In this document: positions 1 to 64,000 of the stretch, one piece after another
Layout: each line of letters opens with the position of its first letter
Position numbering within the stretch: the first letter of the stretch is position 1
From: Cryomorphaceae bacterium
GTDB taxonomy: Bacteria; Bacteroidota; Bacteroidia; Flavobacteriales_D; Parvicellaceae
DNA length: 64,000 nucleotides
Reading direction: 5' to 3'
Assembly (NCBI GenBank): GCA_905182525.1
Contig: CAJJBV010000003.1
Location: forward strand, 62,001 to 126,000
The notes under the pieces: generated by a model
The model's database searches: none
Told to the model about the DNA's origin: nothing
Seen by the model: only the letters and a program-made list of their open reading frames with translations
Position numbers and translations under genes: made by a program

Positions 1-400
<400 letters not shown>

Positions 401-416
401 TTATATATTATGAGTA

Positions 417-3400
417 TTAATCTAAATCTATATTTAATCCTAAACCTTGTAATTCATTAAGCAATACGTTAAATGATTCAGGAATTCCAGGTTTAGGTAA
501 GTTTTTACCTTTTACAATATTTTCATAGGCTTTTGCTCTACCTTGAACATCATCTGACTTAACGGTTAATATTTCCTGTAGAACATTTGAAGCACCATAA
601 GCCTCTAAAGCCCAAACTTCCATTTCACCAAATCTTTGACCTCCAAACTGAGCTTTTCCTCCAAGTGGCTGCTGAGTAATTAATGAATAAGGTCCTATAG
701 ATCTTGCATGCATTTTATCATCTACCATATGGCTTAATTTAAGCATGTAAATTATTCCCACAGTAGCTGGCTGATCAAATCTATCTCCGGTTCCACCATC
801 ATAAAGATAAGTTTTGCCGTTTCTAGGAATACCAGCTTCATCTGAATACTTATCGATATCAGCTAGTGAAGCGCCATCAAAAATTGGAGTTGAAAATTTA
901 AGATCTAGTTTTTGTCCTGCCCAAGCTAATACAGTTTCATAAATCTGACCTAGATTCATCCTGGAAGGTACACCTAAAGGGTTAAGTACTATATCAACTG
1001 GTGTTCCATCTTCAAGGAATGGCATATCTTCTTCTCTTACTATTCGAGCAACAATCCCTTTGTTACCGTGTCGCCCTGCCATTTTATCACCTACTTTTAA
1101 TTTTCTTTTTTTAGCTAAGTAAACTTTAGCCATTTGAATAATTCCGTTAGGTAATTCGTCTCCAACTACAATTTGAAACTTTTTACGTTTATAATCACCA
1201 ATAAGCTCAGTTGCCTTTAGATTATAATTATGTAAAGTCGTATCAACTAAGTAGTTTATTTCTTCATCTTTAGTCCAGTTTTTAGAATTAATGTGAATAA
1301 AATCTATTGATTTTAAAGTTTTCTCTGTAAACTTCACACCTTTCTTAATCACTTGTTCTTTGAAAACGTTTATTACTCCTTCGGATTTTTTAGTTCCTAA
1401 AATAGATAGTAACTTTTCTATTAACGAAGACTTAAGCTCAGCTTGTTTCATGACTTCTTCAGCATCCAATTGCTCAACAATAGGCTTGTCAGCTGCTTTT
1501 GATTTACGATCTTTTATTGCTTTAGAAAATAATTTTTTGTCAATTACAACTCCAGTTACAGAAGGTGAAACTTTTAATGATGCATCTTTAACATCTCCAG
1601 CCTTGTCGCCAAAAATTGCTCTAAGCAACTTCTCTTCTGGAGTAGGATCACTTTCTCCTTTAGGGGTTATTTTACCAATTAAAATGTCTCCCTCTTTAAC
1701 TTCAGCTCCAACCCTTATAATTCCATTTTCATCTAAGTCTTTAGTAGCTTCTTCACTAACATTTGGAATATCAGATGTAAGTTCCTCTAAACCTCTTTTA
1801 GTATCTCTTACATCTAAACTGTACTCGTCAACATGAACACTAGTAAAAATATCATCTTTAACAACTTTTTCAGAAATAACTATTGCATCTTCAAAATTAT
1901 AACCTTTCCAAGGCATGAATGCCACTTTTAAGTTTTGACCTAGAGCTAATTCACCATTATCGGTACCATAACCTTCTACAAGAACTTGACCTTTTTTAAC
2001 CTTGTCGCCTTTTTTAACGATAGGTCTCAAATTAACCGAAGAACCTTGATTTGTCTTTTGAAATTTAGTAAGATTATAAACAGTAGTGTCAGTGTCAAAA
2101 CTCACTAAAATATCATTTTCAGATAGCTTATACTTAATGTGAATTTCTATAGAATCTACATAAGAAACTGTACCCTCTTTTTCTGCATGAATTAACACTC
2201 TAGAATCTCTAGCAACTAATTCTTCAATTCCAGTACCAACTATAGGAGCAGTTGGATTTAACAATGGAACTGCTTGTCGTTGCATATTTGAACCCATTAA
2301 TGCTCTGTTTGCATCATCATGTTCTAAGAAAGGAATACAAGATGCAGCAATTGAAGCAATTTGATTCGCTCCTACATCAATTAAATTAATTTCTTCTTTT
2401 GGAGGCAGTGGAAAGTCCCCCATAAATCTTGAAATAACATTTTCATTTTGAAAAGTTCCATCTTTAGTAATCTGAGCGTTTGCTTGTGCAATATATTTAT
2501 TATCTTCTTCTTCAGCAGATAAATAAATTGGCTCTGATCCTAAATCTACTTTTCCTTTTTTAACTTCTCTGTAAGGTGTTTCTATAAATCCTAATCTATT
2601 TACTTTTGCATAAACACATAATGAAGAAATTAAACCAATATTTGGTCCCTCAGGTGTTTCAATAGTACAAAGTCTACCATAGTGAGTGTAATGAACATCT
2701 CTAACCTCAAATCCTGCTCTTTCTCTAGTAAGTCCGCCTGGTCCTAGTGCTGAAAGACGTCTTTTGTGAGTAACTTCAGCTAATGGATTTGTTTGATCCA
2801 TAAATTGAGACAATTGATTAGTTCCAAAAAATGAATTTATTACACTTGAAAGCGTTTTAGCATTAATTAAATCTATTGGAGTAAAAACTTCGTTATCTCT
2901 AACATTCATTCTTTCTCTAATTGTTCTTGCCATTCTAGCTAAACCAACACCAAATTGAGAATACAACTGCTCCCCAACAGTCCTAACTCTTCTATTACTT
3001 AAATGATCTATATCATCTACGTCTGTTTTAGAGTTAATTAATTCTATAAGATATTTTACAATAGAGATTATATCTGTTTTTGTAAGTACTCTTTGGGATT
3101 CTTCAATATCTAATCCTAATTTTTTATTAATTCTGTATCTTCCAACTTCACCTAAATCATATCTCTGTTCAGAAAAGAATAATTTATCGATTACACCTCT
3201 TGCTGTTTCTTCATCAGGCGGCTCAGCATTTCTTAGTTGTCTATAAATATGCTCAACTGCTTCCTTTTCAGAGTTAGATGTATCTTTCTGTAAAGTATTA
3301 TAGATAATAGCAAAGTCAGCAGAGTTTATATTCTCTTTATGAAGAATAACAGTCTTAACACCTGCATCCTCTATCAATGCTAAATGCTCTTCTTCAATGA

Positions 3401-4229
3401 TAGTTTCACGGTCAATTAAAACCTCATTTCTTTCAATTGAAACAACTTCTCCAGTATCTTCATCAACAAAATCTTCAACCCAGGATTTTAAAACTCTCGC
3501 AGCAAGTTTTCTTTCTACAATTTTTTTAAGATTTGCTTTGGTAACTTTAACTTCATCTGCTAAATCAAATATTTCTAATATATCTTTGTCACTTTCATAA
3601 CCAATAGCTCTAAAAAGTGTTGTAACTGGCAATTTTTTCTTTCTATCAATGTATGCATACATTACGCTATTGATATCAGTAGCAAATTCTATCCATGAAC
3701 CTTTAAAAGGTATTACTCTAGCAGAATATAACTTTGTACCATTAGCGTGTCTACTTTGGCTAAAGAACACACCTGGTGATCTATGTAATTGAGAAACAAC
3801 AACTCTCTCTGCTCCATTAATAATAAAGGAACCCTTTGGACTCATGTATGGAATTGTTCCTAAATAAACTTCCTGAACAATTGTTTCAAAATCTTCGTGT
3901 TCGGGGTCAGTACAATATAATTTCATTACAGCTTTGAGAGGAACGGAGTAAGTTAAGCCTCTATCAATACACTCTTCTATATTATATCTTGGCGGATCAA
4001 CAAAATAATCCAAAAATTCTAATACAAATTGATTTCGTGTATCAGTGATAGGAAAGTTTTCCGAAAAAACCTTAAATAATCCTTCATCAATTCTGTTCTC
4101 AGACGTAGTTTCTAATTGAAAAAATTCTTGAAAAGATTTAATTTGAATATCTAAAAAATCTGGATATGAAAAACGATGCTGACTAGATGCAAAGTTTATT
4201 CTTTCTGTAATATTATTTGATTTGGCCAA
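417..4229 (-). CDS. rpoB: RNA polymerase subunit beta
   Basis: Catalytic beta subunit of RNA polymerase, 1270 residues, the usual length in Bacteroidota. The frame is intact. The rifampicin-binding cluster lies at about residues 465-500 ([29 protein letters not shown]) and has the susceptible residues at the classic positions: D in MDQ, H in THK, S in RLSA. Other family blocks are [32 protein letters not shown] and [12 protein letters not shown]. The C-terminal clamp region contains [17 protein letters not shown]. It lies 83 bp downstream of rplL; a hairpin with a T-run sits in that gap and may tune rpoBC expression relative to the ribosomal protein genes. No Shine-Dalgarno is visible; the leader is A/T-rich, as is normal in this phylum. 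Confidence 0.99.
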
Positions 4230-4257
4230 TGTTATGTAAATTTAGTTATTATGTATT

Positions 4258-4292
4258 AAAAAAGGGTATAGGCCCAAGAAAACTTAGGCCTA
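4258..4292 (-). terminator. Hairpin plus T-run between rplL and rpoB (attenuator candidate)
   Basis: The arms TAGGCC (4269-4274) and GGCCTA (4287-4292) are complementary, with an inner AAG/CTT pairing and an AAAA loop. On the minus strand the hairpin is followed, after ATACCC, by six T (4263-4258). This is the form of an intrinsic terminator, but it precedes rpoB inside the operon, so it is better read as a partial terminator. An rplL-rpoB attenuator is known in Escherichia coli; that this one works the same way is inference. Confidence 0.6.
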
Positions 4293-4312
4293 CAATCATA
4301 TTAAAATTTGAA

Positions 4313-4690
4313 TTACTTCAACTCAACCTCTGCACCAGCTTCTTCTAAAGCTTTTTTGATGCCATCAGCCTCGTCTTTACCAACACCTTCTTTAATTGCT
4401 TTTGGTGCTCCATCAACTAATTCTTTAGCTTCTTTAAGGCCTAATCCAGTAAGCTCTTTTACTGCTTTTACCACCTGAAGTTTAGATCCTCCTGCTGCAG
4501 TAAGAATAACATCAAACTCTGATTTCTCTTCAACAGCGCCGGCATCACCACCACCTGCTGGAGCTGCTACTGCTACTGCTGCTGCTGCAGGCTCTATTCC
4601 ATGCTCGTCTTTAAGAACTGCTGCTAATTCATTTACTTCTTTTACAGTTAAGTTTACCAACTCTTCTGCTATTGCTTTTATATCTGCCAT
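4313..4690 (-). CDS. rplL: 50S ribosomal protein L7/L12 (bL12)
   Basis: Stalk protein bL12, which recruits translation factors to the ribosome; 125 residues. The N-terminal dimerisation helices ([20 protein letters not shown]) are followed by an Ala/Gly-rich hinge (about residues 36-50) and the conserved C-terminal domain with [33 protein letters not shown] and a GAEVELK end. It lies 37 bp after rplJ. The following 83-bp gap holds the hairpin described separately. Length and domain order are normal and there is nothing unusual in the frame. Confidence 0.99.
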
Positions 4691-4727
4691 TTTTATTTGT
4701 TTTTAAAAAATTTATTGTTTAGTTATT

Positions 4728-5252
4728 TTATGATTCTTTTTCGGAAAGGGTTTTTACTAATCCAGCAATCTTACCTTTACTTGAGGTTAATGCCGAAATA
4801 ACATTCTTAGCTGGAGATTGTAATAATCCTATGACTTCGCCAATTAGTTCGTCTTTAGATTTAATTTCTGCTAGTAAATTTAACTGATCATCACCTATAT
4901 ATATAGATTCTTCAACAAATGCACCCTTTAAAACTGGCTTATCGTTTTTCTTACGAAAATCTTTAATCAATTTAGCAGGTAAATTGCCTGTGTCAGACAA
5001 CATAATTGCTGTAGGACCAGGTAAAATATCATACAATTCTGTGAAGTCTTTTCCCTGTACGTTATCCATCGCTTTTCTAAGCAATGTGTTTTTAACAACG
5101 CTAAGCTTAATATTTTTTGCAAAACACTGTCTCCTAAGTGAGCTAGTAGCTACCGCGTCAAGATTTGAGATGTCTGCAATATAAATAATATTGTTTTCAT
5201 CTAACCTTTTGCTAAGGTCATCAATCATTAACTGTTTTTCTTCTTTATTCAT
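4728..5252 (-). CDS. rplJ: 50S ribosomal protein L10 (uL10)
   Basis: Base of the ribosomal stalk, which anchors the L12 dimers; 174 residues. The N-terminal rRNA-binding domain (MNKEEKQLMIDDLSKRLDE, YIADISNLDAVATSSLRRQC, VVKNTLLRKAM) is followed by the C-terminal helix that binds L12. It lies only 17 bp after rplA. There is therefore no long L10 leader of the type through which L10-L12 represses its own mRNA in enterobacteria; any such control would have to use RNA inside rplA. Confidence 0.98.
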   Translation of the reverse strand: MNKEEKQLMIDDLSKRLDENNIIYIADISNLDAVATSSLRRQCFAKNIKLSVVKNTLLRKAMDNVQGKDFTELYDILPGPTAIMLSDTGNLPAKLIKDFRKKNDKPVLKGAFVEESIYIGDDQLNLLAEIKSKDELIGEVIGLLQSPAKNVISALTSSKGKIAGLVKTLSEKES

Positions 5253-5269
5253 ATTAAATGTTTTGATGA

Positions 5270-5962
5270 TTAAGCTTCAACACTTTTAGGTTCAACTTTA
5301 ACCCCAGGGCTCATTGTACTAGAAATAGTTACACTTCTAAAATAAACTCCTTTAGATGATGAAGGCTTTAATTTAATTAATGCTGTTAATAGTTCGTTAG
5401 CATTATCAATAATTTGCTTTAACTCAAATGATGCCTTTCCAATTGGCGAATGAATTATACCATATTTATCAACTTTGAAATCTATTTTTCCAGCCTTAAC
5501 ATCGGTTACAGCTTGTCCAACATTCATAGTTACAGTACCAGTTTTGGGATTTGGCATTAGTCCTCTAGGTCCTAAAATTCTACCTAGAGCACCTACTTTG
5601 CCCATAACAGAAGGCATAGTAATAATTACATCCACATCTGTCCAACCTTGTTTGATTTTTTCAATATATTCATCAAGACCAGCAAAATCTGCACCAGCAT
5701 CAGTTGCCTCCTTTTCTTTATCAGGACTACATAAAACCAAAACTTTAACATCTTTTCCAGTTCCATGAGGAAGAGATACTGTACCTCTAACCATTTGGTT
5801 AGCTTTTCTAGGATCAACACCTAATTTAATCGCGAGATCAACAGTAGAATCAAATTTCTGTTTTGAAATATCCTTAATAATTTTTGAGGCATCTTCTAAT
5901 GAATAAGATTTCTCTATATCAAACTTGGATAAAGCTTCCTTTCTATATTTTGAGAGTGTCAT
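5270..5962 (-). CDS. rplA: 50S ribosomal protein L1 (uL1)
   Basis: L1-stalk protein that binds 23S rRNA and helps E-site tRNA leave; 230 residues, normal length. Family blocks: [20 protein letters not shown] near the N-terminus, [21 protein letters not shown] (about residues 49-69), [14 protein letters not shown]-like [16 protein letters not shown], and the C-terminal [20 protein letters not shown]. It lies 17 bp after rplK. In many bacteria L1 represses translation of the rplK-rplA mRNA by binding the leader; see the hairpin upstream of rplK. Confidence 0.98.
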
Positions 5963-5979
5963 TATTGTTAATTTTATGA

Positions 5980-6423
5980 TTAATTACTCCAAGGAGCTTT
6001 TCCTTTTACATTCAAGCCCATACTTCTTGCTGTTCCAGCCATCATCTTCATTGCAGATTCAACTGTAAAGCAATTTAGATCAGGCATTTTATCTTCTGAT
6101 ATTATCTTAATTTGATCCCATGTAATTGACCCAATTTTGATTTTATTAGATTCTGGAGAACCTTTTTTAATCTTAACTGCTTCCAGTAACTGTACAGCTG
6201 CTGGGGGTGTTTTTACAACAAAATCAAAGGACTTGTCAGAGTAAACAGTAATTACACAAGGTAAAACCTTTCCTGCTTTTTCTTGAGTACGTGCATTAAA
6301 CTGCTTACAAAACTCCATAATATTAACTCCTTTTGCACCTAACGCAGGTCCTACAGGAGGAGAAGGATTTGCAGCACCACCCCTAATTTGAAGTTTAATT
6401 AATCCACTTATTTCTTTAGCCAT
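5980..6423 (-). CDS. rplK: 50S ribosomal protein L11 (uL11)
   Basis: Component of the GTPase-associated centre of the 50S subunit; 147 residues. The N-terminal domain contains the conserved proline-rich loop [20 protein letters not shown] (thiostrepton and micrococcin contact region), and the C-terminal rRNA-binding domain has [18 protein letters not shown]. First gene of the rplKAJL run; its 68-bp leader after nusG holds a stem-loop that could be the L1 regulatory site. The family assignment is certain. Confidence 0.99.
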
Positions 6424-6442
6424 TTTTATTTATTTATAAATA

Positions 6443-6482
6443 TGTAAAACGCCACAGGGAAGCTTAACAGTATTGTTTTACA
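6443..6482 (-). promoter_or_regulatory. Stem-loop in the rplK leader (possible L1 autoregulatory site)
   Basis: Arms of 8 bp (6443-6450 and 6475-6482, TGTAAAAC / GTTTTACA) enclose a 24-base loop in the gap between nusG and rplK, 20 bases before the rplK start. Ribosomal protein L1 is known to repress the L11-L1 operon by binding a leader RNA that mimics its rRNA site. Position and structure fit that role, but I could not match the loop to an L1 consensus, so the function is inference. Confidence 0.35.
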
Positions 6483-6491
6483 ATTTCGTTA

Positions 6492-7043
6492 TTATCCATC
6501 TTTCTCAACTTGCATATAGTTTAACTCTAAAGGTGTTTTACGACCGAAGATTTTAACCATAACAGTTAACTTTTTCTTTTCCTCATTAATATTTTCTATA
6601 ATTCCATTAAAATTGTTGAACGGTCCATCCACTACTTTAACTGACTCGCCAATGACATATGGAATATTCATTTCCTCATCGTTGACAGCTAACTCGTCAA
6701 CTTTACCTAAAATTCTATTTACTTCAGTTTGTCTCATTGGAAGAGGATCTCCCCCTTTTGTAGCACCTAGAAAACCAAGAACATTAGTCAAAGATTTAAT
6801 TATATGTTCTACTTCGCCAATAAGTGCAGCCTGAATTAAAACATAACCTGGAAAATAATTTTTTTCTTTAGAAATCTTTTTTCCTTTTCTAATTTGATAA
6901 ATCTTTTCTGTTGGAATTAAAACTTGCTCCACGTAATCATTTAATTTATGCCTGTCAATTTCTAATTCTAACAACTCTTTGACTCTTTTTTCCTTGCCAC
7001 TTATAGCTCTAATAACATACCACTTTTTTGTAATCTCAGACAT
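6492..7043 (-). CDS. nusG: Transcription termination/antitermination factor NusG
   Basis: NusG binds RNA polymerase and couples it to Rho or to the ribosome; 183 residues. The NGN domain starts with KKWYVIRAISGKEKRVKELL and includes YFPGYVLIQAAL and TNVLGFLG; the C-terminal KOW domain has GESVKVVDGPFNNFNGIIEN. It begins 3 bp after secE and precedes rplK, the classic secE-nusG-rplK order. There is no extra domain, and the length is normal for the core factor rather than a specialised paralogue. Confidence 0.98.
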   Translation of the reverse strand: MSEITKKWYVIRAISGKEKRVKELLELEIDRHKLNDYVEQVLIPTEKIYQIRKGKKISKEKNYFPGYVLIQAALIGEVEHIIKSLTNVLGFLGATKGGDPLPMRQTEVNRILGKVDELAVNDEEMNIPYVIGESVKVVDGPFNNFNGIIENINEEKKKLTVMVKIFGRKTPLELNYMQVEKDG

Positions 7044-7046
7044 AAT

Positions 7047-7286
7047 TTAATTATTGATAAAGTGATAAATAAATCCTAAAATGCCTCTCCAGCTAAAAGA
7101 TGCAGCATTATCAGACACAGGCCATATGCCAAAAATATAATCCATTAACCATATAATTAGTGCCAAAATAATACTTGTTACTAAAACGATGATTGAGCTA
7201 GTTTGTAAATCTTGCCAAGTAGGCCACGAAACTTTATTTGAAAGCTCGTGAACAATTTCTTCAATATAATTTTTAATTCCAGCCAA
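7047..7286 (-). CDS. secE: Preprotein translocase subunit SecE (TTG start)
   Basis: Small essential subunit of the SecYEG channel; 79 residues with one membrane segment (about residues 30-50, SSIIVLVTSIILALIIWLMD) preceded by the family motif VHELSNKVSWPTWQDL. I place the start at TTG 7286-7284 (reading M-AGIKNYIEEIVHEL), 22 bp after tRNA-Trp. The same frame stays open upstream to 7400, but that part runs straight through the tRNA gene and cannot be coding. No ATG lies in frame between the tRNA and the conserved region, so TTG is the only standard option. It is followed closely by nusG. Confidence 0.9.
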   Translation of the reverse strand: MAGIKNYIEEIVHELSNKVSWPTWQDLQTSSIIVLVTSIILALIIWLMDYIFGIWPVSDNAASFSWRGILGFIYHFINN

Positions 7287-7308
7287 TTTAATTCTTTTAA
7301 CTTGTTTG

Positions 7309-7381
7309 CACGGATGGAGAGATTCGAACTCCCGACACCTGGTTTTGGAGACCAGTGCTCTACCAACTGAGCTACATCCGT
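7309..7381 (-). tRNA. tRNA-Trp (anticodon CCA)
   Basis: A 73-base cloverleaf. The acceptor stem is ACGGATG with CATCCGT, discriminator G. The anticodon stem CTGGT/ACCAG encloses loop CTCCAAA, anticodon CCA. The T arm reads GGGAGTTCGAATCTCTC-like. The CCA tail is not encoded. It sits between tuf and secE, a placement common in many bacterial phyla. Confidence 0.97.
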
Positions 7382-7390
7382 AATATACAC

Positions 7391-7422
7391 CTAAAGGCAT
7401 TCTACTACTAGAACACCTTTAG
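7391..7422 (-). other. Stem-loop between tuf and tRNA-Trp
   Basis: Arms CTAAAGG (7391-7397) and CCTTTAG (7416-7422) pair; after a CA/CA internal loop a second stem TTCTA/TAGAA closes a CTAC tetraloop. It has no T-run after it, so it is not a standard terminator. It lies just before the tRNA-Trp 5' end, where a processing hairpin separating tuf mRNA from the tRNA would be expected. The role is inference. Confidence 0.45.
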
Positions 7423-7444
7423 AGATCACAAACTTCTATTTATA

Positions 7445-8626
7445 CTATTTTACAATTTCAGTTACCTGACCTGCTCCAACAGTTCTTCCACCTTCTCTAA
7501 TAGCAAATCTTAATCCTACATCCATAGCAACACCCGTAATTAATTCTACATCAATAGTAACATTGTCACCAGGCATAACCATTTCTCTTCCTGACTCAAG
7601 TTTTATTGTTCCAGTAACATCAAGTGTTCTAAAGTAGAATTGTGGTCTGTAATTATTATGAAATGGAGTATGTCTACCACCCTCTTCTTTTTTCAAAATA
7701 TATACTTCAGCTTTAAATTTAGCATGAGGAGTAATTGTACCAGGTTTAGCAATAACCATTCCTCTTTTTATAGCTTCTTTTTCAATTCCTCTGAGTAATA
7801 AACCTACATTTTCACCAGCTCTACCTTCGTCTAATATTTTTCTAAACATTTCAACACCAGTAACGGTAGAAGACATTTTTTCTTCACTTAGACCTACAAT
7901 ATCAACGTTATCACCAGTGTTAACAATTCCAGTTTCAATAGCACCTGTTGCAACAGTTCCTCTTCCAGTAATAGAGAATACATCTTCAACAGACATTAAA
8001 AATGGTTTTGCTTCATCTCTTACCGGAGTTTCAATCCAAGTGTCTACAGTTTTCATTAATTCCAATACTGAATCAACTCCAGACTGCTCACCATTAAGAG
8101 CTGCTAAGGCAGAACCTTTAATAATAGGAGTGTCATTAAAATCATAAGATTCTAATAAGTCTCCTAATTCCATTTCTACTAATTCAATTAGTTCTTCATC
8201 GTCAACTAAATCAACTTTATTCATAAAGACAACAAGTCTAGGTACATTAACCTGCTTAGCTAAAAGAATGTGCTCTCTTGTTTGAGGCATAGGACCATCA
8301 GTTGCTGCGCAAACTAAAATTCCACCATCCATTTGTGCTGCACCTGTAACCATGTTTTTAACATAATCTGCGTGACCTGGACAGTCAACGTGCGCATAGT
8401 GACGTTTTTCAGTTTCATATTCAATATGAGCAGTATTAATAGTAATACCTCTTTCTTTTTCTTCAGGTGCATTATCAATCTGATCGAAATCTTGCTTATC
8501 AGCTAGTCCTGCATCAGAAAGCACTTTAGAAATTGCTGCAGTAAGTGTGGTTTTCCCATGATCTACATGACCTATGGTACCTACGTTTACATGCGGTTTG
8601 GTTCTTTCGAAATTTTCTTTTGCCAT
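7445..8626 (-). CDS. tuf: Translation elongation factor Tu
   Basis: GTPase that delivers aminoacyl-tRNA to the ribosome; 393 residues, the usual length. G1 GHVDHGKT (about residues 19-26), effector region [17 protein letters not shown]3 [12 protein letters not shown] and G4 [11 protein letters not shown] are all present; domains 2 and 3 follow, ending [15 protein letters not shown]. It is embedded between a four-tRNA cluster upstream and tRNA-Trp/secE downstream, so it is probably cotranscribed with the tRNAs from the promoter near 9155-9187. The leader has no Shine-Dalgarno. Confidence 0.99.
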
Positions 8627-8700
8627 TTCTTTTGTTGTTTAGTTACTAATTTATTTTTATTTATTTTTTATTTTATATATTAAATGCCGTTAAGCACATG

Positions 8701-8772
8701 AGCCAATGACGGGAGTTGAACCCGTGACCTCTTCCTTACCAAGGAAGCGCTCTACCTCTGAGCTACATCGGC
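8701..8772 (-). tRNA. tRNA-Thr (anticodon GGT)
   Basis: A 72-base cloverleaf. Acceptor GCCGATG pairs with CATTGGC (one G-T), discriminator T. The anticodon stem CTTCC/GGAAG encloses TTGGTAA, anticodon GGT. The T arm contains GGGTTCAACTCCC. No CCA is encoded. It is the tRNA nearest tuf, 74 bp upstream of it. Confidence 0.96.
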
Positions 8773-8788
8773 AGTTCCATTAAAAAAG

Positions 8789-8861
8789 AGCGGGAGACGA
8801 GATTCGAACTCGCGACCCTCAGCTTGGAAGGCTGATGCTCTACCAACTGAGCTACTCCCGC
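8789..8861 (-). tRNA. tRNA-Gly (anticodon TCC)
   Basis: A 73-base cloverleaf. Acceptor GCGGGAG pairs with CTCCCGC, discriminator T. The anticodon stem TCAGC/GCTGA encloses CTTCCAA, anticodon TCC. The T arm contains GAGTTCGAATCTC. No CCA is encoded. It is 16 bp from tRNA-Thr(GGT). Confidence 0.97.
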
Positions 8862-8942
8862 AAAATGGACCACAAATGTAATACATAATAACGTACCCAT
8901 TAAAAAAAAGTGCAGAATATGTCACATTGGTATTGGCTTGGG

Positions 8943-9024
8943 TGGGGAGAGCAGGATTCGAACCTGCGAAGGCGAAGCCATCAGATTTACAGTCTGACCT
9001 CGTTGACCGCTTGAGTATCTCCCC
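8943..9024 (-). tRNA. tRNA-Tyr (anticodon GTA)
   Basis: An 82-base class II tRNA with a long variable arm (GGCTTCGCC). Acceptor GGGGAGA pairs with TCTCCCC, discriminator A. The anticodon stem TCAGA/TCTGA encloses CTGTAAA, anticodon GTA. No CCA is encoded. Confidence 0.97.
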
Positions 9025-9050
9025 TGAAATACTTTATATAAAGAACTTAA

Positions 9051-9124
9051 AGCCGATGGAGGGACTCGAACCCACGACCTGCTGATTACAAATCAGCTGC
9101 TCTAGCCAGCTGAGCTACATCGGC
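9051..9124 (-). tRNA. tRNA-Thr (anticodon TGT)
   Basis: A 74-base cloverleaf, first in the tRNA cluster. Acceptor GCCGATG pairs with CATCGGC, discriminator T. The anticodon stem GCTGA/TCAGC encloses TTTGTAA, anticodon TGT. The order Thr(TGT)-Tyr-Gly-Thr(GGT)-tuf matches the cluster known upstream of tufB in Escherichia coli. Confidence 0.97.
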
Positions 9125-9154
9125 AAAATACCCCTACTTCGCAGAAAAGGTTTG

Positions 9155-9187
9155 CAAATTTATAAAAAGATATTGTATATATTACAA
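9155..9187 (-). promoter_or_regulatory. Promoter of the tRNA-tuf operon
   Basis: On the minus strand a -33 TTG (9187-9185) is followed after 22 bases by TAAATTTG (9162-9155), matching the Bacteroidota pattern TTG-N17-23-TAnnTTTG. It lies about 30 bases before the first tRNA, so transcription should begin near 9148. The box continues into GCAAAC, shared with the rpsU and HU promoters. Confidence 0.65.
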
Positions 9188-9201
9188 AGTGATAAAAAAA
9201 A

Positions 9202-9504
9202 TTAACTTTTTGTATAAAGCTTTTCTTTATGTTTAGTGATTTGGATCCTTAAAGCATCTACCGCATCATCTATTGCTTCCTCGAATGATTTAGATCTTTT
9301 TTTTGCAAAAAGTTCTTTTCCGGGAACATTAATTTTTATTTCTACAAGTTTATTATTATTGGAATTCGGTGTTATTATTTTAAGGAAAACCTCCGAATCT
9401 ACAATATTTCCAAAAAACAAATTAAGCTTATTAACTTTTTGGTTAATAAAATCAACTAACTTTTGATCGGCTGAAAATTGAATACTGTGTACTTTTACTT
9501 GCAT
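9202..9504 (-). CDS. hpf: Ribosome hibernation promoting factor (short HPF/RaiA type)
   Basis: 100-residue member of the sigma-54 modulation/S30AE family, which binds the 30S subunit and inactivates ribosomes in stationary phase. It begins MQVKVHSIQFSADQKLVDFI and ends with the helix SFEEAIDDAVDALRIQITKHKEK, both typical. There is no C-terminal dimerisation tail, so it is the short form. It lies 12 bp after the recombinase gene in an rpsU-xer-hpf run typical of Bacteroidota. No separate promoter is evident. Confidence 0.93.
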   Translation of the reverse strand: MQVKVHSIQFSADQKLVDFINQKVNKLNLFFGNIVDSEVFLKIITPNSNNNKLVEIKINVPGKELFAKKRSKSFEEAIDDAVDALRIQITKHKEKLYTKS

Positions 9505-9516
9505 AATTTTAATATT

Positions 9517-10401
9517 TTATCCACGTGGATGTGACTGTTTGTGAATAGTTTTTAACTTTTTAAAAGTATTATGGGTGTATATCTGAGTTGCAGATAGACT
9601 TTCATGACCTAATATCTCCTTAATTGCGTTTAAGTCTGCGCCATTATTTAACATATGTGTAGCAAAAGAATGTCTTAAAATATGTGGGCTCTTTTTTTGC
9701 TTACTTGACACCATAGAAAGATAATAGTTTACCTTTCTATAAACAAACTTTTCATAGAGTTTATTGCCCTTGTCTGTGACAAAAAAAGAATTAGACTTAG
9801 GGAAAAACTCTTTTTTAAGTTCCAAATACTGATCCAAGAACATATTTGTTTTCTTAGACAGAGGAATTATTCTTTCCTTATTTCTTTTACCTAAGACCTT
9901 TAATTCTGAATTTCTTATGTCTTTTTCTTTTAAACCTATAAGCTCTGAAAGTCTAATTCCAGACTGATATAACAAATACAACATAATTTTATCCCTAAAC
10001 CCTTTAAAAGAATCTTCAAATTCAAATTCTTGAAACAAATTCACAATTTCTTCTTCCTTTAAAAAAGTCGGCAGACGGCTGTCTATTTTTGGAGTTTCTA
10101 TTAATTGAACAGGAGATGACAAAACAATTTTTTCCTTTTTCAAAAATTTATAAATAGATTTTATGGTACTGATTTTTCTAGCTACACTTGATTTGGCTAG
10201 ATTAGACTCTATAAGATTAACCATATAACTTCTGATATGGAGCATTTCAACAGCTGAAAATTTAATGCCTGAGTAGAAATTTGATAAATATAAATTGAAT
10301 TGAATTAAATCGTTTTTATATGAAACCACAGTGTGAGAAGAATATCTTTTCTCTACTTTTAAATAGTTCAAAAAACTGTTTATAATTTCAAGGTTAGTCA
10401 A
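9517..10401 (-). CDS. xerC: Tyrosine recombinase XerC/XerD family
   Basis: 294-residue site-specific recombinase. The N-terminal SAM-like DNA-binding domain (residues about 1-90) is followed by the catalytic domain with the complete active-site set: R150 (SGIRLSELIGL), K172, H240 and R243 (HILRHSFATHML), H266 (LGHESLSATQIYTH) and nucleophile Y275. Length and motifs are those of the chromosome dimer-resolution enzymes XerC/XerD rather than of phage integrases. The housekeeping position between rpsU and hpf supports this. Whether it is the C or D paralogue cannot be settled from one sequence. Confidence 0.9.
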   Translation of the reverse strand: MTNLEIINSFLNYLKVEKRYSSHTVVSYKNDLIQFNLYLSNFYSGIKFSAVEMLHIRSYMVNLIESNLAKSSVARKISTIKSIYKFLKKEKIVLSSPVQLIETPKIDSRLPTFLKEEEIVNLFQEFEFEDSFKGFRDKIMLYLLYQSGIRLSELIGLKEKDIRNSELKVLGKRNKERIIPLSKKTNMFLDQYLELKKEFFPKSNSFFVTDKGNKLYEKFVYRKVNYYLSMVSSKQKKSPHILRHSFATHMLNNGADLNAIKEILGHESLSATQIYTHNTFKKLKTIHKQSHPRG

Positions 10402-10428
10402 TAAATAAAATATTAATTAACCTAATAT

Positions 10429-10460
10429 AAAAAAAAAGAGGGCTAAAAGCCCTCTAAAAA
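10429..10460 (-). terminator. Intrinsic terminator after rpsU
   Basis: A perfect 7-bp stem AGAGGGC/GCCCTCT (10437-10443 and 10449-10455) with a 5-base loop is followed on the minus strand by nine T (10437-10429). It lies about 25 bp after the rpsU stop and before the xer gene, so much of the rpsU transcript probably ends here. The A-run on the other side makes it potentially bidirectional. Confidence 0.85.
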
Positions 10461-10480
10461 TTAATATAATTTTAAATATT

Positions 10481-10669
10481 TTATTCTGCAGCTTTGAGTT
10501 TCTCAACATACTCTGCTTTAATAACTTGCTGTCTTCTGACAATAGATTTTTTTGTGTACTCTTTTCTGGTTCTTAATTCCTTAAGAACACCAGTTCTTTC
10601 AAACTTTTTTTTGTACTTTTTAAGAGCTCTTTCTATAGACTCTCCTTCTTTTACGGGTATTTGTAGCAT
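10481..10669 (-). CDS. rpsU: 30S ribosomal protein S21 (bS21)
   Basis: 62-residue basic protein of the 30S platform. It begins MLQIPVKEGESIERALKKYK and has the family FERTGVLKELRTRKEYTKKS stretch. In Bacteroidota S21 lies next to the 3' end of 16S rRNA and helps to hide the anti-Shine-Dalgarno, which fits the absence of such sites in this window. It has its own promoter (10689-10718) and terminator (10429-10460). Confidence 0.97.
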   Translation of the reverse strand: MLQIPVKEGESIERALKKYKKKFERTGVLKELRTRKEYTKKSIVRRQQVIKAEYVEKLKAAE

Positions 10670-10688
10670 TTAATAAATTTATAGTTTG

Positions 10689-10718
10689 CAAATGTATACA
10701 ATTAAAATAAATCTCCAA
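10689..10718 (-). promoter_or_regulatory. rpsU promoter
   Basis: On the minus strand TTG (10718-10716), a 19-base spacer and TACATTTG (10696-10689) match the Bacteroidota promoter pattern. The box is followed by CAAAC, and the rpsU ATG is 19 bases further on. It lies in the 57-bp gap behind the acyl-CoA dehydrogenase gene. Confidence 0.65.
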
Positions 10719-10726
10719 AAAGAAAT

Positions 10727-11872
10727 TTAATTAATTAATAAGGTTCTTGAAATTACTAATTTCTGTATTTCTGATGTTCCCTCACCAATTGTGCTTAATT
10801 TGGAATCTCTATAAAATTTCTCAACTGGGTATTCTTTTGAATAACCATATCCACCAAATATTTGAACAGCATCGTTAGCAACAGAGACAGCAACTTCAGA
10901 AGCTTTATATTTTGCAATAGCAGAATAATAGTTTGCCTTATCAGAACCTAATAAAATTTGATTTGCTGCTTTAAATAGCAACATTTTAGAAGCTTCAATT
11001 TCAGTTGCCATATCAGCTAATTTAAATGAAATGCCTTGAAATTTACTAATTGGCTTTCCAAATTGCTCTCTTTCTTTGGAGTAATTTATAGAAGCATTCA
11101 TTGCTCCTTGAGCCATCCCTAAAGCCATTGCTCCAATAGATATTCTTCCCCCGTCTAAAATCTTCATTGACTGGATAAAGCCCTCACCAACATTTCCAAT
11201 AATATTATCTTTATGAACTTTACAGTTATCAAAAATTACTTCCGAAGTTTCCGATGCTCTCATTCCTAATTTATCTTCTTTCTTTCCAGAAACAAAACCT
11301 TTTGTTCCTCTTTCTACAGCAAAAGCTGTCATTCCATGAGAATCTAATAATTCGCCAGTTCTTACAATAACAACAATAATATCACCAGATATTCCGTGGG
11401 TTATAAAGTTCTTTGATCCGTTTATAATCCAATAATCTCCATCTTTTTCAGCAACACATTTCATTCTCATAGCATCCGAACCAGTATTAGGCTCCGTCAA
11501 ACCCCAGGCGCCAATCCATTCACCAGAAGATAATTTCGGAAGCCATTTATTTTTCTGATTATCGTTTCCAAACTTTAATAAATGATTTACACATAAAGAA
11601 TTATGAGCTGCAAGTGACAAACCAATAGCTCCGCAAACTTTTGATATTTCTTTTATAACCAAAATATATTCAACGTAACCAAGACCAACTCCACCAAATT
11701 TTTCTGGAACTAAAATCCCCATTAACCCTAATTTTCCAGCTTTTGCAAAGAGTTCGATAGGGAAGAATTGGTTTTCATCCCATTTTTTGACATTAGGCAT
11801 TATCTCTTTTTCAGCGAAATCTTTTGCCATTTGCTGAATATTTTGCTGATCTTCTGAGTATTCAAAATTCAT
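10727..11872 (-). CDS. Acyl-CoA dehydrogenase (short/medium-chain type)
   Basis: 381-residue FAD flavoprotein that oxidises acyl-CoA to trans-2-enoyl-CoA, with electrons going to electron-transfer flavoprotein. FAD/substrate blocks: GAWGLTEPNTGSDAMRMKC (about residues 127-145), NGSKNFITHG, LGMRASETSEVIF, and ALGMAQGAMNASINYSKERE. The C-terminal IGEGTSEIQKLVISRTLL carries the Glu position used as catalytic base in butyryl- and medium-chain enzymes. Chain-length specificity cannot be read with confidence. It starts 12 bp after apt, so it is probably cotranscribed with it; the pairing has no obvious metabolic meaning. Confidence 0.93.
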   Translation of the reverse strand: MNFEYSEDQQNIQQMAKDFAEKEIMPNVKKWDENQFFPIELFAKAGKLGLMGILVPEKFGGVGLGYVEYILVIKEISKVCGAIGLSLAAHNSLCVNHLLKFGNDNQKNKWLPKLSSGEWIGAWGLTEPNTGSDAMRMKCVAEKDGDYWIINGSKNFITHGISGDIIVVIVRTGELLDSHGMTAFAVERGTKGFVSGKKEDKLGMRASETSEVIFDNCKVHKDNIIGNVGEGFIQSMKILDGGRISIGAMALGMAQGAMNASINYSKEREQFGKPISKFQGISFKLADMATEIEASKMLLFKAANQILLGSDKANYYSAIAKYKASEVAVSVANDAVQIFGGYGYSKEYPVEKFYRDSKLSTIGEGTSEIQKLVISRTLLIN

Positions 11873-11884
11873 TTTTATTTGTTT

Positions 11885-12412
11885 TTAATATTTAACAATG
11901 CTATTAATATTATCAGAGAATTTTCTTAAGTTCTTCCTGCCTTTTAGAAAATCAAGTTCAATAATAAAAGAAAAACCGTCAACAATTGCACCTTGATCAA
12001 TAATTAATTTTGCAGCTGCGCAAGCCGTACCCCCTGTAGCCAATAAGTCATCGTGAATAATTACTCTGTCACCAGGACCTATATCGCCAATATTCATCTC
12101 AATAGTTGCTTGTCCATATTCTAAATTATAATCTGTGGATATAGTTTTATAAGGAAGCTTTCCTTTTTTTCTAATCAAAACAAAAGAAATATTTTTTTCA
12201 ATAGAAACTGGAATACCAAATAGAAACCCTCTACTTTCTATACCAACTATATGAGTAGATCTATTAGAAACAAACCCTGAAAGTTTTTTTACAATCTTTG
12301 AAGATAATTTTGGATTTTTAAGTATGGGAGTAATATCTTTAAAAGAAATTCCTTTTTTAGGAAAATCTTTTACATCTCTTATTTTATCTTTAATCTCCTC
12401 TACTAAACTCAA
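11885..12412 (-). CDS. apt: Adenine phosphoribosyltransferase
   Basis: Salvages adenine to AMP using PRPP; 175 residues, normal length. The PRPP-binding motif is VIIHDDLLATGGTACAA (about residues 118-134), and the N-terminal FPKKGISFKDITPIL and GIESRGFLFG blocks are typical of Apt. It starts one base after the end of the helix-hairpin-helix gene, so the two are translationally close. No frame problem is seen. Confidence 0.97.
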   Translation of the reverse strand: MSLVEEIKDKIRDVKDFPKKGISFKDITPILKNPKLSSKIVKKLSGFVSNRSTHIVGIESRGFLFGIPVSIEKNISFVLIRKKGKLPYKTISTDYNLEYGQATIEMNIGDIGPGDRVIIHDDLLATGGTACAAAKLIIDQGAIVDGFSFIIELDFLKGRKNLRKFSDNINSIVKY

Positions 12413-12413
12413 T

Positions 12414-13487
12414 TTAAAGTGATTTATTAATACTCAGGTAAGGTACAATTTTATAATATAAATTATCTTTAAGAATATGTATTTTTTTTAAATCTTCTAA
12501 TGATTTAAAAGTTCCATGCTGCACTCTAAAATTAACAATTGCATTAGCAACATTCCATTTTATATAAGGATGACTTTTAAGTTCATCTATAGAACACGTA
12601 TTTAAATTAATCTTTAAAATACTAGAATCTTTTATTTGTAAATATTGATCAAAACTCTTAAAAAGACTATCACTAATACTATAAACTTCGTTTAATTGAC
12701 TAGCAGTAATAAATCCTCCTAAAGCTTTTTTATAATTTAGAATATGAATTGCGCGTTTTTTCCCAATTCCCTTAATTTTTTTCCATTGGGAGGTGTCGGC
12801 TAAATTAATATTTACCCTAAAAACTGAAGTAACAGATTTAGAATAATTAGTAGGTCTATTTGACAAGGATTTAATCCTATTTAAATATGTTGGATTTAGA
12901 AATAAAACTTTGGGTTCTTTATTATTTAATGTTTTAATTTGAGAAACTAAACGAAGATTTTTCGGAGAATTAAAGACATAGTATTCAAACTCTTTATTAC
13001 TACTTTTCTTGTAGAACAATGTGTCAAAATATTTTTTCAAATTATAATTTGGTTTTTTTGAAGATAGAATACGAATAAATGATTTTTGATTATTTGATCT
13101 TATTACTTGGGTTGGAAAATCAACAATTGAGTCTAGCATTTTTTTATTACTATCATTAAAAGCATAGCATTTTAATAATTGTTTTTTAGTCTTGAAATTA
13201 TTTATCTTTTTCTTATAATTTTCTACTATTCTAATTTGTGAGTTAGAAAATCCCATTTTAATCCAGTCATTTTTAGACCATGAGTTTGGATTTTTGTTAA
13301 TAGGAATTATTATCTCCCTTATCGTCGCATGGACTGGAGATATTTGATTTTCAACTATTGTTACAGGGCTTATAGTTTCTTGGAATTGCTTTTTTAAATA
13401 AAGGAATGAAAAGTAGCTCACAAAAATTAATAGCAAGAAAAAAACTCCTCTTCGCTGAGAGGGTGAATAAATTAAATTGAATTTCAT
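12414..13487 (-). CDS. Membrane-anchored helix-hairpin-helix protein (ComEA-like)
   Basis: 357 residues. One N-terminal membrane segment (about residues 14-31, VFFLLLIFVSYFSFLYL) is followed by a poorly conserved linker and a C-terminal part with repeated helix-hairpin-helix units: NLADTSQWKKIKGIGKKRAI and INLNTCSIDELKSHPYIKWN with NAIVNFRVQHG. HhH units of this type in ComEA bind DNA without sequence preference during uptake. Here they would face the periplasm, which fits DNA handling at the envelope, but no competence gene is adjacent. Its Bacteroidota relatives are generally annotated only by domain. Confidence 0.8.
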   Translation of the reverse strand: MKFNLIYSPSQRRGVFFLLLIFVSYFSFLYLKKQFQETISPVTIVENQISPVHATIREIIIPINKNPNSWSKNDWIKMGFSNSQIRIVENYKKKINNFKTKKQLLKCYAFNDSNKKMLDSIVDFPTQVIRSNNQKSFIRILSSKKPNYNLKKYFDTLFYKKSSNKEFEYYVFNSPKNLRLVSQIKTLNNKEPKVLFLNPTYLNRIKSLSNRPTNYSKSVTSVFRVNINLADTSQWKKIKGIGKKRAIHILNYKKALGGFITASQLNEVYSISDSLFKSFDQYLQIKDSSILKINLNTCSIDELKSHPYIKWNVANAIVNFRVQHGTFKSLEDLKKIHILKDNLYYKIVPYLSINKSL

Positions 13488-13505
13488 CTATTCAAAATAA
13501 CAAAA

Positions 13506-15104
13506 TTATTTTTCTTTATTAATTGCTGTTAAATATCTAGCCAGTTGTTTTTTAACAACAGGGAATAAAAAGTATAGTCCTATCATGTTTGGAAAAACCA
13601 TTGCAAAAATCATAGCGTCTGAAAAAGCCCAGATAGAATTCATACTAGCTGCTGCACCAATAACAACAAAAACTAAGAACAAAATTTTATATGTCAAATC
13701 AGCTGCTTTTCCTCTTCCAAACAAAAATTTCCAAGACTGGAGTCCGTAATAAGACCATGAAATCATTGTAGAGACTGCAAAAAGAACAACTGCAATTGTT
13801 AAAAATACGTTTGAAAAAGGAATATATTCTGCAAATGCCATGGATGTTATTCCAGCACCTTCATAGGCAATACCATCAATTAAAACAGTTCCATCAGTAC
13901 CTCCATACTCAAATGCTCCACCAAAATTAAAAATAATTATTACCAAGGCTGTCATAGTACAGATAACTACAGTATCTATAAAAGGTTCTAAAAGAGCTAC
14001 TAAACCCTCTGATGCAGAATATTTAGTTTTTACTGCTGAATGAGCTATGGATGCTGAACCAGCACCAGCTTCATTTGAAAAAGCTGCTCTTTTAAACCCA
14101 ACTAATAAAACACCTATAATTCCACCAACGCCAATTGCCTCAGGATTAAATGCCTGAGAAAAAATTAGACTAAATGCATCGTCTATTAAATTGAAATTAA
14201 TTACTATAATATACAAACAAGCCAATAAATAAAGTACTGCCATAAATGGAACGATTTTTTCTGTAACAGAAGCAATTCTTTTAATACCACCTATTATTAT
14301 AATACCAACTAGAAGAGCCAAAACAATTCCAATAAATGCACCTGCACTTGAGCTTTCTAGGCCTATCAAATCTTTAATAACAATAGTAGCCTGATTGGAT
14401 TGAGCTGCATTTCCTCCTCCAAACGAACCTCCAATACAAAAAATTGCAAATAAAACTGAGGTTATTTTCCCTAGTAGCGTAAATCCTTTTTCTTTTAGTC
14501 CTTTGCTTAAATAATACATCGGTCCTCCATAAACTGTACCATCATCGCCAATATCTCTATACTGTACTCCAAGTGTACATTCAACAAATTTTGTAGACAT
14601 TCCTAGTAATCCACATATAATCATCCAGAAAGTTGCCCCAGGTCCGCCAAGAGCTATTGCCAATGCAACCCCAGCAATATTTCCATTGCCAACAGTCCCA
14701 GAAACAGCAGTAGCCAGAGCTTGAAAATGAGTAACCTCACCTTGTTTACTTTCGTCAGAAATCGTGTCTTTAATATCTCCATCAATTGCTAAATCTGATT
14801 TTGTATTAACAGAAGAATCAACATGATCGTACTTTCCTCTTACAACGTTAATAGCTTTAGAAAAATATTTAATATTAGGAAAGGCAAAATATATTGTAAA
14901 AAATAAGGCACTGAAAACTAATAAAACTATAACAAAAGGAGCGCCGTCAAAAACTTCAAAAAAAACTACTTTAGAAACCAAATCTGAAAAAGGTTGAAAT
15001 GCTTTGTCAATTTGCTGATCTAATCCTATATTATTTGTTTGATTATTTGCCAATATGAAATTTGGCAAGGATAATATTAAAGGCAGTACAAGTTTAAATT
15101 TCAT
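13506..15104 (-). CDS. Sodium:alanine/glycine symporter (AGCS family)
   Basis: 532-residue inner-membrane transporter with about 11 hydrophobic segments. Signature stretches: ATAVSGTVGNGNIAGVALAI, GGPGATFWMIICGLLGMSTK, VGFKRAAFSNEAGAGSASIA and PFIDTVVICTMTAL. The family imports small neutral amino acids with Na+. An N-terminal signal-like segment (MKFKLVLPLILSLPNFILA) precedes the usual core, making it longer than many relatives, a form often seen in Bacteroidota. Its start overlaps the upstream RmlD-like gene by 11 bp. Confidence 0.94.
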   Translation of the reverse strand: MKFKLVLPLILSLPNFILANNQTNNIGLDQQIDKAFQPFSDLVSKVVFFEVFDGAPFVIVLLVFSALFFTIYFAFPNIKYFSKAINVVRGKYDHVDSSVNTKSDLAIDGDIKDTISDESKQGEVTHFQALATAVSGTVGNGNIAGVALAIALGGPGATFWMIICGLLGMSTKFVECTLGVQYRDIGDDGTVYGGPMYYLSKGLKEKGFTLLGKITSVLFAIFCIGGSFGGGNAAQSNQATIVIKDLIGLESSSAGAFIGIVLALLVGIIIIGGIKRIASVTEKIVPFMAVLYLLACLYIIVINFNLIDDAFSLIFSQAFNPEAIGVGGIIGVLLVGFKRAAFSNEAGAGSASIAHSAVKTKYSASEGLVALLEPFIDTVVICTMTALVIIIFNFGGAFEYGGTDGTVLIDGIAYEGAGITSMAFAEYIPFSNVFLTIAVVLFAVSTMISWSYYGLQSWKFLFGRGKAADLTYKILFLVFVVIGAAASMNSIWAFSDAMIFAMVFPNMIGLYFLFPVVKKQLARYLTAINKEK

Positions 15105-16011
15105 GATTTTTAATTTGTTGATCCATAATTTTAATTCCTTCCAAAAAGTCTACAGGATTAAAGTCTAAATCTTTCTTAGCCTTAGTAATATCAAAACCTG
15201 TAGATAATGGTCGAGTTGCAGACTGGTTTAAAGATGCTGAAGTTACTGGTAGAATTAAAGATTTATCTAAATTATAAAAATCTGCGACTTTATGTACTAA
15301 ATCTAAAATACTGTAGGTTTTTGGGCCAGATAAATGATATAGTCCAAAAGCTGATTTATCAATAATAGAAATGCATCCTTTGGCTAAATCTTCTGCAAGT
15401 GTTGGAGATCTGAGCTGATCATTGACCACATTAATAGTATTTCCATTTTCAATTTCTTTTTTAGCCCAAAGTACAATATTAGAACGGCTCATATTATCTG
15501 TAATACCATAAATTATAATTGTTCTAGCTATAGTCCAATTAGTCATTATTTTTTTTACAATTTCTTCGGATTTTAATTTAGATTTTGCATAGAAATGTAG
15601 AGGATTAGGTTTGTCGTTTTCAGTATAGGGACCTGACTTTCCATCAAAAACAAAATCTGTACTTAAGTGTAATAAATGAGATTTTGAAACTTCACAAGAT
15701 TTTGCTAAGTTTTCTACAGCCTTAACATTGATTTCCCAACAAGAATCTTGATTTTCCTCACAGTAATCTACGTTTGTCATTGCTGCACAATTAATTACAG
15801 CATCTGGGTTTTCATTTTCAAAAACTTTTTTGACTTCTTCATTTTTAGTTATATCAAGATCAACATACCTATAACCAGATTTAGTAATTAATCGATTTAA
15901 ACCTTTTGAAGACGCTAGTAAATCAATATCTTTTCTTTCTATTAAACTATATATAATTTTTTGCCCTAGAAGGCCATTTGAACCGGTAACTAAAACTTTT
16001 TTTCTAATCAT
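15094..16011 (-). CDS. RmlD-like NAD(P)-dependent sugar-nucleotide reductase
   Basis: 305-residue short-chain dehydrogenase/reductase of the extended type, closest in pattern to dTDP-4-dehydrorhamnose reductase. Rossmann motif TGSNGLLGQKI at residues 8-18, NCAAMTNVDYCEENQDSCWE (RmlD-typical), LSTDFVFDGKSGPYTENDKP, and the catalytic YAKSKLKSEE. It lacks any adjacent rmlA/B/C gene, so use of dTDP-rhamnose is unproven; isolated homologues are common in Flavobacteriia. It overlaps the symporter gene by 11 bp and follows the PspC gene. Confidence 0.85.
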   Translation of the reverse strand: MIRKKVLVTGSNGLLGQKIIYSLIERKDIDLLASSKGLNRLITKSGYRYVDLDITKNEEVKKVFENENPDAVINCAAMTNVDYCEENQDSCWEINVKAVENLAKSCEVSKSHLLHLSTDFVFDGKSGPYTENDKPNPLHFYAKSKLKSEEIVKKIMTNWTIARTIIIYGITDNMSRSNIVLWAKKEIENGNTINVVNDQLRSPTLAEDLAKGCISIIDKSAFGLYHLSGPKTYSILDLVHKVADFYNLDKSLILPVTSASLNQSATRPLSTGFDITKAKKDLDFNPVDFLEGIKIMDQQIKNHEI

Positions 16012-16034
16012 TTAAAATATAATATGGAAAATTA

Positions 16035-16283
16035 TTATTTAAAATCCCAAACGGTTTTTCTTTTCTTAGGCCAAGTTAATTTGTCCTTATTCTCTAAAAA
16101 ATAAGCCATTGGGAAATAAATTAAAAGTGGACTTCCTAATGTAACAAAACTTAAATAAATAAAAAACTTTCTAACTAAAGCAGGATTAACTCCAAATTTA
16201 GTGCCAATCCATTCACTTACTCCAAATGCTCTTTTTTCAAAAAAAATTATAATCTTATCAAATACAGAAAAATAAAACTTCAT
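16035..16283 (-). CDS. PspC-domain membrane protein
   Basis: 82 residues with one PspC domain: the basic/aromatic stretch FEKRAFGVSEWIGTKFGVNP leads into a membrane segment (about residues 40-62, FFIYLSFVTLGSPLLIYFPM). PspC in enterobacteria is an inner-membrane phage-shock regulator; short single-domain relatives in Bacteroidota are of unknown function. It lies 11 bp after pyrF and 23 bp before the RmlD-like gene, within the minus-strand run. Confidence 0.85.
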   Translation of the reverse strand: MKFYFSVFDKIIIFFEKRAFGVSEWIGTKFGVNPALVRKFFIYLSFVTLGSPLLIYFPMAYFLENKDKLTWPKKRKTVWDFK

Positions 16284-16294
16284 ATAAAACTATT

Positions 16295-17098
16295 TTATAA
16301 ATATTTTGACATTTCTTGTTGAATTTTCAAAGCTTCTTCTCTTGATTTCAAATCAAAGTTTTCTTGATCTCCAGCATATATTATGCCTCTTGATGAGTTA
16401 ATCAACAATCCTATATCTTGATTAATACCATTAGTAATCACTTCTTTTAAATCCCCTCCTTGAGCTCCAATTCCTGGAATTAAAAAGAAATGTTTAGGTA
16501 AGGTTTTCCTTATTTGTTTTAAATCATTAGCCTTTGTAGCTCCAACAACATACATCATATTTTCAGAATTTCCCCATTCACTAGAAACTTTAATTACTTC
16601 TTGATAGAGTTTTTTTCCATTTTTAAGAGCTAGATTTTGAAAAGAATTTGAACCTTCATTGCTTGTTAATCCCAAAACTATAGTCCATTTGTTTTTGAAA
16701 TTTAAAAAAGGCATTAAAGAGTCTATTCCCATATAAGGTGCAACAGTTATTGAATCAAAGTTGTAAGTAGAAAAAAATGTTTGTGCATATTTTTTAGAAG
16801 TATTTCCAATATCTCCTCTTTTAGCGTCCGCAATTGTAAAAATATCTTTAGGTATATAATCTACTGTTTTTTTAAGGCTTTCCCAGCCTTTAGCTCCCAT
16901 TGCCTCATAAAATGCAATATTTGGTTTATAAGCAACACAAAGATCTTTAGTTGAATCAATAATTCTTTTATTAAATTCAAAAACAGGATCTTCAAATTCT
17001 AATAAAAATTTAGGAATCTTTGAAATATCAGTATCTAGACCTATGCATAAAAAAGATTTTTTAATTCGAATTTGATCTATTAATTCTTTTTTATTCAT
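16295..17098 (-). CDS. pyrF: Orotidine-5'-phosphate decarboxylase (type 2)
   Basis: Last step of UMP synthesis; 267 residues. The active-site block is TIADAKRGDIGNTSKKYAQT, in which D-x-K-R-x-D provides the catalytic Asp/Lys network. N-terminal SFLCIGLDTDISKIPKFL and C-terminal FFLIPGIGAQGGDLKEVI (phosphate-binding) are typical of the type 2 (longer) branch. Its first four bases overlap the prfA stop (ATGA), indicating translational coupling. pyrF-prfA-purM is a familiar order in Flavobacteriia. Confidence 0.96.
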   Translation of the reverse strand: MNKKELIDQIRIKKSFLCIGLDTDISKIPKFLLEFEDPVFEFNKRIIDSTKDLCVAYKPNIAFYEAMGAKGWESLKKTVDYIPKDIFTIADAKRGDIGNTSKKYAQTFFSTYNFDSITVAPYMGIDSLMPFLNFKNKWTIVLGLTSNEGSNSFQNLALKNGKKLYQEVIKVSSEWGNSENMMYVVGATKANDLKQIRKTLPKHFFLIPGIGAQGGDLKEVITNGINQDIGLLINSSRGIIYAGDQENFDLKSREEALKIQQEMSKYL

Positions 17099-18189
17099 TG
17101 TTCATCTAATTTGCTCTCATTAAGTTTTTCAGCATTTTCTGCCATAATTAAAGCATCTATCATTTCTTGAATATCTCCATTCATAAAGTTAGAAAGATTA
17201 TATATTGTTTTATTAATTCTATGATCTGTAATTCTGCCTTGAGGATAATTATAAGTTCTAATTTTTGCTGATCTGTCTCCTGTAGAAATTAAGGACTTTC
17301 TTTCGTCTGCTCTTTCTTTATCTAATCGTTCTTCTTCTGCTTTATAAAGTCGAGATCTTAAAACTTTTAGTGCTTTTTCATAGTTCTTGTGCTGCGACCT
17401 TCCATCTTGACATTCTACAACAGTTCCTGTTGGTAAGTGAGTAACTCTGACAGCAGATTCTGTTTTATTAACATGTTGTCCTCCAGCACCAGATGCTCTG
17501 TAGGTATCTTTTTTAACATCTGTCAAATTAAGTTCGAAATCAACTTCCTCAGCTTCAGGAAGTACTGCTACAGTAATTGCAGATGTATGTACCCTGCCCT
17601 GAGATTCTGTTTCTGGAACTCTTTGAACTCTGTGAACTCCGGATTCAAATTTTAATTTGCCATAAACTTCATCTCCAGAAATACTTAAGGATATTTCTCT
17701 AAAGCCCTTTGTACCACCTTCATTAGAATTGAGAACTTCAAAGGACCATGATTTTTCTTTAAAAAACATAGTAAACATCCTAAATATATCCTCAACAAAT
17801 ATACAGGCCTCATCACCTCCAGTACCGGACCTAATTTCCATAATGACATTTTTATTGTCATTAGGATCTTTGGGAATTAAAAGCCACTTTATTTTCTCGT
17901 CAAGTTCACTCTTAATACGTTGAAGTTCTTCAAGTTCTTCTCTGGCCATTTCTTTAAACTCAGTATCATTTTCTGTTTGAATAATTGACTTCGCATTAAG
18001 TATATTATCCAGAACATCCTTATAAGAATTATAAGTTTTTACAACTTCAGAAAGTTCTTTATACTCTTTATTTAAACTTACATATCTTTTCATATCAGAA
18101 ATGACATCTGGATCAATCATTTGATTAGAAATCTCATCATATTTAATGGCGATTTGCTCTAACTTATTTAATAAACCTTGATCACTCAT
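17095..18189 (-). CDS. prfA: Peptide chain release factor 1
   Basis: Releases peptides at UAA and UAG; 364 residues. The peptidyl-hydrolase loop YRASGAGGQHVNKTESAVRV carries GGQ; the domain before it has the RF1 blocks SGVHRVQRVPETESQGRVHT. C-terminal RTYNYPQGRITDHRI is also typical. Its ATG overlaps the purM stop by one base (TGATG) and its end overlaps pyrF by four. RF1 is the factor that would compete with any recoding at the TAA codons found at three frame breaks in this window. Confidence 0.98.
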   Translation of the reverse strand: MSDQGLLNKLEQIAIKYDEISNQMIDPDVISDMKRYVSLNKEYKELSEVVKTYNSYKDVLDNILNAKSIIQTENDTEFKEMAREELEELQRIKSELDEKIKWLLIPKDPNDNKNVIMEIRSGTGGDEACIFVEDIFRMFTMFFKEKSWSFEVLNSNEGGTKGFREISLSISGDEVYGKLKFESGVHRVQRVPETESQGRVHTSAITVAVLPEAEEVDFELNLTDVKKDTYRASGAGGQHVNKTESAVRVTHLPTGTVVECQDGRSQHKNYEKALKVLRSRLYKAEEERLDKERADERKSLISTGDRSAKIRTYNYPQGRITDHRINKTIYNLSNFMNGDIQEMIDALIMAENAEKLNESKLDEQ

Positions 18190-19358
18190 CAGTAAATGAA
18201 TTCTCCTTTATCAGAAATAATAGAAAGTTTTTTAGTCTTTAAAGATTCAACCCTTCCAATTTGTTTAGCTTCTAAATTAAAGTCATTACATATATCAACA
18301 ATGGATCGAATATTACTTGGGTTGGTATAAATTTCCATTCTATGGCCCATATTAAAAACCTTATACATTTCTTTCCACGGGGTTTTTGATTCTTTTTGAA
18401 TAAGATCGAATAATGGAGGAACTTCAAAAAGATTATCCTTAATAACATGATTATGATCAATAAAATGAAGAATTTTTGTTTGTGCGCCACCGCTACAATG
18501 AACCATACCATTAATGTCTGCTCGATGCTTTTCTAAAATTTTAACAATTACTGGGGCGTATGTTCGAGTAGGTGATAAAACTAGTTTGCCAGCATTTACA
18601 GGAACCCCTTTAATTTCACTTGTTAGTTCCTTGGATCCAGAATAAACTAAAGAATCTAAAATATTTTGATCGTAAGACTCTGGGTATTTGACACTAAGAT
18701 ACTTTTCAAATACATCATGCCTAGCTGAAGTTAACCCATTACTTCCCATTCCACCGTTGTATTGACTTTCATATGAGGTTTTACCAAAAGATGAAAGTCC
18801 AATAATAGCATCACCTGGTTGAATGTTTTTGTTTGATATTACCTCAGATTTTTTCATTCTAGAGACAACAGTTGAGTCAACAATAATAGTTCTCACTAAA
18901 TCTCCTACATCTGCAGTTTCTCCACCTGTAGAATGGATTTTTAGACCAAAAGATCTGAGTTCTTCTAATATTTCTTCCGTTCCTTGGATAATGGCAGAAA
19001 TAACTTCACCAGGAATTTTATCTTTATTACGACCTATTGTAGAAGAAACTAAAATATTTTCAATTGCTCCAACACATAATAAGTCATCAATATTCATAAT
19101 AAGGGCATCTTGAGCAATTCCCTTCCATACTGAAATGTCTCCAGTTTCTTTCCAATAAGTATAGGCTAATGAAGATTTAGTTCCCGCACCATCAGCGTGC
19201 ATAACGATACAGTGATCATCGCTGTTAGTTAAGTAATCTGGTACTATTTTGCAAAAAGCTTTTGGGAAAAGACCCTTGTCAATGTTTTTGATAGCATTAT
19301 GAACTTCTTCTTTTCCTGAGCTGACACCCCTTAAGGCATATCTAGAATTGTCTTTCAT
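18189..19358 (-). CDS. purM: Phosphoribosylformylglycinamidine cyclo-ligase (AIR synthetase)
   Basis: Purine synthesis enzyme that closes the AIR imidazole ring with ATP; 389 residues, the longer form usual in Bacteroidota. Visible blocks: HADGAGTKSSLAYTYW, WKGIAQDALIMNIDDLLCVG and STGGETADVGDLVRTIIVD near the nucleotide site, and VHCSGGAQTKILHF in the C-terminal half. It overlaps prfA by one base. A 12-bp palindrome lies 10 bp before its ATG, between it and the PorE-like gene. Confidence 0.95.
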   Translation of the reverse strand: MKDNSRYALRGVSSGKEEVHNAIKNIDKGLFPKAFCKIVPDYLTNSDDHCIVMHADGAGTKSSLAYTYWKETGDISVWKGIAQDALIMNIDDLLCVGAIENILVSSTIGRNKDKIPGEVISAIIQGTEEILEELRSFGLKIHSTGGETADVGDLVRTIIVDSTVVSRMKKSEVISNKNIQPGDAIIGLSSFGKTSYESQYNGGMGSNGLTSARHDVFEKYLSVKYPESYDQNILDSLVYSGSKELTSEIKGVPVNAGKLVLSPTRTYAPVIVKILEKHRADINGMVHCSGGAQTKILHFIDHNHVIKDNLFEVPPLFDLIQKESKTPWKEMYKVFNMGHRMEIYTNPSNIRSIVDICNDFNLEAKQIGRVESLKTKKLSIISDKGEFIY

Positions 19359-19395
19359 TAAAAGTATTTCCCAATTGGGATAAATAAGTTAATTT

Positions 19396-21111
19396 CTATT
19401 TTTCTTTAGAAATATAATCAAAGTTTAAAACAATAAACTGTGTCCTTCTATTTTTTTGATGAGCAGCTTCCTGTTCTTCATTAGTTGATAATTCAGAAAT
19501 AACATCACATTCTAAACCTTTCATTCTTGGTGTTTTTTCTCCATAACCAACTGCTTTCATTCTCTCAGAGGGAATTCCCTTAGAAACTAAATAATCTACA
19601 CATGACTGGGCTCTTCTTTGAGAAAGTTTTTGATTATAATCGTCTCCGCCTCTACAATCAGTGTGAGCCTGTAGCTCAATTACAATTGTTGGGTTGTCAA
19701 TTAAAGTATTGTATAAATAATCTAAAGAATCTTTTGAATTAATTTTGTCTAAAGTGATTTCTAAAGTGTCTACTAAAAGTTCTGCTTTAGCTAAAGCATA
19801 TTGTACTTCAGGAAAATCTATTGCTGTAACGCCCTCTCCAACAGGCTGTACTTCAAATGCATCATAAAAAATATGACTCTTTTCCATATTAATTGTTGAG
19901 AATTTAGATTTTCTAATTAAAAAGCTATCTTTTTGACACTCCACCTCATAAATTAGATTTTCTTCAATATATCTTTTTCCATCTGAAATTTCATTGAAAA
20001 GAATAGTTCCGTCTATATCTGTAGTTTGAACATATTCCGCTACAATACCTCCAGATGTATCAATTGCTGTAACTATAATAGTAGCCCCAGGAACAGGATC
20101 ACCTGTTTCTCTATTATTAACTTCAACTCCGTACTTAAATAAAATAGGTGGAATATTAAAATTAAAAATATCATCATGTCCTCTAGTTCCCTTTCGAGAA
20201 GAAGTGAAAACGCCTCTTCTATCAGTATTTCTTTCTAAAATAATCCCAAAATCATGTTCTGGAGAATTCAGAGGATATCTTAAATTCTCTACATTTCCCC
20301 ACTTTTTGTCTCCTGTACTGTAAGATCTAAACATATCTAACCCACCAAAACCTTCATAACCATCTGATGAAAAATATAATGATCCATCGTCAGAAATATA
20401 TGGAAACATTTCTTCTCCCGAAGTGTTAATGGATGCTCCTAAATTAACTGGACTCATCCAATTACTTTCTCGTTCATCGTATTCTGAAATCCAAAGATCG
20501 TGTGATCCGAATCCACCAGGAAAATCAGCTGAAAATATCATAAACTTCATCTCAGAATCCATCGCTGGATGACCACAAGATAAGGTGTCGCCACCTTCAG
20601 GTTTTAAATTTATTTTTTCAGACTGGGACCATGAATCACCTTTTCTTTCAGAGTAGAAAATCTCACATCCTAAGTTAACTTTTTTTAGTCTTGGGCACCT
20701 AGTAAAGTATATTTTATCCCCCATAGGTGAAAGTACCGATGGCCCTTCGTTGTCCTTTGAGTTTATTGTGTTTGGTAATAATTGAGGTTCACTCCATTTA
20801 CCGTTATTGTCTCTATTAGTTGACCATAAATCCATATAACTGTCTCCAGTTCGTGAATCAATTCCATTTCCAAGAGAACCATCTCTTGCAGAAACAAAAA
20901 TAATTGTGTTATGGTCTATGTCTCCCCAAGCTGGAGAATAATCATAATGTTCAGAATTGATTTGTCTTTCATTTTGAATGATATGTTTTGTCTTATTTTT
21001 TACCCATTCTGAAAAGTGTTCACATGATGATAATAATTTGATAGCATGATCATCCTTTGGGTAAAATTCAAGATATTTTTTAATGAATTCTAGAAGCATT
21101 TTCATACTCAC
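19396..21111 (-). CDS. PorE-like T9SS/OmpA-family protein, PD40-CRD-OmpA part (after a frameshift)
   Basis: 571 residues forming the larger part of a gene broken near 21082. In order: end of the TPR region (KKYLEFYPKDDHAIKLL), a PD40/WD40-like propeller (for example AWGDIDHNTIIFVSARDGSL, about residues 60-320), a carboxypeptidase-regulatory-like domain (EVNNRETGDPVPGATIIVTA), and a C-terminal OmpA domain that binds peptidoglycan (ELQAHTDCRGGDDYNQKLSQ, RRAQSCVDYLVSKGI). TPR-PD40-CRD-OmpA is the architecture of PorE, which anchors type IX secretion parts to the cell wall. The GTG start at 21111 is an artefact of the frame break: the true start is that of the preceding fragment at 21472. Confidence 0.85.
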   Translation of the reverse strand: MSMKMLLEFIKKYLEFYPKDDHAIKLLSSCEHFSEWVKNKTKHIIQNERQINSEHYDYSPAWGDIDHNTIIFVSARDGSLGNGIDSRTGDSYMDLWSTNRDNNGKWSEPQLLPNTINSKDNEGPSVLSPMGDKIYFTRCPRLKKVNLGCEIFYSERKGDSWSQSEKINLKPEGGDTLSCGHPAMDSEMKFMIFSADFPGGFGSHDLWISEYDERESNWMSPVNLGASINTSGEEMFPYISDDGSLYFSSDGYEGFGGLDMFRSYSTGDKKWGNVENLRYPLNSPEHDFGIILERNTDRRGVFTSSRKGTRGHDDIFNFNIPPILFKYGVEVNNRETGDPVPGATIIVTAIDTSGGIVAEYVQTTDIDGTILFNEISDGKRYIEENLIYEVECQKDSFLIRKSKFSTINMEKSHIFYDAFEVQPVGEGVTAIDFPEVQYALAKAELLVDTLEITLDKINSKDSLDYLYNTLIDNPTIVIELQAHTDCRGGDDYNQKLSQRRAQSCVDYLVSKGIPSERMKAVGYGEKTPRMKGLECDVISELSTNEEQEAAHQKNRRTQFIVLNFDYISKEK

Positions 21112-21472
21112 CTTGTTCTACCAATACATCAGAAAGTAAGATTAGTAATTTAGGGTGATCTTTTTGATATTTTAATTTCATTGCACGCTTGTAGTAGGTT
21201 TCCGCTTGGGCAGGCTCAACATCAAGTCTATAACATTCCGCTATTTGAAAGTTAATTCTACCTTTCTCAACAATATCTTTAACTTTTACTTCTCCTTTTT
21301 TGTATAAATCAATAGCATCAAAGTAGGCCTCATTTTTAAAAGTTTTGTCTGCCTGAACTATATATGGGTTCTTATTTTGAGAGTAATTTGTATTAGCAAC
21401 TAAAAGAAAAGCTAAAACAATTAAGAGTTTAGCGGTTCCCAAATAATCTTTACAACATTTTAATAATTTCAT
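21080..21472 (-). CDS. PorE-like protein, signal peptide and TPR part (ends at a frameshift)
   Basis: 130 residues: a signal peptide (LLIVLAFLLVANTNYSQ, cleavage near residue 32) and TPR-like helices (VQADKTFKNEAYFDAIDLYK, RINFQIAECYRLDVEPAQAE). The frame stops at TAA 21082-21080 in ASRIH-stop. Removing one T from the context CAT-T-AAA joins it to KKYLEFYPKDD of the next frame, restoring a protein of about 700 residues. The broken protein would lose its export signal from the OmpA part. Sequencing error, real mutation and +1 recoding all remain possible. Confidence 0.85.
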   Translation of the reverse strand: MKLLKCCKDYLGTAKLLIVLAFLLVANTNYSQNKNPYIVQADKTFKNEAYFDAIDLYKKGEVKVKDIVEKGRINFQIAECYRLDVEPAQAETYYKRAMKLKYQKDHPKLLILLSDVLVEQGEYENASRIH

Positions 21473-21572
21473 AACTATACTTTACTTTATCGCTAAAATA
21501 AGTAATTATTTTCTTAAACATTAATAAAATTTAAATTCTATCTAAGAATTATAAAAAAAAATCTAATCAAAA

Positions 21573-21680
21573 TGTTAATAAATTAGTGTTTAATTAACAC
21601 TAAGGAGGGGTTTTGTTAATAAATTTTAAGCAATAAATTTCAAATTTATTTACTGTCAAATTTGGAAAAATATATATTTG
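21573..21680 (+). promoter_or_regulatory. glnA control region: direct repeats, two inverted repeats and -7 box
   Basis: Within the 236-bp gap before glnA: a 12-base direct repeat TGTTAATAAATT at 21573-21584 and 21614-21625 (41 bases apart); an inverted repeat TTAGTGTT-TAATT-AACACTAA at 21583-21603; a second, nearly gapless one AATAAATTT-C-AAATTTATT at 21632-21650; and TATATTTG (21673-21680) matching the -7 box. The ATG is 28 bases further on. The layout suggests regulator sites just upstream of the promoter, plausibly for nitrogen control; that is inference. Confidence 0.5.
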
Positions 21681-21708
21681 TTTTAATTACCTAACAAAAA
21701 ATAAAAAA

Positions 21709-22719
21709 ATGACAAAGTCAAAATTAGAATACATATGGTTAGATGGTTATAATCCTACTCAAAATATGAGAAGCAAAACTAAAATAGTAGAAAATTTTAG
21801 TGGTAAATTGGAAGACTGTCCAATTTGGTCTTTTGATGGCAGTTCAACTAGGCAAGCAGAAGGTAACTTTTCAGATTGTTTATTAAAGCCCGTTGCATGC
21901 TATCCTGACCCTGTTAGAGAAAATGGATTTTTAATTATGACTGAAGTTTTAAAAGCTGATGGTGTAGCTCATGATTCCAATGCAAGAGCAAAAATTGATG
22001 ATGATGACAATGACTTTTGGTTTGGTTTTGAACAGGAATATTTTATAATGGATGTAAATACGCTTCTTCCACTGGGATTCCCTGTAGGCGGCTATCCTGG
22101 ACCACAAGGAATGTATTATTGTTCAGTTGGCGGAAGAAATACTCATGGAAGACACCTTGTTGATGAACATGCTGATATTTGTATTGAAGCTGGAATAAAT
22201 ATTGAAGGTATCAACCAAGAAGTCGCTAGTGGACAATGGGAATTTCAATTATTTGCTAAGGGTGCTAAAAAAGCAGGTGATGAAATGTGGATAGCTAGAT
22301 ATATTTTAGATAGATTGACTGAAGACCATGGATATTATATTGAATACCACCCAAAACCTGTGAAGGGAGACTGGAATGGATCTGGAATGCATGCAAATTT
22401 CTCAAACACCTTACTTCGAACTTGTGGTTCTAAGGAAGTTTATGAAAAAGTATGTGAAGCATTTAGACCGGTTACTAAAGAGCATATTGAGGTTTATGGA
22501 GAATTTAATGATCAAAGATTAACAGGACTCCACGAAACAGCTTCAATTACTGACTTTAGTTATGGAGTATCTGACAGAGGAGCATCAATTAGAATCCCTA
22601 TTATAACTGTAGAAAGCGGTTGGAAAGGATGGTTAGAAGACCGAAGACCAGCATCAAACGGAGATCCATATAAAATTGCAGGAAGAATTGTTAAAACTGT
22701 AAAAAACGTAAAAATATAA
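21709..22719 (+). CDS. glnA: Glutamine synthetase, type II (eukaryote-like)
   Basis: Makes glutamine from glutamate, ammonia and ATP; 336 residues, the short GSII form rather than the about 470-residue GSI. Motifs: LEYIWLDGYN, CPIWSFDGSSTRQAEGNFSD, FWFGFEQEYFIMD (metal-binding Glu residues), GQWEFQLF, GDWNGSGMHANFSNT, and GVSDRGASIRIPI. GSII lacks the adenylylation Tyr loop of GSI, so control is expected to be transcriptional, which fits the repeat-rich upstream region. It is a lone plus-strand gene between two minus-strand blocks. GSII is regularly seen in Flavobacteriia. Confidence 0.95.
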   Translation: MTKSKLEYIWLDGYNPTQNMRSKTKIVENFSGKLEDCPIWSFDGSSTRQAEGNFSDCLLKPVACYPDPVRENGFLIMTEVLKADGVAHDSNARAKIDDDDNDFWFGFEQEYFIMDVNTLLPLGFPVGGYPGPQGMYYCSVGGRNTHGRHLVDEHADICIEAGINIEGINQEVASGQWEFQLFAKGAKKAGDEMWIARYILDRLTEDHGYYIEYHPKPVKGDWNGSGMHANFSNTLLRTCGSKEVYEKVCEAFRPVTKEHIEVYGEFNDQRLTGLHETASITDFSYGVSDRGASIRIPIITVESGWKGWLEDRRPASNGDPYKIAGRIVKTVKNVKI

Positions 22720-22760
22720 AAATTTATATTGTTTTTAAACTGCAGTAGTATTCCCCTCTT

Positions 22761-23009
22761 CTAAATCGAATCTTGATTCTTCTTATCTTTAACTGAAACA
22801 TTGTTAATTTCATCATCAAAAGCAGCTGACTTTATATCATCTTGAATTTGTTGAGATGCATCTCTCAGTTGTCTTATCCCCCGACCTAAAGTTTGAGCTA
22901 TTTTAGGTATACTTTTTGATCCAAAGAATAACAGGACAATTAAAAAAACAAAAATCAATTCTCCAGCACTGATCCCCTCAAGTAATAGTAACTGAAAATT
23001 CAAAAACAT
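22761..23009 (-). CDS. tatA: Twin-arginine translocase subunit TatA/TatE
   Basis: 82 residues: one N-terminal membrane segment (about residues 15-28, AGELIFVFLIVLLFFG) followed at once by the amphipathic helix SKSIPKIAQTLGRGIRQLRD, the TatA signature FG-S-K-x-(I/L)-P. A charged C-tail follows. TatA oligomers form the pore for folded proteins. Its ATG shares a base with the secDF stop (TAATG), so the two export systems are translationally coupled here. TatC is not in the window. Confidence 0.95.
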   Translation of the reverse strand: MFLNFQLLLLEGISAGELIFVFLIVLLFFGSKSIPKIAQTLGRGIRQLRDASQQIQDDIKSAAFDDEINNVSVKDKKNQDSI

Positions 23010-26000
23010 TAAGCGTTAATTTTATTTTTAGATAAATCAACAACAAGAGGTGTTGCAATAAATAATGAAGAGTAAGTTCCTACAACTACACCAACCATAA
23101 GAGCAAATGCAAAACCTTTAATAGACTCCCCACCAAAAATAAATATTGTCAATAACACCAAAAATGTACTTAAAGATGTATTTATAGTTCTTGAAAGAGT
23201 GCTATTTAATGCACGATCTACAACCTGAATAGCCGATGACTTTTTATGCAATACCGAATATTCTCTGATCCTATCAAAAACTACAACCGTATCATTTATT
23301 GAATACCCAACTACAGTAAGAATAGCTGCGATAAAAGCTTGATCTATTTCCATTGAAAATGGAACAATATTATAAAAAACGGAAAATAATCCAAGTACAA
23401 CTAAAACATCATGGAACATAGCAATAAGAGCGCCTAAGCCAAATTGCCATCTTCTAAATCGATAAGCTATGTATATAAATATAATAAACAATGAAAAAAT
23501 TACAGCTAAAAATGATCCAGTAATTAATTCTTCTGAAATTTGGCTTTCTACACCTCTTGAAGTTAAAAGTGTATACGTATTGGCTTCACTTTCATTGTCA
23601 TCTTCAATATTTGAATACCCTAAGTCTTTAAAAGCTTGATCTAATGATGCATCTATTCTTGCAACCTTATCTTTATTTTTCAAAACTGATTTTTCTAAGA
23701 ATTTAGTGGTAATCTCTAAAGTGTATGCGTTATCAACTGTCTTAACTTCAGGTGCAATATTATTTCCATTATCATCAATACACCTGTCACTAACAGCTGT
23801 TTGCACTGAAGACTTATCAATTTTTTGAGAAAACTCTACTCTGTAAGTTCTACCACCAGTAAATTCAACACCACCATCTAGTCCTCTAGTTGAAAGTGAG
23901 AAAATTCCAAAACCAATAATTAAACTAGAGAAAACATAAAATATTTTCCTCTTCTTTAAAAACTCAATTGTAGTGCCAGTGAATAAATTTTCAGTAAATT
24001 TTCTTGAAAAATAAATTTCTCTTTTAGTATCCAAAAGATATGAGAAAATTAATCTTGTTATAAAAATAGCGGAAAATAAAGAAGTGAAAACTCCTATTAT
24101 CAAAGTTGTAGCAAAACCTTGAATTGGGCCAGATCCAAAATATGCTAGGACAACTGCTGTCAAAAGTGATGTGACGTTAGCATCAATTATGGCTGAATAA
24201 GCATGTTTGTAACCATCTTGGATAGCCAACTTAATTCCTTTACCATTTCTTAATTCTTCACGAATTCGCTCATAAATAAGAACATTTGCATCTACCGACA
24301 TACCAATAGTTAAAACCAAACCTGCAATACCTGGTAAGGTGAGTGCCGCCCCTAATGAAGCAAGTGTTCCAATAATAAAGAACACATTTGCTACTAAAGC
24401 TATATTGGCAACCCAACCAGCTCTTTTGTAATAAAAAACCATATAAATTAACACTAATAAAAAAGCAAAGAAAAATGACCAAAGTCCAGAATTAATATTT
24501 TCCTCACCTAAAGATGGTCCGACTATTGCCTCGTCAACTATAACTGCGGGAACTGGTAAAGAACCAGCTTTAAGAATATTTGCTAGATCTTGAGCTTCTT
24601 CAATTGTTTCAAATCCCCCAGATATTTCTGTATTACCACCAGTAATTTTTTGTCTAATAAAAGGGGATGAAAAAACTTGGTCATCCAAAACTATGGCAAT
24701 AATTTTTCCAACTTTTTGTTCTGTCCATTTTGCCCAAACATCGGCGACATTTGAATTAAATGAAAGCGCAACAGAGGGCTTAGAATTATTATCAAAGCTT
24801 TGTGAGGCGTTAATCACATCTTCTCCATTAATTTTTGGTTCTCCACTAGTAGGAATTTCAATAGCCATTAAAGAATGCCCTGAAAAACTTTGCGATGTTT
24901 CGTAATTACTAACATCCCTTGACCATAAAAATTTATGTCTCCTCAAATTAAAAATATCTTTAGCTACTTTAGATTTTAACATTGAGTTAATTTTAGCAGT
25001 ATCAACAGATTTAGCAACTCCAATGAACGGACTATTAGAATTATGAATAAACCAAAGTGTTCCATTAAGTATTTTACCGTCTGCTAACATTATAGAATCT
25101 TGTATAACCCTATCTAATGACTTCTCTTTTAATATTGAATCATTCTCATTTTTCTTGTTTAAATAAGTTTCAAGATCTAGAGAATTCAATGATTTTAGAG
25201 AATCATCTGAAATTTCAATGAAATCAATATTCATATCTAATACAGATTCTTTAGAAACTGCTTTATTTAGTTCTAAAAATTCATCAGTCCAATCTGAGTG
25301 TGCTCCATCCCAAAATTCTAAACTTGCTGTAGACTGTAATAAATTTCTAATTCTATTTTTGTCCTTTGCTCCTGGAAGCTCAATTTGCAATCTCCCAGAA
25401 ACAGCTAATTTTTTAATATTAGGCTGACTAACTCCGAATTTATTAATTCTAGATTCAATAATTCTATGAGTTTTTTCAATTGCGTCTTCGCTTAAATCTC
25501 TTAAGGTTTGAATAATTAAATCATTTTTATTTGAAGATGTTTTTTCAACAGAGTTGATGTCCATATAATCTTTTAGGCCATTACTAAAAAATATCATAGG
25601 AGGATTTTTAGGATATTGTGTTTTGTAATGGGCATAAAAAAGACCTATAAAATCATCATTTTCAGAGTCAACTTCTGTCTTCCCTTCTTTAAAATCCTTT
25701 AAAGCAGAATTAAAAGGTGTTTTGAAGGAGATTTTTGATGAATTTCCAGCAAAATTTCTTACTAAATCTTCAATAGAAACTTCAAGTGTGACACTCATTC
25801 CTCCCTGCAAATCCAATCCAAGTCCTAATTCTTGGTCTTTACATCTCTGGTAGTCTAAATCAATTAATGGGTAGGTTGGCTTGTTAGCATTTTCAGCTAA
25901 AAGCTTTTGTTCATAGAAAGAGATAATTTGTTGTTTCTCTTTATCAGATCCAATTATTAGGGTATCCCCATTAATTACAAAATTAACAGCCTCGTTAGAT

Positions 26001-26137
26001 ATTGAATCATATTTTTTTTCTGCTAAATCAGAAATATTAGATTCAAATGATTTAGTAACCCAAGAAAAAGAAAGCTGATATAAACAAGCTAAAAATAATA
26101 AAATGGTAAAGATCCATATTGCACTTCTATTTCGCAT
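23009..26137 (-). CDS. secDF: Protein translocase subunits SecD and SecF (fused)
   Basis: 1042-residue fusion that uses the proton gradient to assist Sec export. The SecD half has an N-terminal membrane helix, the D1 block GLGLDLQGGMSVTLEV, a large periplasmic P1 domain with a Bacteroidota-type insertion, and membrane segments around ANVLIYERIREELRNGKGIK. The SecF half begins near FSLSTRGLDGGVEFTGGRTY and has VVGYSINDTVVVFDRIREY. The frame is intact across 3.1 kb. It is followed directly by tatA; a divergent promoter region separates it from the FG-GAP gene. Confidence 0.97.
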   Translation of the reverse strand: MRNRSAIWIFTILLFLACLYQLSFSWVTKSFESNISDLAEKKYDSISNEAVNFVINGDTLIIGSDKEKQQIISFYEQKLLAENANKPTYPLIDLDYQRCKDQELGLGLDLQGGMSVTLEVSIEDLVRNFAGNSSKISFKTPFNSALKDFKEGKTEVDSENDDFIGLFYAHYKTQYPKNPPMIFFSNGLKDYMDINSVEKTSSNKNDLIIQTLRDLSEDAIEKTHRIIESRINKFGVSQPNIKKLAVSGRLQIELPGAKDKNRIRNLLQSTASLEFWDGAHSDWTDEFLELNKAVSKESVLDMNIDFIEISDDSLKSLNSLDLETYLNKKNENDSILKEKSLDRVIQDSIMLADGKILNGTLWFIHNSNSPFIGVAKSVDTAKINSMLKSKVAKDIFNLRRHKFLWSRDVSNYETSQSFSGHSLMAIEIPTSGEPKINGEDVINASQSFDNNSKPSVALSFNSNVADVWAKWTEQKVGKIIAIVLDDQVFSSPFIRQKITGGNTEISGGFETIEEAQDLANILKAGSLPVPAVIVDEAIVGPSLGEENINSGLWSFFFAFLLVLIYMVFYYKRAGWVANIALVANVFFIIGTLASLGAALTLPGIAGLVLTIGMSVDANVLIYERIREELRNGKGIKLAIQDGYKHAYSAIIDANVTSLLTAVVLAYFGSGPIQGFATTLIIGVFTSLFSAIFITRLIFSYLLDTKREIYFSRKFTENLFTGTTIEFLKKRKIFYVFSSLIIGFGIFSLSTRGLDGGVEFTGGRTYRVEFSQKIDKSSVQTAVSDRCIDDNGNNIAPEVKTVDNAYTLEITTKFLEKSVLKNKDKVARIDASLDQAFKDLGYSNIEDDNESEANTYTLLTSRGVESQISEELITGSFLAVIFSLFIIFIYIAYRFRRWQFGLGALIAMFHDVLVVLGLFSVFYNIVPFSMEIDQAFIAAILTVVGYSINDTVVVFDRIREYSVLHKKSSAIQVVDRALNSTLSRTINTSLSTFLVLLTIFIFGGESIKGFAFALMVGVVVGTYSSLFIATPLVVDLSKNKINA

Positions 26138-26177
26138 TAAAAATTTTTTAGTTAGTAATTAAATAAAATTAAGGGCG

Positions 26178-26208
26178 CAAATATAAAATTTCAATTGGTT
26201 AATACCAA
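26178..26208 (-). promoter_or_regulatory. secDF promoter
   Basis: On the minus strand TTG (26208-26206), a 20-base spacer and TATATTTG (26185-26178) fit the Bacteroidota consensus, followed by CGCCC. The secDF ATG is 40 bases downstream. The facing promoter of the FG-GAP gene lies 40 bp away. Confidence 0.6.
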
Positions 26209-26247
26209 CATTTCAACAACAACTTAACAATCTTAGACATTAAGAAC

Positions 26248-26255
26248 TATATTTG
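26248..26255 (+). promoter_or_regulatory. -7 box of the FG-GAP/T9SS gene
   Basis: TATATTTG matches TAnnTTTG exactly. It overlaps the TTG at 26253 that opens the longest reading frame, so that codon cannot be the start if the box is used. The first ATG (26262) is six bases after the box, suggesting a leaderless message. No clear -33 TTG is seen. Confidence 0.45.
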
Positions 26256-26261
26256 CCTGGA

Positions 26262-28574
26262 ATGAATTGTCGATATTTACAACAATTACCCATCTCATTT
26301 AATAAAATTAATCGCTTATTTATAAATGTGTCTGATTTTAACATAAAGATTAAAATTTTTATGTTTTTATTAATGATCTCTAATATTCTCAATTGTCAAA
26401 ACTTTTCCCTAATCCAGAAAAACTCAATTAAAGTAATTGTCAATAATGATACTTTACTTAATCCTTGGACAGGTGGTTTTAATTCAGTTCAGATATCTAA
26501 AATTGACTTAAATAATGACCAAGTTGAAGATCTATTTGTTTTTGATAGATCCTGTAATAAGTCATTAACATTTGTTAGTCTTAATAACAATTTCATTTAC
26601 GCCCCTGAATTTGAAAATTTATTTCCTAGTGATTTAAAGAACTGGGTTTTACTTAGAGATTTTAATAATGATGGGAAAAAAGATATTTTTAGCTATGTAG
26701 CTGGTGGAATCGGTGTCTGGGAAAATACTACAACTTCAAATGGACTAATATTCAGCCCCTTAAGTTTTTTTCAATCATCAATAAATGGTAATGTTCCTTA
26801 CATTTTATCTAATCAATATAATAATGACGTTAATATATATGTTGTTTCATCAGATATTCCAAGCATTAGTGATATAGATGGCGATGGAGATTTAGATATT
26901 TTAAATTTTGGAGTTCAAGGAGCTTCCATTGAGTACCATAGAAACCTTTCTGTAGAACTTGGTTTAAATTTAGACACTTTAATATTTGAAATGAGAAATA
27001 CATGTTGGGGACATTTTACAGAGTCTGGACTTTCTAATACATGTTCTTTATTTGATACATGTTCTTTTAATGTTGCAAATCCACAAGATTCCATTACAAT
27101 TACAAGAAATAACTCCAGACATAGCGGATCTACTATACTTTCTTTAGATTTAAATAACGATCAGGTAAAAGATATAATTTTAGGTGATGTTTCATTTAGT
27201 AATATAGTAGCTTTATATAATGATAATAAAGGGATTAATATGAATACTTCATTCATTGCTCAAGACACAATTTTTCCAAGCTATTCTGTTCCCGCAGATG
27301 TTCACCTATTTCCTGGTGTTTTTTATGAGGATGTTGACCATGACACTGTAAAGGATTTGTTATTATCTCCCAATTCTACCAGTGACGCAATTGATAAAGA
27401 AAGTATTTGGTTTTACAAAAATTTTGGAACGAACTCTTTCCCTCAGTTTTACCTTCAAAAGAAAAACTTTCTTCAAGAAAATACAATTGACTTGGGTAGA
27501 GAATCTAAACCAATTATAATAGATATTAACAATGACCAGATTCAAGATTTAATCATTGCTAATTTTGGAGAGTTTGATTTAAGTACTCCGCTATATTATA
27601 AATCTTACATTGAACTGTACCTAAATATTGGAACTAATTCAAATCCTATTTTTGAAAAGGTCTCTAATGATTTTCAGAATATTTCATCGCTTATTAATGA
27701 TATAAATCTCGTCCCAAGTTTTGGAGATTTAGATAGCGATGGAGATATAGATGTCATCGTAGGTGATTATAGTGGAAAGCTTCACTATCTAGAAAACTCG
27801 TCTTCAAATCCTGGAATATTCAACCTGACAATTGGCTCATCACCAATGAGCGATATTCTTAATAATATTTTTGATTTTGGGTTTAATTCTCATCCTACTC
27901 TATTTGATATAGATAATGATAATGACTTAGATATAATAATTGGAGAATCTTCAGGAAATCTTAATTATGTTGAAAATATTGGAGACTCTTTAATATTCAA
28001 TTTTAATCTAAGATCAGAAAACTTAGGAGGAGTTGAAGTATCTCAATGGTGGACAAATATAGGCTTCAGCGCACCAGTACTACATTACAACGGAAATAAT
28101 CTTGAACTATATGTTGGAAGTAAATCGGGAGCCATCTTTAAATATAATAACATAGAAAATAATTTAGCTGGCGCATTTAATCTAGTTGATAGTAATTTTT
28201 TCAAAATCGATATAGGCACATATACTACTCCTGCAATTTATGATCTTAATAATGATTCTTTAATGGACATAATTATTGGAAATAAAAGAGGAGGTCTATC
28301 TTTATTCATGGGTTCAGATGAACCATTAATCTCCAATATTTTAAATATATCTAAAGATGTTTACAGTATTTTTCCTGTTCCATCAAAAGACATCATCAAT
28401 ATTAGAAACTTAAATAAGGTTTTAGAATTTGAAATTTTTAATGTTACTGGTAAAAGAATAAAATCTGGAAAAACTAATGGAACTATTTCAATAACAAATC
28501 TTGAAAATGGAATCTACTTTCTTAAAATTGATGAAAACAATCAATACCAAGTGATAAAGTTTGTAAAATGTTAG
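26262..28574 (+). CDS. Secreted FG-GAP/VCBS-repeat protein with T9SS sorting domain
   Basis: About 770 residues, exported. A signal-peptide-like segment (KIKIFMFLLMISNIL) lies near the N-terminus. The body has nine calcium-binding-type repeats of the form DxNxDxxxDhhhG, such as DLNNDQVEDLFVF, DFNNDGKKDIFSY, DIDGDGDLDILNF, DLDSDGDIDVIVGD and DIDNDNDLDIIIGE, as in integrin-like beta-propellers. The last about 75 residues (YSIFPVPSKDIINI, FEIFNVTGKRI, LENGIYFLKI) are a type A T9SS C-terminal sorting domain, so it is a cell-surface or secreted product. Start choice: TTG 26253 lies inside the promoter box; ATG 26262 is used; ATG 26361 or a non-ATG codon near 26343 would give a more normal signal peptide. 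Confidence 0.85.
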   Translation: MNCRYLQQLPISFNKINRLFINVSDFNIKIKIFMFLLMISNILNCQNFSLIQKNSIKVIVNNDTLLNPWTGGFNSVQISKIDLNNDQVEDLFVFDRSCNKSLTFVSLNNNFIYAPEFENLFPSDLKNWVLLRDFNNDGKKDIFSYVAGGIGVWENTTTSNGLIFSPLSFFQSSINGNVPYILSNQYNNDVNIYVVSSDIPSISDIDGDGDLDILNFGVQGASIEYHRNLSVELGLNLDTLIFEMRNTCWGHFTESGLSNTCSLFDTCSFNVANPQDSITITRNNSRHSGSTILSLDLNNDQVKDIILGDVSFSNIVALYNDNKGINMNTSFIAQDTIFPSYSVPADVHLFPGVFYEDVDHDTVKDLLLSPNSTSDAIDKESIWFYKNFGTNSFPQFYLQKKNFLQENTIDLGRESKPIIIDINNDQIQDLIIANFGEFDLSTPLYYKSYIELYLNIGTNSNPIFEKVSNDFQNISSLINDINLVPSFGDLDSDGDIDVIVGDYSGKLHYLENSSSNPGIFNLTIGSSPMSDILNNIFDFGFNSHPTLFDIDNDNDLDIIIGESSGNLNYVENIGDSLIFNFNLRSENLGGVEVSQWWTNIGFSAPVLHYNGNNLELYVGSKSGAIFKYNNIENNLAGAFNLVDSNFFKIDIGTYTTPAIYDLNNDSLMDIIIGNKRGGLSLFMGSDEPLISNILNISKDVYSIFPVPSKDIINIRNLNKVLEFEIFNVTGKRIKSGKTNGTISITNLENGIYFLKIDENNQYQVIKFVKC

Positions 28575-28972
28575 ACGATGGTTCTCAAACAATAGTTTTT
28601 ATAGATGATGATTGTATATTTTGCAACTATTGGGGAAATTATATATTAAATAATGATAAATCAAAATCAATATTCATTAGCTCCTCTAGATCAAATATAT
28701 ATTTAGAGACCAAAAAAAGATTCCAAAAATTCCCTAACTACAAGGAGACAATTATACTTTATCATAAGGGAAGGAATTATGAGCGTTCTAGTGCTGTAAT
28801 TAAAATAGCACTGATTATGAATAATTGGCAGAAAATAGCTGTTATTGGTTATATTATTCCAAAGTTTATAAGAGACTTTTTTTATAATATTATTTCTAGA
28901 AATAGAAAAAATATAATGACAGACAGTTGTGTTATTGACAAATTAAAAATTAGAGATAAATATATAATATGA
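28568..28972 (+). CDS. DCC-family (DUF393) thiol-disulfide oxidoreductase-like protein
   Basis: 134 residues. The N-terminal FIDDDCIFCNYWGNYILNN has the DxxCxxC motif that defines the DCC family, a thioredoxin-fold group of uncertain substrate. A hydrophobic patch (NWQKIAVIGYIIPKFIRDFFY) follows, also typical. Its ATG lies inside the last codons of the FG-GAP gene (7-bp overlap), so it is probably cotranscribed with it. A role in handling disulfides of the secreted partner is only a guess. Confidence 0.8.
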   Translation: MLDDGSQTIVFIDDDCIFCNYWGNYILNNDKSKSIFISSSRSNIYLETKKRFQKFPNYKETIILYHKGRNYERSSAVIKIALIMNNWQKIAVIGYIIPKFIRDFFYNIISRNRKNIMTDSCVIDKLKIRDKYII

Positions 28973-28986
28973 TAACAAATTAGAGA

Positions 28987-29910
28987 TTATGCTAAAGCAC
29001 TGTTCATATTTCTAACAGCATTAGCGCTATTAGAAAATAATTCTTTTTCAGTGTCATTTAAATCTAATTCAATGATGTTTTCCCAACCATTTTTACCTAT
29101 TATAACTGGAACTCCAATACAAATATCTTTTTGACCATACTCTCCATCTAAAAAAACAGAGCAAGGAATAATCCTTTTTTGATCATTAAGTATACTATCT
29201 ACTAAATAGGCAACAGCTGCTCCGGGAGCATACCAAGCTGAAGTTCCTAATAAACCTGTTAGTGTTTTGCCTCCGACCATTGTATCAGCAACAACTTTAG
29301 ATAATTCATTTTCTGATAATAAATCACTAACCTTAATTCCATTATAACTTGAAAGTCTTGCTAAAGGAATCATAGTAGTATCACCATGTCCGCCTATAAC
29401 CATTCCGTGAATATCGTTAGCTGGCTTATTCAAAGCTAAAGATAAATAAGTTCTAAATCTTGCGCTATCTAAAGCTCCACCCATCCCAATTATTCTATGT
29501 TTTGAAATCCCGCTTTCTTTTAGAGTTAAATAAGTCATTGTGTCCATTGGATTTGAAACAATAACTATTATAGCATTTGGAGAGTATTTTAAAACTCCTT
29601 TAGTAACCGCTTTAACAATACCGGCATTGACACCAATCAATTCTTCTCTTGTCATTCCTGGCTTTCTTGGAATTCCACTAGTAACTACAACTACATCGCT
29701 ATCAGCAGTTTTAGAATAATCGTTAGTACTTCCACTGACTTTAGTGTTAAATCCTAATAATGATGATGTTTGGGTAATGTCAAGAGATTTACCTTCTGCA
29801 AATCCTTCCTTAATATCCAATAAAACTACCTCACTAGCTATTCTTTTATAGGCTATAGCATCTGCACATGTGGAACCTACATTTCCGGCTCCTACAATAG
29901 TTACTTTCAT
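28987..29910 (-). CDS. mdh: Malate dehydrogenase (LDH-like type)
   Basis: Citric-acid-cycle enzyme that interconverts malate and oxaloacetate with NAD; 307 residues. Rossmann motif GAGNVGSTCADAIA (residues 6-19), VTSGIPRKPGMTREELIGVN with the active-site arginines, IVSNPMDTMTYL, catalytic histidine in MVIGGHGDTTMIPL. This belongs to the LDH-like MDH branch. The first loop arginine and following PGM favour malate over lactate. It starts 33 bp after the gyrB stop, an adjacency often seen in Flavobacteriia. Confidence 0.96.
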   Translation of the reverse strand: MKVTIVGAGNVGSTCADAIAYKRIASEVVLLDIKEGFAEGKSLDITQTSSLLGFNTKVSGSTNDYSKTADSDVVVVTSGIPRKPGMTREELIGVNAGIVKAVTKGVLKYSPNAIIVIVSNPMDTMTYLTLKESGISKHRIIGMGGALDSARFRTYLSLALNKPANDIHGMVIGGHGDTTMIPLARLSSYNGIKVSDLLSENELSKVVADTMVGGKTLTGLLGTSAWYAPGAAVAYLVDSILNDQKRIIPCSVFLDGEYGQKDICIGVPVIIGKNGWENIIELDLNDTEKELFSNSANAVRNMNSALA

Positions 29911-29943
29911 AAATTTATTTTTTTAAATTTTAATATTTGAAAA

Positions 29944-31920
<1,977 letters not shown>

Positions 31921-31980
31921 CTATTTATAGTGCATTTTTAAATCAGTTAGAGAGCCTCGAATTAGATACTTTTCAACATT

Positions 31981-33780
31981 TCAAAAACTAAATGTTACTC
32001 CACCAAGAATATTGATGGATTGAACGGGGAAGTTTGTCCAATATTGATATTTTTTGCCAGTAAAATTATTAAACTGAATAAAAGCAGAAACTTTTTTAGT
32101 GTATCTATATTCTAAAGAAATATTCATGTCGAGAAAAGACTTTAAATCATAAATATATTTATCTCCATTTAATTCATTTTCAACTTTAGGTTCACTATAT
32201 GAAAAAGAAGGTCTTGTGCCAACAAAATAAATATCTGATTTTAGTATGATTTTATCTGCTAGATCTAATAAACCTGAAAGTGTAAATATAAAGTCTGGTC
32301 TTTGCCAAGCGTTATTAAAATTCACTAGATTATATATAAAATACTCGGCCTTTGCAGATATTTTTAACTTTTCGTTTTCCTGATAAGTTATTTCAGCTAA
32401 AAATGAGTTTTTTCTGAGATTATCATAAACCATTTGAAACTTATTACCATATGAAGAAATAGTATCAACAACAAAAAAGTACATACTATCTAATTTTTGA
32501 AATGATGTAGATACGTTAAAAGTAAATTTATTACTTAAAGAACCTCTTATACCCACAAATAAATTACTTTTCTGAATAGTATTTTGAAGCTTTGAATCTT
32601 CTGAGATAAATGGGTTTTCTAATCTAATGTTATTAAATGTATTTCTCTGAACATTACCAGACCAGCCGCCATATGGAATAAATATATCATTAAATAAACT
32701 ATAACTAACGTCAAAGTCAGGAAAGACATGAAATTTTGTAGCCTCGCCAATATTTGCCTGGACAGATAATCCTGCTTTAAAAATAAAATTATTTTTTCTT
32801 GAATAAATATGTGGGTTTAATCTAACAATCCCACTTGACTGAGTAGACATATTCCTAGGCTGAATTAACTTATTATCATCTAACTCCATCACTGAAGGAG
32901 CATTGATATTGTTGATGTCAATTTCAAAAGTTGCTAAAAATTCTTCATCCAAAACTAACCATCCCGAATGAGCCCCAACTAAAAAGTGATTTTCTGAAAG
33001 ATTATAATTACTATTAAGATGATGATAATCGACCCAGCTTTTTATCCTTAATTTATTAGTATCTCTTCCCGTATTAACAGAGTTAAATTTTAAATGCATA
33101 TCAAATAAATCATAGTTCTGCTTAAAAATATTATCATCGTCTTTAAAAGATTCTAATTGTGAGTTGTTATTAAAATCTACATCGTAAAATTGATACATTA
33201 AACTGTCACTATAGTCAAGACCATATAGCTGGAAAGAATTTCTTTGATATTTAATTTCGGACCAAAAATCATAATTCAAGAAAAACTTTTGATAATATCC
33301 ACCCAAAATGAAATCTGAATATTTAGTATTCCCCATGTCTTTAATACTGGAAAAACTACCGTGCGTATTAGAATTTATACCCCAGCTTTCATCTCTAGAC
33401 CTTTTAGATGCGTAATTCAAATCTAATAATGGAGTTAAATAGTTTCCAATTCCAGCTTTCAAATAACCCCTGTATAGTTTTTCACCATTTGCAGTTATTT
33501 TTAAGCGTGCAGGTTTTATGTCTTCTACTTTATAGCTTATTAGCTGTTGTTTTGGCTCTAAATAATATTTTATGTTTTCAATTATGGTAATTGAATCTGT
33601 ATGGACAGGAAATATAGAAGATTTTTGAAATTTTGATATCCTTCTGTTGCCCGATCCAATTCCTAAAAAAGTTTCTTCAGAACTGTCATTTTGTTGACTA
33701 ATCACAGGAAGATTATAAATAGCAATAATAAAAAAAAGTAATATTTTATTTCTATTTATTTTCATCTTTATTATTTTCAA
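31981..33780 (-). CDS. Outer-membrane beta-barrel protein (TonB-receptor-like, no plug)
   Basis: 599 residues with a signal peptide (ILLFFIIAIYNLPVISQ, cleavage near residue 29). The body shows the alternating aromatic/polar pattern of beta strands (KIKAEYFIYNLVNF-like KISAKAEYFIYNLVNFNNAW) and ends in the aromatic SFSF-type terminal strand (ILGGVTFSF) recognised by the BAM machinery. The C-terminal layout resembles TonB-dependent receptor barrels, but there is no plug or TonB box. Its start overlaps the TPR gene end by 29 bp, so the two belong together. Substrate unknown. Confidence 0.7.
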   Translation of the reverse strand: MKIIKMKINRNKILLFFIIAIYNLPVISQQNDSSEETFLGIGSGNRRISKFQKSSIFPVHTDSITIIENIKYYLEPKQQLISYKVEDIKPARLKITANGEKLYRGYLKAGIGNYLTPLLDLNYASKRSRDESWGINSNTHGSFSSIKDMGNTKYSDFILGGYYQKFFLNYDFWSEIKYQRNSFQLYGLDYSDSLMYQFYDVDFNNNSQLESFKDDDNIFKQNYDLFDMHLKFNSVNTGRDTNKLRIKSWVDYHHLNSNYNLSENHFLVGAHSGWLVLDEEFLATFEIDINNINAPSVMELDDNKLIQPRNMSTQSSGIVRLNPHIYSRKNNFIFKAGLSVQANIGEATKFHVFPDFDVSYSLFNDIFIPYGGWSGNVQRNTFNNIRLENPFISEDSKLQNTIQKSNLFVGIRGSLSNKFTFNVSTSFQKLDSMYFFVVDTISSYGNKFQMVYDNLRKNSFLAEITYQENEKLKISAKAEYFIYNLVNFNNAWQRPDFIFTLSGLLDLADKIILKSDIYFVGTRPSFSYSEPKVENELNGDKYIYDLKSFLDMNISLEYRYTKKVSAFIQFNNFTGKKYQYWTNFPVQSINILGGVTFSF

Positions 33781-34030
33781 TTAAATCATCATCTTCAACG
33801 TTTATCTTATTTTCGTCTTTATTTACAAATGAATCTAAATCAATCTCAATTTCTTGTTGAACTGGCTCATTTTTAAGCTCATTTAATTCAAGGCTTGTGA
33901 TATATTCCATTTTCTGAATTGCATTAGCTAAAATTTCATCCTTTTTAATACCCTGGTAGTTTTCCAAAATACTTTCAATACTATGCTTAGCATTAAAATA
34001 ATCTTTTTGAGCTGTGAAAGTTGTCACCAA
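33752..34030 (-). CDS. Large TPR protein, C-terminal fragment
   Basis: 92 residues: last TPR helices (FNAKHSIESILENYQGIKKD) and an acidic tail rich in Asp/Glu/Asn (DDDLIENNKDENK). It is the 3' end of the frame-broken TPR gene that starts at 36956. The TTG used as start is not real: the frame joins the preceding piece near 34014-34022, where removing one T from AAC-TTT-CAC gives LLLGDNFTAQKDYF. The acidic end overlaps the start of the outer-membrane protein gene. Confidence 0.7.
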   Translation of the reverse strand: MVTTFTAQKDYFNAKHSIESILENYQGIKKDEILANAIQKMEYITSLELNELKNEPVQQEIEIDLDSFVNKDENKINVEDDDLIENNKDENK

Positions 34031-34101
34031 GTAATAAGATCCCTTTGGCTAACCAATAATCATAAGATGGTTTTTGTTGAACTAGTTCCATAATTAAAGA
34101 T

Positions 34102-34677
34102 TCACATAACGTAGTAGTCATTATCTTGATAAGCAATTTCACAAATATGATATTTTGCCTCAGCTGCTGCAATACTATTAGTAAACTTAATTACACTATC
34201 ATAATATTGTTTTGCACTATCTAATTTATTTATTTCCTGGAAAGATTGCCCTAAATAAAGGTAAGCATCTTCTTGCAGTTTGTTTTTTAAATTAGAAATA
34301 TTAAGTACTTTTTTAGCATACTTAATTGTCGCATTATAATTCTCTAAATAACGAAAACAATAAAATTGCCCAGTATTTGAAATTGACAAATCTTCTTGAT
34401 CAATACTTGCGTCTTCAAGATTTGAAAAATAAGTAAGTGACTTTTTAAAATCTTTTGATTCAAAAGTTATTTCACCGGCATACTTTAACGCTTCCAGATA
34501 ATAATTATTATTTGGTTTGCTGGTTATGAAGTCGTAATGAAATAATGCCTCTATTTTTTTACCCTCAGAATAATAACAATTAGCCATATAATAATGAGCA
34601 GAAATTTCTCTAACTGGGCTTTCTATATTGTCCAAATAATAAGTAGGCTTTTTCAATCTGTTTAGCGCAATCACCAT
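34102..34677 (-). CDS. Large TPR protein, fragment 5
   Basis: 191 residues of TPR helices (ISAHYYMANCYYSEGKKIEA, YLYLGQSFQEINKLDSAKQY). The real start of this stretch is the frame break near 34632-34646, where one extra T in TAC-T-TAT separates it from KQIEKAYL of the previous fragment. It ends at TGA 34104-34102; removal of one T in GTTATG (34105-34110) continues it as YYVCESLIMELVQQ and on to the last fragment. Confidence 0.7.
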   Translation of the reverse strand: MVIALNRLKKPTYYLDNIESPVREISAHYYMANCYYSEGKKIEALFHYDFITSKPNNNYYLEALKYAGEITFESKDFKKSLTYFSNLEDASIDQEDLSISNTGQFYCFRYLENYNATIKYAKKVLNISNLKNKLQEDAYLYLGQSFQEINKLDSAKQYYDSVIKFTNSIAAAEAKYHICEIAYQDNDYYVM

Positions 34678-34855
34678 TATCTCTTTCTAAAATAACTGTA
34701 TGCCAAAGTGTTGAATCTTTTTCTTTATTACTAACATCAATTCCTCTCGACTTTAGCCAGTCGTAGTAACCAGTTAAATTATTTCTTAAGTTATATACTT
34801 CCATCATTAATTCAACAGCTAATTGATTTTCTTGCTCAGCGTCTGGGATAGTCAT
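34610..34855 (-). CDS. Large TPR protein, fragment 4
   Basis: 81 residues. MTIPDAEQENQLAVELMMEV continues the protein after a one-base loss near 34845-34857 (previous fragment ends FLTESIR). The middle (NNLTGYYDWLKSRGIDVSN) is a non-TPR linker typical of the large Bacteroidota TPR proteins. After about 34640 the frame is no longer the coding one; the last dozen residues are out of frame. Confidence 0.65.
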   Translation of the reverse strand: MTIPDAEQENQLAVELMMEVYNLRNNLTGYYDWLKSRGIDVSNKEKDSTLWHTVILERDNGDCAKQIEKAYLLFGQYRKPS

Positions 34856-35511
34856 CTAATACTTTCAGTTAGAAAATTCTCAGCTTCATTAGGTTTTTTC
34901 TCCATTAAATACAGGCTCCCCAACTCAACATTTACTTTTGAAATTGAATTATTATTTGGGTTTTCTTTTATAAATTTTAAAAATGTATTAATAGATTCTT
35001 TATTTCTAGATTCATCTTTATAAGCTTGTGCCAAATTTAAAAGTGATGAAACTTGATATTTTGAATTTGGATATTGAATAGTTAGTTTATTTAAAGTGTT
35101 TATTTTTCCCTTATAGTCTTGAATCAAACCTTGTGAAGTTGCCATTTGATTTAATGCATAACTGTGGTTTTTACCACCTATCAAAGTGGAATTAGCGTAG
35201 TTTTCTATTGCAAGACTATCATCTTTAAGTAAAAAATAAGCATCCGCTATTCTTAACAGAGCAGTTCTATAATTCGAAGAATCAGAAAGATTGTATTCAT
35301 TTGTGTAATTTCTAAAATATTTTAAAGCATTTTTTAAATCTTCTATTTGATGTCTCTGCTCAGCGCCATTTAATATTTTATTGGGATTTGACTTTTCAAA
35401 ATAACTGTAGCCAATATGAAAGTCTAAATCAGAAAATTTATTTGTTAAAATTGAGCCATTGACAAATCTAAATTTTTCATAATTTTCAATAGCTAATAAG
35501 TAATTATTCAA
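34852..35511 (-). CDS. Large TPR protein, fragment 3
   Basis: 219 residues with at least four TPR units (LKNALKYFRNYTNEYNLSDS, LRIADAYFLLKDDSLAIENY, SKYQVSSLLNLAQAYKDESR). The correct frame extends upstream of the nominal start as FWIAESNYKLNNYLLAIENY, to a one-base loss near 35541-35550. That site (CTATCGAGTC) is not a homopolymer, which makes it the least like a simple run-length error. Confidence 0.75.
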   Translation of the reverse strand: MNNYLLAIENYEKFRFVNGSILTNKFSDLDFHIGYSYFEKSNPNKILNGAEQRHQIEDLKNALKYFRNYTNEYNLSDSSNYRTALLRIADAYFLLKDDSLAIENYANSTLIGGKNHSYALNQMATSQGLIQDYKGKINTLNKLTIQYPNSKYQVSSLLNLAQAYKDESRNKESINTFLKFIKENPNNNSISKVNVELGSLYLMEKKPNEAENFLTESIR

Positions 35512-35744
35512 CTTATAATTTGATTCTGCAATCCAGAACTGACTCGATAGCGTTTAAGTCTCTGATCAATAGGGTGCTTTTTAACCAACTCAAAGTTTTT
35601 AATAGCCTTAGAAAATTCTCTATTATCAAATAGTTCAACTGCTCGATTATATACAATTGACTGATACGCCTTTTGCATTCTTGGATCCTTATTTTTGATT
35701 TTCTCCAATGAAACCAGTGCATCATCGTAATTTTTGGTTGTCAA
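35508..35744 (-). CDS. Large TPR protein, fragment 2
   Basis: 78 residues, TPR-type (DDALVSLEKIKNKDPRMQKA, AVELFDNREFSKAIKNFELV). The coding frame extends upstream to about 35810 as FIKEYPESEDAKEAYEFLLK; there a one-base loss in a T-run (35805-35812) separates it from a short stretch (about 35812-35893) read in a third frame, YKRNSLFNYAKLAYELSYNP. Its last residues after about 35547 are out of frame. Confidence 0.65.
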   Translation of the reverse strand: MTTKNYDDALVSLEKIKNKDPRMQKAYQSIVYNRAVELFDNREFSKAIKNFELVKKHPIDQRLKRYRVSSGLQNQIIS

Positions 35745-35894
35745 ATAAACTTTAAGTAAAAACTCGTATGCTTCTTTTGCATCTTCTGATTCTGGATATT
35801 CTTTAATAAATCCTGAAAAGCAACGATAGCCTCATCATAAGGATTGTAACTTAATTCATAAGCAAGCTTTGCATAATTAAATAGGGAATTTCTT

Positions 35895-36956
35895 TTAATA
35901 TCCAATATCAAAATTTAGTTTACTAGCTTTTTGAAAAGCATTTTTAGCATACCCTTTCTCATTAATTCTTAGATAAGAATCTGCCATATGATAATAAGAT
36001 GTTTGAGTCAAAGAATCATCATTAAAAGTTACTCTGGAAAATAAGTCAATACACTGCTTGTATTTTTTAGTTTTATAGTAACAAAAAGCAACCTGGTAAT
36101 TACTTTCCCTTGTTGATTTAGAAGATTTTTTAAATATTTTATAATACTCTAAAGATTTTAAAAAATCTTTATTTTTAAAATAAGAGTCCCCTATAAGTTT
36201 TGCAAATTCTCCTTTTCTTTTATCTGTTATTGAATCCATGTAAGAAGGTGCATACTCTATAAGTTCATTATATTTATTTTGTTGATATAATATTTGAGTA
36301 ATGTAATAAGGGATAATAGGTTTAAACATCTTATTTTCAGATATTTTCTTAAATCCCTCTAGCGCAGTTTGATATTTACCCTCCTTATATGCTATATGAC
36401 TAAAATAATACGTTGCTGGAACCTCATAATTAGTTTTATTTTGTAATAACTCGCTAAATAAAACTTTAGCATCTGATTGATTGTTTTTCATGAAATTGGA
36501 ATATCCAAGCTTGAATAAAAATTCATTTTGATCTTCATCTGACAAATCATATTGGTCAACTTTATCAAAAAACTCAATTGATTTATTAAATTTTTTAGTT
36601 TGATAATAATGTTTTCCCAATTGAAAATATATATTTTTAGATTTTGGGTGATCGGGATGATCAAGAGAAAACCTAGTTAAAATAGTTTCTACATTTCTAT
36701 GGTATAAGTTTAATGCGCAAACTGCAAAATAATATTCAGCATTAATTCTTATTTCATCTTGTGGGTTGGGGAATTTATTAATAACATCTTTAAAATAATA
36801 TTGTGCAGAACTATATTTTTCTTTGTCAAATAATTCCTGAGCCTTTTTATAGCTTTTGTATGGATCACTATTTATAAATGTTTTTTGAGCAAATGAAATG
36901 TTTGCAAAAAATATAATTAGCAAGAAAAAATTTAAATTGAATAAAATCCTAATCAT
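35895..36956 (-). CDS. Large TPR protein, N-terminal fragment
   Basis: 353 residues: a signal peptide (FNLNFFLLIIFFANISFAQ, cleavage near residue 24) and about eight TPR units (KKAQELFDKEKYSSAQYYFK, YFQLGKHYYQTKKFNKSIEF). It stops at TAA 35897-35895 in the context TAT-T-AAA. With seven one-base corrections the gene would run from 36956 to 33752 as a periplasmic or surface-anchored protein of about 1065 residues. Large exported TPR proteins of this form are common in Flavobacteriia and probably act as scaffolds; the specific partner is unknown. The downstream barrel protein gene is a candidate. Confidence 0.8.
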   Translation of the reverse strand: MIRILFNLNFFLLIIFFANISFAQKTFINSDPYKSYKKAQELFDKEKYSSAQYYFKDVINKFPNPQDEIRINAEYYFAVCALNLYHRNVETILTRFSLDHPDHPKSKNIYFQLGKHYYQTKKFNKSIEFFDKVDQYDLSDEDQNEFLFKLGYSNFMKNNQSDAKVLFSELLQNKTNYEVPATYYFSHIAYKEGKYQTALEGFKKISENKMFKPIIPYYITQILYQQNKYNELIEYAPSYMDSITDKRKGEFAKLIGDSYFKNKDFLKSLEYYKIFKKSSKSTRESNYQVAFCYYKTKKYKQCIDLFSRVTFNDDSLTQTSYYHMADSYLRINEKGYAKNAFQKASKLNFDIGY

Positions 36957-37087
36957 TAATAATTTATAGACTTATTTTTTTAAAGATAGTTAGCCAATAC
37001 CCTAAAGAATTATTGGTTTGCTATTATTTTCAACCATAATGTGTTAACATTAAATAAAAGAATTTAATAAGTGTTCCATATTATTTT

Positions 37088-37095
37088 AAATTTGA
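37088..37095 (+). promoter_or_regulatory. -7 box of the FtsE-like gene
   Basis: TAAATTTG, exact match to TAnnTTTG, 22 bases before the ATG at 37118. No -33 TTG is seen at the expected distance. Confidence 0.4.
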
Positions 37096-37117
37096 CTATA
37101 AAAGATATTTATTTACT

Positions 37118-37786
37118 ATGAATCAAAATCTGTTTTTAGACTTTAAAAATGTTGAAATAAAACAACAAAAAAATATAATTCTTGACGAAGTTAATTTATC
37201 CATAAATAAAGGAGAATTTGTCTATTTTATTGGAAAAACAGGAAGCGGAAAGAGTAGTTTACTTAAAGCTATTTATGGAGATATTTTTATAAGCAATGGT
37301 GATATTTTATTTAAGAATCAAAGTCTCAGAAAATTAAACAGAAAAAAAATTTTAGAATTAAGACGCGAGGTTGGAATAGTTTTTCAGGATTTTCAATTAC
37401 TTATGGATAGGTCTATTGCGGATAATTTAAGGTTTGTAATGAAAGCAACCGGTTGGAAAGGGAAAAAAATAATTGAAGATGAAATTGAAAAGCTTTTAAC
37501 AAAAGTTGAGATGTTAGATAAAGCTAATTCATTCCCACACTTAATTTCAGGAGGAGAACAACAAAGAGTTGCAATAGCAAGAGCACTAATAAATAACCCT
37601 GAGCTAATTATAGCTGACGAACCTACTGGCAACTTAGATCCAGAGACTAGCGAGAAAATAATGACTCTTTTAAAGTCAGTAGCTAAAAATGATAAAACTG
37701 TAATCATGGCTACGCACGATTTTGATATTATTAATAAGTTTCCTGGAAGGATTGTGAAATTTGAAAATAAAAAAATTCAGGACTAA
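37118..37786 (+). CDS. ftsE: FtsE-like ABC transporter ATP-binding protein
   Basis: 222 residues, a single ABC ATPase domain. Walker A GKTGSGKSSLLKAI (about residues 39-52), Q-loop VGIVFQDFQLL, signature ISGGEQQRVAIARAL, Walker B LIIADEPTGNLDPET, switch His in MATHDFDI. The VFQDFQLLMDRS stretch is typical of FtsE, which with FtsX controls peptidoglycan hydrolases at division. No ftsX is adjacent, as is usual in Flavobacteriia, so a LolD-type assignment cannot be fully ruled out. Its stop codon is part of a long hairpin shared with the convergent glycosyltransferase gene. Confidence 0.8.
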   Translation: MNQNLFLDFKNVEIKQQKNIILDEVNLSINKGEFVYFIGKTGSGKSSLLKAIYGDIFISNGDILFKNQSLRKLNRKKILELRREVGIVFQDFQLLMDRSIADNLRFVMKATGWKGKKIIEDEIEKLLTKVEMLDKANSFPHLISGGEQQRVAIARALINNPELIIADEPTGNLDPETSEKIMTLLKSVAKNDKTVIMATHDFDIINKFPGRIVKFENKKIQD

Positions 37787-37819
37787 GGTTAGCTTAAAAA
37801 AAACTTTTAAGCTCCTTAG
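37783..37819. terminator. Bidirectional hairpin at the convergent ftsE/glycosyltransferase ends
   Basis: Inner stem AGCTTAAAA/TTTTAAGCT (37791-37799, 37805-37813) with a 5-base loop, extended after a TT bulge by CTAAGG/CCTTAG (37783-37788, 37814-37819). Both stop codons lie inside the structure. The symmetric form suits a shared terminator; the T-run lies within the arm on the minus strand, so efficiency is uncertain. Confidence 0.5.
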
Positions 37820-38906
37820 CATTAAGGGTATTATTAAAAACTAAAAGTTCTTTTTGCCTATTAAGAAAGTCTTTTTTAGAAAATTTTTTTTGAAAAGCTA
37901 AGACTATTTCGTTTTCCCAATCATTATCATTCTTGATGTGAGTACATAAATTTAAAAAAGAATTGTTTGCCAAAAAGTTATCGTTAATATAACAGAACCT
38001 TCCGACAAAAAGTGCATTAATCAGCTTGAGCTTAATTCCTGATGACTGCAAAGAATAAAATAAATTAACATGAGCATTTTTAATCAAACTAAATAATTCT
38101 TCGTCTTCAGGATTTTGAATTAGTTTGATGTTTTCATTTCTATCAACTGCAACTTTTAGCTTTTTTGACGGCTTTCTTCCAGCTATTATAAGTTTAAGAT
38201 CGATTTTAGTGAAAATGTTTACAAAAAATAAAGCAGATAGTTCATTATCTAAAACATCAAAATTACCATGTATTAATGCATAATTAGAACTTCCTAAATT
38301 AGAACAGATCTTATTATTAGAATGAAAAGGATGAATAAGAGATGCATTTGAATTAAGAGCTTTTAATCTTTTAACATCAATACTTGAGATGCCAAAAACG
38401 TTTCGGTTTTTATAAATATTAGTTTCGTAGTTTTTTAGTTTTTTAGTTTCAAAATAATAAAAAAGTTTTTTAATAATATTCTTTTCGATTTGGAATAACT
38501 CCTTGTAATATGAATACTCAATGTTATGAGCTCTTATAAAAACCTTCCTATTTATGTTATTTCTTAAAATTATTGCCAAGCTTAAAGTGCTATGAATCCC
38601 CTCATATAATATAGGAGCGTTGTCACCTTCTAGCCTAGTTAACAACAAACTAGAAATTCTAGATTTAACGATATATGGTTTTCTAGAAAAAAAACTTTGA
38701 ATTCCTAATTTTCTTTGATAGTAAAATACTCTTTTACAGTATTTATCTAAAATTTCAGATCTCTCTCTTCCATATATAAAACAATGTAAGTTTATATCAA
38801 AACCCAATTTATGAAGTTCGATAATTTTATAAAAAACATCAATAACACCTCCATAATTAGCAGGATATGGAACATCAAATGATACGATATGTAATGTTTT
38901 AGACAA
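37794..38906 (-). CDS. Glycosyltransferase (GT-B type)
   Basis: 370 residues. The N-terminal HIVSFDVPYPANYGGVIDVF is a typical GT4-like acceptor-domain start (glycine loop near the sugar nucleotide). The C-terminal half includes ALIHGNFDVLDNELSALFFV, LKLIIAGRKPSKKL and the ESSGIKLKLINAL-like LQSSGIKLKLINALFVGRFC, which corresponds to the donor-binding region. Probably acts at the membrane on a surface polysaccharide or lipid carrier. It overlaps the next glycosyltransferase gene by 8 bp. Donor and acceptor cannot be told from sequence. Confidence 0.82.
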   Translation of the reverse strand: MSKTLHIVSFDVPYPANYGGVIDVFYKIIELHKLGFDINLHCFIYGRERSEILDKYCKRVFYYQRKLGIQSFFSRKPYIVKSRISSLLLTRLEGDNAPILYEGIHSTLSLAIILRNNINRKVFIRAHNIEYSYYKELFQIEKNIIKKLFYYFETKKLKNYETNIYKNRNVFGISSIDVKRLKALNSNASLIHPFHSNNKICSNLGSSNYALIHGNFDVLDNELSALFFVNIFTKIDLKLIIAGRKPSKKLKVAVDRNENIKLIQNPEDEELFSLIKNAHVNLFYSLQSSGIKLKLINALFVGRFCYINDNFLANNSFLNLCTHIKNDNDWENEIVLAFQKKFSKKDFLNRQKELLVFNNTLNAKELKSFF

Positions 38907-40008
38907 GTTTTTTATAACAATTAATTAAACTCTCAGACTCGTTTTCCCAATTTAATTCACTATTTACCTTTAATGCAGCTGCCTTAAAAATAGAATAATT
39001 TTTTTCATCTAAAACAGAATTTAATGCTGTTAAAATTGATTTAGGCTGGTGATTTTTTATCAAAATTCCACAATTATAAATATTAATTATTTTGCTTAAT
39101 TCTACTAAGTCACTACAAACAATTGGAATTCCCACTTTCAAATAATCGAATACCTTATTAGGTAAACTATATAAATAATTTAAATTATTAGGCTTATCTA
39201 AACTTACTCCAACATCAGCATTTATAGTGTATTGCATCATTTTCTCATAGGGAAGAGCGTCTACAAAAAGTACTTTGCTTATCAAGTCAGGTTTTGAACT
39301 TCTTTTTTTTAAATTATTAATAACATCACCTTTGCCAACAACACATAGAAAAAGCTTGTCTTGGATTGCTATAGCTTCTAACAATTCTTCTGCTCCTCTA
39401 TGAATATTAATACCAGAACCTTGTAAAATCACCACTTTTTTATTCTCTGGCAAACCCAAATCTTTTCTTGATTTTAATTTATTAATTGTTTTTTTTTCAG
39501 GGAGATTTCTAATTACCAACGGACGAGATTTATATTCCTTAAAATAAAGCTCAGAAATAGATTCATTGACTGTGAAAACATATTTTACTTTGGGGAAAAG
39601 GAATTTTTCTATACTAGACCAAACTTTTTTAACAAAATATCTATTCTGGATCTCAGGAACTCCCGTAAAATATTCATGTGTGTCATATACTAATTTTTTC
39701 CGGTAAATACTAGAAACAAGCCACATTGGAAGTAAAGTATCTAAATCATTTGCGTGATAGATATCATGTTTTTTAAATAGAAGAAAAAAAAATAATCTTA
39801 AATTATATTCCGCATAAAACAAAACACCTTTATTAAAAATTAATTTAAATCTTTTAGTTTTATATGGCCTATCGATAGGTCTTGAGTCATCCAATAGTCT
39901 ACCTATTAAAGTGATACTGAAATTATTTTTCAATAATGAATCACATACTTTTTTAACTCTCTGATCATTAACCAGGTCATTACTTACAGATACTATAACT
40001 TTTTTAAT
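38899..40008 (-). CDS. Glycosyltransferase (GT4-like) with a non-ATG start
   Basis: Around 369 residues. Visible family parts: FKLIFNKGVLFYAEYNLRLF, HANDLDTLLPMWLVS, YDTHEYFTGVPE, VVILQGSGINIHRGAEELLE and the C-terminal SLPNKVFDYLKVGIPIVCSD of the donor site. A TTG at 39933 would remove the first Rossmann strand. Upstream in the same frame the codons read KKVIVSVSNDLVNDQRVKKV, a clear family N-terminus, up to a stop just before 40020, and contain no ATG, GTG or TTG. I therefore place the start at ATT 40008 (ATC 40014 is an alternative). A point error in the start codon is possible. Pairs with the adjacent glycosyltransferase. Confidence 0.78.
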   Translation of the reverse strand: MKKVIVSVSNDLVNDQRVKKVCDSLLKNNFSITLIGRLLDDSRPIDRPYKTKRFKLIFNKGVLFYAEYNLRLFFFLLFKKHDIYHANDLDTLLPMWLVSSIYRKKLVYDTHEYFTGVPEIQNRYFVKKVWSSIEKFLFPKVKYVFTVNESISELYFKEYKSRPLVIRNLPEKKTINKLKSRKDLGLPENKKVVILQGSGINIHRGAEELLEAIAIQDKLFLCVVGKGDVINNLKKRSSKPDLISKVLFVDALPYEKMMQYTINADVGVSLDKPNNLNYLYSLPNKVFDYLKVGIPIVCSDLVELSKIINIYNCGILIKNHQPKSILTALNSVLDEKNYSIFKAAALKVNSELNWENESESLINCYKKLV

Positions 40009-40087
40009 TTTGATAACTATTTAAACTTAGTAAAAGTATGTATTATTGTTTTAAGAACTAGTGAATAAAAAAACAAGAAAATATAAT

Positions 40088-40095
40088 TAGGTTTG
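40088..40095 (+). promoter_or_regulatory. -7 box of murB
   Basis: TAGGTTTG, exact match to TAnnTTTG. It overlaps a TTG (40093) that would otherwise look like a start codon; the ATG at 40102 follows six bases after the box. A leaderless murB message is predicted. Confidence 0.45.
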
Positions 40096-40101
40096 TTACA
40101 T

Positions 40102-41118
40102 ATGAATGTTTTAGAAAACCACCCACTTGATAAATTGAATACGTTTGGCATTAATGTTAGATCCAAATATTTAGTAGAGGTAAGTTCTATCGATGAGATT
40201 TTAGAGATTATAGAATCTGAAAAATTTAAAAATTTAAAAAAATTAGTACTTGGAGGTGGAAGTAATGTGCTTTTCACGAAAGATTATAATGGCCTAATTA
40301 TTTTAAATAAAATTAAAGGAAAGGAAGTAACTTATCAAGACACTGATTGTGTAAAACTATTAATAGGAGCTGGAGAAAACTGGCATGAATTGGTAATGTA
40401 TACTGTGGAAAATGGTTGGGGAGGAATTGAAAACTTGAGTTTAATTCCTGGAAATACTGGAACTGCCCCAATGCAAAATATAGGTGCTTACGGAGTAGAA
40501 ATAAAAGATACTTTTATCGAGCTAGAAGCATTAGAAATATCTACAGGTAAGATTGAGAAATTCAACAAGGAAAAATGTAAGTTCGGTTATAGAGAAAGCA
40601 TTTTTAAAAACGAAAAGAAAAATAAATACATTATCCTAAATATTACTTTAAAACTGAACAAAAATCCGAAAATAAATGTTAGTTATGGTGAAATTAAAAA
40701 TGATTTAAGAAATAACAATATTAAGTCCCCTACTGTTAAAGATGTTAGTGAAGCAATTATAAGCATAAGGAAAAGAAAACTACCTGATCCAAAGAAAATT
40801 GGAAATAGTGGAAGTTTTTTTAAAAATCCAGTAGTTGATTTAAATAAGTTAAAAAACTTACAAGAAAAATATCCAAATATTGTTAATTATCAAATCAATA
40901 AAAATGAGTTTAAAATTGCTGCTGGGTGGATGATAGAAAAAGCTGGATGGAAGGGTAAAACAATTAATAATTATGGAGTTCATAAAAATCAGTCCTTGGT
41001 GTTAGTAAATTATGGTAATGCTAAGGGAATTGAAATATATAATTTATCTGAAAAAATAATCATCGATATAAAAGAAAAGTTTGGGATATTACTTGTTCGA
41101 GAAGTAAATATTATTTAA
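40102..41118 (+). CDS. murB: UDP-N-acetylenolpyruvoylglucosamine reductase
   Basis: Second committed step of peptidoglycan precursor synthesis, FAD- and NADPH-dependent; about 338 residues. Motifs of the E. coli-type (type I) enzyme: LGGGSNVLFTKDYNGLII (FAD pyrophosphate site), ENLSLIPGNTGTAPMQNIGA, CKFGYRESIFKN (catalytic region), SGSFFKNPVV and AAGWMIEKAGWKGK. I prefer ATG 40102 (MNVLENHPLDKLNTFGI) over the TTG at 40093, which lies in the promoter box. The 3' end overlaps the convergent exported-protein gene by 8 bp. Confidence 0.96.
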   Translation: MNVLENHPLDKLNTFGINVRSKYLVEVSSIDEILEIIESEKFKNLKKLVLGGGSNVLFTKDYNGLIILNKIKGKEVTYQDTDCVKLLIGAGENWHELVMYTVENGWGGIENLSLIPGNTGTAPMQNIGAYGVEIKDTFIELEALEISTGKIEKFNKEKCKFGYRESIFKNEKKNKYIILNITLKLNKNPKINVSYGEIKNDLRNNNIKSPTVKDVSEAIISIRKRKLPDPKKIGNSGSFFKNPVVDLNKLKNLQEKYPNIVNYQINKNEFKIAAGWMIEKAGWKGKTINNYGVHKNQSLVLVNYGNAKGIEIYNLSEKIIIDIKEKFGILLVREVNII

Positions 41119-42559
41119 CCATCCCTAACATAATATTAGTAGCTTTTTCATTCAAAATAATAAAAAAAGAAGGCCCGTTACTTAATGGGTTTAACTGTTT
41201 GGGTATAAACGCATATTTTTCAGTGTCTTTTCCAGGGAAATTTATAGAAATTTGCTTAATCTCGGGAATTCCAGATGAGTTAAAGCCAACCTCATTTGTT
41301 CCTGTATAGTTAAGAATTCCATACTCAGCTGGAGTACCCTTTCTAAGTGATAAATTTGATAAATTATTATAATAATATTTAATGCTATTTGGATTATTTA
41401 AAGTGAATATCCCCATAAAAGAAATATTTTCACTTTGCTGAACTAAAGGTACTGGGCTTCCCCAAATATAGTTTCCATTTTTGTTGAACTTAATCACAAT
41501 AAATCCTTTAGAGTTCCAAACTAACTCATTTTTAACCTTGGTTTTTGAAAGTTGCTCAGACATTAAAAAATAATTTCCTGAACTATCTAAAGAGAAATCT
41601 TTAATAATAAACTTATCTAAGCCAAAACCACTTTCTTTAATTTCTTTAGAGGATTTAAACTCATCAATGATTTTATTTGAAAAGAAAAAATTATTTTTAT
41701 GTATAATATTTAATTCACTATCATATTTCAGCAAAAAAAATCCTTCATAATTATATCTTATCTGTGAGGAATAAAATCCTGATAACACTAACTCACCTTT
41801 TGGATTGAAAAAATAATCTAAAGCAGCAATTTTTTTGTTTTTAAGTTTAATTTCTCTTTCGGAAATTATCTCTTGACCTAATTTATAGATGTAAAAATTA
41901 TTTCCTTTTTCCCAGTATTTTTTAAGTAGATAAATTTCTCCATCATTTGATAAAATTATTTTATTGTCTCTACTAGATTGGAAAACTAGCTCTAACTTAT
42001 TATAGGTTTGGTTTATAATTTCCATTTTTGAACTTATAGTAATCGTTTTTAAATCTTCCTGTTTGCCACTTTGAAAAGGAAGTTCAGCAATTACATAAAA
42101 ATTATCTTTAAAGGATTTTTTGCTTACTATATAATTTGATGGATATCCTGACTTATTTGGTTCTGAAAATAACTCTATAGCTTCAGATATATTTGATTTC
42201 AAATCAACAACTCTATATATTAAACTTGTTATATTTCCAGTATTTCTTGACGTGAATAAGTATATTTTATCAAAAAAAAGTCTGATGCACAAAAACTTTT
42301 CGTTTTTAATTAAAATATTAAACTGATTTTTATTCTTTAAAATATTATCAAATGAATTTACTTTTAGATCACAAAATTTATTTTTTTTATTTATTTGGAA
42401 AAGAACATTTTGATTTTTGTAGTCATAACAAGAAATAGGTTTGTAATTAACAGAATATGAAATATGTTCAGAAAATTTTAATTGTAATCCTTGAGAAAAA
42501 AAATTGATTACTAATATATTTAAAAAAATAATTAGGTATATTTTATTTATTAGACTCAA
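41111..42559 (-). CDS. Exported protein of unknown function
   Basis: 482 residues. A signal peptide (KIYLIIFLNILVINFFSQ) is followed by a long beta-rich body with repeated short hydrophobic/polar strands (FDKIYLFTSRNT, GEIYLLKKYWEKGNNFYIYK, GELVLSGFYSS, GNYFLMSEQLSK, GNYIWGSPVPLV), which suggests a propeller-like fold reading as repeated 'what is reported' strands, as in many uncharacterised Bacteroidota surface proteins. There is no T9SS sorting tail and no lipobox. It lies downstream of sufD with a 48-bp gap but shares no evident function with the Suf proteins. I do not recognise a family. Confidence 0.7.
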   Translation of the reverse strand: MSLINKIYLIIFLNILVINFFSQGLQLKFSEHISYSVNYKPISCYDYKNQNVLFQINKKNKFCDLKVNSFDNILKNKNQFNILIKNEKFLCIRLFFDKIYLFTSRNTGNITSLIYRVVDLKSNISEAIELFSEPNKSGYPSNYIVSKKSFKDNFYVIAELPFQSGKQEDLKTITISSKMEIINQTYNKLELVFQSSRDNKIILSNDGEIYLLKKYWEKGNNFYIYKLGQEIISEREIKLKNKKIAALDYFFNPKGELVLSGFYSSQIRYNYEGFFLLKYDSELNIIHKNNFFFSNKIIDEFKSSKEIKESGFGLDKFIIKDFSLDSSGNYFLMSEQLSKTKVKNELVWNSKGFIVIKFNKNGNYIWGSPVPLVQQSENISFMGIFTLNNPNSIKYYYNNLSNLSLRKGTPAEYGILNYTGTNEVGFNSSGIPEIKQISINFPGKDTEKYAFIPKQLNPLSNGPSFFIILNEKATNIMLGMVK

Positions 42560-42607
42560 AATTAAATATTGGTTTGAAAATTATAGTAAACTTACAACAA
42601 ATAAAAT

Positions 42608-43858
42608 CTACTCTTTGAGAAGCCTTTTTAAAACAAAATCTACATACTCTAGGTTACTAGTCTTTTGAATTACTTCATTAATAAACCCAAGGGTCATTAA
42701 TTGCAATGATTTTTTAATACTTAATCCTCTTGACCTTAAATAGAAAAGTGCTTCATCGTCAAATTGACCGGTAGTAGATCCATGACTACACTTTACATCA
42801 TCGGCGTAAATTTCCAACTCGGGCTTTGAGTAAATAATAGAATCCTGATCAATTAAAATATTATTATTTTTTTGAAAAGCCTCAATTTTTTGAGCATCTT
42901 GATGAACGATTACCTTGCCGTTAAACACCCCAACTCCGTTTTCTTTAAGAACCCCTTTGTAATTTTCAAAAGATTTACAGTTTGGAACTAAGTGATTTAT
43001 TGTTGTATGATTATCAATATGTTCGTTCTTAGTTGGACTAAAAACCCCATTTAGTTCAGTATGACAATTCTCACCATTAACGTCACTAATTATATCATTT
43101 CTTACAATTATCCCTGAGCAAGAGAAAGTATTCATAATAAATTTACTGTCATTTTTTTGGGTAATAAACTCGTTACAAAAATTAAAATTATTATTAAGGT
43201 CTTGGAATTTATCAATACTTAAAGATGAACTACTATTTAAGTATATATTATTTTCATGGTTAATAAATCCATTTGAAATACTTGAATTTCCCAAAAAATA
43301 TTGTCTTAAATTGATATTAGAATTATCATTTAGTACAATACTAAATTTTGTGTTAGAAAGGCAATTATCAGAAGAAACTATATTTATGAAGTTTAAATTT
43401 TTACTAATCTTAGTATTTGAATTTACGTTAACAAGTACAGAATTAGTTAAAAAAGAAGAATTTAGAGATGTGAAATAATTGTTTTTTTTTATTGTCTGAA
43501 AATTATTACTAGGAAAAATATCCGAGCTAAAGGAGATATCAATTTCATCCGTTTCAACAATTCTAGAAAGTTTAGAGTTATACCTGCCGTTTTCAAATAC
43601 AATAACTATCCCGTCTAAATTTGGAAGATTAAGTGTGTCTAAACCTTTGATTTTAAAGTTTTCTTGGTTGTGAAAATTGATTTTTTTGAACTTTTTAAAA
43701 GGGGTATATTTCCATATTTCCTCTTTTCTACTTGGAAATAGGTTCTTACTCAAATTAGCTATCGCTTCTTTATTTTCTTCGCTGTTTAAAGAAAACTGAT
43801 TTAAATCTTTAATAATCAAATTGATAAATTTTAAATGGCTGTATCGGTTTTTAACCAA
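42608..43858 (-). CDS. sufD: Fe-S cluster assembly protein SufD
   Basis: Scaffold partner of SufB and SufC in Fe-S cluster building; 416 residues. The N-terminal part is variable (FPSRKEEIWKYTPFKKF is the typical SufD/SufB entry), followed by the beta-helix core and the C-terminal DVKCSHGSTTGQFDDEALFY and LRSRGLSIKKSLQLMTLGFI, which carry the conserved Cys/His region. It overlaps sufC by 28 bp. No sufS follows. Confidence 0.95.
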   Translation of the reverse strand: MVKNRYSHLKFINLIIKDLNQFSLNSEENKEAIANLSKNLFPSRKEEIWKYTPFKKFKKINFHNQENFKIKGLDTLNLPNLDGIVIVFENGRYNSKLSRIVETDEIDISFSSDIFPSNNFQTIKKNNYFTSLNSSFLTNSVLVNVNSNTKISKNLNFINIVSSDNCLSNTKFSIVLNDNSNINLRQYFLGNSSISNGFINHENNIYLNSSSSLSIDKFQDLNNNFNFCNEFITQKNDSKFIMNTFSCSGIIVRNDIISDVNGENCHTELNGVFSPTKNEHIDNHTTINHLVPNCKSFENYKGVLKENGVGVFNGKVIVHQDAQKIEAFQKNNNILIDQDSIIYSKPELEIYADDVKCSHGSTTGQFDDEALFYLRSRGLSIKKSLQLMTLGFINEVIQKTSNLEYVDFVLKRLLKE

Positions 43859-44595
43859 TCATAGCCTTTTTTTTCTAGCTCTAGTGCCAATGATTTATCA
43901 CCAGTCTTTATAATTTTTCCTTCATGCAGAACATGAACAAAGTCTGGAACAATATAATCTAGTAATCTTTGATAATGAGTTATGACAACTGTTGCATTTT
44001 CAGATGATTTAAGTTTATTTACACCATTAGCTACAATCTTCAAAGCGTCAATATCTAATCCTGAATCTGTCTCATCTAAAATTGCAAGTTTAGGATTTAA
44101 CATTGCCATTTGAAAAATTTCATTTCTTTTCTTTTCTCCCCCAGAGAATCCTTCGTTAACAGATCTATTTTTTAATTTATTGTCTAGCCCAACCAACATA
44201 GATTTTTCTGCAACCATTTTTAAGAAATCTTTTGCAGGAATTGAATCTATTCCAAAATATTTATTTCTTTCATTTAATGCCGTTCTTAAGAAATTAATAT
44301 TACTAACTCCTGGTATTTCGACAGGGTATTGGAAAGCTAAAAACATTCCTTTCCATGATCTTTCTTCCGGACTCATCTCAGTAATATCTTCACCTAAAAA
44401 AGTAATAGAACCCTTAGTTATCTCGTAGTTGTCATTTCCAGCTAAGACTGATGAAAGCGTACTTTTTCCAGAACCGTTTGGTCCCATAATCGCATGGACT
44501 TCGCCTTTATTAATTTTAAGATTTAAACCTTGAAGAATGTTTTGATTATCAATTCTACATTTTAAGTCTTTAATTTCAATTAGTGTATCACTCAT
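43831..44595 (-). CDS. sufC: Fe-S cluster assembly ATPase SufC
   Basis: 254-residue ABC-type ATPase that drives SufB-SufD. Walker A GPNGSGKSTLSSVL (about residues 38-51), signature GFSGGEKKRNEIFQMAML (the SufC form SGGEKKR), Walker B LAILDETDSGLDIDAL, switch His in VVITHYQRLLDYI. The Asp-Glu-Thr-Asp-Ser run is characteristic of SufC. It follows sufB by 10 bp and overlaps sufD. Confidence 0.98.
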   Translation of the reverse strand: MSDTLIEIKDLKCRIDNQNILQGLNLKINKGEVHAIMGPNGSGKSTLSSVLAGNDNYEITKGSITFLGEDITEMSPEERSWKGMFLAFQYPVEIPGVSNINFLRTALNERNKYFGIDSIPAKDFLKMVAEKSMLVGLDNKLKNRSVNEGFSGGEKKRNEIFQMAMLNPKLAILDETDSGLDIDALKIVANGVNKLKSSENATVVITHYQRLLDYIVPDFVHVLHEGKIIKTGDKSLALELEKKGYDWLKTDTAI

Positions 44596-44605
44596 GATTT
44601 GTTAT

Positions 44606-46051
44606 TTATCCTACTGATCCTTCTAAACTAATTTCTAATAATTTCTGAGCTTCGACTGCAAACTCCATTGGCAGTTTATTTAAAACTTCTTTAGCATACC
44701 CATTGACAATTAGACTTATTGCTTTTTCTTCACTAATTCCTCTTTGCATACAGTAAAATAATTGTTCTTCGCCTATTTTTGAGGTAGTAGCTTCATGTTC
44801 AACAGTGGCTGTTGGGTTCTCGCACTCTATATAAGGATAAGTATGAGCTCCACATTGGTCAGTCATTAAAAGTGAATCACATTGAGAAAAATTTCTAGAA
44901 TTTTTTGCGCCTTTTCCTATTTTAACTAATCCTCTGTAGCTATTTTGGCTTTTTCCAGCTGAAATTCCTTTTGATATTATAGTAGATTTAGTGTTTTTAC
45001 CTATGTGAATCATTTTAGTTCCAGTATCGGCTTGCTGAAAATTATTTGTTACTGCTACAGAATAGAATTCTCCAATAGAGTAATCGCCCTTTAAAATACA
45101 AGAAGGATATTTCCACGTTACTGCAGATCCTGTTTCAACTTGGGTCCATGAGATCTTAGATCGATATCCGCAAATACCTCTTTTAGTTACAAAGTTGTAA
45201 ACTCCGCCTTTTCCGTTTTTATCTCCAGGATACCAATTTTGAACAGTAGAATATTTGATCTCTGCTTTATCTAAAGCGATAAGTTCAACAACTGCTGCAT
45301 GTAATTGGTTTTCATCACGAGAAGGAGCTGTACAACCCTCTAAGTAACTTACATAACTTGACTCATCAGCGATAAGAAGTGTTCTTTCAAATTGCCCTGT
45401 TCCTGATTCGTTAATTCTAAAATAAGTTGATAATTCCATTGGACATCTTACCCCTTTGGGAATATAACAAAATGAGCCATCAGAAAATACCGCACTGTTT
45501 AAAGCAGCGTAATAATTATCTGTATATGGAACTACGGTTCCCATATATTTCTTAATTAATTCTGGGTGATTTTGAACAGCTTCAGAAAAAGAGCAAAATA
45601 CAATACCTAGTTCCCCTAATTTATCTTTAAATGATGTTGCAACAGAAACTGAATCCATAACAAAATCAACAGCAACACCACTTAATTTTTTTTGTTCTTC
45701 AATAGAAATACCAAGTTTCTCCATAGTCTTAAGTAATTCTGGGTCAACTTCATCTAAACTTTGAAGCTCCTTTTTTTTCTTGGGAGCAGAATAATAGGAA
45801 ATATTTTGAAAATCTGGTTTAGTATACTTAACATGAGCCCAATCAGGCTCTTTCATTGTTTTCCAAATTTGAAAAGCTTTTAATCGGTAATTTAGAAGCC
45901 ACTGGGGTTCCTTTTTTTTAGAGGAAATCAATTTCACAATGTCCTCATTTAAACCAATTGGTGCTTTGTCACTTTCAATATCAGTAACGAAACCAAACTC
46001 GTAGGATTTATTATCTAATTCTTTTTTTAATTCTTTTTCAGTATACGACAT
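44606..46051 (-). CDS. sufB: Fe-S cluster assembly protein SufB
   Basis: Main scaffold protein of the SUF system; 481 residues, normal length. The core contains [80 protein letters not shown] and C-terminal [20 protein letters not shown], with the cysteines used for cluster/persulfide chemistry. It lies 9 bp after the SufA-like gene and 10 bp before sufC in one operon. Confidence 0.98.
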
Positions 46052-46060
46052 CTATAAACT

Positions 46061-46384
46061 TTATAATGAAAAACTTTCTCCACATCCGCAAGTTCTGTCA
46101 GCATTAGGATTGCTAAAGACAAAACCCTTACCATTTAAACCTCCTGAGAAATCTAATGTTGTTCCTACTAGATAAAGAAAACTTTTCTTATCAACTACAA
46201 CCTCAACACCATTATCAGTGAAAGATTTATCATTTTCGTTGAGTGAATTATCAAAAGTGAGCTCATACATTAGTCCTGAACAACCTCCACCTTTAACACC
46301 AACTCTAATAAAATAACCCTCGTTCCCGTCATCTCTCATTAACTGTAGAGCTTGAGTTTTTGCATTTTCTGTTACTTTAATCAT
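46061..46384 (-). CDS. Fe-S cluster carrier protein (IscA/SufA/ErpA family)
   Basis: 107 residues. The three family cysteines are present: one in VKGGGCSGLMYEL (about residue 36) and two in the C-terminal RTCGCGESFSL. A-type carriers accept clusters from the SufBCD scaffold and pass them to client proteins. First gene of the suf operon here, with the divergent thiL gene 149 bp away. The choice between SufA and ErpA naming cannot be made by eye. Confidence 0.95.
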   Translation of the reverse strand: MIKVTENAKTQALQLMRDDGNEGYFIRVGVKGGGCSGLMYELTFDNSLNENDKSFTDNGVEVVVDKKSFLYLVGTTLDFSGGLNGKGFVFSNPNADRTCGCGESFSL

Positions 46385-46416
46385 CTACCTCTATTTAGAA
46401 TAATTATAAACTAACG

Positions 46417-46424
46417 CAAATATA
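46417..46424 (-). promoter_or_regulatory. -7 box of the suf operon
   Basis: TATATTTG on the minus strand (followed by CGTTAG), exact match to TAnnTTTG, 32 bases before the SufA-like ATG. It is divergent from the thiL promoter. No clear -33 element or operator is seen. Confidence 0.45.
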
Positions 46425-46520
46425 CCTCAAAATAAGAGATGAAAAAAGAAAAGTTTAAGAGTATTTCTCAACTGGATTAATTGTTAAACAGAAAACGAGC
46501 TGAATTTATAACTATTGGAT

Positions 46521-46528
46521 TAAATTTG
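46521..46528 (+). promoter_or_regulatory. -7 box of thiL
   Basis: TAAATTTG, exact match to TAnnTTTG, only five bases before the thiL ATG at 46534. This spacing predicts a leaderless message. Confidence 0.45.
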
Positions 46529-46533
46529 CAGAC

Positions 46534-47571
46534 ATGAAAGAACAAGATAAAAATATTGAACTCAAAGATTTAGGTGAATTTGGTCTTATAGAAAGGCTAA
46601 CTAAAAAAATAAAAATCTTTCATGAAAATACAAAACTTGGACCTGGTGACGATTCAGCAATAATAAATTCAGATAAAGATATATTAGTGAGCTCTGATAT
46701 GCTTGTTGAAGGAATTCATTTTGACATGGCTTTTACACCTTTAAAACATTTAGGATATAAGTCGGTAATTGTAAATATTAGCGATATATATGCAATGAAT
46801 GCAACTCCAAAACAAATAACAGTAAGTTTAGCAATCTCAAGTAAATATACTCTGGAAGCTATTGAAGAATTTTATGATGGTATTTTATTAGCCTGTGAAA
46901 AATATAAAATAGATATTATTGGTGGAGATTTAACTTCTTGTGTGAATGGTCTAACCGTATCAATAACAGCTATTGGCGAGGCGTTTACAAAAGAAATTGT
47001 TAAAAGGTCTGGAGCAAAAGAGAATGACTTGTTAATAACTACTGGCGATTTAGGAGGTGCTTACATGGGGCTAAATGTACTTCAAAGAGAAAAAGAAGTT
47101 TGGAAAAGCAATCCAAATATGCAACCAGAATTAGATGATTTTAATTATATTTTAGAAAGACAACTTAAACCGGAAGCTAGAAGAGACGTAATTGAATTTT
47201 TAAAAAAATGTGAAGTAATTCCAACAAGTATGATTGACATTTCAGATGGTCTTGCTTCTGAAATTTTTCATATTTGTAAGTCTAGTAACGTAGGTTGCCA
47301 ACTCTATGAAGAAAAAATACCGATAGACTCTCAAACTTATCAAACTTCTATGGACTTTAACATTAACCCAACTGTATCTGCATTAAATGGAGGTGAGGAT
47401 TATGAATTACTATTTACGATTAGTCAAAATGACTATGAAAAAATTAAAAATGATCCTAACATTACCGTAATAGGTCATATTACTAAAAAAGACCAGGGCA
47501 TTAATTTAATTGGAAATGGGAACACATCAACACCTCTTCAGGCGCAAGGCTGGAACCATTTCAATAAATAA
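46534..47571 (+). CDS. thiL: Thiamine-monophosphate kinase
   Basis: Phosphorylates thiamine monophosphate to thiamine pyrophosphate; 345 residues. Family blocks: LGPGDDSAIINSDKDILVSS (metal/nucleotide site, GDDSA), HFDMAFTPLKHLGYKSVIVN, ISDIYAMNATPKQITVSLAI and IIGGDLTSCVNGLTVSITAI. C-terminal MIDISDGLASEIFHIC and LNGGEDYELLFTI close the site. It is a lone plus-strand gene, with the suf operon divergent and the RNase G gene convergent 2 bp after its stop. No thiamin pathway partners nearby. Confidence 0.95.
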   Translation: MKEQDKNIELKDLGEFGLIERLTKKIKIFHENTKLGPGDDSAIINSDKDILVSSDMLVEGIHFDMAFTPLKHLGYKSVIVNISDIYAMNATPKQITVSLAISSKYTLEAIEEFYDGILLACEKYKIDIIGGDLTSCVNGLTVSITAIGEAFTKEIVKRSGAKENDLLITTGDLGGAYMGLNVLQREKEVWKSNPNMQPELDDFNYILERQLKPEARRDVIEFLKKCEVIPTSMIDISDGLASEIFHICKSSNVGCQLYEEKIPIDSQTYQTSMDFNINPTVSALNGGEDYELLFTISQNDYEKIKNDPNITVIGHITKKDQGINLIGNGNTSTPLQAQGWNHFNK

Positions 47572-47573
47572 TA

Positions 47574-49118
47574 TTAAATAGAATTATCAGATTCATCTAA
47601 AAACTGATATTGTAAGATACCAAGTTCAGTCATTGGTCTTACTGTAATCCATTTTTTATATTTTAAAAACCATTGACGCTGAATACTTTTAACTCCTTTT
47701 TTTAAGAACGCATCAATAAAAGGATGAACATTTAATGAAATAGATTTTGCAATTCCCTCAACAATAATTGAATTAAGCATTGAATCAATCTCGTCAACAA
47801 TTAATATAGAAGCCTGAACTTCGCCTTTACCAAGACATGTTGGACAAGCTTCAGTAGTCTTTATTTCAGTTTCGGGACGAACACGCTGGCGTGTAAGCTC
47901 AACTACACCAAATCTACTTGGCGGCTGAATGTTGTGTTTAGCTTTGTCGTCCTTCATGAATTTTCTAAAACTCTCAATAAGCTTTTTATTGTTTACGCGA
48001 TTGTACATATCAATAAAATCAACAGCTACAATTCCACCCATATCCCTAAGCCTTAAAAGTCTAGCAATTTCTTCTGCAGATTCTAAATTGGTTTCTAAAG
48101 CATTTAATTCCTGGTCAACATTTGTAGCTTTTCTATTTCCGCTATTAACGTCAACAACATGCATTGCTTCGGTGTGATCAATTATTAAATATGCTCCAGA
48201 CTTCAAATTAACTTTTCTTCCAAAGGTTGCTTTAATTTGCTTGTTAATTCCCCTACTTTCAAATAAGCTAACTTTTCCTTTATATAATTTAACAATCTCT
48301 TCTTTTTCTGGAGCTATTGTCTTTACATAATCTTTTAATTCAATGTATAAAGATTCATCATCAACATGAATACTTGTAAATTCTTTATTGAGTTCGTCTC
48401 TTAAAACAGTAGTAGCTCTGTTCATTTCACCAAGAAGTTTTTTTCTAGGAGATGCATCTTTAAGCTCTTTAAACATTTTAGACCACTTTTGTTCTAAATC
48501 TCTAAGGTCTTGATCGAGTTCTGCAACTTTTTTATTTTGCGCTACAGTTCTAATAATGACACCAAATTTTCTTGGTCTAATACTATTGATTAGTCTTTTT
48601 AAACGATTACGTTCTGCTGGATCTTTTATTTTTTGAGAGATAGATATTTTTTCTGAAAAGGGTACCAAAACCAAAAACCTGCCAGGTATAGTAACTTCAG
48701 CACTAAGCCTAGGTCCTTTTGAAGAAATTGGTTCTTTAGTGACCTGAACGGCTATAATTTGGTTTGATGCAAGATGTTCCTTTATCTTACCATCTTTTAA
48801 AATATCTGCTTCAATTTTGTTATACCCTAACTTGTGGGTAGACTGTTTTCCGGATATAGATGCTTGAACAAATTTACTCATTGACCTATACTGAGGTCCA
48901 AGATCTAAATAATGTAAAAATGCATCTTTTTCATATCCAACATCAACAAAAGCTGCATTTAAGCTAGGAACAATTTTTTTAACTTTTCCTAAGTATACAT
49001 CTCCTACATTAAAACGGTCATCAAGACCTTCTTTATGAATTTCAACTAATTTGTTATCATAAAGTAACGCAGTTACAACTTCGTCTGATGATGAATTTAT
49101 TACTAATTCATACGACAC
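47574..49118 (-). CDS. rng: Ribonuclease G/E family endoribonuclease
   Basis: 514 residues, the RNase G length without the long C-terminal scaffold of RNase E. An N-terminal S1-like part (GDVYLGKVKKIVPSLNAAFV), the 5'-sensor/RNase H region (SGAYLIIDHTEAMHVVDVNS, GGIVAVDFIDMYN with the catalytic aspartates) and the zinc-link ACPTCLGKGEV are visible. It processes rRNA and degrades mRNA. It stands 55 bp downstream of the small basic gene at 49174-49263 and near HU. Confidence 0.93.
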   Translation of the reverse strand: MSYELVINSSSDEVVTALLYDNKLVEIHKEGLDDRFNVGDVYLGKVKKIVPSLNAAFVDVGYEKDAFLHYLDLGPQYRSMSKFVQASISGKQSTHKLGYNKIEADILKDGKIKEHLASNQIIAVQVTKEPISSKGPRLSAEVTIPGRFLVLVPFSEKISISQKIKDPAERNRLKRLINSIRPRKFGVIIRTVAQNKKVAELDQDLRDLEQKWSKMFKELKDASPRKKLLGEMNRATTVLRDELNKEFTSIHVDDESLYIELKDYVKTIAPEKEEIVKLYKGKVSLFESRGINKQIKATFGRKVNLKSGAYLIIDHTEAMHVVDVNSGNRKATNVDQELNALETNLESAEEIARLLRLRDMGGIVAVDFIDMYNRVNNKKLIESFRKFMKDDKAKHNIQPPSRFGVVELTRQRVRPETEIKTTEACPTCLGKGEVQASILIVDEIDSMLNSIIVEGIAKSISLNVHPFIDAFLKKGVKSIQRQWFLKYKKWITVRPMTELGILQYQFLDESDNSI

Positions 49119-49173
49119 GGTACCTCCTATCTGATTATAGCAAAGCGGTTACAGTAAATATATAATGAGAAAA

Positions 49174-49263
49174 TTATTTGTTCTTGTGTCTGTTTTTTCT
49201 CAGACGTTTTTTTCTCTTATGTGTTGACATCTTATGTCTTTTTCTTTTTTTACCGCTAGGCAT
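49174..49263 (-). CDS. Tiny, extremely basic protein (29 residues; COX24/bS22-like?)
   Basis: 29 codons starting ATG 49263 and ending TAA 49174: MPSGKKRKRHKMSTH then KRKKRLRKNRHKNK. About two thirds of the residues are Lys, Arg or His, there are no acidic residues, and the reading frame is clean. The spacing KKRKRH-x-KRKKRLRKNRHK resembles the short C-terminal COX24/AURKAIP1 (mitochondrial mS38, bacterial bS22) domain, which would make it a small ribosomal protein; that is an inference by pattern, not a database match. It lies between HU (34 bp) and RNase G (55 bp). It is probably a real gene: the same sort of sequence recurs in Bacteroidota genomes near HU. Confidence 0.75.
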   Translation of the reverse strand: MPSGKKRKRHKMSTHKRKKRLRKNRHKNK

Positions 49264-49297
49264 ACTAATCTTTTAAATTATTATTAAATACTTTTTA

Positions 49298-49585
49298 TTA
49301 CTTCTTCAACTTATTTTTAACACCATTAACAAAAGTTTTAGCTGGCTTAAAAGTGGGAACAAAATGTTCTGGTATAATTAATGTAGTATTTTTAGAAATA
49401 TCTCTACCAGTTTTTTCAGCTCTTTTTTTAATCACAAAACTTCCAAAACCTCGCAAATATACATTTTCACCACTTTCCATTGCATCAATAATAGTAGTCA
49501 TTAGTGATTCTACTGTTGCTTGCACAGCAATTTTTTCAACACCTGTTTTATCTGTTATTTCTGAAACTAAATCTGCTTTTGTCAT
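49298..49585 (-). CDS. HU family DNA-binding protein
   Basis: 95-residue histone-like protein that bends DNA. It begins MTKADLVSEITDKTGVEKIA and has the beta-arm region VYLRGFGSFVIKKRAEKTGR and IIPEHFVPTFKPAKTFVNGV with the intercalating-proline region altered from the usual N-P-x-T: the loop reads KNTTLIIPEHFVP. The HU/IHF choice is not fully decided, but HU is more likely. Its promoter (49620-49647) and a 13-bp palindrome in the leader are listed separately. Confidence 0.93.
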   Translation of the reverse strand: MTKADLVSEITDKTGVEKIAVQATVESLMTTIIDAMESGENVYLRGFGSFVIKKRAEKTGRDISKNTTLIIPEHFVPTFKPAKTFVNGVKNKLKK

Positions 49586-49619
49586 TGTAAAAAATATAGA
49601 TTTACCAATTATTGGTTTG

Positions 49620-49647
49620 CAAATATAATTTTATTTATGAAAGCCAA
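49620..49647 (-). promoter_or_regulatory. HU gene promoter
   Basis: On the minus strand TTG (49647-49645), a 17-base spacer and TATATTTG (49627-49620), followed by CAAAC, match TTG-N17-23-TAnnTTTG. The HU ATG is 34 bases downstream. The perfect palindrome ACCAAT-T-ATTGGT lies at 49604-49616, in the leader. Confidence 0.6.
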
Positions 49648-49667
49648 AAAGTAAGCAATGAGTTTTT

Positions 49668-49675
49668 TATTTTTG
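49668..49675 (+). promoter_or_regulatory. -7 box of mutY
   Basis: TATTTTTG, match to TAnnTTTG, seven bases before the mutY ATG at 49683, which again predicts a leaderless message. It is divergent from the HU promoter, 40 bp away. Confidence 0.4.
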
Positions 49676-49682
49676 TGTACAT

Positions 49683-50720
49683 ATGATTGATGAAAATTTT
49701 AGTCTTGTTTTAATTAAATGGTATAATTTAAATAAAAGAAATTTACCTTGGAGAAATACTATTGACCCATATAAAATATGGATTAGTGAAATAATTCTAC
49801 AACAAACAAGAGTTGAACAAGGATTGCCATATTATAATAAATTTATTTTAAATTTTCCAAATATTATTAAGCTTTCTCAAGCAAAAGAAGATAAAGTTTT
49901 GAAACTTTGGCAAGGTTTGGGGTACTATAGTCGAGCAAGAAACCTTCACTTTACTTCAAAATATATCACCGAAAAACTTAATGGAGAATTTCCAAAAAAC
50001 TATGATGGTTTGATTAAATTAAAAGGAGTTGGTAAATATACTGCATCAGCTATTTCTTCATTTGCTTACAACGAAAAGAAAGCAGTTTTAGACGGAAATG
50101 TATTTAGAGTTCTAAGTAGATACTTTGGTGTTTTTGATCCTATAGATAGTACTTTAGGTTTAAAACTATTTGAGGAAATCTCATTTAAAAATTTGCCAAT
50201 TAAAAATATTGCAACTTATAACCAATCTATAATGGAATTTGGAGCTTTACAATGTAAACCAGCAAGTCCTAATTGTGAATTATGTCCACTAAATTTTAAT
50301 TGTTGGGCATTTTTAAATAATAAAATATCAAGCTTACCAGTGAAAAATAAAAAGATTATTAAAAAAGAAAGGTTTTTCAATTTCATTGTATTAGCAAATG
50401 AAAAATTTGTTTTCATAGAAAAAAGAATTAAAAATGATATATGGAAAAATCTATACCAATTTCCACTTTTTGAAGATTCAGATTTAAATTTTAAACCTGC
50501 AAAAGATTTAGTAAAAAATGGGGTTTTATTAAAGAAAACTAAAATCAAACACATTTTAACTCATCAAAGATTGAATGTTGTTTTCTGGCATTACAATGTA
50601 AATAAACTTGAAAAAAACAAAAAATATAAAACAATTGAAATTAAAAAAATAGATCAATATCCAGTTCCTAAAATTGTTGAAAATTATATAGCTGAAAATT
50701 TAAGAATTGATTTAATATAA
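49683..50720 (+). CDS. mutY: A/G-specific adenine glycosylase MutY
   Basis: Removes adenine mispaired with 8-oxoguanine; 345 residues. Helix-hairpin-helix LKGVGKYTASAISSFAYNEK (about residues 110-130), catalytic Glu in WISEIILQQTRVEQG and catalytic Asp in AVLDGNVFRVLSR; the [4Fe-4S] cysteines lie in CKPASPNCELCPLNFNCWAF (C-x6-C-x2-C-x5-C). The NUDIX-like C-terminal domain is recognisable but divergent. First gene of the mutY-ssb-gldE-gldD run typical of Flavobacteriia. Confidence 0.97.
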   Translation: MIDENFSLVLIKWYNLNKRNLPWRNTIDPYKIWISEIILQQTRVEQGLPYYNKFILNFPNIIKLSQAKEDKVLKLWQGLGYYSRARNLHFTSKYITEKLNGEFPKNYDGLIKLKGVGKYTASAISSFAYNEKKAVLDGNVFRVLSRYFGVFDPIDSTLGLKLFEEISFKNLPIKNIATYNQSIMEFGALQCKPASPNCELCPLNFNCWAFLNNKISSLPVKNKKIIKKERFFNFIVLANEKFVFIEKRIKNDIWKNLYQFPLFEDSDLNFKPAKDLVKNGVLLKKTKIKHILTHQRLNVVFWHYNVNKLEKNKKYKTIEIKKIDQYPVPKIVENYIAENLRIDLI

Positions 50721-50746
50721 CTAAATTAGATATATAATATACAAAC

Positions 50747-51193
50747 ATGGCAGGTAGTGTAAACAAAGTAATATTAATTGGCAATCTTGGGAAAGACCCT
50801 GAAATCAGACATCTTGAGAATGGAGCTACGGTAGCAAATTTTTCAATAGCAACATCTGAGAATTATAAAGATAGAAAAACTGGAGAAAAGGTCTCTCAAA
50901 CTGAATGGCACAATATCGTTGCCTGGAGAGGACTTGCAGAAATAGCAGAGAAGTTTATTAAAAAAGGAGACAAAATATATATTGAGGGAAAGCTTAAAAC
51001 TCGAACTTGGCAAGACAAAGAAGGGAATAATAGATACTCAACTGAAGTAATTACTGATAATTTAACTATGCTGGGGAGCTCTGGTGAACCGAAACCTAAT
51101 TCTGAACCGATTAAGTCTGAAGAAAGCGAACCTAAGCCAGTTGCTGAAAAAGAATTTTCTTCACCCGAAGAAAATGATGATTTACCATTTTAA
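50747..51193 (+). CDS. ssb: Single-stranded DNA-binding protein
   Basis: 148 residues. The OB-fold is complete (NKVILIGNLGKDPEIRHLEN, TATVNFSIAT-like ATVANFSIATSENYKDRKTG, EWHNIVAWRGLAEIAEKFIK, KIYIEGKLKTRTWQDKEGN). The acidic C-terminal tail ends SPEENDDLPF, the usual docking peptide for partner proteins. It lies 26 bp after mutY and 14 bp before gldE. Confidence 0.98.
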   Translation: MAGSVNKVILIGNLGKDPEIRHLENGATVANFSIATSENYKDRKTGEKVSQTEWHNIVAWRGLAEIAEKFIKKGDKIYIEGKLKTRTWQDKEGNNRYSTEVITDNLTMLGSSGEPKPNSEPIKSEESEPKPVAEKEFSSPEENDDLPF

Positions 51194-51207
51194 ACCAATA
51201 AAAAAAC

Positions 51208-52533
51208 TTGGAACTAATATTTAACCTATTTTATTTATTAAACCCATTTATAATTTTAAATTCTTTTAACTCTCAATTTTGGATAATGATGACATTAATG
51301 GTAATACTTGTTGTATTATCTGCCTTATTATCGGGTTCTGAAGTAGCAATTTTTGGATTATCTAACTCTCAAAAACTAAAATTAGAAAATGACAATAAAA
51401 ATAAAAACAGTAGAAGAATTCTCAAATTAATTGAAAACCCCAAAAAACTCTTAGCTACAATACTAATAGGAAATAATTTAGTTAATGTTGCAATCGTAGT
51501 GATATCATCAATAGTGGTAAAAAATATTTTACCCAAAGGGCCTGAAAACTCTTTTACAAACTTTATTATTCAGGTTGTTTTAGTAACGTTTATAATTTTA
51601 TTATTTGGAGAAGTTATTCCAAAAGTTTATGCCAATAGCTATAAGATCAAGTTCTCTAGACTAATGGCACTACCACTATCAATACTGAAAATTATTTTTA
51701 ATCCATTAAGTAATTTATTGATTTCTAGCACTTCAATTATTGACAAAAGAGTTGATAAAAAAATTGAACTTCTAAATCCTGAAGAGCTTCAACATGTTCT
51801 AGCGCTTACAAAAGATAGTGTAGAGAATAATGAAGAGAAGAAAATACTTGAGGGGATTTCGAAATTTGGCAATACGGATGTTAAGCAAATTATGACTCCA
51901 AGAACTGATGTAGTTGCTTTTAGAAAAGATTTAGATTTTAAATCATTAATCAATGAACTTAAAACAACAAAGTTTTCTAGAATTCCAGTTTATGAAGAAA
52001 GTTTTGACCATATCAAAGGGATTTTATACGTTAAAGACTTGCTTGGAAAAATTAATGAGAAATCTAAATATGACTGGAGTAAACTTCTAAGAGATGCAAA
52101 GTTTGTTCCCGAAAATAAAAAATTAGATGACTTACTTAAAGAATTTCAAGAAGAGAAAACTCATATTGCTATTGTAGTAGATGAATATGGAGGATCATCC
52201 GGAATTGTTTCTTTAGAAGATGTACTTGAAGAAATTGTTGGCGACATAACGGATGAATTTGACGAGAGAGACGTGACTTTTTTAAAAATTGACGATAGAA
52301 ACTATATTTTTGATGGAAAAACTTCACTAGTTGATTTTTATAAAATTTTAAACGTTGATGGGTCAATCTTTGAAAAAGCTAAAGGAGAATCGGATACTTT
52401 GGCTGGCTTTTGTATAGAACAAGCTGGTAAAATTTTATTAAAAAATGAAAAAATAACTTATGATAAATATACCTTTACTATTGAGGCATCTGATAAAAGA
52501 AGAATTAAAAAAATAAAAATAAGAATTGACTAG
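51208..52533 (+). CDS. gldE: Gliding motility-associated protein GldE (CNNM/CBS/CorC family)
   Basis: 441 residues, TTG start. A DUF21/CNNM membrane domain with several helices (MTLMVILVVLSALLSGSEVA, residues about 27-190) is followed by a CBS-domain pair (MTPRTDVVAFRKDLDFKSLI, FSRIPVYEESFDHIKGILYV) with VDEYGGSSGIVSLEDVLEEI, and a C-terminal CorC/HlyC transporter-associated domain. Found beside gldD in gliding Bacteroidota; its loss there impairs gliding and secretion, but the transported ion is unknown. It overlaps gldD by 8 bp. Confidence 0.93.
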   Translation: MELIFNLFYLLNPFIILNSFNSQFWIMMTLMVILVVLSALLSGSEVAIFGLSNSQKLKLENDNKNKNSRRILKLIENPKKLLATILIGNNLVNVAIVVISSIVVKNILPKGPENSFTNFIIQVVLVTFIILLFGEVIPKVYANSYKIKFSRLMALPLSILKIIFNPLSNLLISSTSIIDKRVDKKIELLNPEELQHVLALTKDSVENNEEKKILEGISKFGNTDVKQIMTPRTDVVAFRKDLDFKSLINELKTTKFSRIPVYEESFDHIKGILYVKDLLGKINEKSKYDWSKLLRDAKFVPENKKLDDLLKEFQEEKTHIAIVVDEYGGSSGIVSLEDVLEEIVGDITDEFDERDVTFLKIDDRNYIFDGKTSLVDFYKILNVDGSIFEKAKGESDTLAGFCIEQAGKILLKNEKITYDKYTFTIEASDKRRIKKIKIRID

Positions 52534-53101
52534 TTTTTTAAAATATTCTTTAATTATTATCTCTTTTATTTCCATGAGTTGTGATAATCAAGAAGAGTAT
52601 CCAAAACCAAAAAGCTATTTACGGATTGACTTCCCTGAAAAAGAATATTATACTATTAGTGATAGTTGTTGTTTTATATTTAACCTTCCTGAGTACTCTT
52701 CTTGGGAGCAAAAATTCAAAAATTATCCTACATGTAGCAAAACAATAATTTTTCCCAAATTTAAAGCTGAAGTTTTATGTGAATATTATAAGTTAAATAA
52801 TGACTTAATAGAAATGTCGGAAAGTTTTAGAAAAATGGTTTACGAACACAGCTTTAAATCTTCAGCAATTATGGAAAGGGTATGGGAAGATAGAGATAAT
52901 AACGTATTTGGATTAGCATACGAAATTAAGGGAAATACTGCATGTAATTATGCATTTACAATTACAGATAGTAGTAAACACTTTTTTGTAGGTCAGTTAT
53001 TATTTCAAACTAAACCTAATTATGACTCACTAGAGCCAAGTATAGAATATGTTATAAAAGATCTTGAAGAAATGATTTCTTCGTTTAGATGGGTTAACTA
53101 A
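52526..53101 (+). CDS. gldD: Gliding motility lipoprotein GldD
   Basis: 191 residues. A lipoprotein signal (LKYSLIIISFISMSC, lipid-modified Cys about residue 19) is followed by the GldD-type opening PKPKSYLRIDFPEKEY and WEQKFKNYPTC. TTG start, inside the end of gldE. GldD is required for gliding and for type IX secretion in Flavobacterium johnsoniae. It ends 8 bp into the convergent acyl-CoA dehydrogenase gene. Confidence 0.92.
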   Translation: MTSFLKYSLIIISFISMSCDNQEEYPKPKSYLRIDFPEKEYYTISDSCCFIFNLPEYSSWEQKFKNYPTCSKTIIFPKFKAEVLCEYYKLNNDLIEMSESFRKMVYEHSFKSSAIMERVWEDRDNNVFGLAYEIKGNTACNYAFTITDSSKHFFVGQLLFQTKPNYDSLEPSIEYVIKDLEEMISSFRWVN

Positions 53102-54272
53102 AAGCTTGAATTCCTGTCACATCAAAACCCGTAATCAAAAGATGGATGTCATGGGTTCCCTCATAGGTAATTACTGATTCTAAATTTGCCATGTGTCTCA
53201 TCACGGAATATTCGTTCATAATTCCCATTGCACCGTGAATCTGTCTTGCTTCTCGCGCTACTTTTAAAGCCATATCAACATTGTTTCTTTTAGCCATTGA
53301 TATTTGAGGAGAAGTTGCTCTGTCTTCATTTTTAAGTTGTCCAAGCCTATATGTTAGAAGCTGAGCCTTAGTTATTTCTGTAATCATTTCAGCTAATTTT
53401 TTTTGAATCAATTGAAAACTAGCAATAGGTTTTCCAAACTGAATTCTTTCCTTAGAGTATCTTAATGCTGAATCATAACAGTCCATTGCTGCTCCAATAG
53501 CTCCCCAGGCAATTCCATACCTGGCGGAATCTAAACACATTAATGGAGCACCTAACCCATCTTTATTTGGCAAAATATTTGATTTTGGAACTTTAACATT
53601 ATTAAATATTAATTCCCCAGTAGCAGATGCTCTTAAAGAGTGTTTTCCATGCATTTCTGGTGTTTGAAAACCTTCCATACCTCGTTCTACAATAACTCCT
53701 TTAATTCTGTTACTTGGGTCTTTTGCCCAAACAACTGCGATATCAGCAAAAGGCGCATTAGAAATCCACATTTTAGCTCCATTTAAAATTATATGGTCAC
53801 CATCTTCAGTAAAATTAGTGGTCATTCCCCCTGGATTAGAACCAAAGTCTGGCTCTGTTAAACCAAAGCAACCAATCATATCACCACTAGCTAATTTTGA
53901 TAAATATTTTTTTCTTTGCTCTTCATTACCAAATTTCCATATAGGATACATTACTAACGAACTTTGAACAGATGAAGTAGATCTTAGTCCAGAATCACAC
54001 CTTTCAAGTTCTTGCATAATTAATCCATAAGATATTTGGTCCAATCCAGCACCACCATATACTTCAGGGATATAGGGTCCAAAACCACCTATACCTGCAA
54101 GACCTTTTAATATTTGATTTGGAAATTCTGATCTTTCATAGTAATCTTCAATTATTGGAGATACTTCTTTTTTTACCCAAGCTCGAGCTGAATCTCTAAT
54201 TAATTTATGCTCATCAGATAAAAGCTCATCCATAAGGTAGTAGTCATGTCCTTGATATTGATCTTTACTCAT
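53094..54272 (-). CDS. Glutaryl-CoA dehydrogenase-like acyl-CoA dehydrogenase
   Basis: 392 residues, FAD-dependent. Family blocks: IGCFGLTEPDFGSNPGGMTT, LNGAKMWISNAPFADIAVVW, HSLRASATGELIFNNVKVP, ARYGIAWGAIGAAMDCYDSA and the catalytic Glu in VITYEGTHDIHLLITG. The STSSVQSSLVMYPIWKFGNE segment and the YEGTHDIH-(L)-LI-G ending are characteristic of glutaryl-CoA dehydrogenase, which converts glutaryl-CoA to crotonyl-CoA in lysine breakdown. Exact substrate remains to be confirmed. Promoter at 54287-54319; unrelated to the first acyl-CoA dehydrogenase gene at 10727. Confidence 0.9.
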   Translation of the reverse strand: MSKDQYQGHDYYLMDELLSDEHKLIRDSARAWVKKEVSPIIEDYYERSEFPNQILKGLAGIGGFGPYIPEVYGGAGLDQISYGLIMQELERCDSGLRSTSSVQSSLVMYPIWKFGNEEQRKKYLSKLASGDMIGCFGLTEPDFGSNPGGMTTNFTEDGDHIILNGAKMWISNAPFADIAVVWAKDPSNRIKGVIVERGMEGFQTPEMHGKHSLRASATGELIFNNVKVPKSNILPNKDGLGAPLMCLDSARYGIAWGAIGAAMDCYDSALRYSKERIQFGKPIASFQLIQKKLAEMITEITKAQLLTYRLGQLKNEDRATSPQISMAKRNNVDMALKVAREARQIHGAMGIMNEYSVMRHMANLESVITYEGTHDIHLLITGFDVTGIQAFS

Positions 54273-54286
54273 TTTAATAATTTTTA

Positions 54287-54319
54287 CAAATGTATAGGTA
54301 ATTAAAATTCTATTGTCAA
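54287..54319 (-). promoter_or_regulatory. Promoter of the glutaryl-CoA dehydrogenase-like gene
   Basis: On the minus strand TTG (54319-54317), a 22-base spacer and TACATTTG (54294-54287) match the Bacteroidota pattern. The ATG at 54272 is 14 bases downstream. Confidence 0.55.
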
Positions 54320-54388
54320 ATGTTGATGGATTTTTTTAAAATAACATTGTGGAAACTTAACTATTAGTGTTTATAAGTTCTAATTCCT

Positions 54389-54396
54389 TATTTTTG
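54389..54396 (+). promoter_or_regulatory. -7 box of dnaG
   Basis: TATTTTTG, match to TAnnTTTG, 15 bases before the TTG start at 54412. No clear -33 element. Confidence 0.35.
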
Positions 54397-54411
54397 ATTT
54401 AAATAGATAAT

Positions 54412-54975
54412 TTGATTCCCCAAGAAACAATAGGTAAAATATTTGATTCTGCAGATATAGTAGAAGTTATTGGTGATTTTATTCATTTGAAAAAATCGGG
54501 TTCAAACTTTAAAGGGTTAAGCCCTTTCGCAAATGAGAAAACTCCTTCTTTCATGGTTTCTCCAGGAAAAAGAATATTTAAAGATTTTAGTTCTGGAAAG
54601 GGCGGTAATGTTGTTACGTTTTTAATGGAACATGAACAATTATCTTACCCTGAAGCTTTAAAATGGCTAGCTAACAAATATAATATTGAAATTGAAGAAG
54701 CTGAAGAGACACAGGAGCAAATTGAGGCAAAACACCAAAAAGAAGCCTTGTACTTAGCCCACCAATTTGCCAACGAGTTTTTTAAAACATCTTTAAAAGA
54801 TTCTAATGAAGGGAAATCTGTTGGACTATCTTATTTAAAGAAAAGAGGATATAATTTAAATACAATAGATGAGTTTGAGTTAGGATATTCACCTGATGAT
54901 TATAATGCTTTAGAAAATGAAGCAAAAAAAGCAAATTATAGTCTAGGACCATTAAAAATATCAGGACTTAATTAA
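54412..54975 (+). CDS. dnaG: DNA primase, N-terminal part (ends at a frameshift)
   Basis: 187 residues of DnaG, which makes RNA primers for DNA replication. TTG start, IPQETIGKIFDSADIVEVIG. The zinc-binding region GLSPFANEKTPSFMVSPGK and FKDFSSGKGGNVVTFLME has lost all metal ligands: the usual C-x2-H and C-x2-C positions are Ser, Ala, Asp and Ser. The frame then stops at TAA 54973-54975 in ISGLN-stop; removing one base there joins it to LIKEGEKGNYDFFRGRIIFP in the next frame. Because primase is essential, a real null is unlikely. Confidence 0.9.
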   Translation: MIPQETIGKIFDSADIVEVIGDFIHLKKSGSNFKGLSPFANEKTPSFMVSPGKRIFKDFSSGKGGNVVTFLMEHEQLSYPEALKWLANKYNIEIEEAEETQEQIEAKHQKEALYLAHQFANEFFKTSLKDSNEGKSVGLSYLKKRGYNLNTIDEFELGYSPDDYNALENEAKKANYSLGPLKISGLN

Positions 54976-55090
54976 AGAGGGTGAAAAAGGTAATTATGAT
55001 TTTTTTCGAGGAAGAATTATTTTTCCTATTCACAATATAACTGGAAGAATAATAGGATTTGGAGGAAGGACACTTAGAACTGATAAAAAA

Positions 55091-56347
55091 GTGGCTAAGT
55101 ATTTTAATTCTCCAGAAAGTGATATTTACAATAAAAGCAATGTGCTTTATGGCTTATTTCAATCAAAAAATGAAATAATTAAAACTGATTCTTGTCTTCT
55201 TGTAGAGGGTTATACAGACGTAATTTCATTACACCACAACGGAATTAAAAATGCAGTATCTTCTAGTGGAACTTCGCTTACTGAAGGACAAATTAGACTC
55301 ATTAAAAGATTTACAAATAATGTAGTTATTCTTTATGATAGTGATCCTGCTGGGATTAATGCATCCTTCAGAGGAGTTGATATGATACTAAAAGCGGGAT
55401 TAAATGTTAAAGTAGTACTTTTTCCTGAAGGTGAAGATCCTGATAGTTATGCACACCAACTTTCAAATGAAGACTTTAAATCATACTTAAATGATAATCA
55501 AATTGATTTCATTTCATTTAAAGCAAATCACTTGCTTGAAAAAACAAAAAATGATCCAATAAATATTTCCAAAACTATTAATGATATAATAATATCAATT
55601 TCTATTATACCTGATGCAGTTTCAAGATCAGTTTACATCAAAAAAACAGCTCAAATTTTTGAGATGGATGAAGAGCTTCTAATTAATGAAGTAAGAAAAA
55701 AATTAAGACCAAACGAGAATTTTCAATCCTCAAATTCACTTCCTTCATTAGCATCTAAAAATCTTCCTAGCAAATCATTTCAAAAAGGAATAAAACACGA
55801 CCTAAGCAAACAAGAAGAAGACCTTATAAGATTAATGTTAACTTATGGTGCTCACTCAATTAAAATTGAAGTTTTAAACGAAAATGAGAAATCTACAGTA
55901 GAATATCCTTTAGCTCAATTTATTGTTGAAGAAATTTTAACCGATAAATTATCCTATGAAAATGAAAAATATCAATTAGTTTTTAATGAGTTTTTGGAGG
56001 GGCTGGAAAAAGGCTTGATTTTAAATGAGCAACATTTTGTTCAAAATCATAACTTAACTAGTTTAGTTGCAGATTTAACAACTTCTCAAAATATTTTAAG
56101 TGAGAATTGGGAAAAGAAACACCAAATTCATACTAAAATTGAATCTGAAAGGTTAAAACAAGCTGCAGAACAAGCGGTATTTATTTTCAAATTAAGAGTT
56201 ACCGAAAATTTAATATTGGATAAACAAAAAGCCTTAAAAGAAATGAATCCGGAAGAAGATAATGAATCAATATTAAAAGAAATTAAGGAATTAATAAAAG
56301 TCCGTAATATATTTGCAGACGAGTTAGGTATCATAGTAACACAATAA
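55091..56347 (+). CDS. dnaG: DNA primase, catalytic and C-terminal part (after the frameshift)
   Basis: 418 residues as read from GTG 55091, but the coding frame reaches back to about 54974. It holds the RNA-polymerase core: GRIIGFGGRTL, Toprim motifs LLVEGYTDVISLHHNGIKNA and VVILYDSDPAGINASFRGVD, then LKAGLNVKVVLFPEGEDPDS. The C-terminal helical part (from about residue 240) is the DnaB-interacting region. The corrected gene, 54412-56347, would give about 644 residues. The GTG is an artefact of the frame break. Confidence 0.9.
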   Translation: MAKYFNSPESDIYNKSNVLYGLFQSKNEIIKTDSCLLVEGYTDVISLHHNGIKNAVSSSGTSLTEGQIRLIKRFTNNVVILYDSDPAGINASFRGVDMILKAGLNVKVVLFPEGEDPDSYAHQLSNEDFKSYLNDNQIDFISFKANHLLEKTKNDPINISKTINDIIISISIIPDAVSRSVYIKKTAQIFEMDEELLINEVRKKLRPNENFQSSNSLPSLASKNLPSKSFQKGIKHDLSKQEEDLIRLMLTYGAHSIKIEVLNENEKSTVEYPLAQFIVEEILTDKLSYENEKYQLVFNEFLEGLEKGLILNEQHFVQNHNLTSLVADLTTSQNILSENWEKKHQIHTKIESERLKQAAEQAVFIFKLRVTENLILDKQKALKEMNPEEDNESILKEIKELIKVRNIFADELGIIVTQ

Positions 56348-56350
56348 ATT

Positions 56351-57466
56351 ATGAGTTTTATAGATTATTTCAGTTTAGAACATATTCTTAATTTAAGTCT
56401 TTTCGGAGTAGTAATCTTGTTTTGGCTTATTTTAAATAATTGGATAAACAAAAATTTAGAACGTTTTTTAAAACAAAAAGGATGGTTAGTAGAGGGAAGA
56501 GAAAAAAATATTAAAAAACTAATAAAGCAAGTTCTTTTACTAATATGTAGTTTAATTGCTCTTGAATCTCTTACAATTGGCCACCAAGAGTTTTCAATAA
56601 GCAATATTACTCACATGGAATTATTCGGATTTGACTTTGAAGCAAAAGCAGATGGAAGTTACGATAGATTTAGTTTTACAATTGGAAGTGTATTTTATCT
56701 AATATTTGTCATAGTAATTTCAAAAATTTCTATTAGTATTTTCAGAGTCTTAATTTACAGATCAACAAAAGAAAAAAAGTGGATTGATGAAGGTGGAACT
56801 TACACTATAGTTCAGTTAAGTAAATATGTCATATATTCTATTGCTGGTATTGTTGCAATTCAAGGAGTGGGAATTGATATTACCTTTTTAGTAGCTGGTT
56901 CTGCTGCTATTTTTGTAGGAATTGGGTTTGGATTACAGTCTATTCTAGGAGATGTGTTTTCTGGAATAATTCTTTTATTTGACGGAAGTATTAAGGTAGG
57001 TGATGTTGTTGAAATGCCTAACCAAGAAATTTGTAAAATAAATCAAATATTCATTAGAACCTCTCAGTTAAAAACCTTAGACGGAAAAACTATTATTGTA
57101 CCTAATGGCTATCTAACTAGAGAAAGTGTAATTAATTGGAGTATAAGCGATAAAGTAACTAGGTTTCATATTTCTGTAGGTGTAGCATATGGTTCTGACA
57201 CTCAGCTAGTAAAGGAAGTCTTATATCAATCCGCTCTCAAACATCCATTAGTTGAAAAAAGAAGAAATATAACAATTGAACTTGAGGATTTTGGAGATCA
57301 CGCTTTAAGATTTAAAGTGTATTTCTGGGCGAAACAAACATGGGAAATAATTAATATAAAAAGTGATATAAGATTAGCAATTGATCAAGCATTTAGAAAT
57401 AATGAAATTAAAATTCCTTTTCCTCAAAGAGATCTTCATTTGGTTTCCGACTCTAGAAAGGATTAA
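56351..57466 (+). CDS. Mechanosensitive ion channel MscS family
   Basis: 371 residues. Several N-terminal membrane helices (LFGVVILFWLILNNWI, LLLICSLIALESLTIG, IGSVFYLIFVIVISKISISI) lead to the pore-lining helix and beta domain: VAGSAAIFVGIGFGLQSILG, VFSGIILLFDGSIKVGDVVE and TSQLKTLDGKTIIVPNGYLT are classic MscS blocks. It releases solutes on osmotic downshock. It starts 3 bp after dnaG and overlaps the convergent recJ gene by 4 bp. Confidence 0.95.
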   Translation: MSFIDYFSLEHILNLSLFGVVILFWLILNNWINKNLERFLKQKGWLVEGREKNIKKLIKQVLLLICSLIALESLTIGHQEFSISNITHMELFGFDFEAKADGSYDRFSFTIGSVFYLIFVIVISKISISIFRVLIYRSTKEKKWIDEGGTYTIVQLSKYVIYSIAGIVAIQGVGIDITFLVAGSAAIFVGIGFGLQSILGDVFSGIILLFDGSIKVGDVVEMPNQEICKINQIFIRTSQLKTLDGKTIIVPNGYLTRESVINWSISDKVTRFHISVGVAYGSDTQLVKEVLYQSALKHPLVEKRRNITIELEDFGDHALRFKVYFWAKQTWEIINIKSDIRLAIDQAFRNNEIKIPFPQRDLHLVSDSRKD

Positions 57467-58761
57467 ACTAGATTAACATCTTTAATAATTATTTGCATTT
57501 TTTTATTTCCCCTAAAGATATTTTCATCAACTGTTCCAACGACATTTACAGTTTGCCGACCACCAAATAATTTAAAAGCTGAACTACTATTAAACCATAT
57601 ACCATCTATTGATTTATTTTCAGAATAATCAAAAAATACAAATTTCAAATGCTTCTCACCAACTACTTTAACAGGAGATAAAATTAGTAGCTTTTTAAAT
57701 AAAAAAACTGGTTTTGGATTGCCTATTCCAAAAGGTTCCATTTGCTTAATAATACGATAAATTTTAGGTGTGTTTAAATGGTCATTGTCTTTAAAAAGAT
57801 CATTTAAAGACAACTCAGTGTCAATTATAATTTTAGGGATTAAGTCATCTTTTTTTATATACTTTCTGACTTCTTTTTCAAAATCTATTTTAAAAGCTTC
57901 TAAGTTTTCTTTTTTAAGACTTAATCCTGCTGCATATTTATGACCTCCAAACCTTACGAAATAATGTTTTAAATTTTCTAAAACTGTATATATGTCAAAG
58001 CCTTTTACAGACCTAGCTGATCCTGTTATAATTTCATCATTTCCAGTAAGAACTATGGTTGGTTTATAATAATGTTCAATAATTCTTGAAGCAACTATTC
58101 CCACTACCCCTTTGTGCCATTTATTTGAAAATACCACGTTTGACAATCTATCTTTGGGTAGCGCTTCTAGTTCAACTAAAGATTCATTTGTTATTAATTC
58201 ATCTAATTGTCTTCTTTGGTCATTAATAATTTCAATTTTATTCAAACTTTGCTCTGCCTGGTCTGAATCAGATATTAAATATTCTGCTGCAATTAAAGCA
58301 GTTTCCAACCTTCCGGCAGCGTTAATTCTAGGAGCAATTTTAAAAATTAAATCTCCAATGTTAACGTTATCATACTTTTTTAACTTAGAAAAAAGAATTG
58401 AAAATGGTTCGATTGGACTTTTATTTATCTCCTGAAGACCTAAGTGCGCAATTAATCTATTTTCATTTACTAAAGGAACTACATCAGCTGCTGTAGCTAC
58501 AGCGGCAAGTTGATAAAAAGGACTGAAATCAATTTTAACATCAAATTTGCTAACATAACTCTGAATCAATTTTAAACCTACTGTGCATCCACATAGATCT
58601 TTAAAAGGGTAATGACAATCCGCTTGTTTGGGATTTAAAATAGAATATGCATTTGGTAAAATACTACTTGGGTTATGGTGGTCACAAATAATTAAATCGA
58701 TTTTCTGATCTTTAAATGCTTTTGCAGCCAAAAAATCTTTAATTCCACAGTCGAAGGGCAA
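57463..58761 (-). CDS. recJ: RecJ exonuclease, C-terminal part (after a frameshift)
   Basis: 432 residues of the single-strand 5'-3' exonuclease RecJ. DHH-family motifs FDCGIKDFLAAKAF, LIICDHHNPSSILPNAYSIL and the DHHA1 domain (SARSVKGFDIYTVLENLKHY, RFGGHKYAAGLSLKKENLE) are present, followed by the OB domain. The TTG start at 58761 is not real: the protein continues from the preceding fragment at 58753, one base being inserted between CTT and GAC of the ALDCG motif. Confidence 0.9.
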   Translation of the reverse strand: MPFDCGIKDFLAAKAFKDQKIDLIICDHHNPSSILPNAYSILNPKQADCHYPFKDLCGCTVGLKLIQSYVSKFDVKIDFSPFYQLAAVATAADVVPLVNENRLIAHLGLQEINKSPIEPFSILFSKLKKYDNVNIGDLIFKIAPRINAAGRLETALIAAEYLISDSDQAEQSLNKIEIINDQRRQLDELITNESLVELEALPKDRLSNVVFSNKWHKGVVGIVASRIIEHYYKPTIVLTGNDEIITGSARSVKGFDIYTVLENLKHYFVRFGGHKYAAGLSLKKENLEAFKIDFEKEVRKYIKKDDLIPKIIIDTELSLNDLFKDNDHLNTPKIYRIIKQMEPFGIGNPKPVFLFKKLLILSPVKVVGEKHLKFVFFDYSENKSIDGIWFNSSSAFKLFGGRQTVNVVGTVDENIFRGNKKMQIIIKDVNLV

Positions 58762-59185
58762 TTATTAAATTAATCTTATTTTTAGTAGCCCACTCAACAC
58801 TGTTTAAAGAAATGCCATATCCTTCTTTTTCTCTATGAGGTTGATAATAAAAGACATTTGCTTTTAAACTTTTTAAAAAGCGAACCATCATTGCTACAGA
58901 ACATGTGCCATCAACATCGTAATCTCCATAAATTAAAATATTTTGTTGGGTATTAATAGCTTCATTTAATCTAGTAACAGATTCTTTCATTCCTTTCATC
59001 AAAAACCCGTCGTGAAATTGTTTTTTATTAGGTCTAAAATAATCTTGAGCGGAATCAAAGTCATTTATTCCACGAGCAACTAAAATTTTTGAAATTACCG
59101 AGGAGACTTTTAAATCTTTTTCCATTGCAAGGCAAAGATTATGATCTAATTCAGTTTCTTTCCAAAGAAATTTGTTTGTCTGCAT
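58739..59185 (-). CDS. recJ: RecJ exonuclease, N-terminal part (ends at a frameshift)
   Basis: 148 residues. Includes LIYGDYDVDGTCSVAMMVRF with the metal-binding DxD, YYQPHREKEGYGISLNSVEW, and then NLIIALRLWN-stop where NLIIALDCG is expected. One extra C (base 58753 on the plus strand) produces the break in the middle of a catalytic motif. Corrected, RecJ is about 570 residues, normal length. The ATG start MQTNKFLWKETELDHNLC is in order. Confidence 0.9.
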   Translation of the reverse strand: MQTNKFLWKETELDHNLCLAMEKDLKVSSVISKILVARGINDFDSAQDYFRPNKKQFHDGFLMKGMKESVTRLNEAINTQQNILIYGDYDVDGTCSVAMMVRFLKSLKANVFYYQPHREKEGYGISLNSVEWATKNKINLIIALRLWN

Positions 59186-59311
59186 TTATAATAATTCTTA
59201 AAAACTTAAATATATGTCTTAACAACATAAAATTGATACGCACCCATAATTTATTGTGAAATAAGTTAACAAAACACTTTAGAAAGTTAATTTGTGGTAA
59301 TATTGATATAT

Positions 59312-59941
59312 ATGAGTACAATAGATTATTACAATTGGAGATATGCAACTAAAGAATTTAATTCAGAAAAGAAAATAACAAATTCTGATTTAGAAATAAT
59401 TAAAGAATCTATACGACTATCTCCATCTTCGTACGGATTACAACTATTCAAAGTATTTATTATTGAAAGTCAAAAATTAAAAGATAAATTAAGAAAAGTA
59501 TCCTTTAATCAATCTCAAATATCAGATGCCTCTCATTTATTTGTTTTCTGTAACTACACTAAAGTATTAGAAAAAGATATTGATTTATATATTCAAAATA
59601 AATCATTAATTCAGCAGATGCCAATAACTAAAAATGAAGGATACGGAGTTTTTTTGAAAAAAAATCTACTTAAAAAAGAAACTGAAGAGACTTCTATTTG
59701 GACCAACAACCAAGTTTATATTGCCCTAGCTAATTTAATGACCACGTGTGCATCGTTGAAAATAGATTCTTGTCCTATTGAAGGATTTGAAGCTTCAAAA
59801 TACAATGAAATATTAAATATTAATGAAAGAAATATGAATGCAGCTGTTGTTTGTGCAGTTGGCTACAGATCAAAATTAGATACTTCTCAGCATGAAAAAA
59901 AAGTAAGAAAATCGTCACAAGATTTATTTGAAATTATTTAG
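59312..59941 (+). CDS. Nitroreductase family protein (NAD(P)H-dependent)
   Basis: 209 residues, FMN-binding fold. YYNWRYATKEFNSEKKITNS and ESIRLSPSSYGLQLFKVFII are the NfsB-like FMN and dimer regions; SIWTNNQVYIALANLMTTCA and SCPIEGFEASKYNEIL the second half; AAVVCAVGYRSKLD ends the FMN site. Physiological substrate unknown. ATG 59312 (MSTIDYYNWRY) is preferred to the GTG at 59294, which adds six hydrophobic residues not found in the family. It is 3 bp upstream of the EamA gene. Confidence 0.9.
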   Translation: MSTIDYYNWRYATKEFNSEKKITNSDLEIIKESIRLSPSSYGLQLFKVFIIESQKLKDKLRKVSFNQSQISDASHLFVFCNYTKVLEKDIDLYIQNKSLIQQMPITKNEGYGVFLKKNLLKKETEETSIWTNNQVYIALANLMTTCASLKIDSCPIEGFEASKYNEILNINERNMNAAVVCAVGYRSKLDTSQHEKKVRKSSQDLFEII

Positions 59942-59944
59942 TTA

Positions 59945-60844
59945 ATGGATTTATCTAAAAAAATTAATCAAATCATAACACTTTGTATTTTAGGTTTAAT
60001 TTGGGGAAGCTCTTTTATTTTAATGAAAAAAGGGTTAAGTACGTATTCACCAATAGAAATTACGCTTTATCGAATTTTTATTGTTTTTATTGTTTTTTTT
60101 CCTTTGGGAATAAGAAGCTTTTTTAAAATACCTAAGAAAATAGCTTTTATCTTATTAGTCTCTGCTGTAATAGGCAGTGTAATACCCTATTTTTTATTCA
60201 TTAAAGCCCAAACAAAAATTGACAGTTCTTTAAACGGTATTTTAAACTCAATAACACCTCTTTTCACTTTGCTATTTGGAGTTGTATTATTCAAACAGAA
60301 AACTAATTTAAGAGCTGTGATTGGAGTTGTAATTGGATTAGTTGGAGCAACAGGACTTATATTTTTAAGTAAAGAAGGTGGGGTTTGGTCTAATTCTTAT
60401 TTGTATGCAATATTGCCTGTTCTAGGCTCCGCTTGCTATGCGTTAAATATTAACATAATTAAAACATATCTTCAAAATATTCCTGCTTTAAAAATAACAA
60501 GTTGGTCTTTTATATTTATAGGTCCAATTGCTGGATTAGTCCTTTTTTTTAAGACTGACTTTACGGATCATCTAATCTATGATGACCCGAATTATTTCAA
60601 TTTTATTTGTATAAATATTCTAGGCGTTTTAGGAAGTGGGTTTGCTTTTTGGGTTTTTAATTTATTAATTAAAGAAACATCTTCTGTATTTGCATCTTCG
60701 GTAACCTACTTAATTCCCATAGTTGCAATTTTTTGGGGAATTATAGACGGTGAAATTTTTGGATTATTTCAAGGTATTCTTTGCGTGGTTATTTTTTGTG
60801 GAATCTATTTAATAAAATCAAAACCATTAAAACCTTCTAATTAA
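59945..60844 (+). CDS. EamA/DMT-family membrane transporter
   Basis: 299 residues with ten hydrophobic segments forming two EamA repeats (LCILGLIWGSSFILMKKGL, ILLVSAVIGSVIPYFLFI; VLGSACYALNINIIK, VTYLIPIVAIFWGI). WGSSFxxMK and LxSxxPLFT are family features. These drug/metabolite transporters export amino acids or other small molecules; substrate unknown. It follows the nitroreductase gene by 3 bp and meets the convergent M28 peptidase gene 3 bp after its stop. Confidence 0.92.
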   Translation: MDLSKKINQIITLCILGLIWGSSFILMKKGLSTYSPIEITLYRIFIVFIVFFPLGIRSFFKIPKKIAFILLVSAVIGSVIPYFLFIKAQTKIDSSLNGILNSITPLFTLLFGVVLFKQKTNLRAVIGVVIGLVGATGLIFLSKEGGVWSNSYLYAILPVLGSACYALNINIIKTYLQNIPALKITSWSFIFIGPIAGLVLFFKTDFTDHLIYDDPNYFNFICINILGVLGSGFAFWVFNLLIKETSSVFASSVTYLIPIVAIFWGIIDGEIFGLFQGILCVVIFCGIYLIKSKPLKPSN

Positions 60845-60847
60845 ATT

Positions 60848-62086
60848 TTAGATTTCTCCAATAAACTCAATTAGTAGATTATACAAGTCCTCTATTTTAT
60901 TAAGAGGCAATGTCTCGGATTTATCAAACGGATCATGGTAAGCTTTAATTCCACCCATTGTATATATAAAAATCGAAGGGACTTTTTTAACAGAAAACCA
61001 ATAGTGATCTGAATTTGGAGCCTGTCCTCGAATTTTTATTTTTTTGAAAGCATTTAATTGTGAATTGATTTTTCCAATTTGTTTAGCTGCTTTTTCTTGT
61101 TCTAGAGCATTTACTATTGCAATTCCATCTTCCCCAGTTCCAACAATATCTAAATTTATTAAAAACTGCACTTTTTTTAAATCTATTAAAGGGTTATTTG
61201 TAAAATACTTTGAACCCTTTAATCCAGCTTCTTCCGCTCCAAAACAAATAAATATAATATTGTATTTACTCTTAATTTTAGAATAATAAGTGGCTAAGTT
61301 TAAAAGCAAGCTTATGCCACTCGCGTTATCATTAGCTCCAGGAAATTTGACGTCTCCCATCATTCCTAAATGATCATAATGAGCGGAAATTATTATAGAT
61401 TTTCTGCCTTTTCCTTTAGCCTTTCCAATGACATTTTGAGTATTTAAATCATTTATAAATTTATTTTGCAAATGAATATCAACTTCCTTAAAATTATTAT
61501 TTAATGCCTCTCTATTAATATTAATTATTGGAAATTTAGAGACATAGTCAGCTACTGACCATTGTAATTTATTGCTTGTAATCCAGAATATAGGAAAATG
61601 ATTTTTTAAGATGTTTTTCACTTCGTTGTATAATGAAATAGTATCTCTATTAGTTATATTAGAAACATCAATAGAAACAATTGATTGGTTATAAAGGCTT
61701 TTGCTATTTAAAAGTGATTTCCAATTTTTTAGATTTGTTTTAATTACTTTAAAGGATCCATCAATAGCACAAGAATGAGGATCTATCATAAAATCTTTAC
61801 CTGGAATTAGTTTATGACCATCTAATTTTAAATCTATTTTATATGGAAATGTATTAACATCAATTTTAAAACTTTGTATGTAATTAGTTTTGCCCAAAGG
61901 CTCTAAATTTATTTTCTCAAATTCATTAACTAAAAAATTGGCTGCTTTTAAATGTCCATTATCAACATAGCCCCGTCCTTTAAAATAGTCACTACAAAGT
62001 GTATCAACATAATAAGAAAAGTTTGGTTTTTGACCAGAAAAGTGAATTGATATAAAAAGAAAAGGAAGAAGAAGATACTTACTCAT
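60848..62086 (-). CDS. M28 family zinc metallopeptidase (aminopeptidase-like)
   Basis: 412 residues, exported (signal KYLLLPFLFISIHFSG). The zinc-site residues of the M28 family are all seen: His/Asp in SAHYDHLGMMG, Asp in PGANDNASGISLLL, Glu pair in CFGAEEAGLKGSKYF, Asp in FLINLDIVGTGEDG and His in GIKAYHDPFDK. Such enzymes trim peptides in the periplasm or at the surface. Its start shares one base with the end of the upstream 62086-62703 gene, so the two are coupled. Confidence 0.92.
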   Translation of the reverse strand: MSKYLLLPFLFISIHFSGQKPNFSYYVDTLCSDYFKGRGYVDNGHLKAANFLVNEFEKINLEPLGKTNYIQSFKIDVNTFPYKIDLKLDGHKLIPGKDFMIDPHSCAIDGSFKVIKTNLKNWKSLLNSKSLYNQSIVSIDVSNITNRDTISLYNEVKNILKNHFPIFWITSNKLQWSVADYVSKFPIININREALNNNFKEVDIHLQNKFINDLNTQNVIGKAKGKGRKSIIISAHYDHLGMMGDVKFPGANDNASGISLLLNLATYYSKIKSKYNIIFICFGAEEAGLKGSKYFTNNPLIDLKKVQFLINLDIVGTGEDGIAIVNALEQEKAAKQIGKINSQLNAFKKIKIRGQAPNSDHYWFSVKKVPSIFIYTMGGIKAYHDPFDKSETLPLNKIEDLYNLLIEFIGEI

Positions 62087-62703
62087 TAATTATGATATCT
62101 TCTTTGAACTAAGATATTTAATCTTTTGAAATGATTTGATTTTGAATTCCAGCTGTACTTTTTAAGTAATATTTTATTTAAATAATTATTTGCTTGGTCT
62201 ATATTTTCAAAATCATTTAATTCATTTATTGATTCTAAATAAGCATCATTATCGCCTGAAAACAAATTTTCGGTTATTAAATACTTTTCATTAATACCAA
62301 TTTCTTTGGTTAAATCTAATATCGGCTGTTGCCCAAATTGATCCGCTAATGAGGTCTGAGGACTAGTAGAGTGAATATCATTAATAGATTTTAAGTTTTT
62401 CTGATCAATGACATCAACTTTTTCAGTTTTGGCCTCTTCCTCTACTATAACATCAATTAAATTGATTTGGTTTTTTTCAACTTTATTAGTTTCATCATTT
62501 AAAACATCAGGACTTGTGTTATTCTTTAAAGTATGCTTCTCTGCAAGATATTGAAGTACGGCAAGTCTTTCGTGAAGTTGCCTTGATGAATCCAAAAGAT
62601 ATTGAATATCATCAGTTTTTAAATCTCCACTATTTAATTTAAGGACTCCATCTTTTAACTCATTTGCTAAACTTTCTAACGATTTAAAATTAAACTCATC
62701 CAT
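62086..62703 (-). CDS. Unknown soluble protein of 205 residues
   Basis: No family recognised. ATG 62703 (MDEFNFKSLESLANELKDGV) is chosen rather than the in-frame ATG at 62724. The N-terminal 70 residues are helical and charged (GDLKTDDIQYLLDSSRQLHE, RLAVLQYLAEKHTLKN), the middle is an acidic linker (NEKVDVIDQKNLK-like KTEKVDVIDQKNLKSIND), and the last about 50 residues (GDNDAYLESINELNDFENID, YLNKILLKKYSWNSKSNHFK) form another helical module. No signal or membrane segment. It is coupled to the M28 peptidase gene and divergent from murF. Confidence 0.65.
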   Translation of the reverse strand: MDEFNFKSLESLANELKDGVLKLNSGDLKTDDIQYLLDSSRQLHERLAVLQYLAEKHTLKNNTSPDVLNDETNKVEKNQINLIDVIVEEEAKTEKVDVIDQKNLKSINDIHSTSPQTSLADQFGQQPILDLTKEIGINEKYLITENLFSGDNDAYLESINELNDFENIDQANNYLNKILLKKYSWNSKSNHFKRLNILVQRRYHN

Positions 62704-62747
62704 AATATTAAGATTACAATGCAAAATTCAATATTTTTACATCATTG

Positions 62748-62783
62748 TGAATGTTATTATTTGAATGTTATCAACATAACATT
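62748..62783 (+). promoter_or_regulatory. Repeated AATGTTAT motif between the divergent genes
   Basis: TGAATGTTAT occurs at 62748-62757 and 62762-62771 (14 bases apart), and AATGTTAT-CAAC-ATAACATT forms a perfect 8-bp inverted repeat at 62764-62783. Three half-sites in 36 bp upstream of murF suggest a regulator site, or a hairpin in the transcript. The regulator is unknown. Confidence 0.35.
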
Positions 62784-62824
62784 TTGATTAATTTTCTCGT
62801 TAACTATAATTAAAGCAAAATAAA

Positions 62825-64000
62825 TTGCAAATTAACAACTCGTATACTTTAAGAAAAATTGCTGAAATAACAGGTGGGAAATGCATTGGAAATGTAGATT
62901 CAACTATAAATAATATTCATTTTGATAGTAGAAGATTTGTAAAAAATAATAAGCATTTATTTATAGCATTTAATACAAATTTTAACGATGGACATCTTTA
63001 TATTAATGAAGTTTACAAAAGTGGAATTAAACAATTTATTACTCATACAAAACCAGATGATTTAAAGAGTGACGCTGGGTATTTAATAGTTAATAATACA
63101 TTAATTGCATTGCAAAAATGGGCGTCTTTTCATAGAGGAAAATTTAATTTTCCTGTGCTTTCAATTTCTGGTAGTTATGGAAAAACTGTGATAAAAGAAT
63201 GGATCAATTTTATTGCAGAAGAAAAATTAAATATAATTAGAAGTCCTAAAAGCTATAATTCACAATTTGGAGCAGCATTAACTCTACTATCAATTAAAGA
63301 AAATCACCAATTAGCAATTGTAGAGACTGGTATTTCCAAGCCTGGTGAAATGAGTTTGATGAAGAAAATGATTCAGCCATCACATGTTATATTGTCTAAT
63401 ATCGGTAATGAGCATCTAGAAAACTTTAATTCAATTGATGAACTTCGATTAGAAAAAGAAAAAATTTTAGAAAAAACATGTTTTACTTATTTTAAGGACT
63501 ACAAACAACTAGATTCAAACCGAAGTATTAAGGAAAATGGACAAGAAATAAGTTGGATTTATAATCAAAAGAAAGAAACCTTTTTTCTTAGGCAAAAAGA
63601 TGAATTCTCAGCTAAAAATTTTATTTGCTGTTTAAGTTTCTTAAATCAGATTGGTTTTGACGTTCAAGAAATTAAAAAACTCTCTCCTTTTCTTCCAGAA
63701 ATTGCACTTCGTTTTGAAAAAAAAGCTGGAATAAATCAATCAACAATTTTTAATGACTCCTATCAAAATAATATTCAGTCTTTAAAAATTGCACTAGAAA
63801 CTTTAAAATCTGAATCTGGAAGTTCTAAATCAACTTTAATACTGGGAGACTTAGATGAGAAAAATATTAATTATAATGATTTAGTTGATTTAATTAAATC
63901 TTATAAATTATATCGATTTGTAGGAATAGGAAAAGAAATTTACAAAAATCGAAAATCCTTTATTGGTGAATCATCTTTTTTTGAGGACGAAAGTTCATTT
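62825..64000 (+). CDS. murF: UDP-MurNAc-tripeptide:D-Ala-D-Ala ligase MurF (N-terminal part, runs off the window)
   Basis: 392 codons are open to the window end. Start TTG 62825 (M-QINNSYTLRKIAEITGG). N-terminal UDP-MurNAc-binding part: INNIHFDSRRFVKNNKHLFI. ATP-binding loop LSISGSYGKTVIKEWINF (GSYGKT; the usual Asn is Tyr), AIVETGISKPGEMSLM, SNIGNEHLENFNSIDELRLE and ALRFEKKAGINQSTIFNDSY. This is the last cytoplasmic step of peptidoglycan precursor synthesis. In Bacteroidota this form is usually fused to alanine racemase; that half would lie beyond base 64000. Confidence 0.93.
   Translation, partial: MQINNSYTLRKIAEITGGKCIGNVDSTINNIHFDSRRFVKNNKHLFIAFNTNFNDGHLYINEVYKSGIKQFITHTKPDDLKSDAGYLIVNNTLIALQKWASFHRGKFNFPVLSISGSYGKTVIKEWINFIAEEKLNIIRSPKSYNSQFGAALTLLSIKENHQLAIVETGISKPGEMSLMKKMIQPSHVILSNIGNEHLENFNSIDELRLEKEKILEKTCFTYFKDYKQLDSNRSIKENGQEISWIYNQKKETFFLRQKDEFSAKNFICCLSFLNQIGFDVQEIKKLSPFLPEIALRFEKKAGINQSTIFNDSYQNNIQSLKIALETLKSESGSSKSTLILGDLDEKNINYNDLVDLIKSYKLYRFVGIGKEIYKNRKSFIGESSFFEDESSF

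Follow-up and report, generated by a model that had tools for sequence, protein, structure and literature searches.

The window analyzed here is a 64,000-nucleotide stretch (C3:62001-126000) of a 2.19-Mb Flavobacteriales genome (G000), whose closest named relatives are MAGs of uncultured Flavobacteriales and Crocinitomicaceae. On its forward strand, at positions 21709 to 22719, it carries glnII, encoding a type II glutamine synthetase (GSII) of 336 amino acids, which matches NF041605 with an E value of 4.1e-114 and a score of 381 bits, below the curated cutoff of 500. The intergenic region upstream of glnII is 236 bp long, is 84% AT, and is shared with a divergently oriented PorE-like gene, the 5' part of which (21080 to 21472, reverse strand) was assigned from the list of open reading frames (ORFs), the PorE match of its downstream ORF, and synteny. 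The PorE-like gene as a whole (window positions 19396 to 21472, reverse strand) is read in two overlapping frames with a break near 21080-21111, which is either a real or an assembly frameshift. On the same strand, at window positions 18189 to 19358, a purM-like gene scores 115 bits against a cutoff of 236 and represents a divergent relative of AIR synthetase.

A sequence-only reading had described a dense repeat array upstream of the GSII gene, and each of its repeats is present where that reading placed it. A 12-mer, TGTTAATAAATT, occurs on the forward strand at 21573-21584 and again, with a spacing of 41 bp, at 21614-21625; an inverted repeat with 8-bp arms, TTAGTGTT-N5-AACACTAA, lies at 21583-21603; and a palindrome with 9-bp arms, AATAAATTT-N1-AAATTTATT, lies at 21632-21650. 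The −7 box of the glnII promoter, TATATTTG, is located at 21673-21680 on the forward strand. As a control for chance, we shuffled the 236-bp intergenic region 3,000 times under a first-order Markov model. A direct repeat of a 12-mer was found in 18.5% of these shuffles, an inverted repeat with 8-bp arms and a spacer of up to 6 in 33.9%, and one with 9-bp arms and a spacer of up to 3 in 9.6%; 2.0% contained all three kinds at once, as did 1 of 541 tiles of the window. Such repeats are frequent in DNA this rich in AT, and each of them, being near chance level when taken singly, is weak evidence.

Conservation was expressed as the mean majority-base fraction per segment in an alignment of the glnII upstream regions from the 11 genomes of the genus. 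This fraction is 0.96 for the 8-bp-arm palindrome, 0.97 for positions 21611-21624, where the second 12-mer lies, and 0.93 around the −7 box (21666-21680). The upstream flank, by comparison, reaches 0.72, the 9-bp-arm palindrome 0.65, and the first 12-mer, taken over the bases that it does not share with the 8-bp-arm palindrome (21573-21582), 0.69. Conservation in relatives, the point on which the array had been proposed to stand or fall, was thus found for two of the elements, the 8-bp-arm palindrome and the second copy of the 12-mer, indicating that these are real. The 41-bp direct repeat and the 9-bp-arm palindrome, in contrast, are not conserved, so that the "dense array" is partly coincidence; we rejected both as functional elements, including the idea of a repeat spaced at four helical turns. 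The expectation of transcriptional control ahead of GSII, for which no regulator had been named, fared better, since the footprint strongly supports a conserved transcription control region.

The conserved stretch downstream of the palindrome defines a 13-bp element, TTTTGTTRATAAA (21611-21623, forward strand), which contains the second 12-mer copy and is referred to here as element B. The 7-bp spacer between the palindrome and element B (21604-21610) is constant in length, with no gap in the genus alignment, and variable in sequence (majority fraction of 0.61). The element B pattern TTGTYRAWAA was found in 35 of 99 glnII upstream regions, a count that includes duplicates (loci L002-L005 and L058 share contigs with L085, L083, L090, L094, and L095), versus 3.2 expected and at most 9 in 200 rounds. 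In upstream regions with a strict TAnnTTTG box, its distances to that box are 48-49, 59-61, or 68-70, forming clusters about one helical turn apart, and within the genus the distance to the glnII −7 box is 59-61. Element B is probably the site of a second protein; a resemblance to DnaA boxes or Crp sites is conceivable. It is not frequent beyond glnII: TTTTGTTRATAAA has 4 matches in the genome versus 8 for the control, and by ORF reading the copy at glnII is the sole genomic match that clearly lies between genes, so we discarded it as a genome-wide site.

The 8-bp-arm palindrome reads TTAGTGT-N7-ACACTAA, is perfect over its 21 bp in the window, and is a candidate operator for a dimer of the NrtR/AraR family. 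We collected glnII upstream regions from all 11 genomes of the genus and all 4 of its sister genus g9, amounting with further loci to the 99 mentioned above; this set does not include the second GSII locus of G031 or the truncated GSII gene of G021. With up to 2 mismatches allowed in 14 positions, the palindrome is present in the genus and g9 before glnII in 15/15 cases (L002-L005 and L058 excluded), before amt in 11/11, and before the gene for a regulator termed N type here in 10/10, compared with 0.2 to 0.3% of shuffled upstream regions, although these counts are not all independent, since G018/G031 and G025/G035 are near copies. The proposal that the same repeats should precede other nitrogen genes holds for the palindrome, which is found upstream of amt and of the regulator gene and, in one genome, upstream of asnB.

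The window's own genome contains three perfect copies of the palindrome (0.013 expected under a first-order model of the window), located before glnII, before a run of a small ORF, amt, and asnB (the latter two identified by PF00909 and PF00733 matches), and in the gap separating a sulfatase gene from an ORF that resembles outer-membrane proteins. Sites with up to 2 mismatches show no excess in this genome (24 versus 27 in the control), which means that only strong or recurrent sites count; genome-wide counts at this mismatch level, showing no consistent excess, were set aside. At G000:C1:139384-140448 one 21-mer occurs five times in 261-bp steps, with a sixth copy at 137557, probably reflecting a tandem-repeat gene. 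Additionally, G005, G002, and G006 have a similar palindrome ahead of a gene for a TonB-dependent receptor (L150, L153, and L156).

A search of 39 family genomes gave 12 full-length amt genes and one fragment. At the 11 loci of the genus and g9, the palindrome lies 238 to 264 bp before amt and 21 to 37 bp before the small ORF, and in all 11 it begins 1 to 2 nt past a TTTG or CTTG box, the full TAnnTTTG being exact only in G025 and G035. Outside these two genera, the amt gene of G022 has no palindrome upstream. The small ORF encodes 64 to 70 amino acids with the start KKR(S/T)LN..RQTKD and lies directly before amt at 11/11 loci (L144:3435-3650; L209-L218 and L221); the one tested has no Pfam match, and it occupies the position that PII has ahead of amt in Flavobacteriaceae. 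Nine asnB genes were found with E values of 1e-150 or better. Five are situated behind amt; in G006, where asnB stands by itself, a perfect palindrome of its own lies 44 bp ahead of the gene's start; and three, including that of G035 from the sister genus, have none. The palindrome is likewise absent from the four GSII upstream regions of genera g4 and g7, which are without an N-type orthologue.

The regulator first appears in G001, where the palindrome lies 25 bp before the gene for an NrtR/AraR-like protein. Orthologues of this N-type protein (70 to 100% identity) occur in 8 of the 11 genus genomes and 2 of the 4 g9 genomes, and none was found in the other 24 family genomes searched. Their palindromes carry 0 to 2 mismatches and in 9 of the 10 cases lie 23 to 32 bp before the start codon. 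The G001 protein matches the C-terminal NrtR/AraR winged helix models PF21906 (69.7 bits) and PF19368 (50.3 bits), both over the cutoff, as does the N-type protein of the window's own genome, and the N-terminal Nudix-fold domain is covered by a full-length match to AraR and NrtR structures. PF00293 has no match in the two N-type proteins searched and one in a sugar-type paralogue, which fits an impaired Nudix signature. In a tree of 49 NrtR-like proteins, the 10 N-type sequences form one group (100/100) on a long stem; its position among the NrtR branches is unsure. The gene of the window's own genome (G000:C1:317580, L197) has an open frame, no ATG, GTG, or TTG in frame at the expected start, and the weakest upstream palindrome, with 2 mismatches. 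Among the 15 genomes with a glnII palindrome, the N-type gene was not detected in 5, four of which are at most 69% complete and one of which (G005) is 92% complete.

AraR of Bacteroides thetaiotaomicron (BtAraR, BT0354) belongs to the NrtR family and, in the portion of PMC4666351 available, is described as having a 21-bp motif with GTGT-N7-ACAC sites, a dimer spanning 25 bp of DNA, base contacts through K179, N181, K184, K204, and R205 with R180 intercalated, and variants (R34N and F49Q) whose DNA binding persisted when arabinose was added. Its operator and the palindrome described here have in common the GTGT-N7-ACAC core, the arm spacing, and the 21-bp length. At the C18 position, both halves are exact in the window site and in 32 of 36 sites, with A in 4; GTG/TGT and ACA are otherwise near invariant in this 36-site set. 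The N-type protein aligns with BtAraR over its full length (3.4e-40), and its model (pLDDT of 87.1) matches the BtAraR fold with a Foldseek value of 1.6e-22.

For a comparison of residues we used 9 of the 10 N-type proteins (L223 was left out, and L160 and L190 are the same gene). Among the DNA-contact residues, R180, N181, R183, and R205 are kept in all nine and K179 in eight, the window's own genome having T; K184 is replaced by R and K204 by G throughout. The arabinose contacts R86 and H131 are kept, but the pocket differs in all nine at R34 (now N or K), G47, G48, and F49, so that none shows the R34/R86/H131 set of an arabinose AraR orthologue. This suggests that the DNA-reading head has largely been kept and the sensor changed. 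The targets differ as well: BtAraR acts on arabinose genes, whereas the palindrome precedes glnII, amt, asnB, and the regulator's own gene. XylR (BT0791), which responds to xylose, is another NrtR-family member according to the available parts of PMC3878776 and PMC4666351, and the N-type protein is likened to it by family alone. The NrtR of NAD metabolism (Shewanella, PDB 3gz5/3gz6) has the same family and fold (3e-17; Foldseek, 1.6e-17) but only 24 to 25% identity in the fold match, and no NAD biosynthesis or salvage genes were noticed beside the palindromes in the part of the genome's sites examined. NtrC, GlnR/TnrA, NtcA, and AmtR, the classical nitrogen regulators acting on glutamine synthetase and ammonium transport genes, belong to protein families unrelated to NrtR.

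The computation shows where the sites lie, that they are conserved, which genes follow them, and how the regulator is related to known proteins; from this we consider it likely that the palindrome is the operator of an autoregulated N-type repressor of the NrtR family that controls nitrogen assimilation; binding by the N-type protein, the sign of regulation, and the signal are the parts that we infer. The binder would be an NrtR/AraR-family dimer combining a catalytically dead Nudix-fold sensor with a winged helix, the likeliest candidate being the N-type member (G000:C1:317580 and its orthologues in relatives). At amt, the palindrome begins just past the −7-like box and would cover the start site, making repression the simplest reading, and a dimer lying over the transcription start would repress both its own gene and the small ORF-amt(-asnB) operon. 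The arrangement at glnII is unlike that at amt, since the palindrome lies far upstream. If the flavobacterial −7 box consensus TAnnTTTG is taken as −12 to −5, as in the available part of PMC9723704, the glnII transcript would start near 21685; the palindrome would then span −102 to −82, and element B −74 to −62. Given that the palindrome adjoins element B, the dimer might act from −92 by hindering or helping a protein at element B, and the sign of its action at glnII is uncertain. A small molecule reporting the nitrogen (or linked carbon) state would sit in the remodeled sensor pocket and release the dimer.

The main rival places a sugar-type paralogue (the clade of G000:C1:191382), alone or together with the N-type protein, on the palindromes, so that glnII and amt would follow the supply of carbon in the form of polysaccharides. 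The sugar-type paralogues have the same DNA-contact residues as the N-type proteins, and similar sites are found before outer-membrane, sulfatase, sulfatase-maturation, and TonB-receptor genes, those at C1:212889, 224021, and 237073 lying within about 46 kb of the sugar-type gene. G005, moreover, has the paralogues and the glnII palindrome with no N-type gene detected. However, the palindrome that accompanies every N-type gene is found with fewer than 4 mismatches at none of the eight sugar-type genes of the genus (L198-L205); the g9 sugar-type gene L226 has an upstream site with 2 mismatches. In G009 the N-type protein is the sole NrtR-family member detected, yet the glnII and amt sites are present, and genera g4 and g7 have sugar-type genes (G013 and G016) but lack the glnII palindrome. 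We therefore regard control by the sugar-type paralogue as unlikely.

It is quite improbable that the palindrome is the site of an unrelated regulator that has the N-type gene as just one of its targets: control of the N-type gene by the site need not mean that the N-type protein itself binds the site, but the match to the AraR operator in core, arm spacing, and length, together with the largely kept contact residues, points to the NrtR family. Even less probable is a palindrome serving the divergent PorE-like gene instead of glnII. The PorE-like gene is syntenic at all loci of the genus and the palindrome lies midway in the intergenic region; against this, elsewhere the palindrome is followed by amt, asnB, or the regulator gene, the same PorE-like/glnII pair occurs without it in g4 and g7, and its spacing is constant to element B, which is itself tied to the glnII −7 box. 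Repeats arising by chance, or an RNA structure, are hardly credible. The repeat count is weak by itself, and chance does account for the two elements that lack conservation, the first 12-mer copy and the palindrome with 9-bp arms; conservation and recurrence contradict it for the 8-bp-arm palindrome, and conservation does so for element B. The position of the 8-bp-arm palindrome upstream of the conserved −7 box puts it outside the leader from that promoter, and no Rfam match reached the gathering score (the best, SAM-II, has 20 of 44 bits and lies outside the element), which led us to discard an RNA element.

Among the far glnII upstream regions, 4 of 80 have the core in exact form no more than 63 bp ahead of the start codon (0.03 expected), a number reached in 0 of 400 shuffle rounds. 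A third NrtR branch (L274-L280) was considered as a possible binder of these four cores; a gene of this branch is present in three of the four genomes (G065, G067, and G068; none was detected in G066) and also in G071, G072, G074, and G076, where the glnII core is absent. A different motif, ACCCC-N8..11-GGGGT with up to 2 mismatches of 10, occurs in 49 of the 99 glnII upstream regions, a count taken without a shuffle control and including the duplicates listed above. It lies mostly 111 to 125 bp before the start codon, which is the slot of the palindrome here, and at the 5 loci where both were matched, 8 or 19 bp separate its end from the start of element B. In 3 of 3 Flavobacteriaceae genomes searched, it is found, among other matches, before the PII-amt pair (PF00543 for one).

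Tentatively, and with slightly less than even credence, we propose that the NrtR branch with the rebuilt pocket is the nitrogen status regulator of glnII, the amt operon, asnB, and itself in a marine Flavobacteriales lineage and that the promoter layout, in which element B follows a palindrome after about 20 bp, has been kept in common with Flavobacteriaceae despite an exchange of the regulator; in Flavobacteriaceae, ACCCC-N9/10-GGGGT would be the operator in the palindrome slot before glnII and in front of PII-amt. Transcription-level control of nitrogen assimilation in Bacteroidota seems open: no transcription regulator of this kind is named in the available part of a study of nitrogen in Prevotella, and in the open-access literature we found no report, though one may exist elsewhere, tying NrtR/Nudix regulators or sequence motifs to nitrogen control in Bacteroidota. 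The analysis yields a candidate regulator, a candidate operator, their targets, and a testable sensor pocket, and it points to a second operator type in Flavobacteriaceae. The ACCCC-N9/10-GGGGT palindromes of the Flavobacteriaceae glnII and PII-amt promoters are often paired (L258, L259, and L260).
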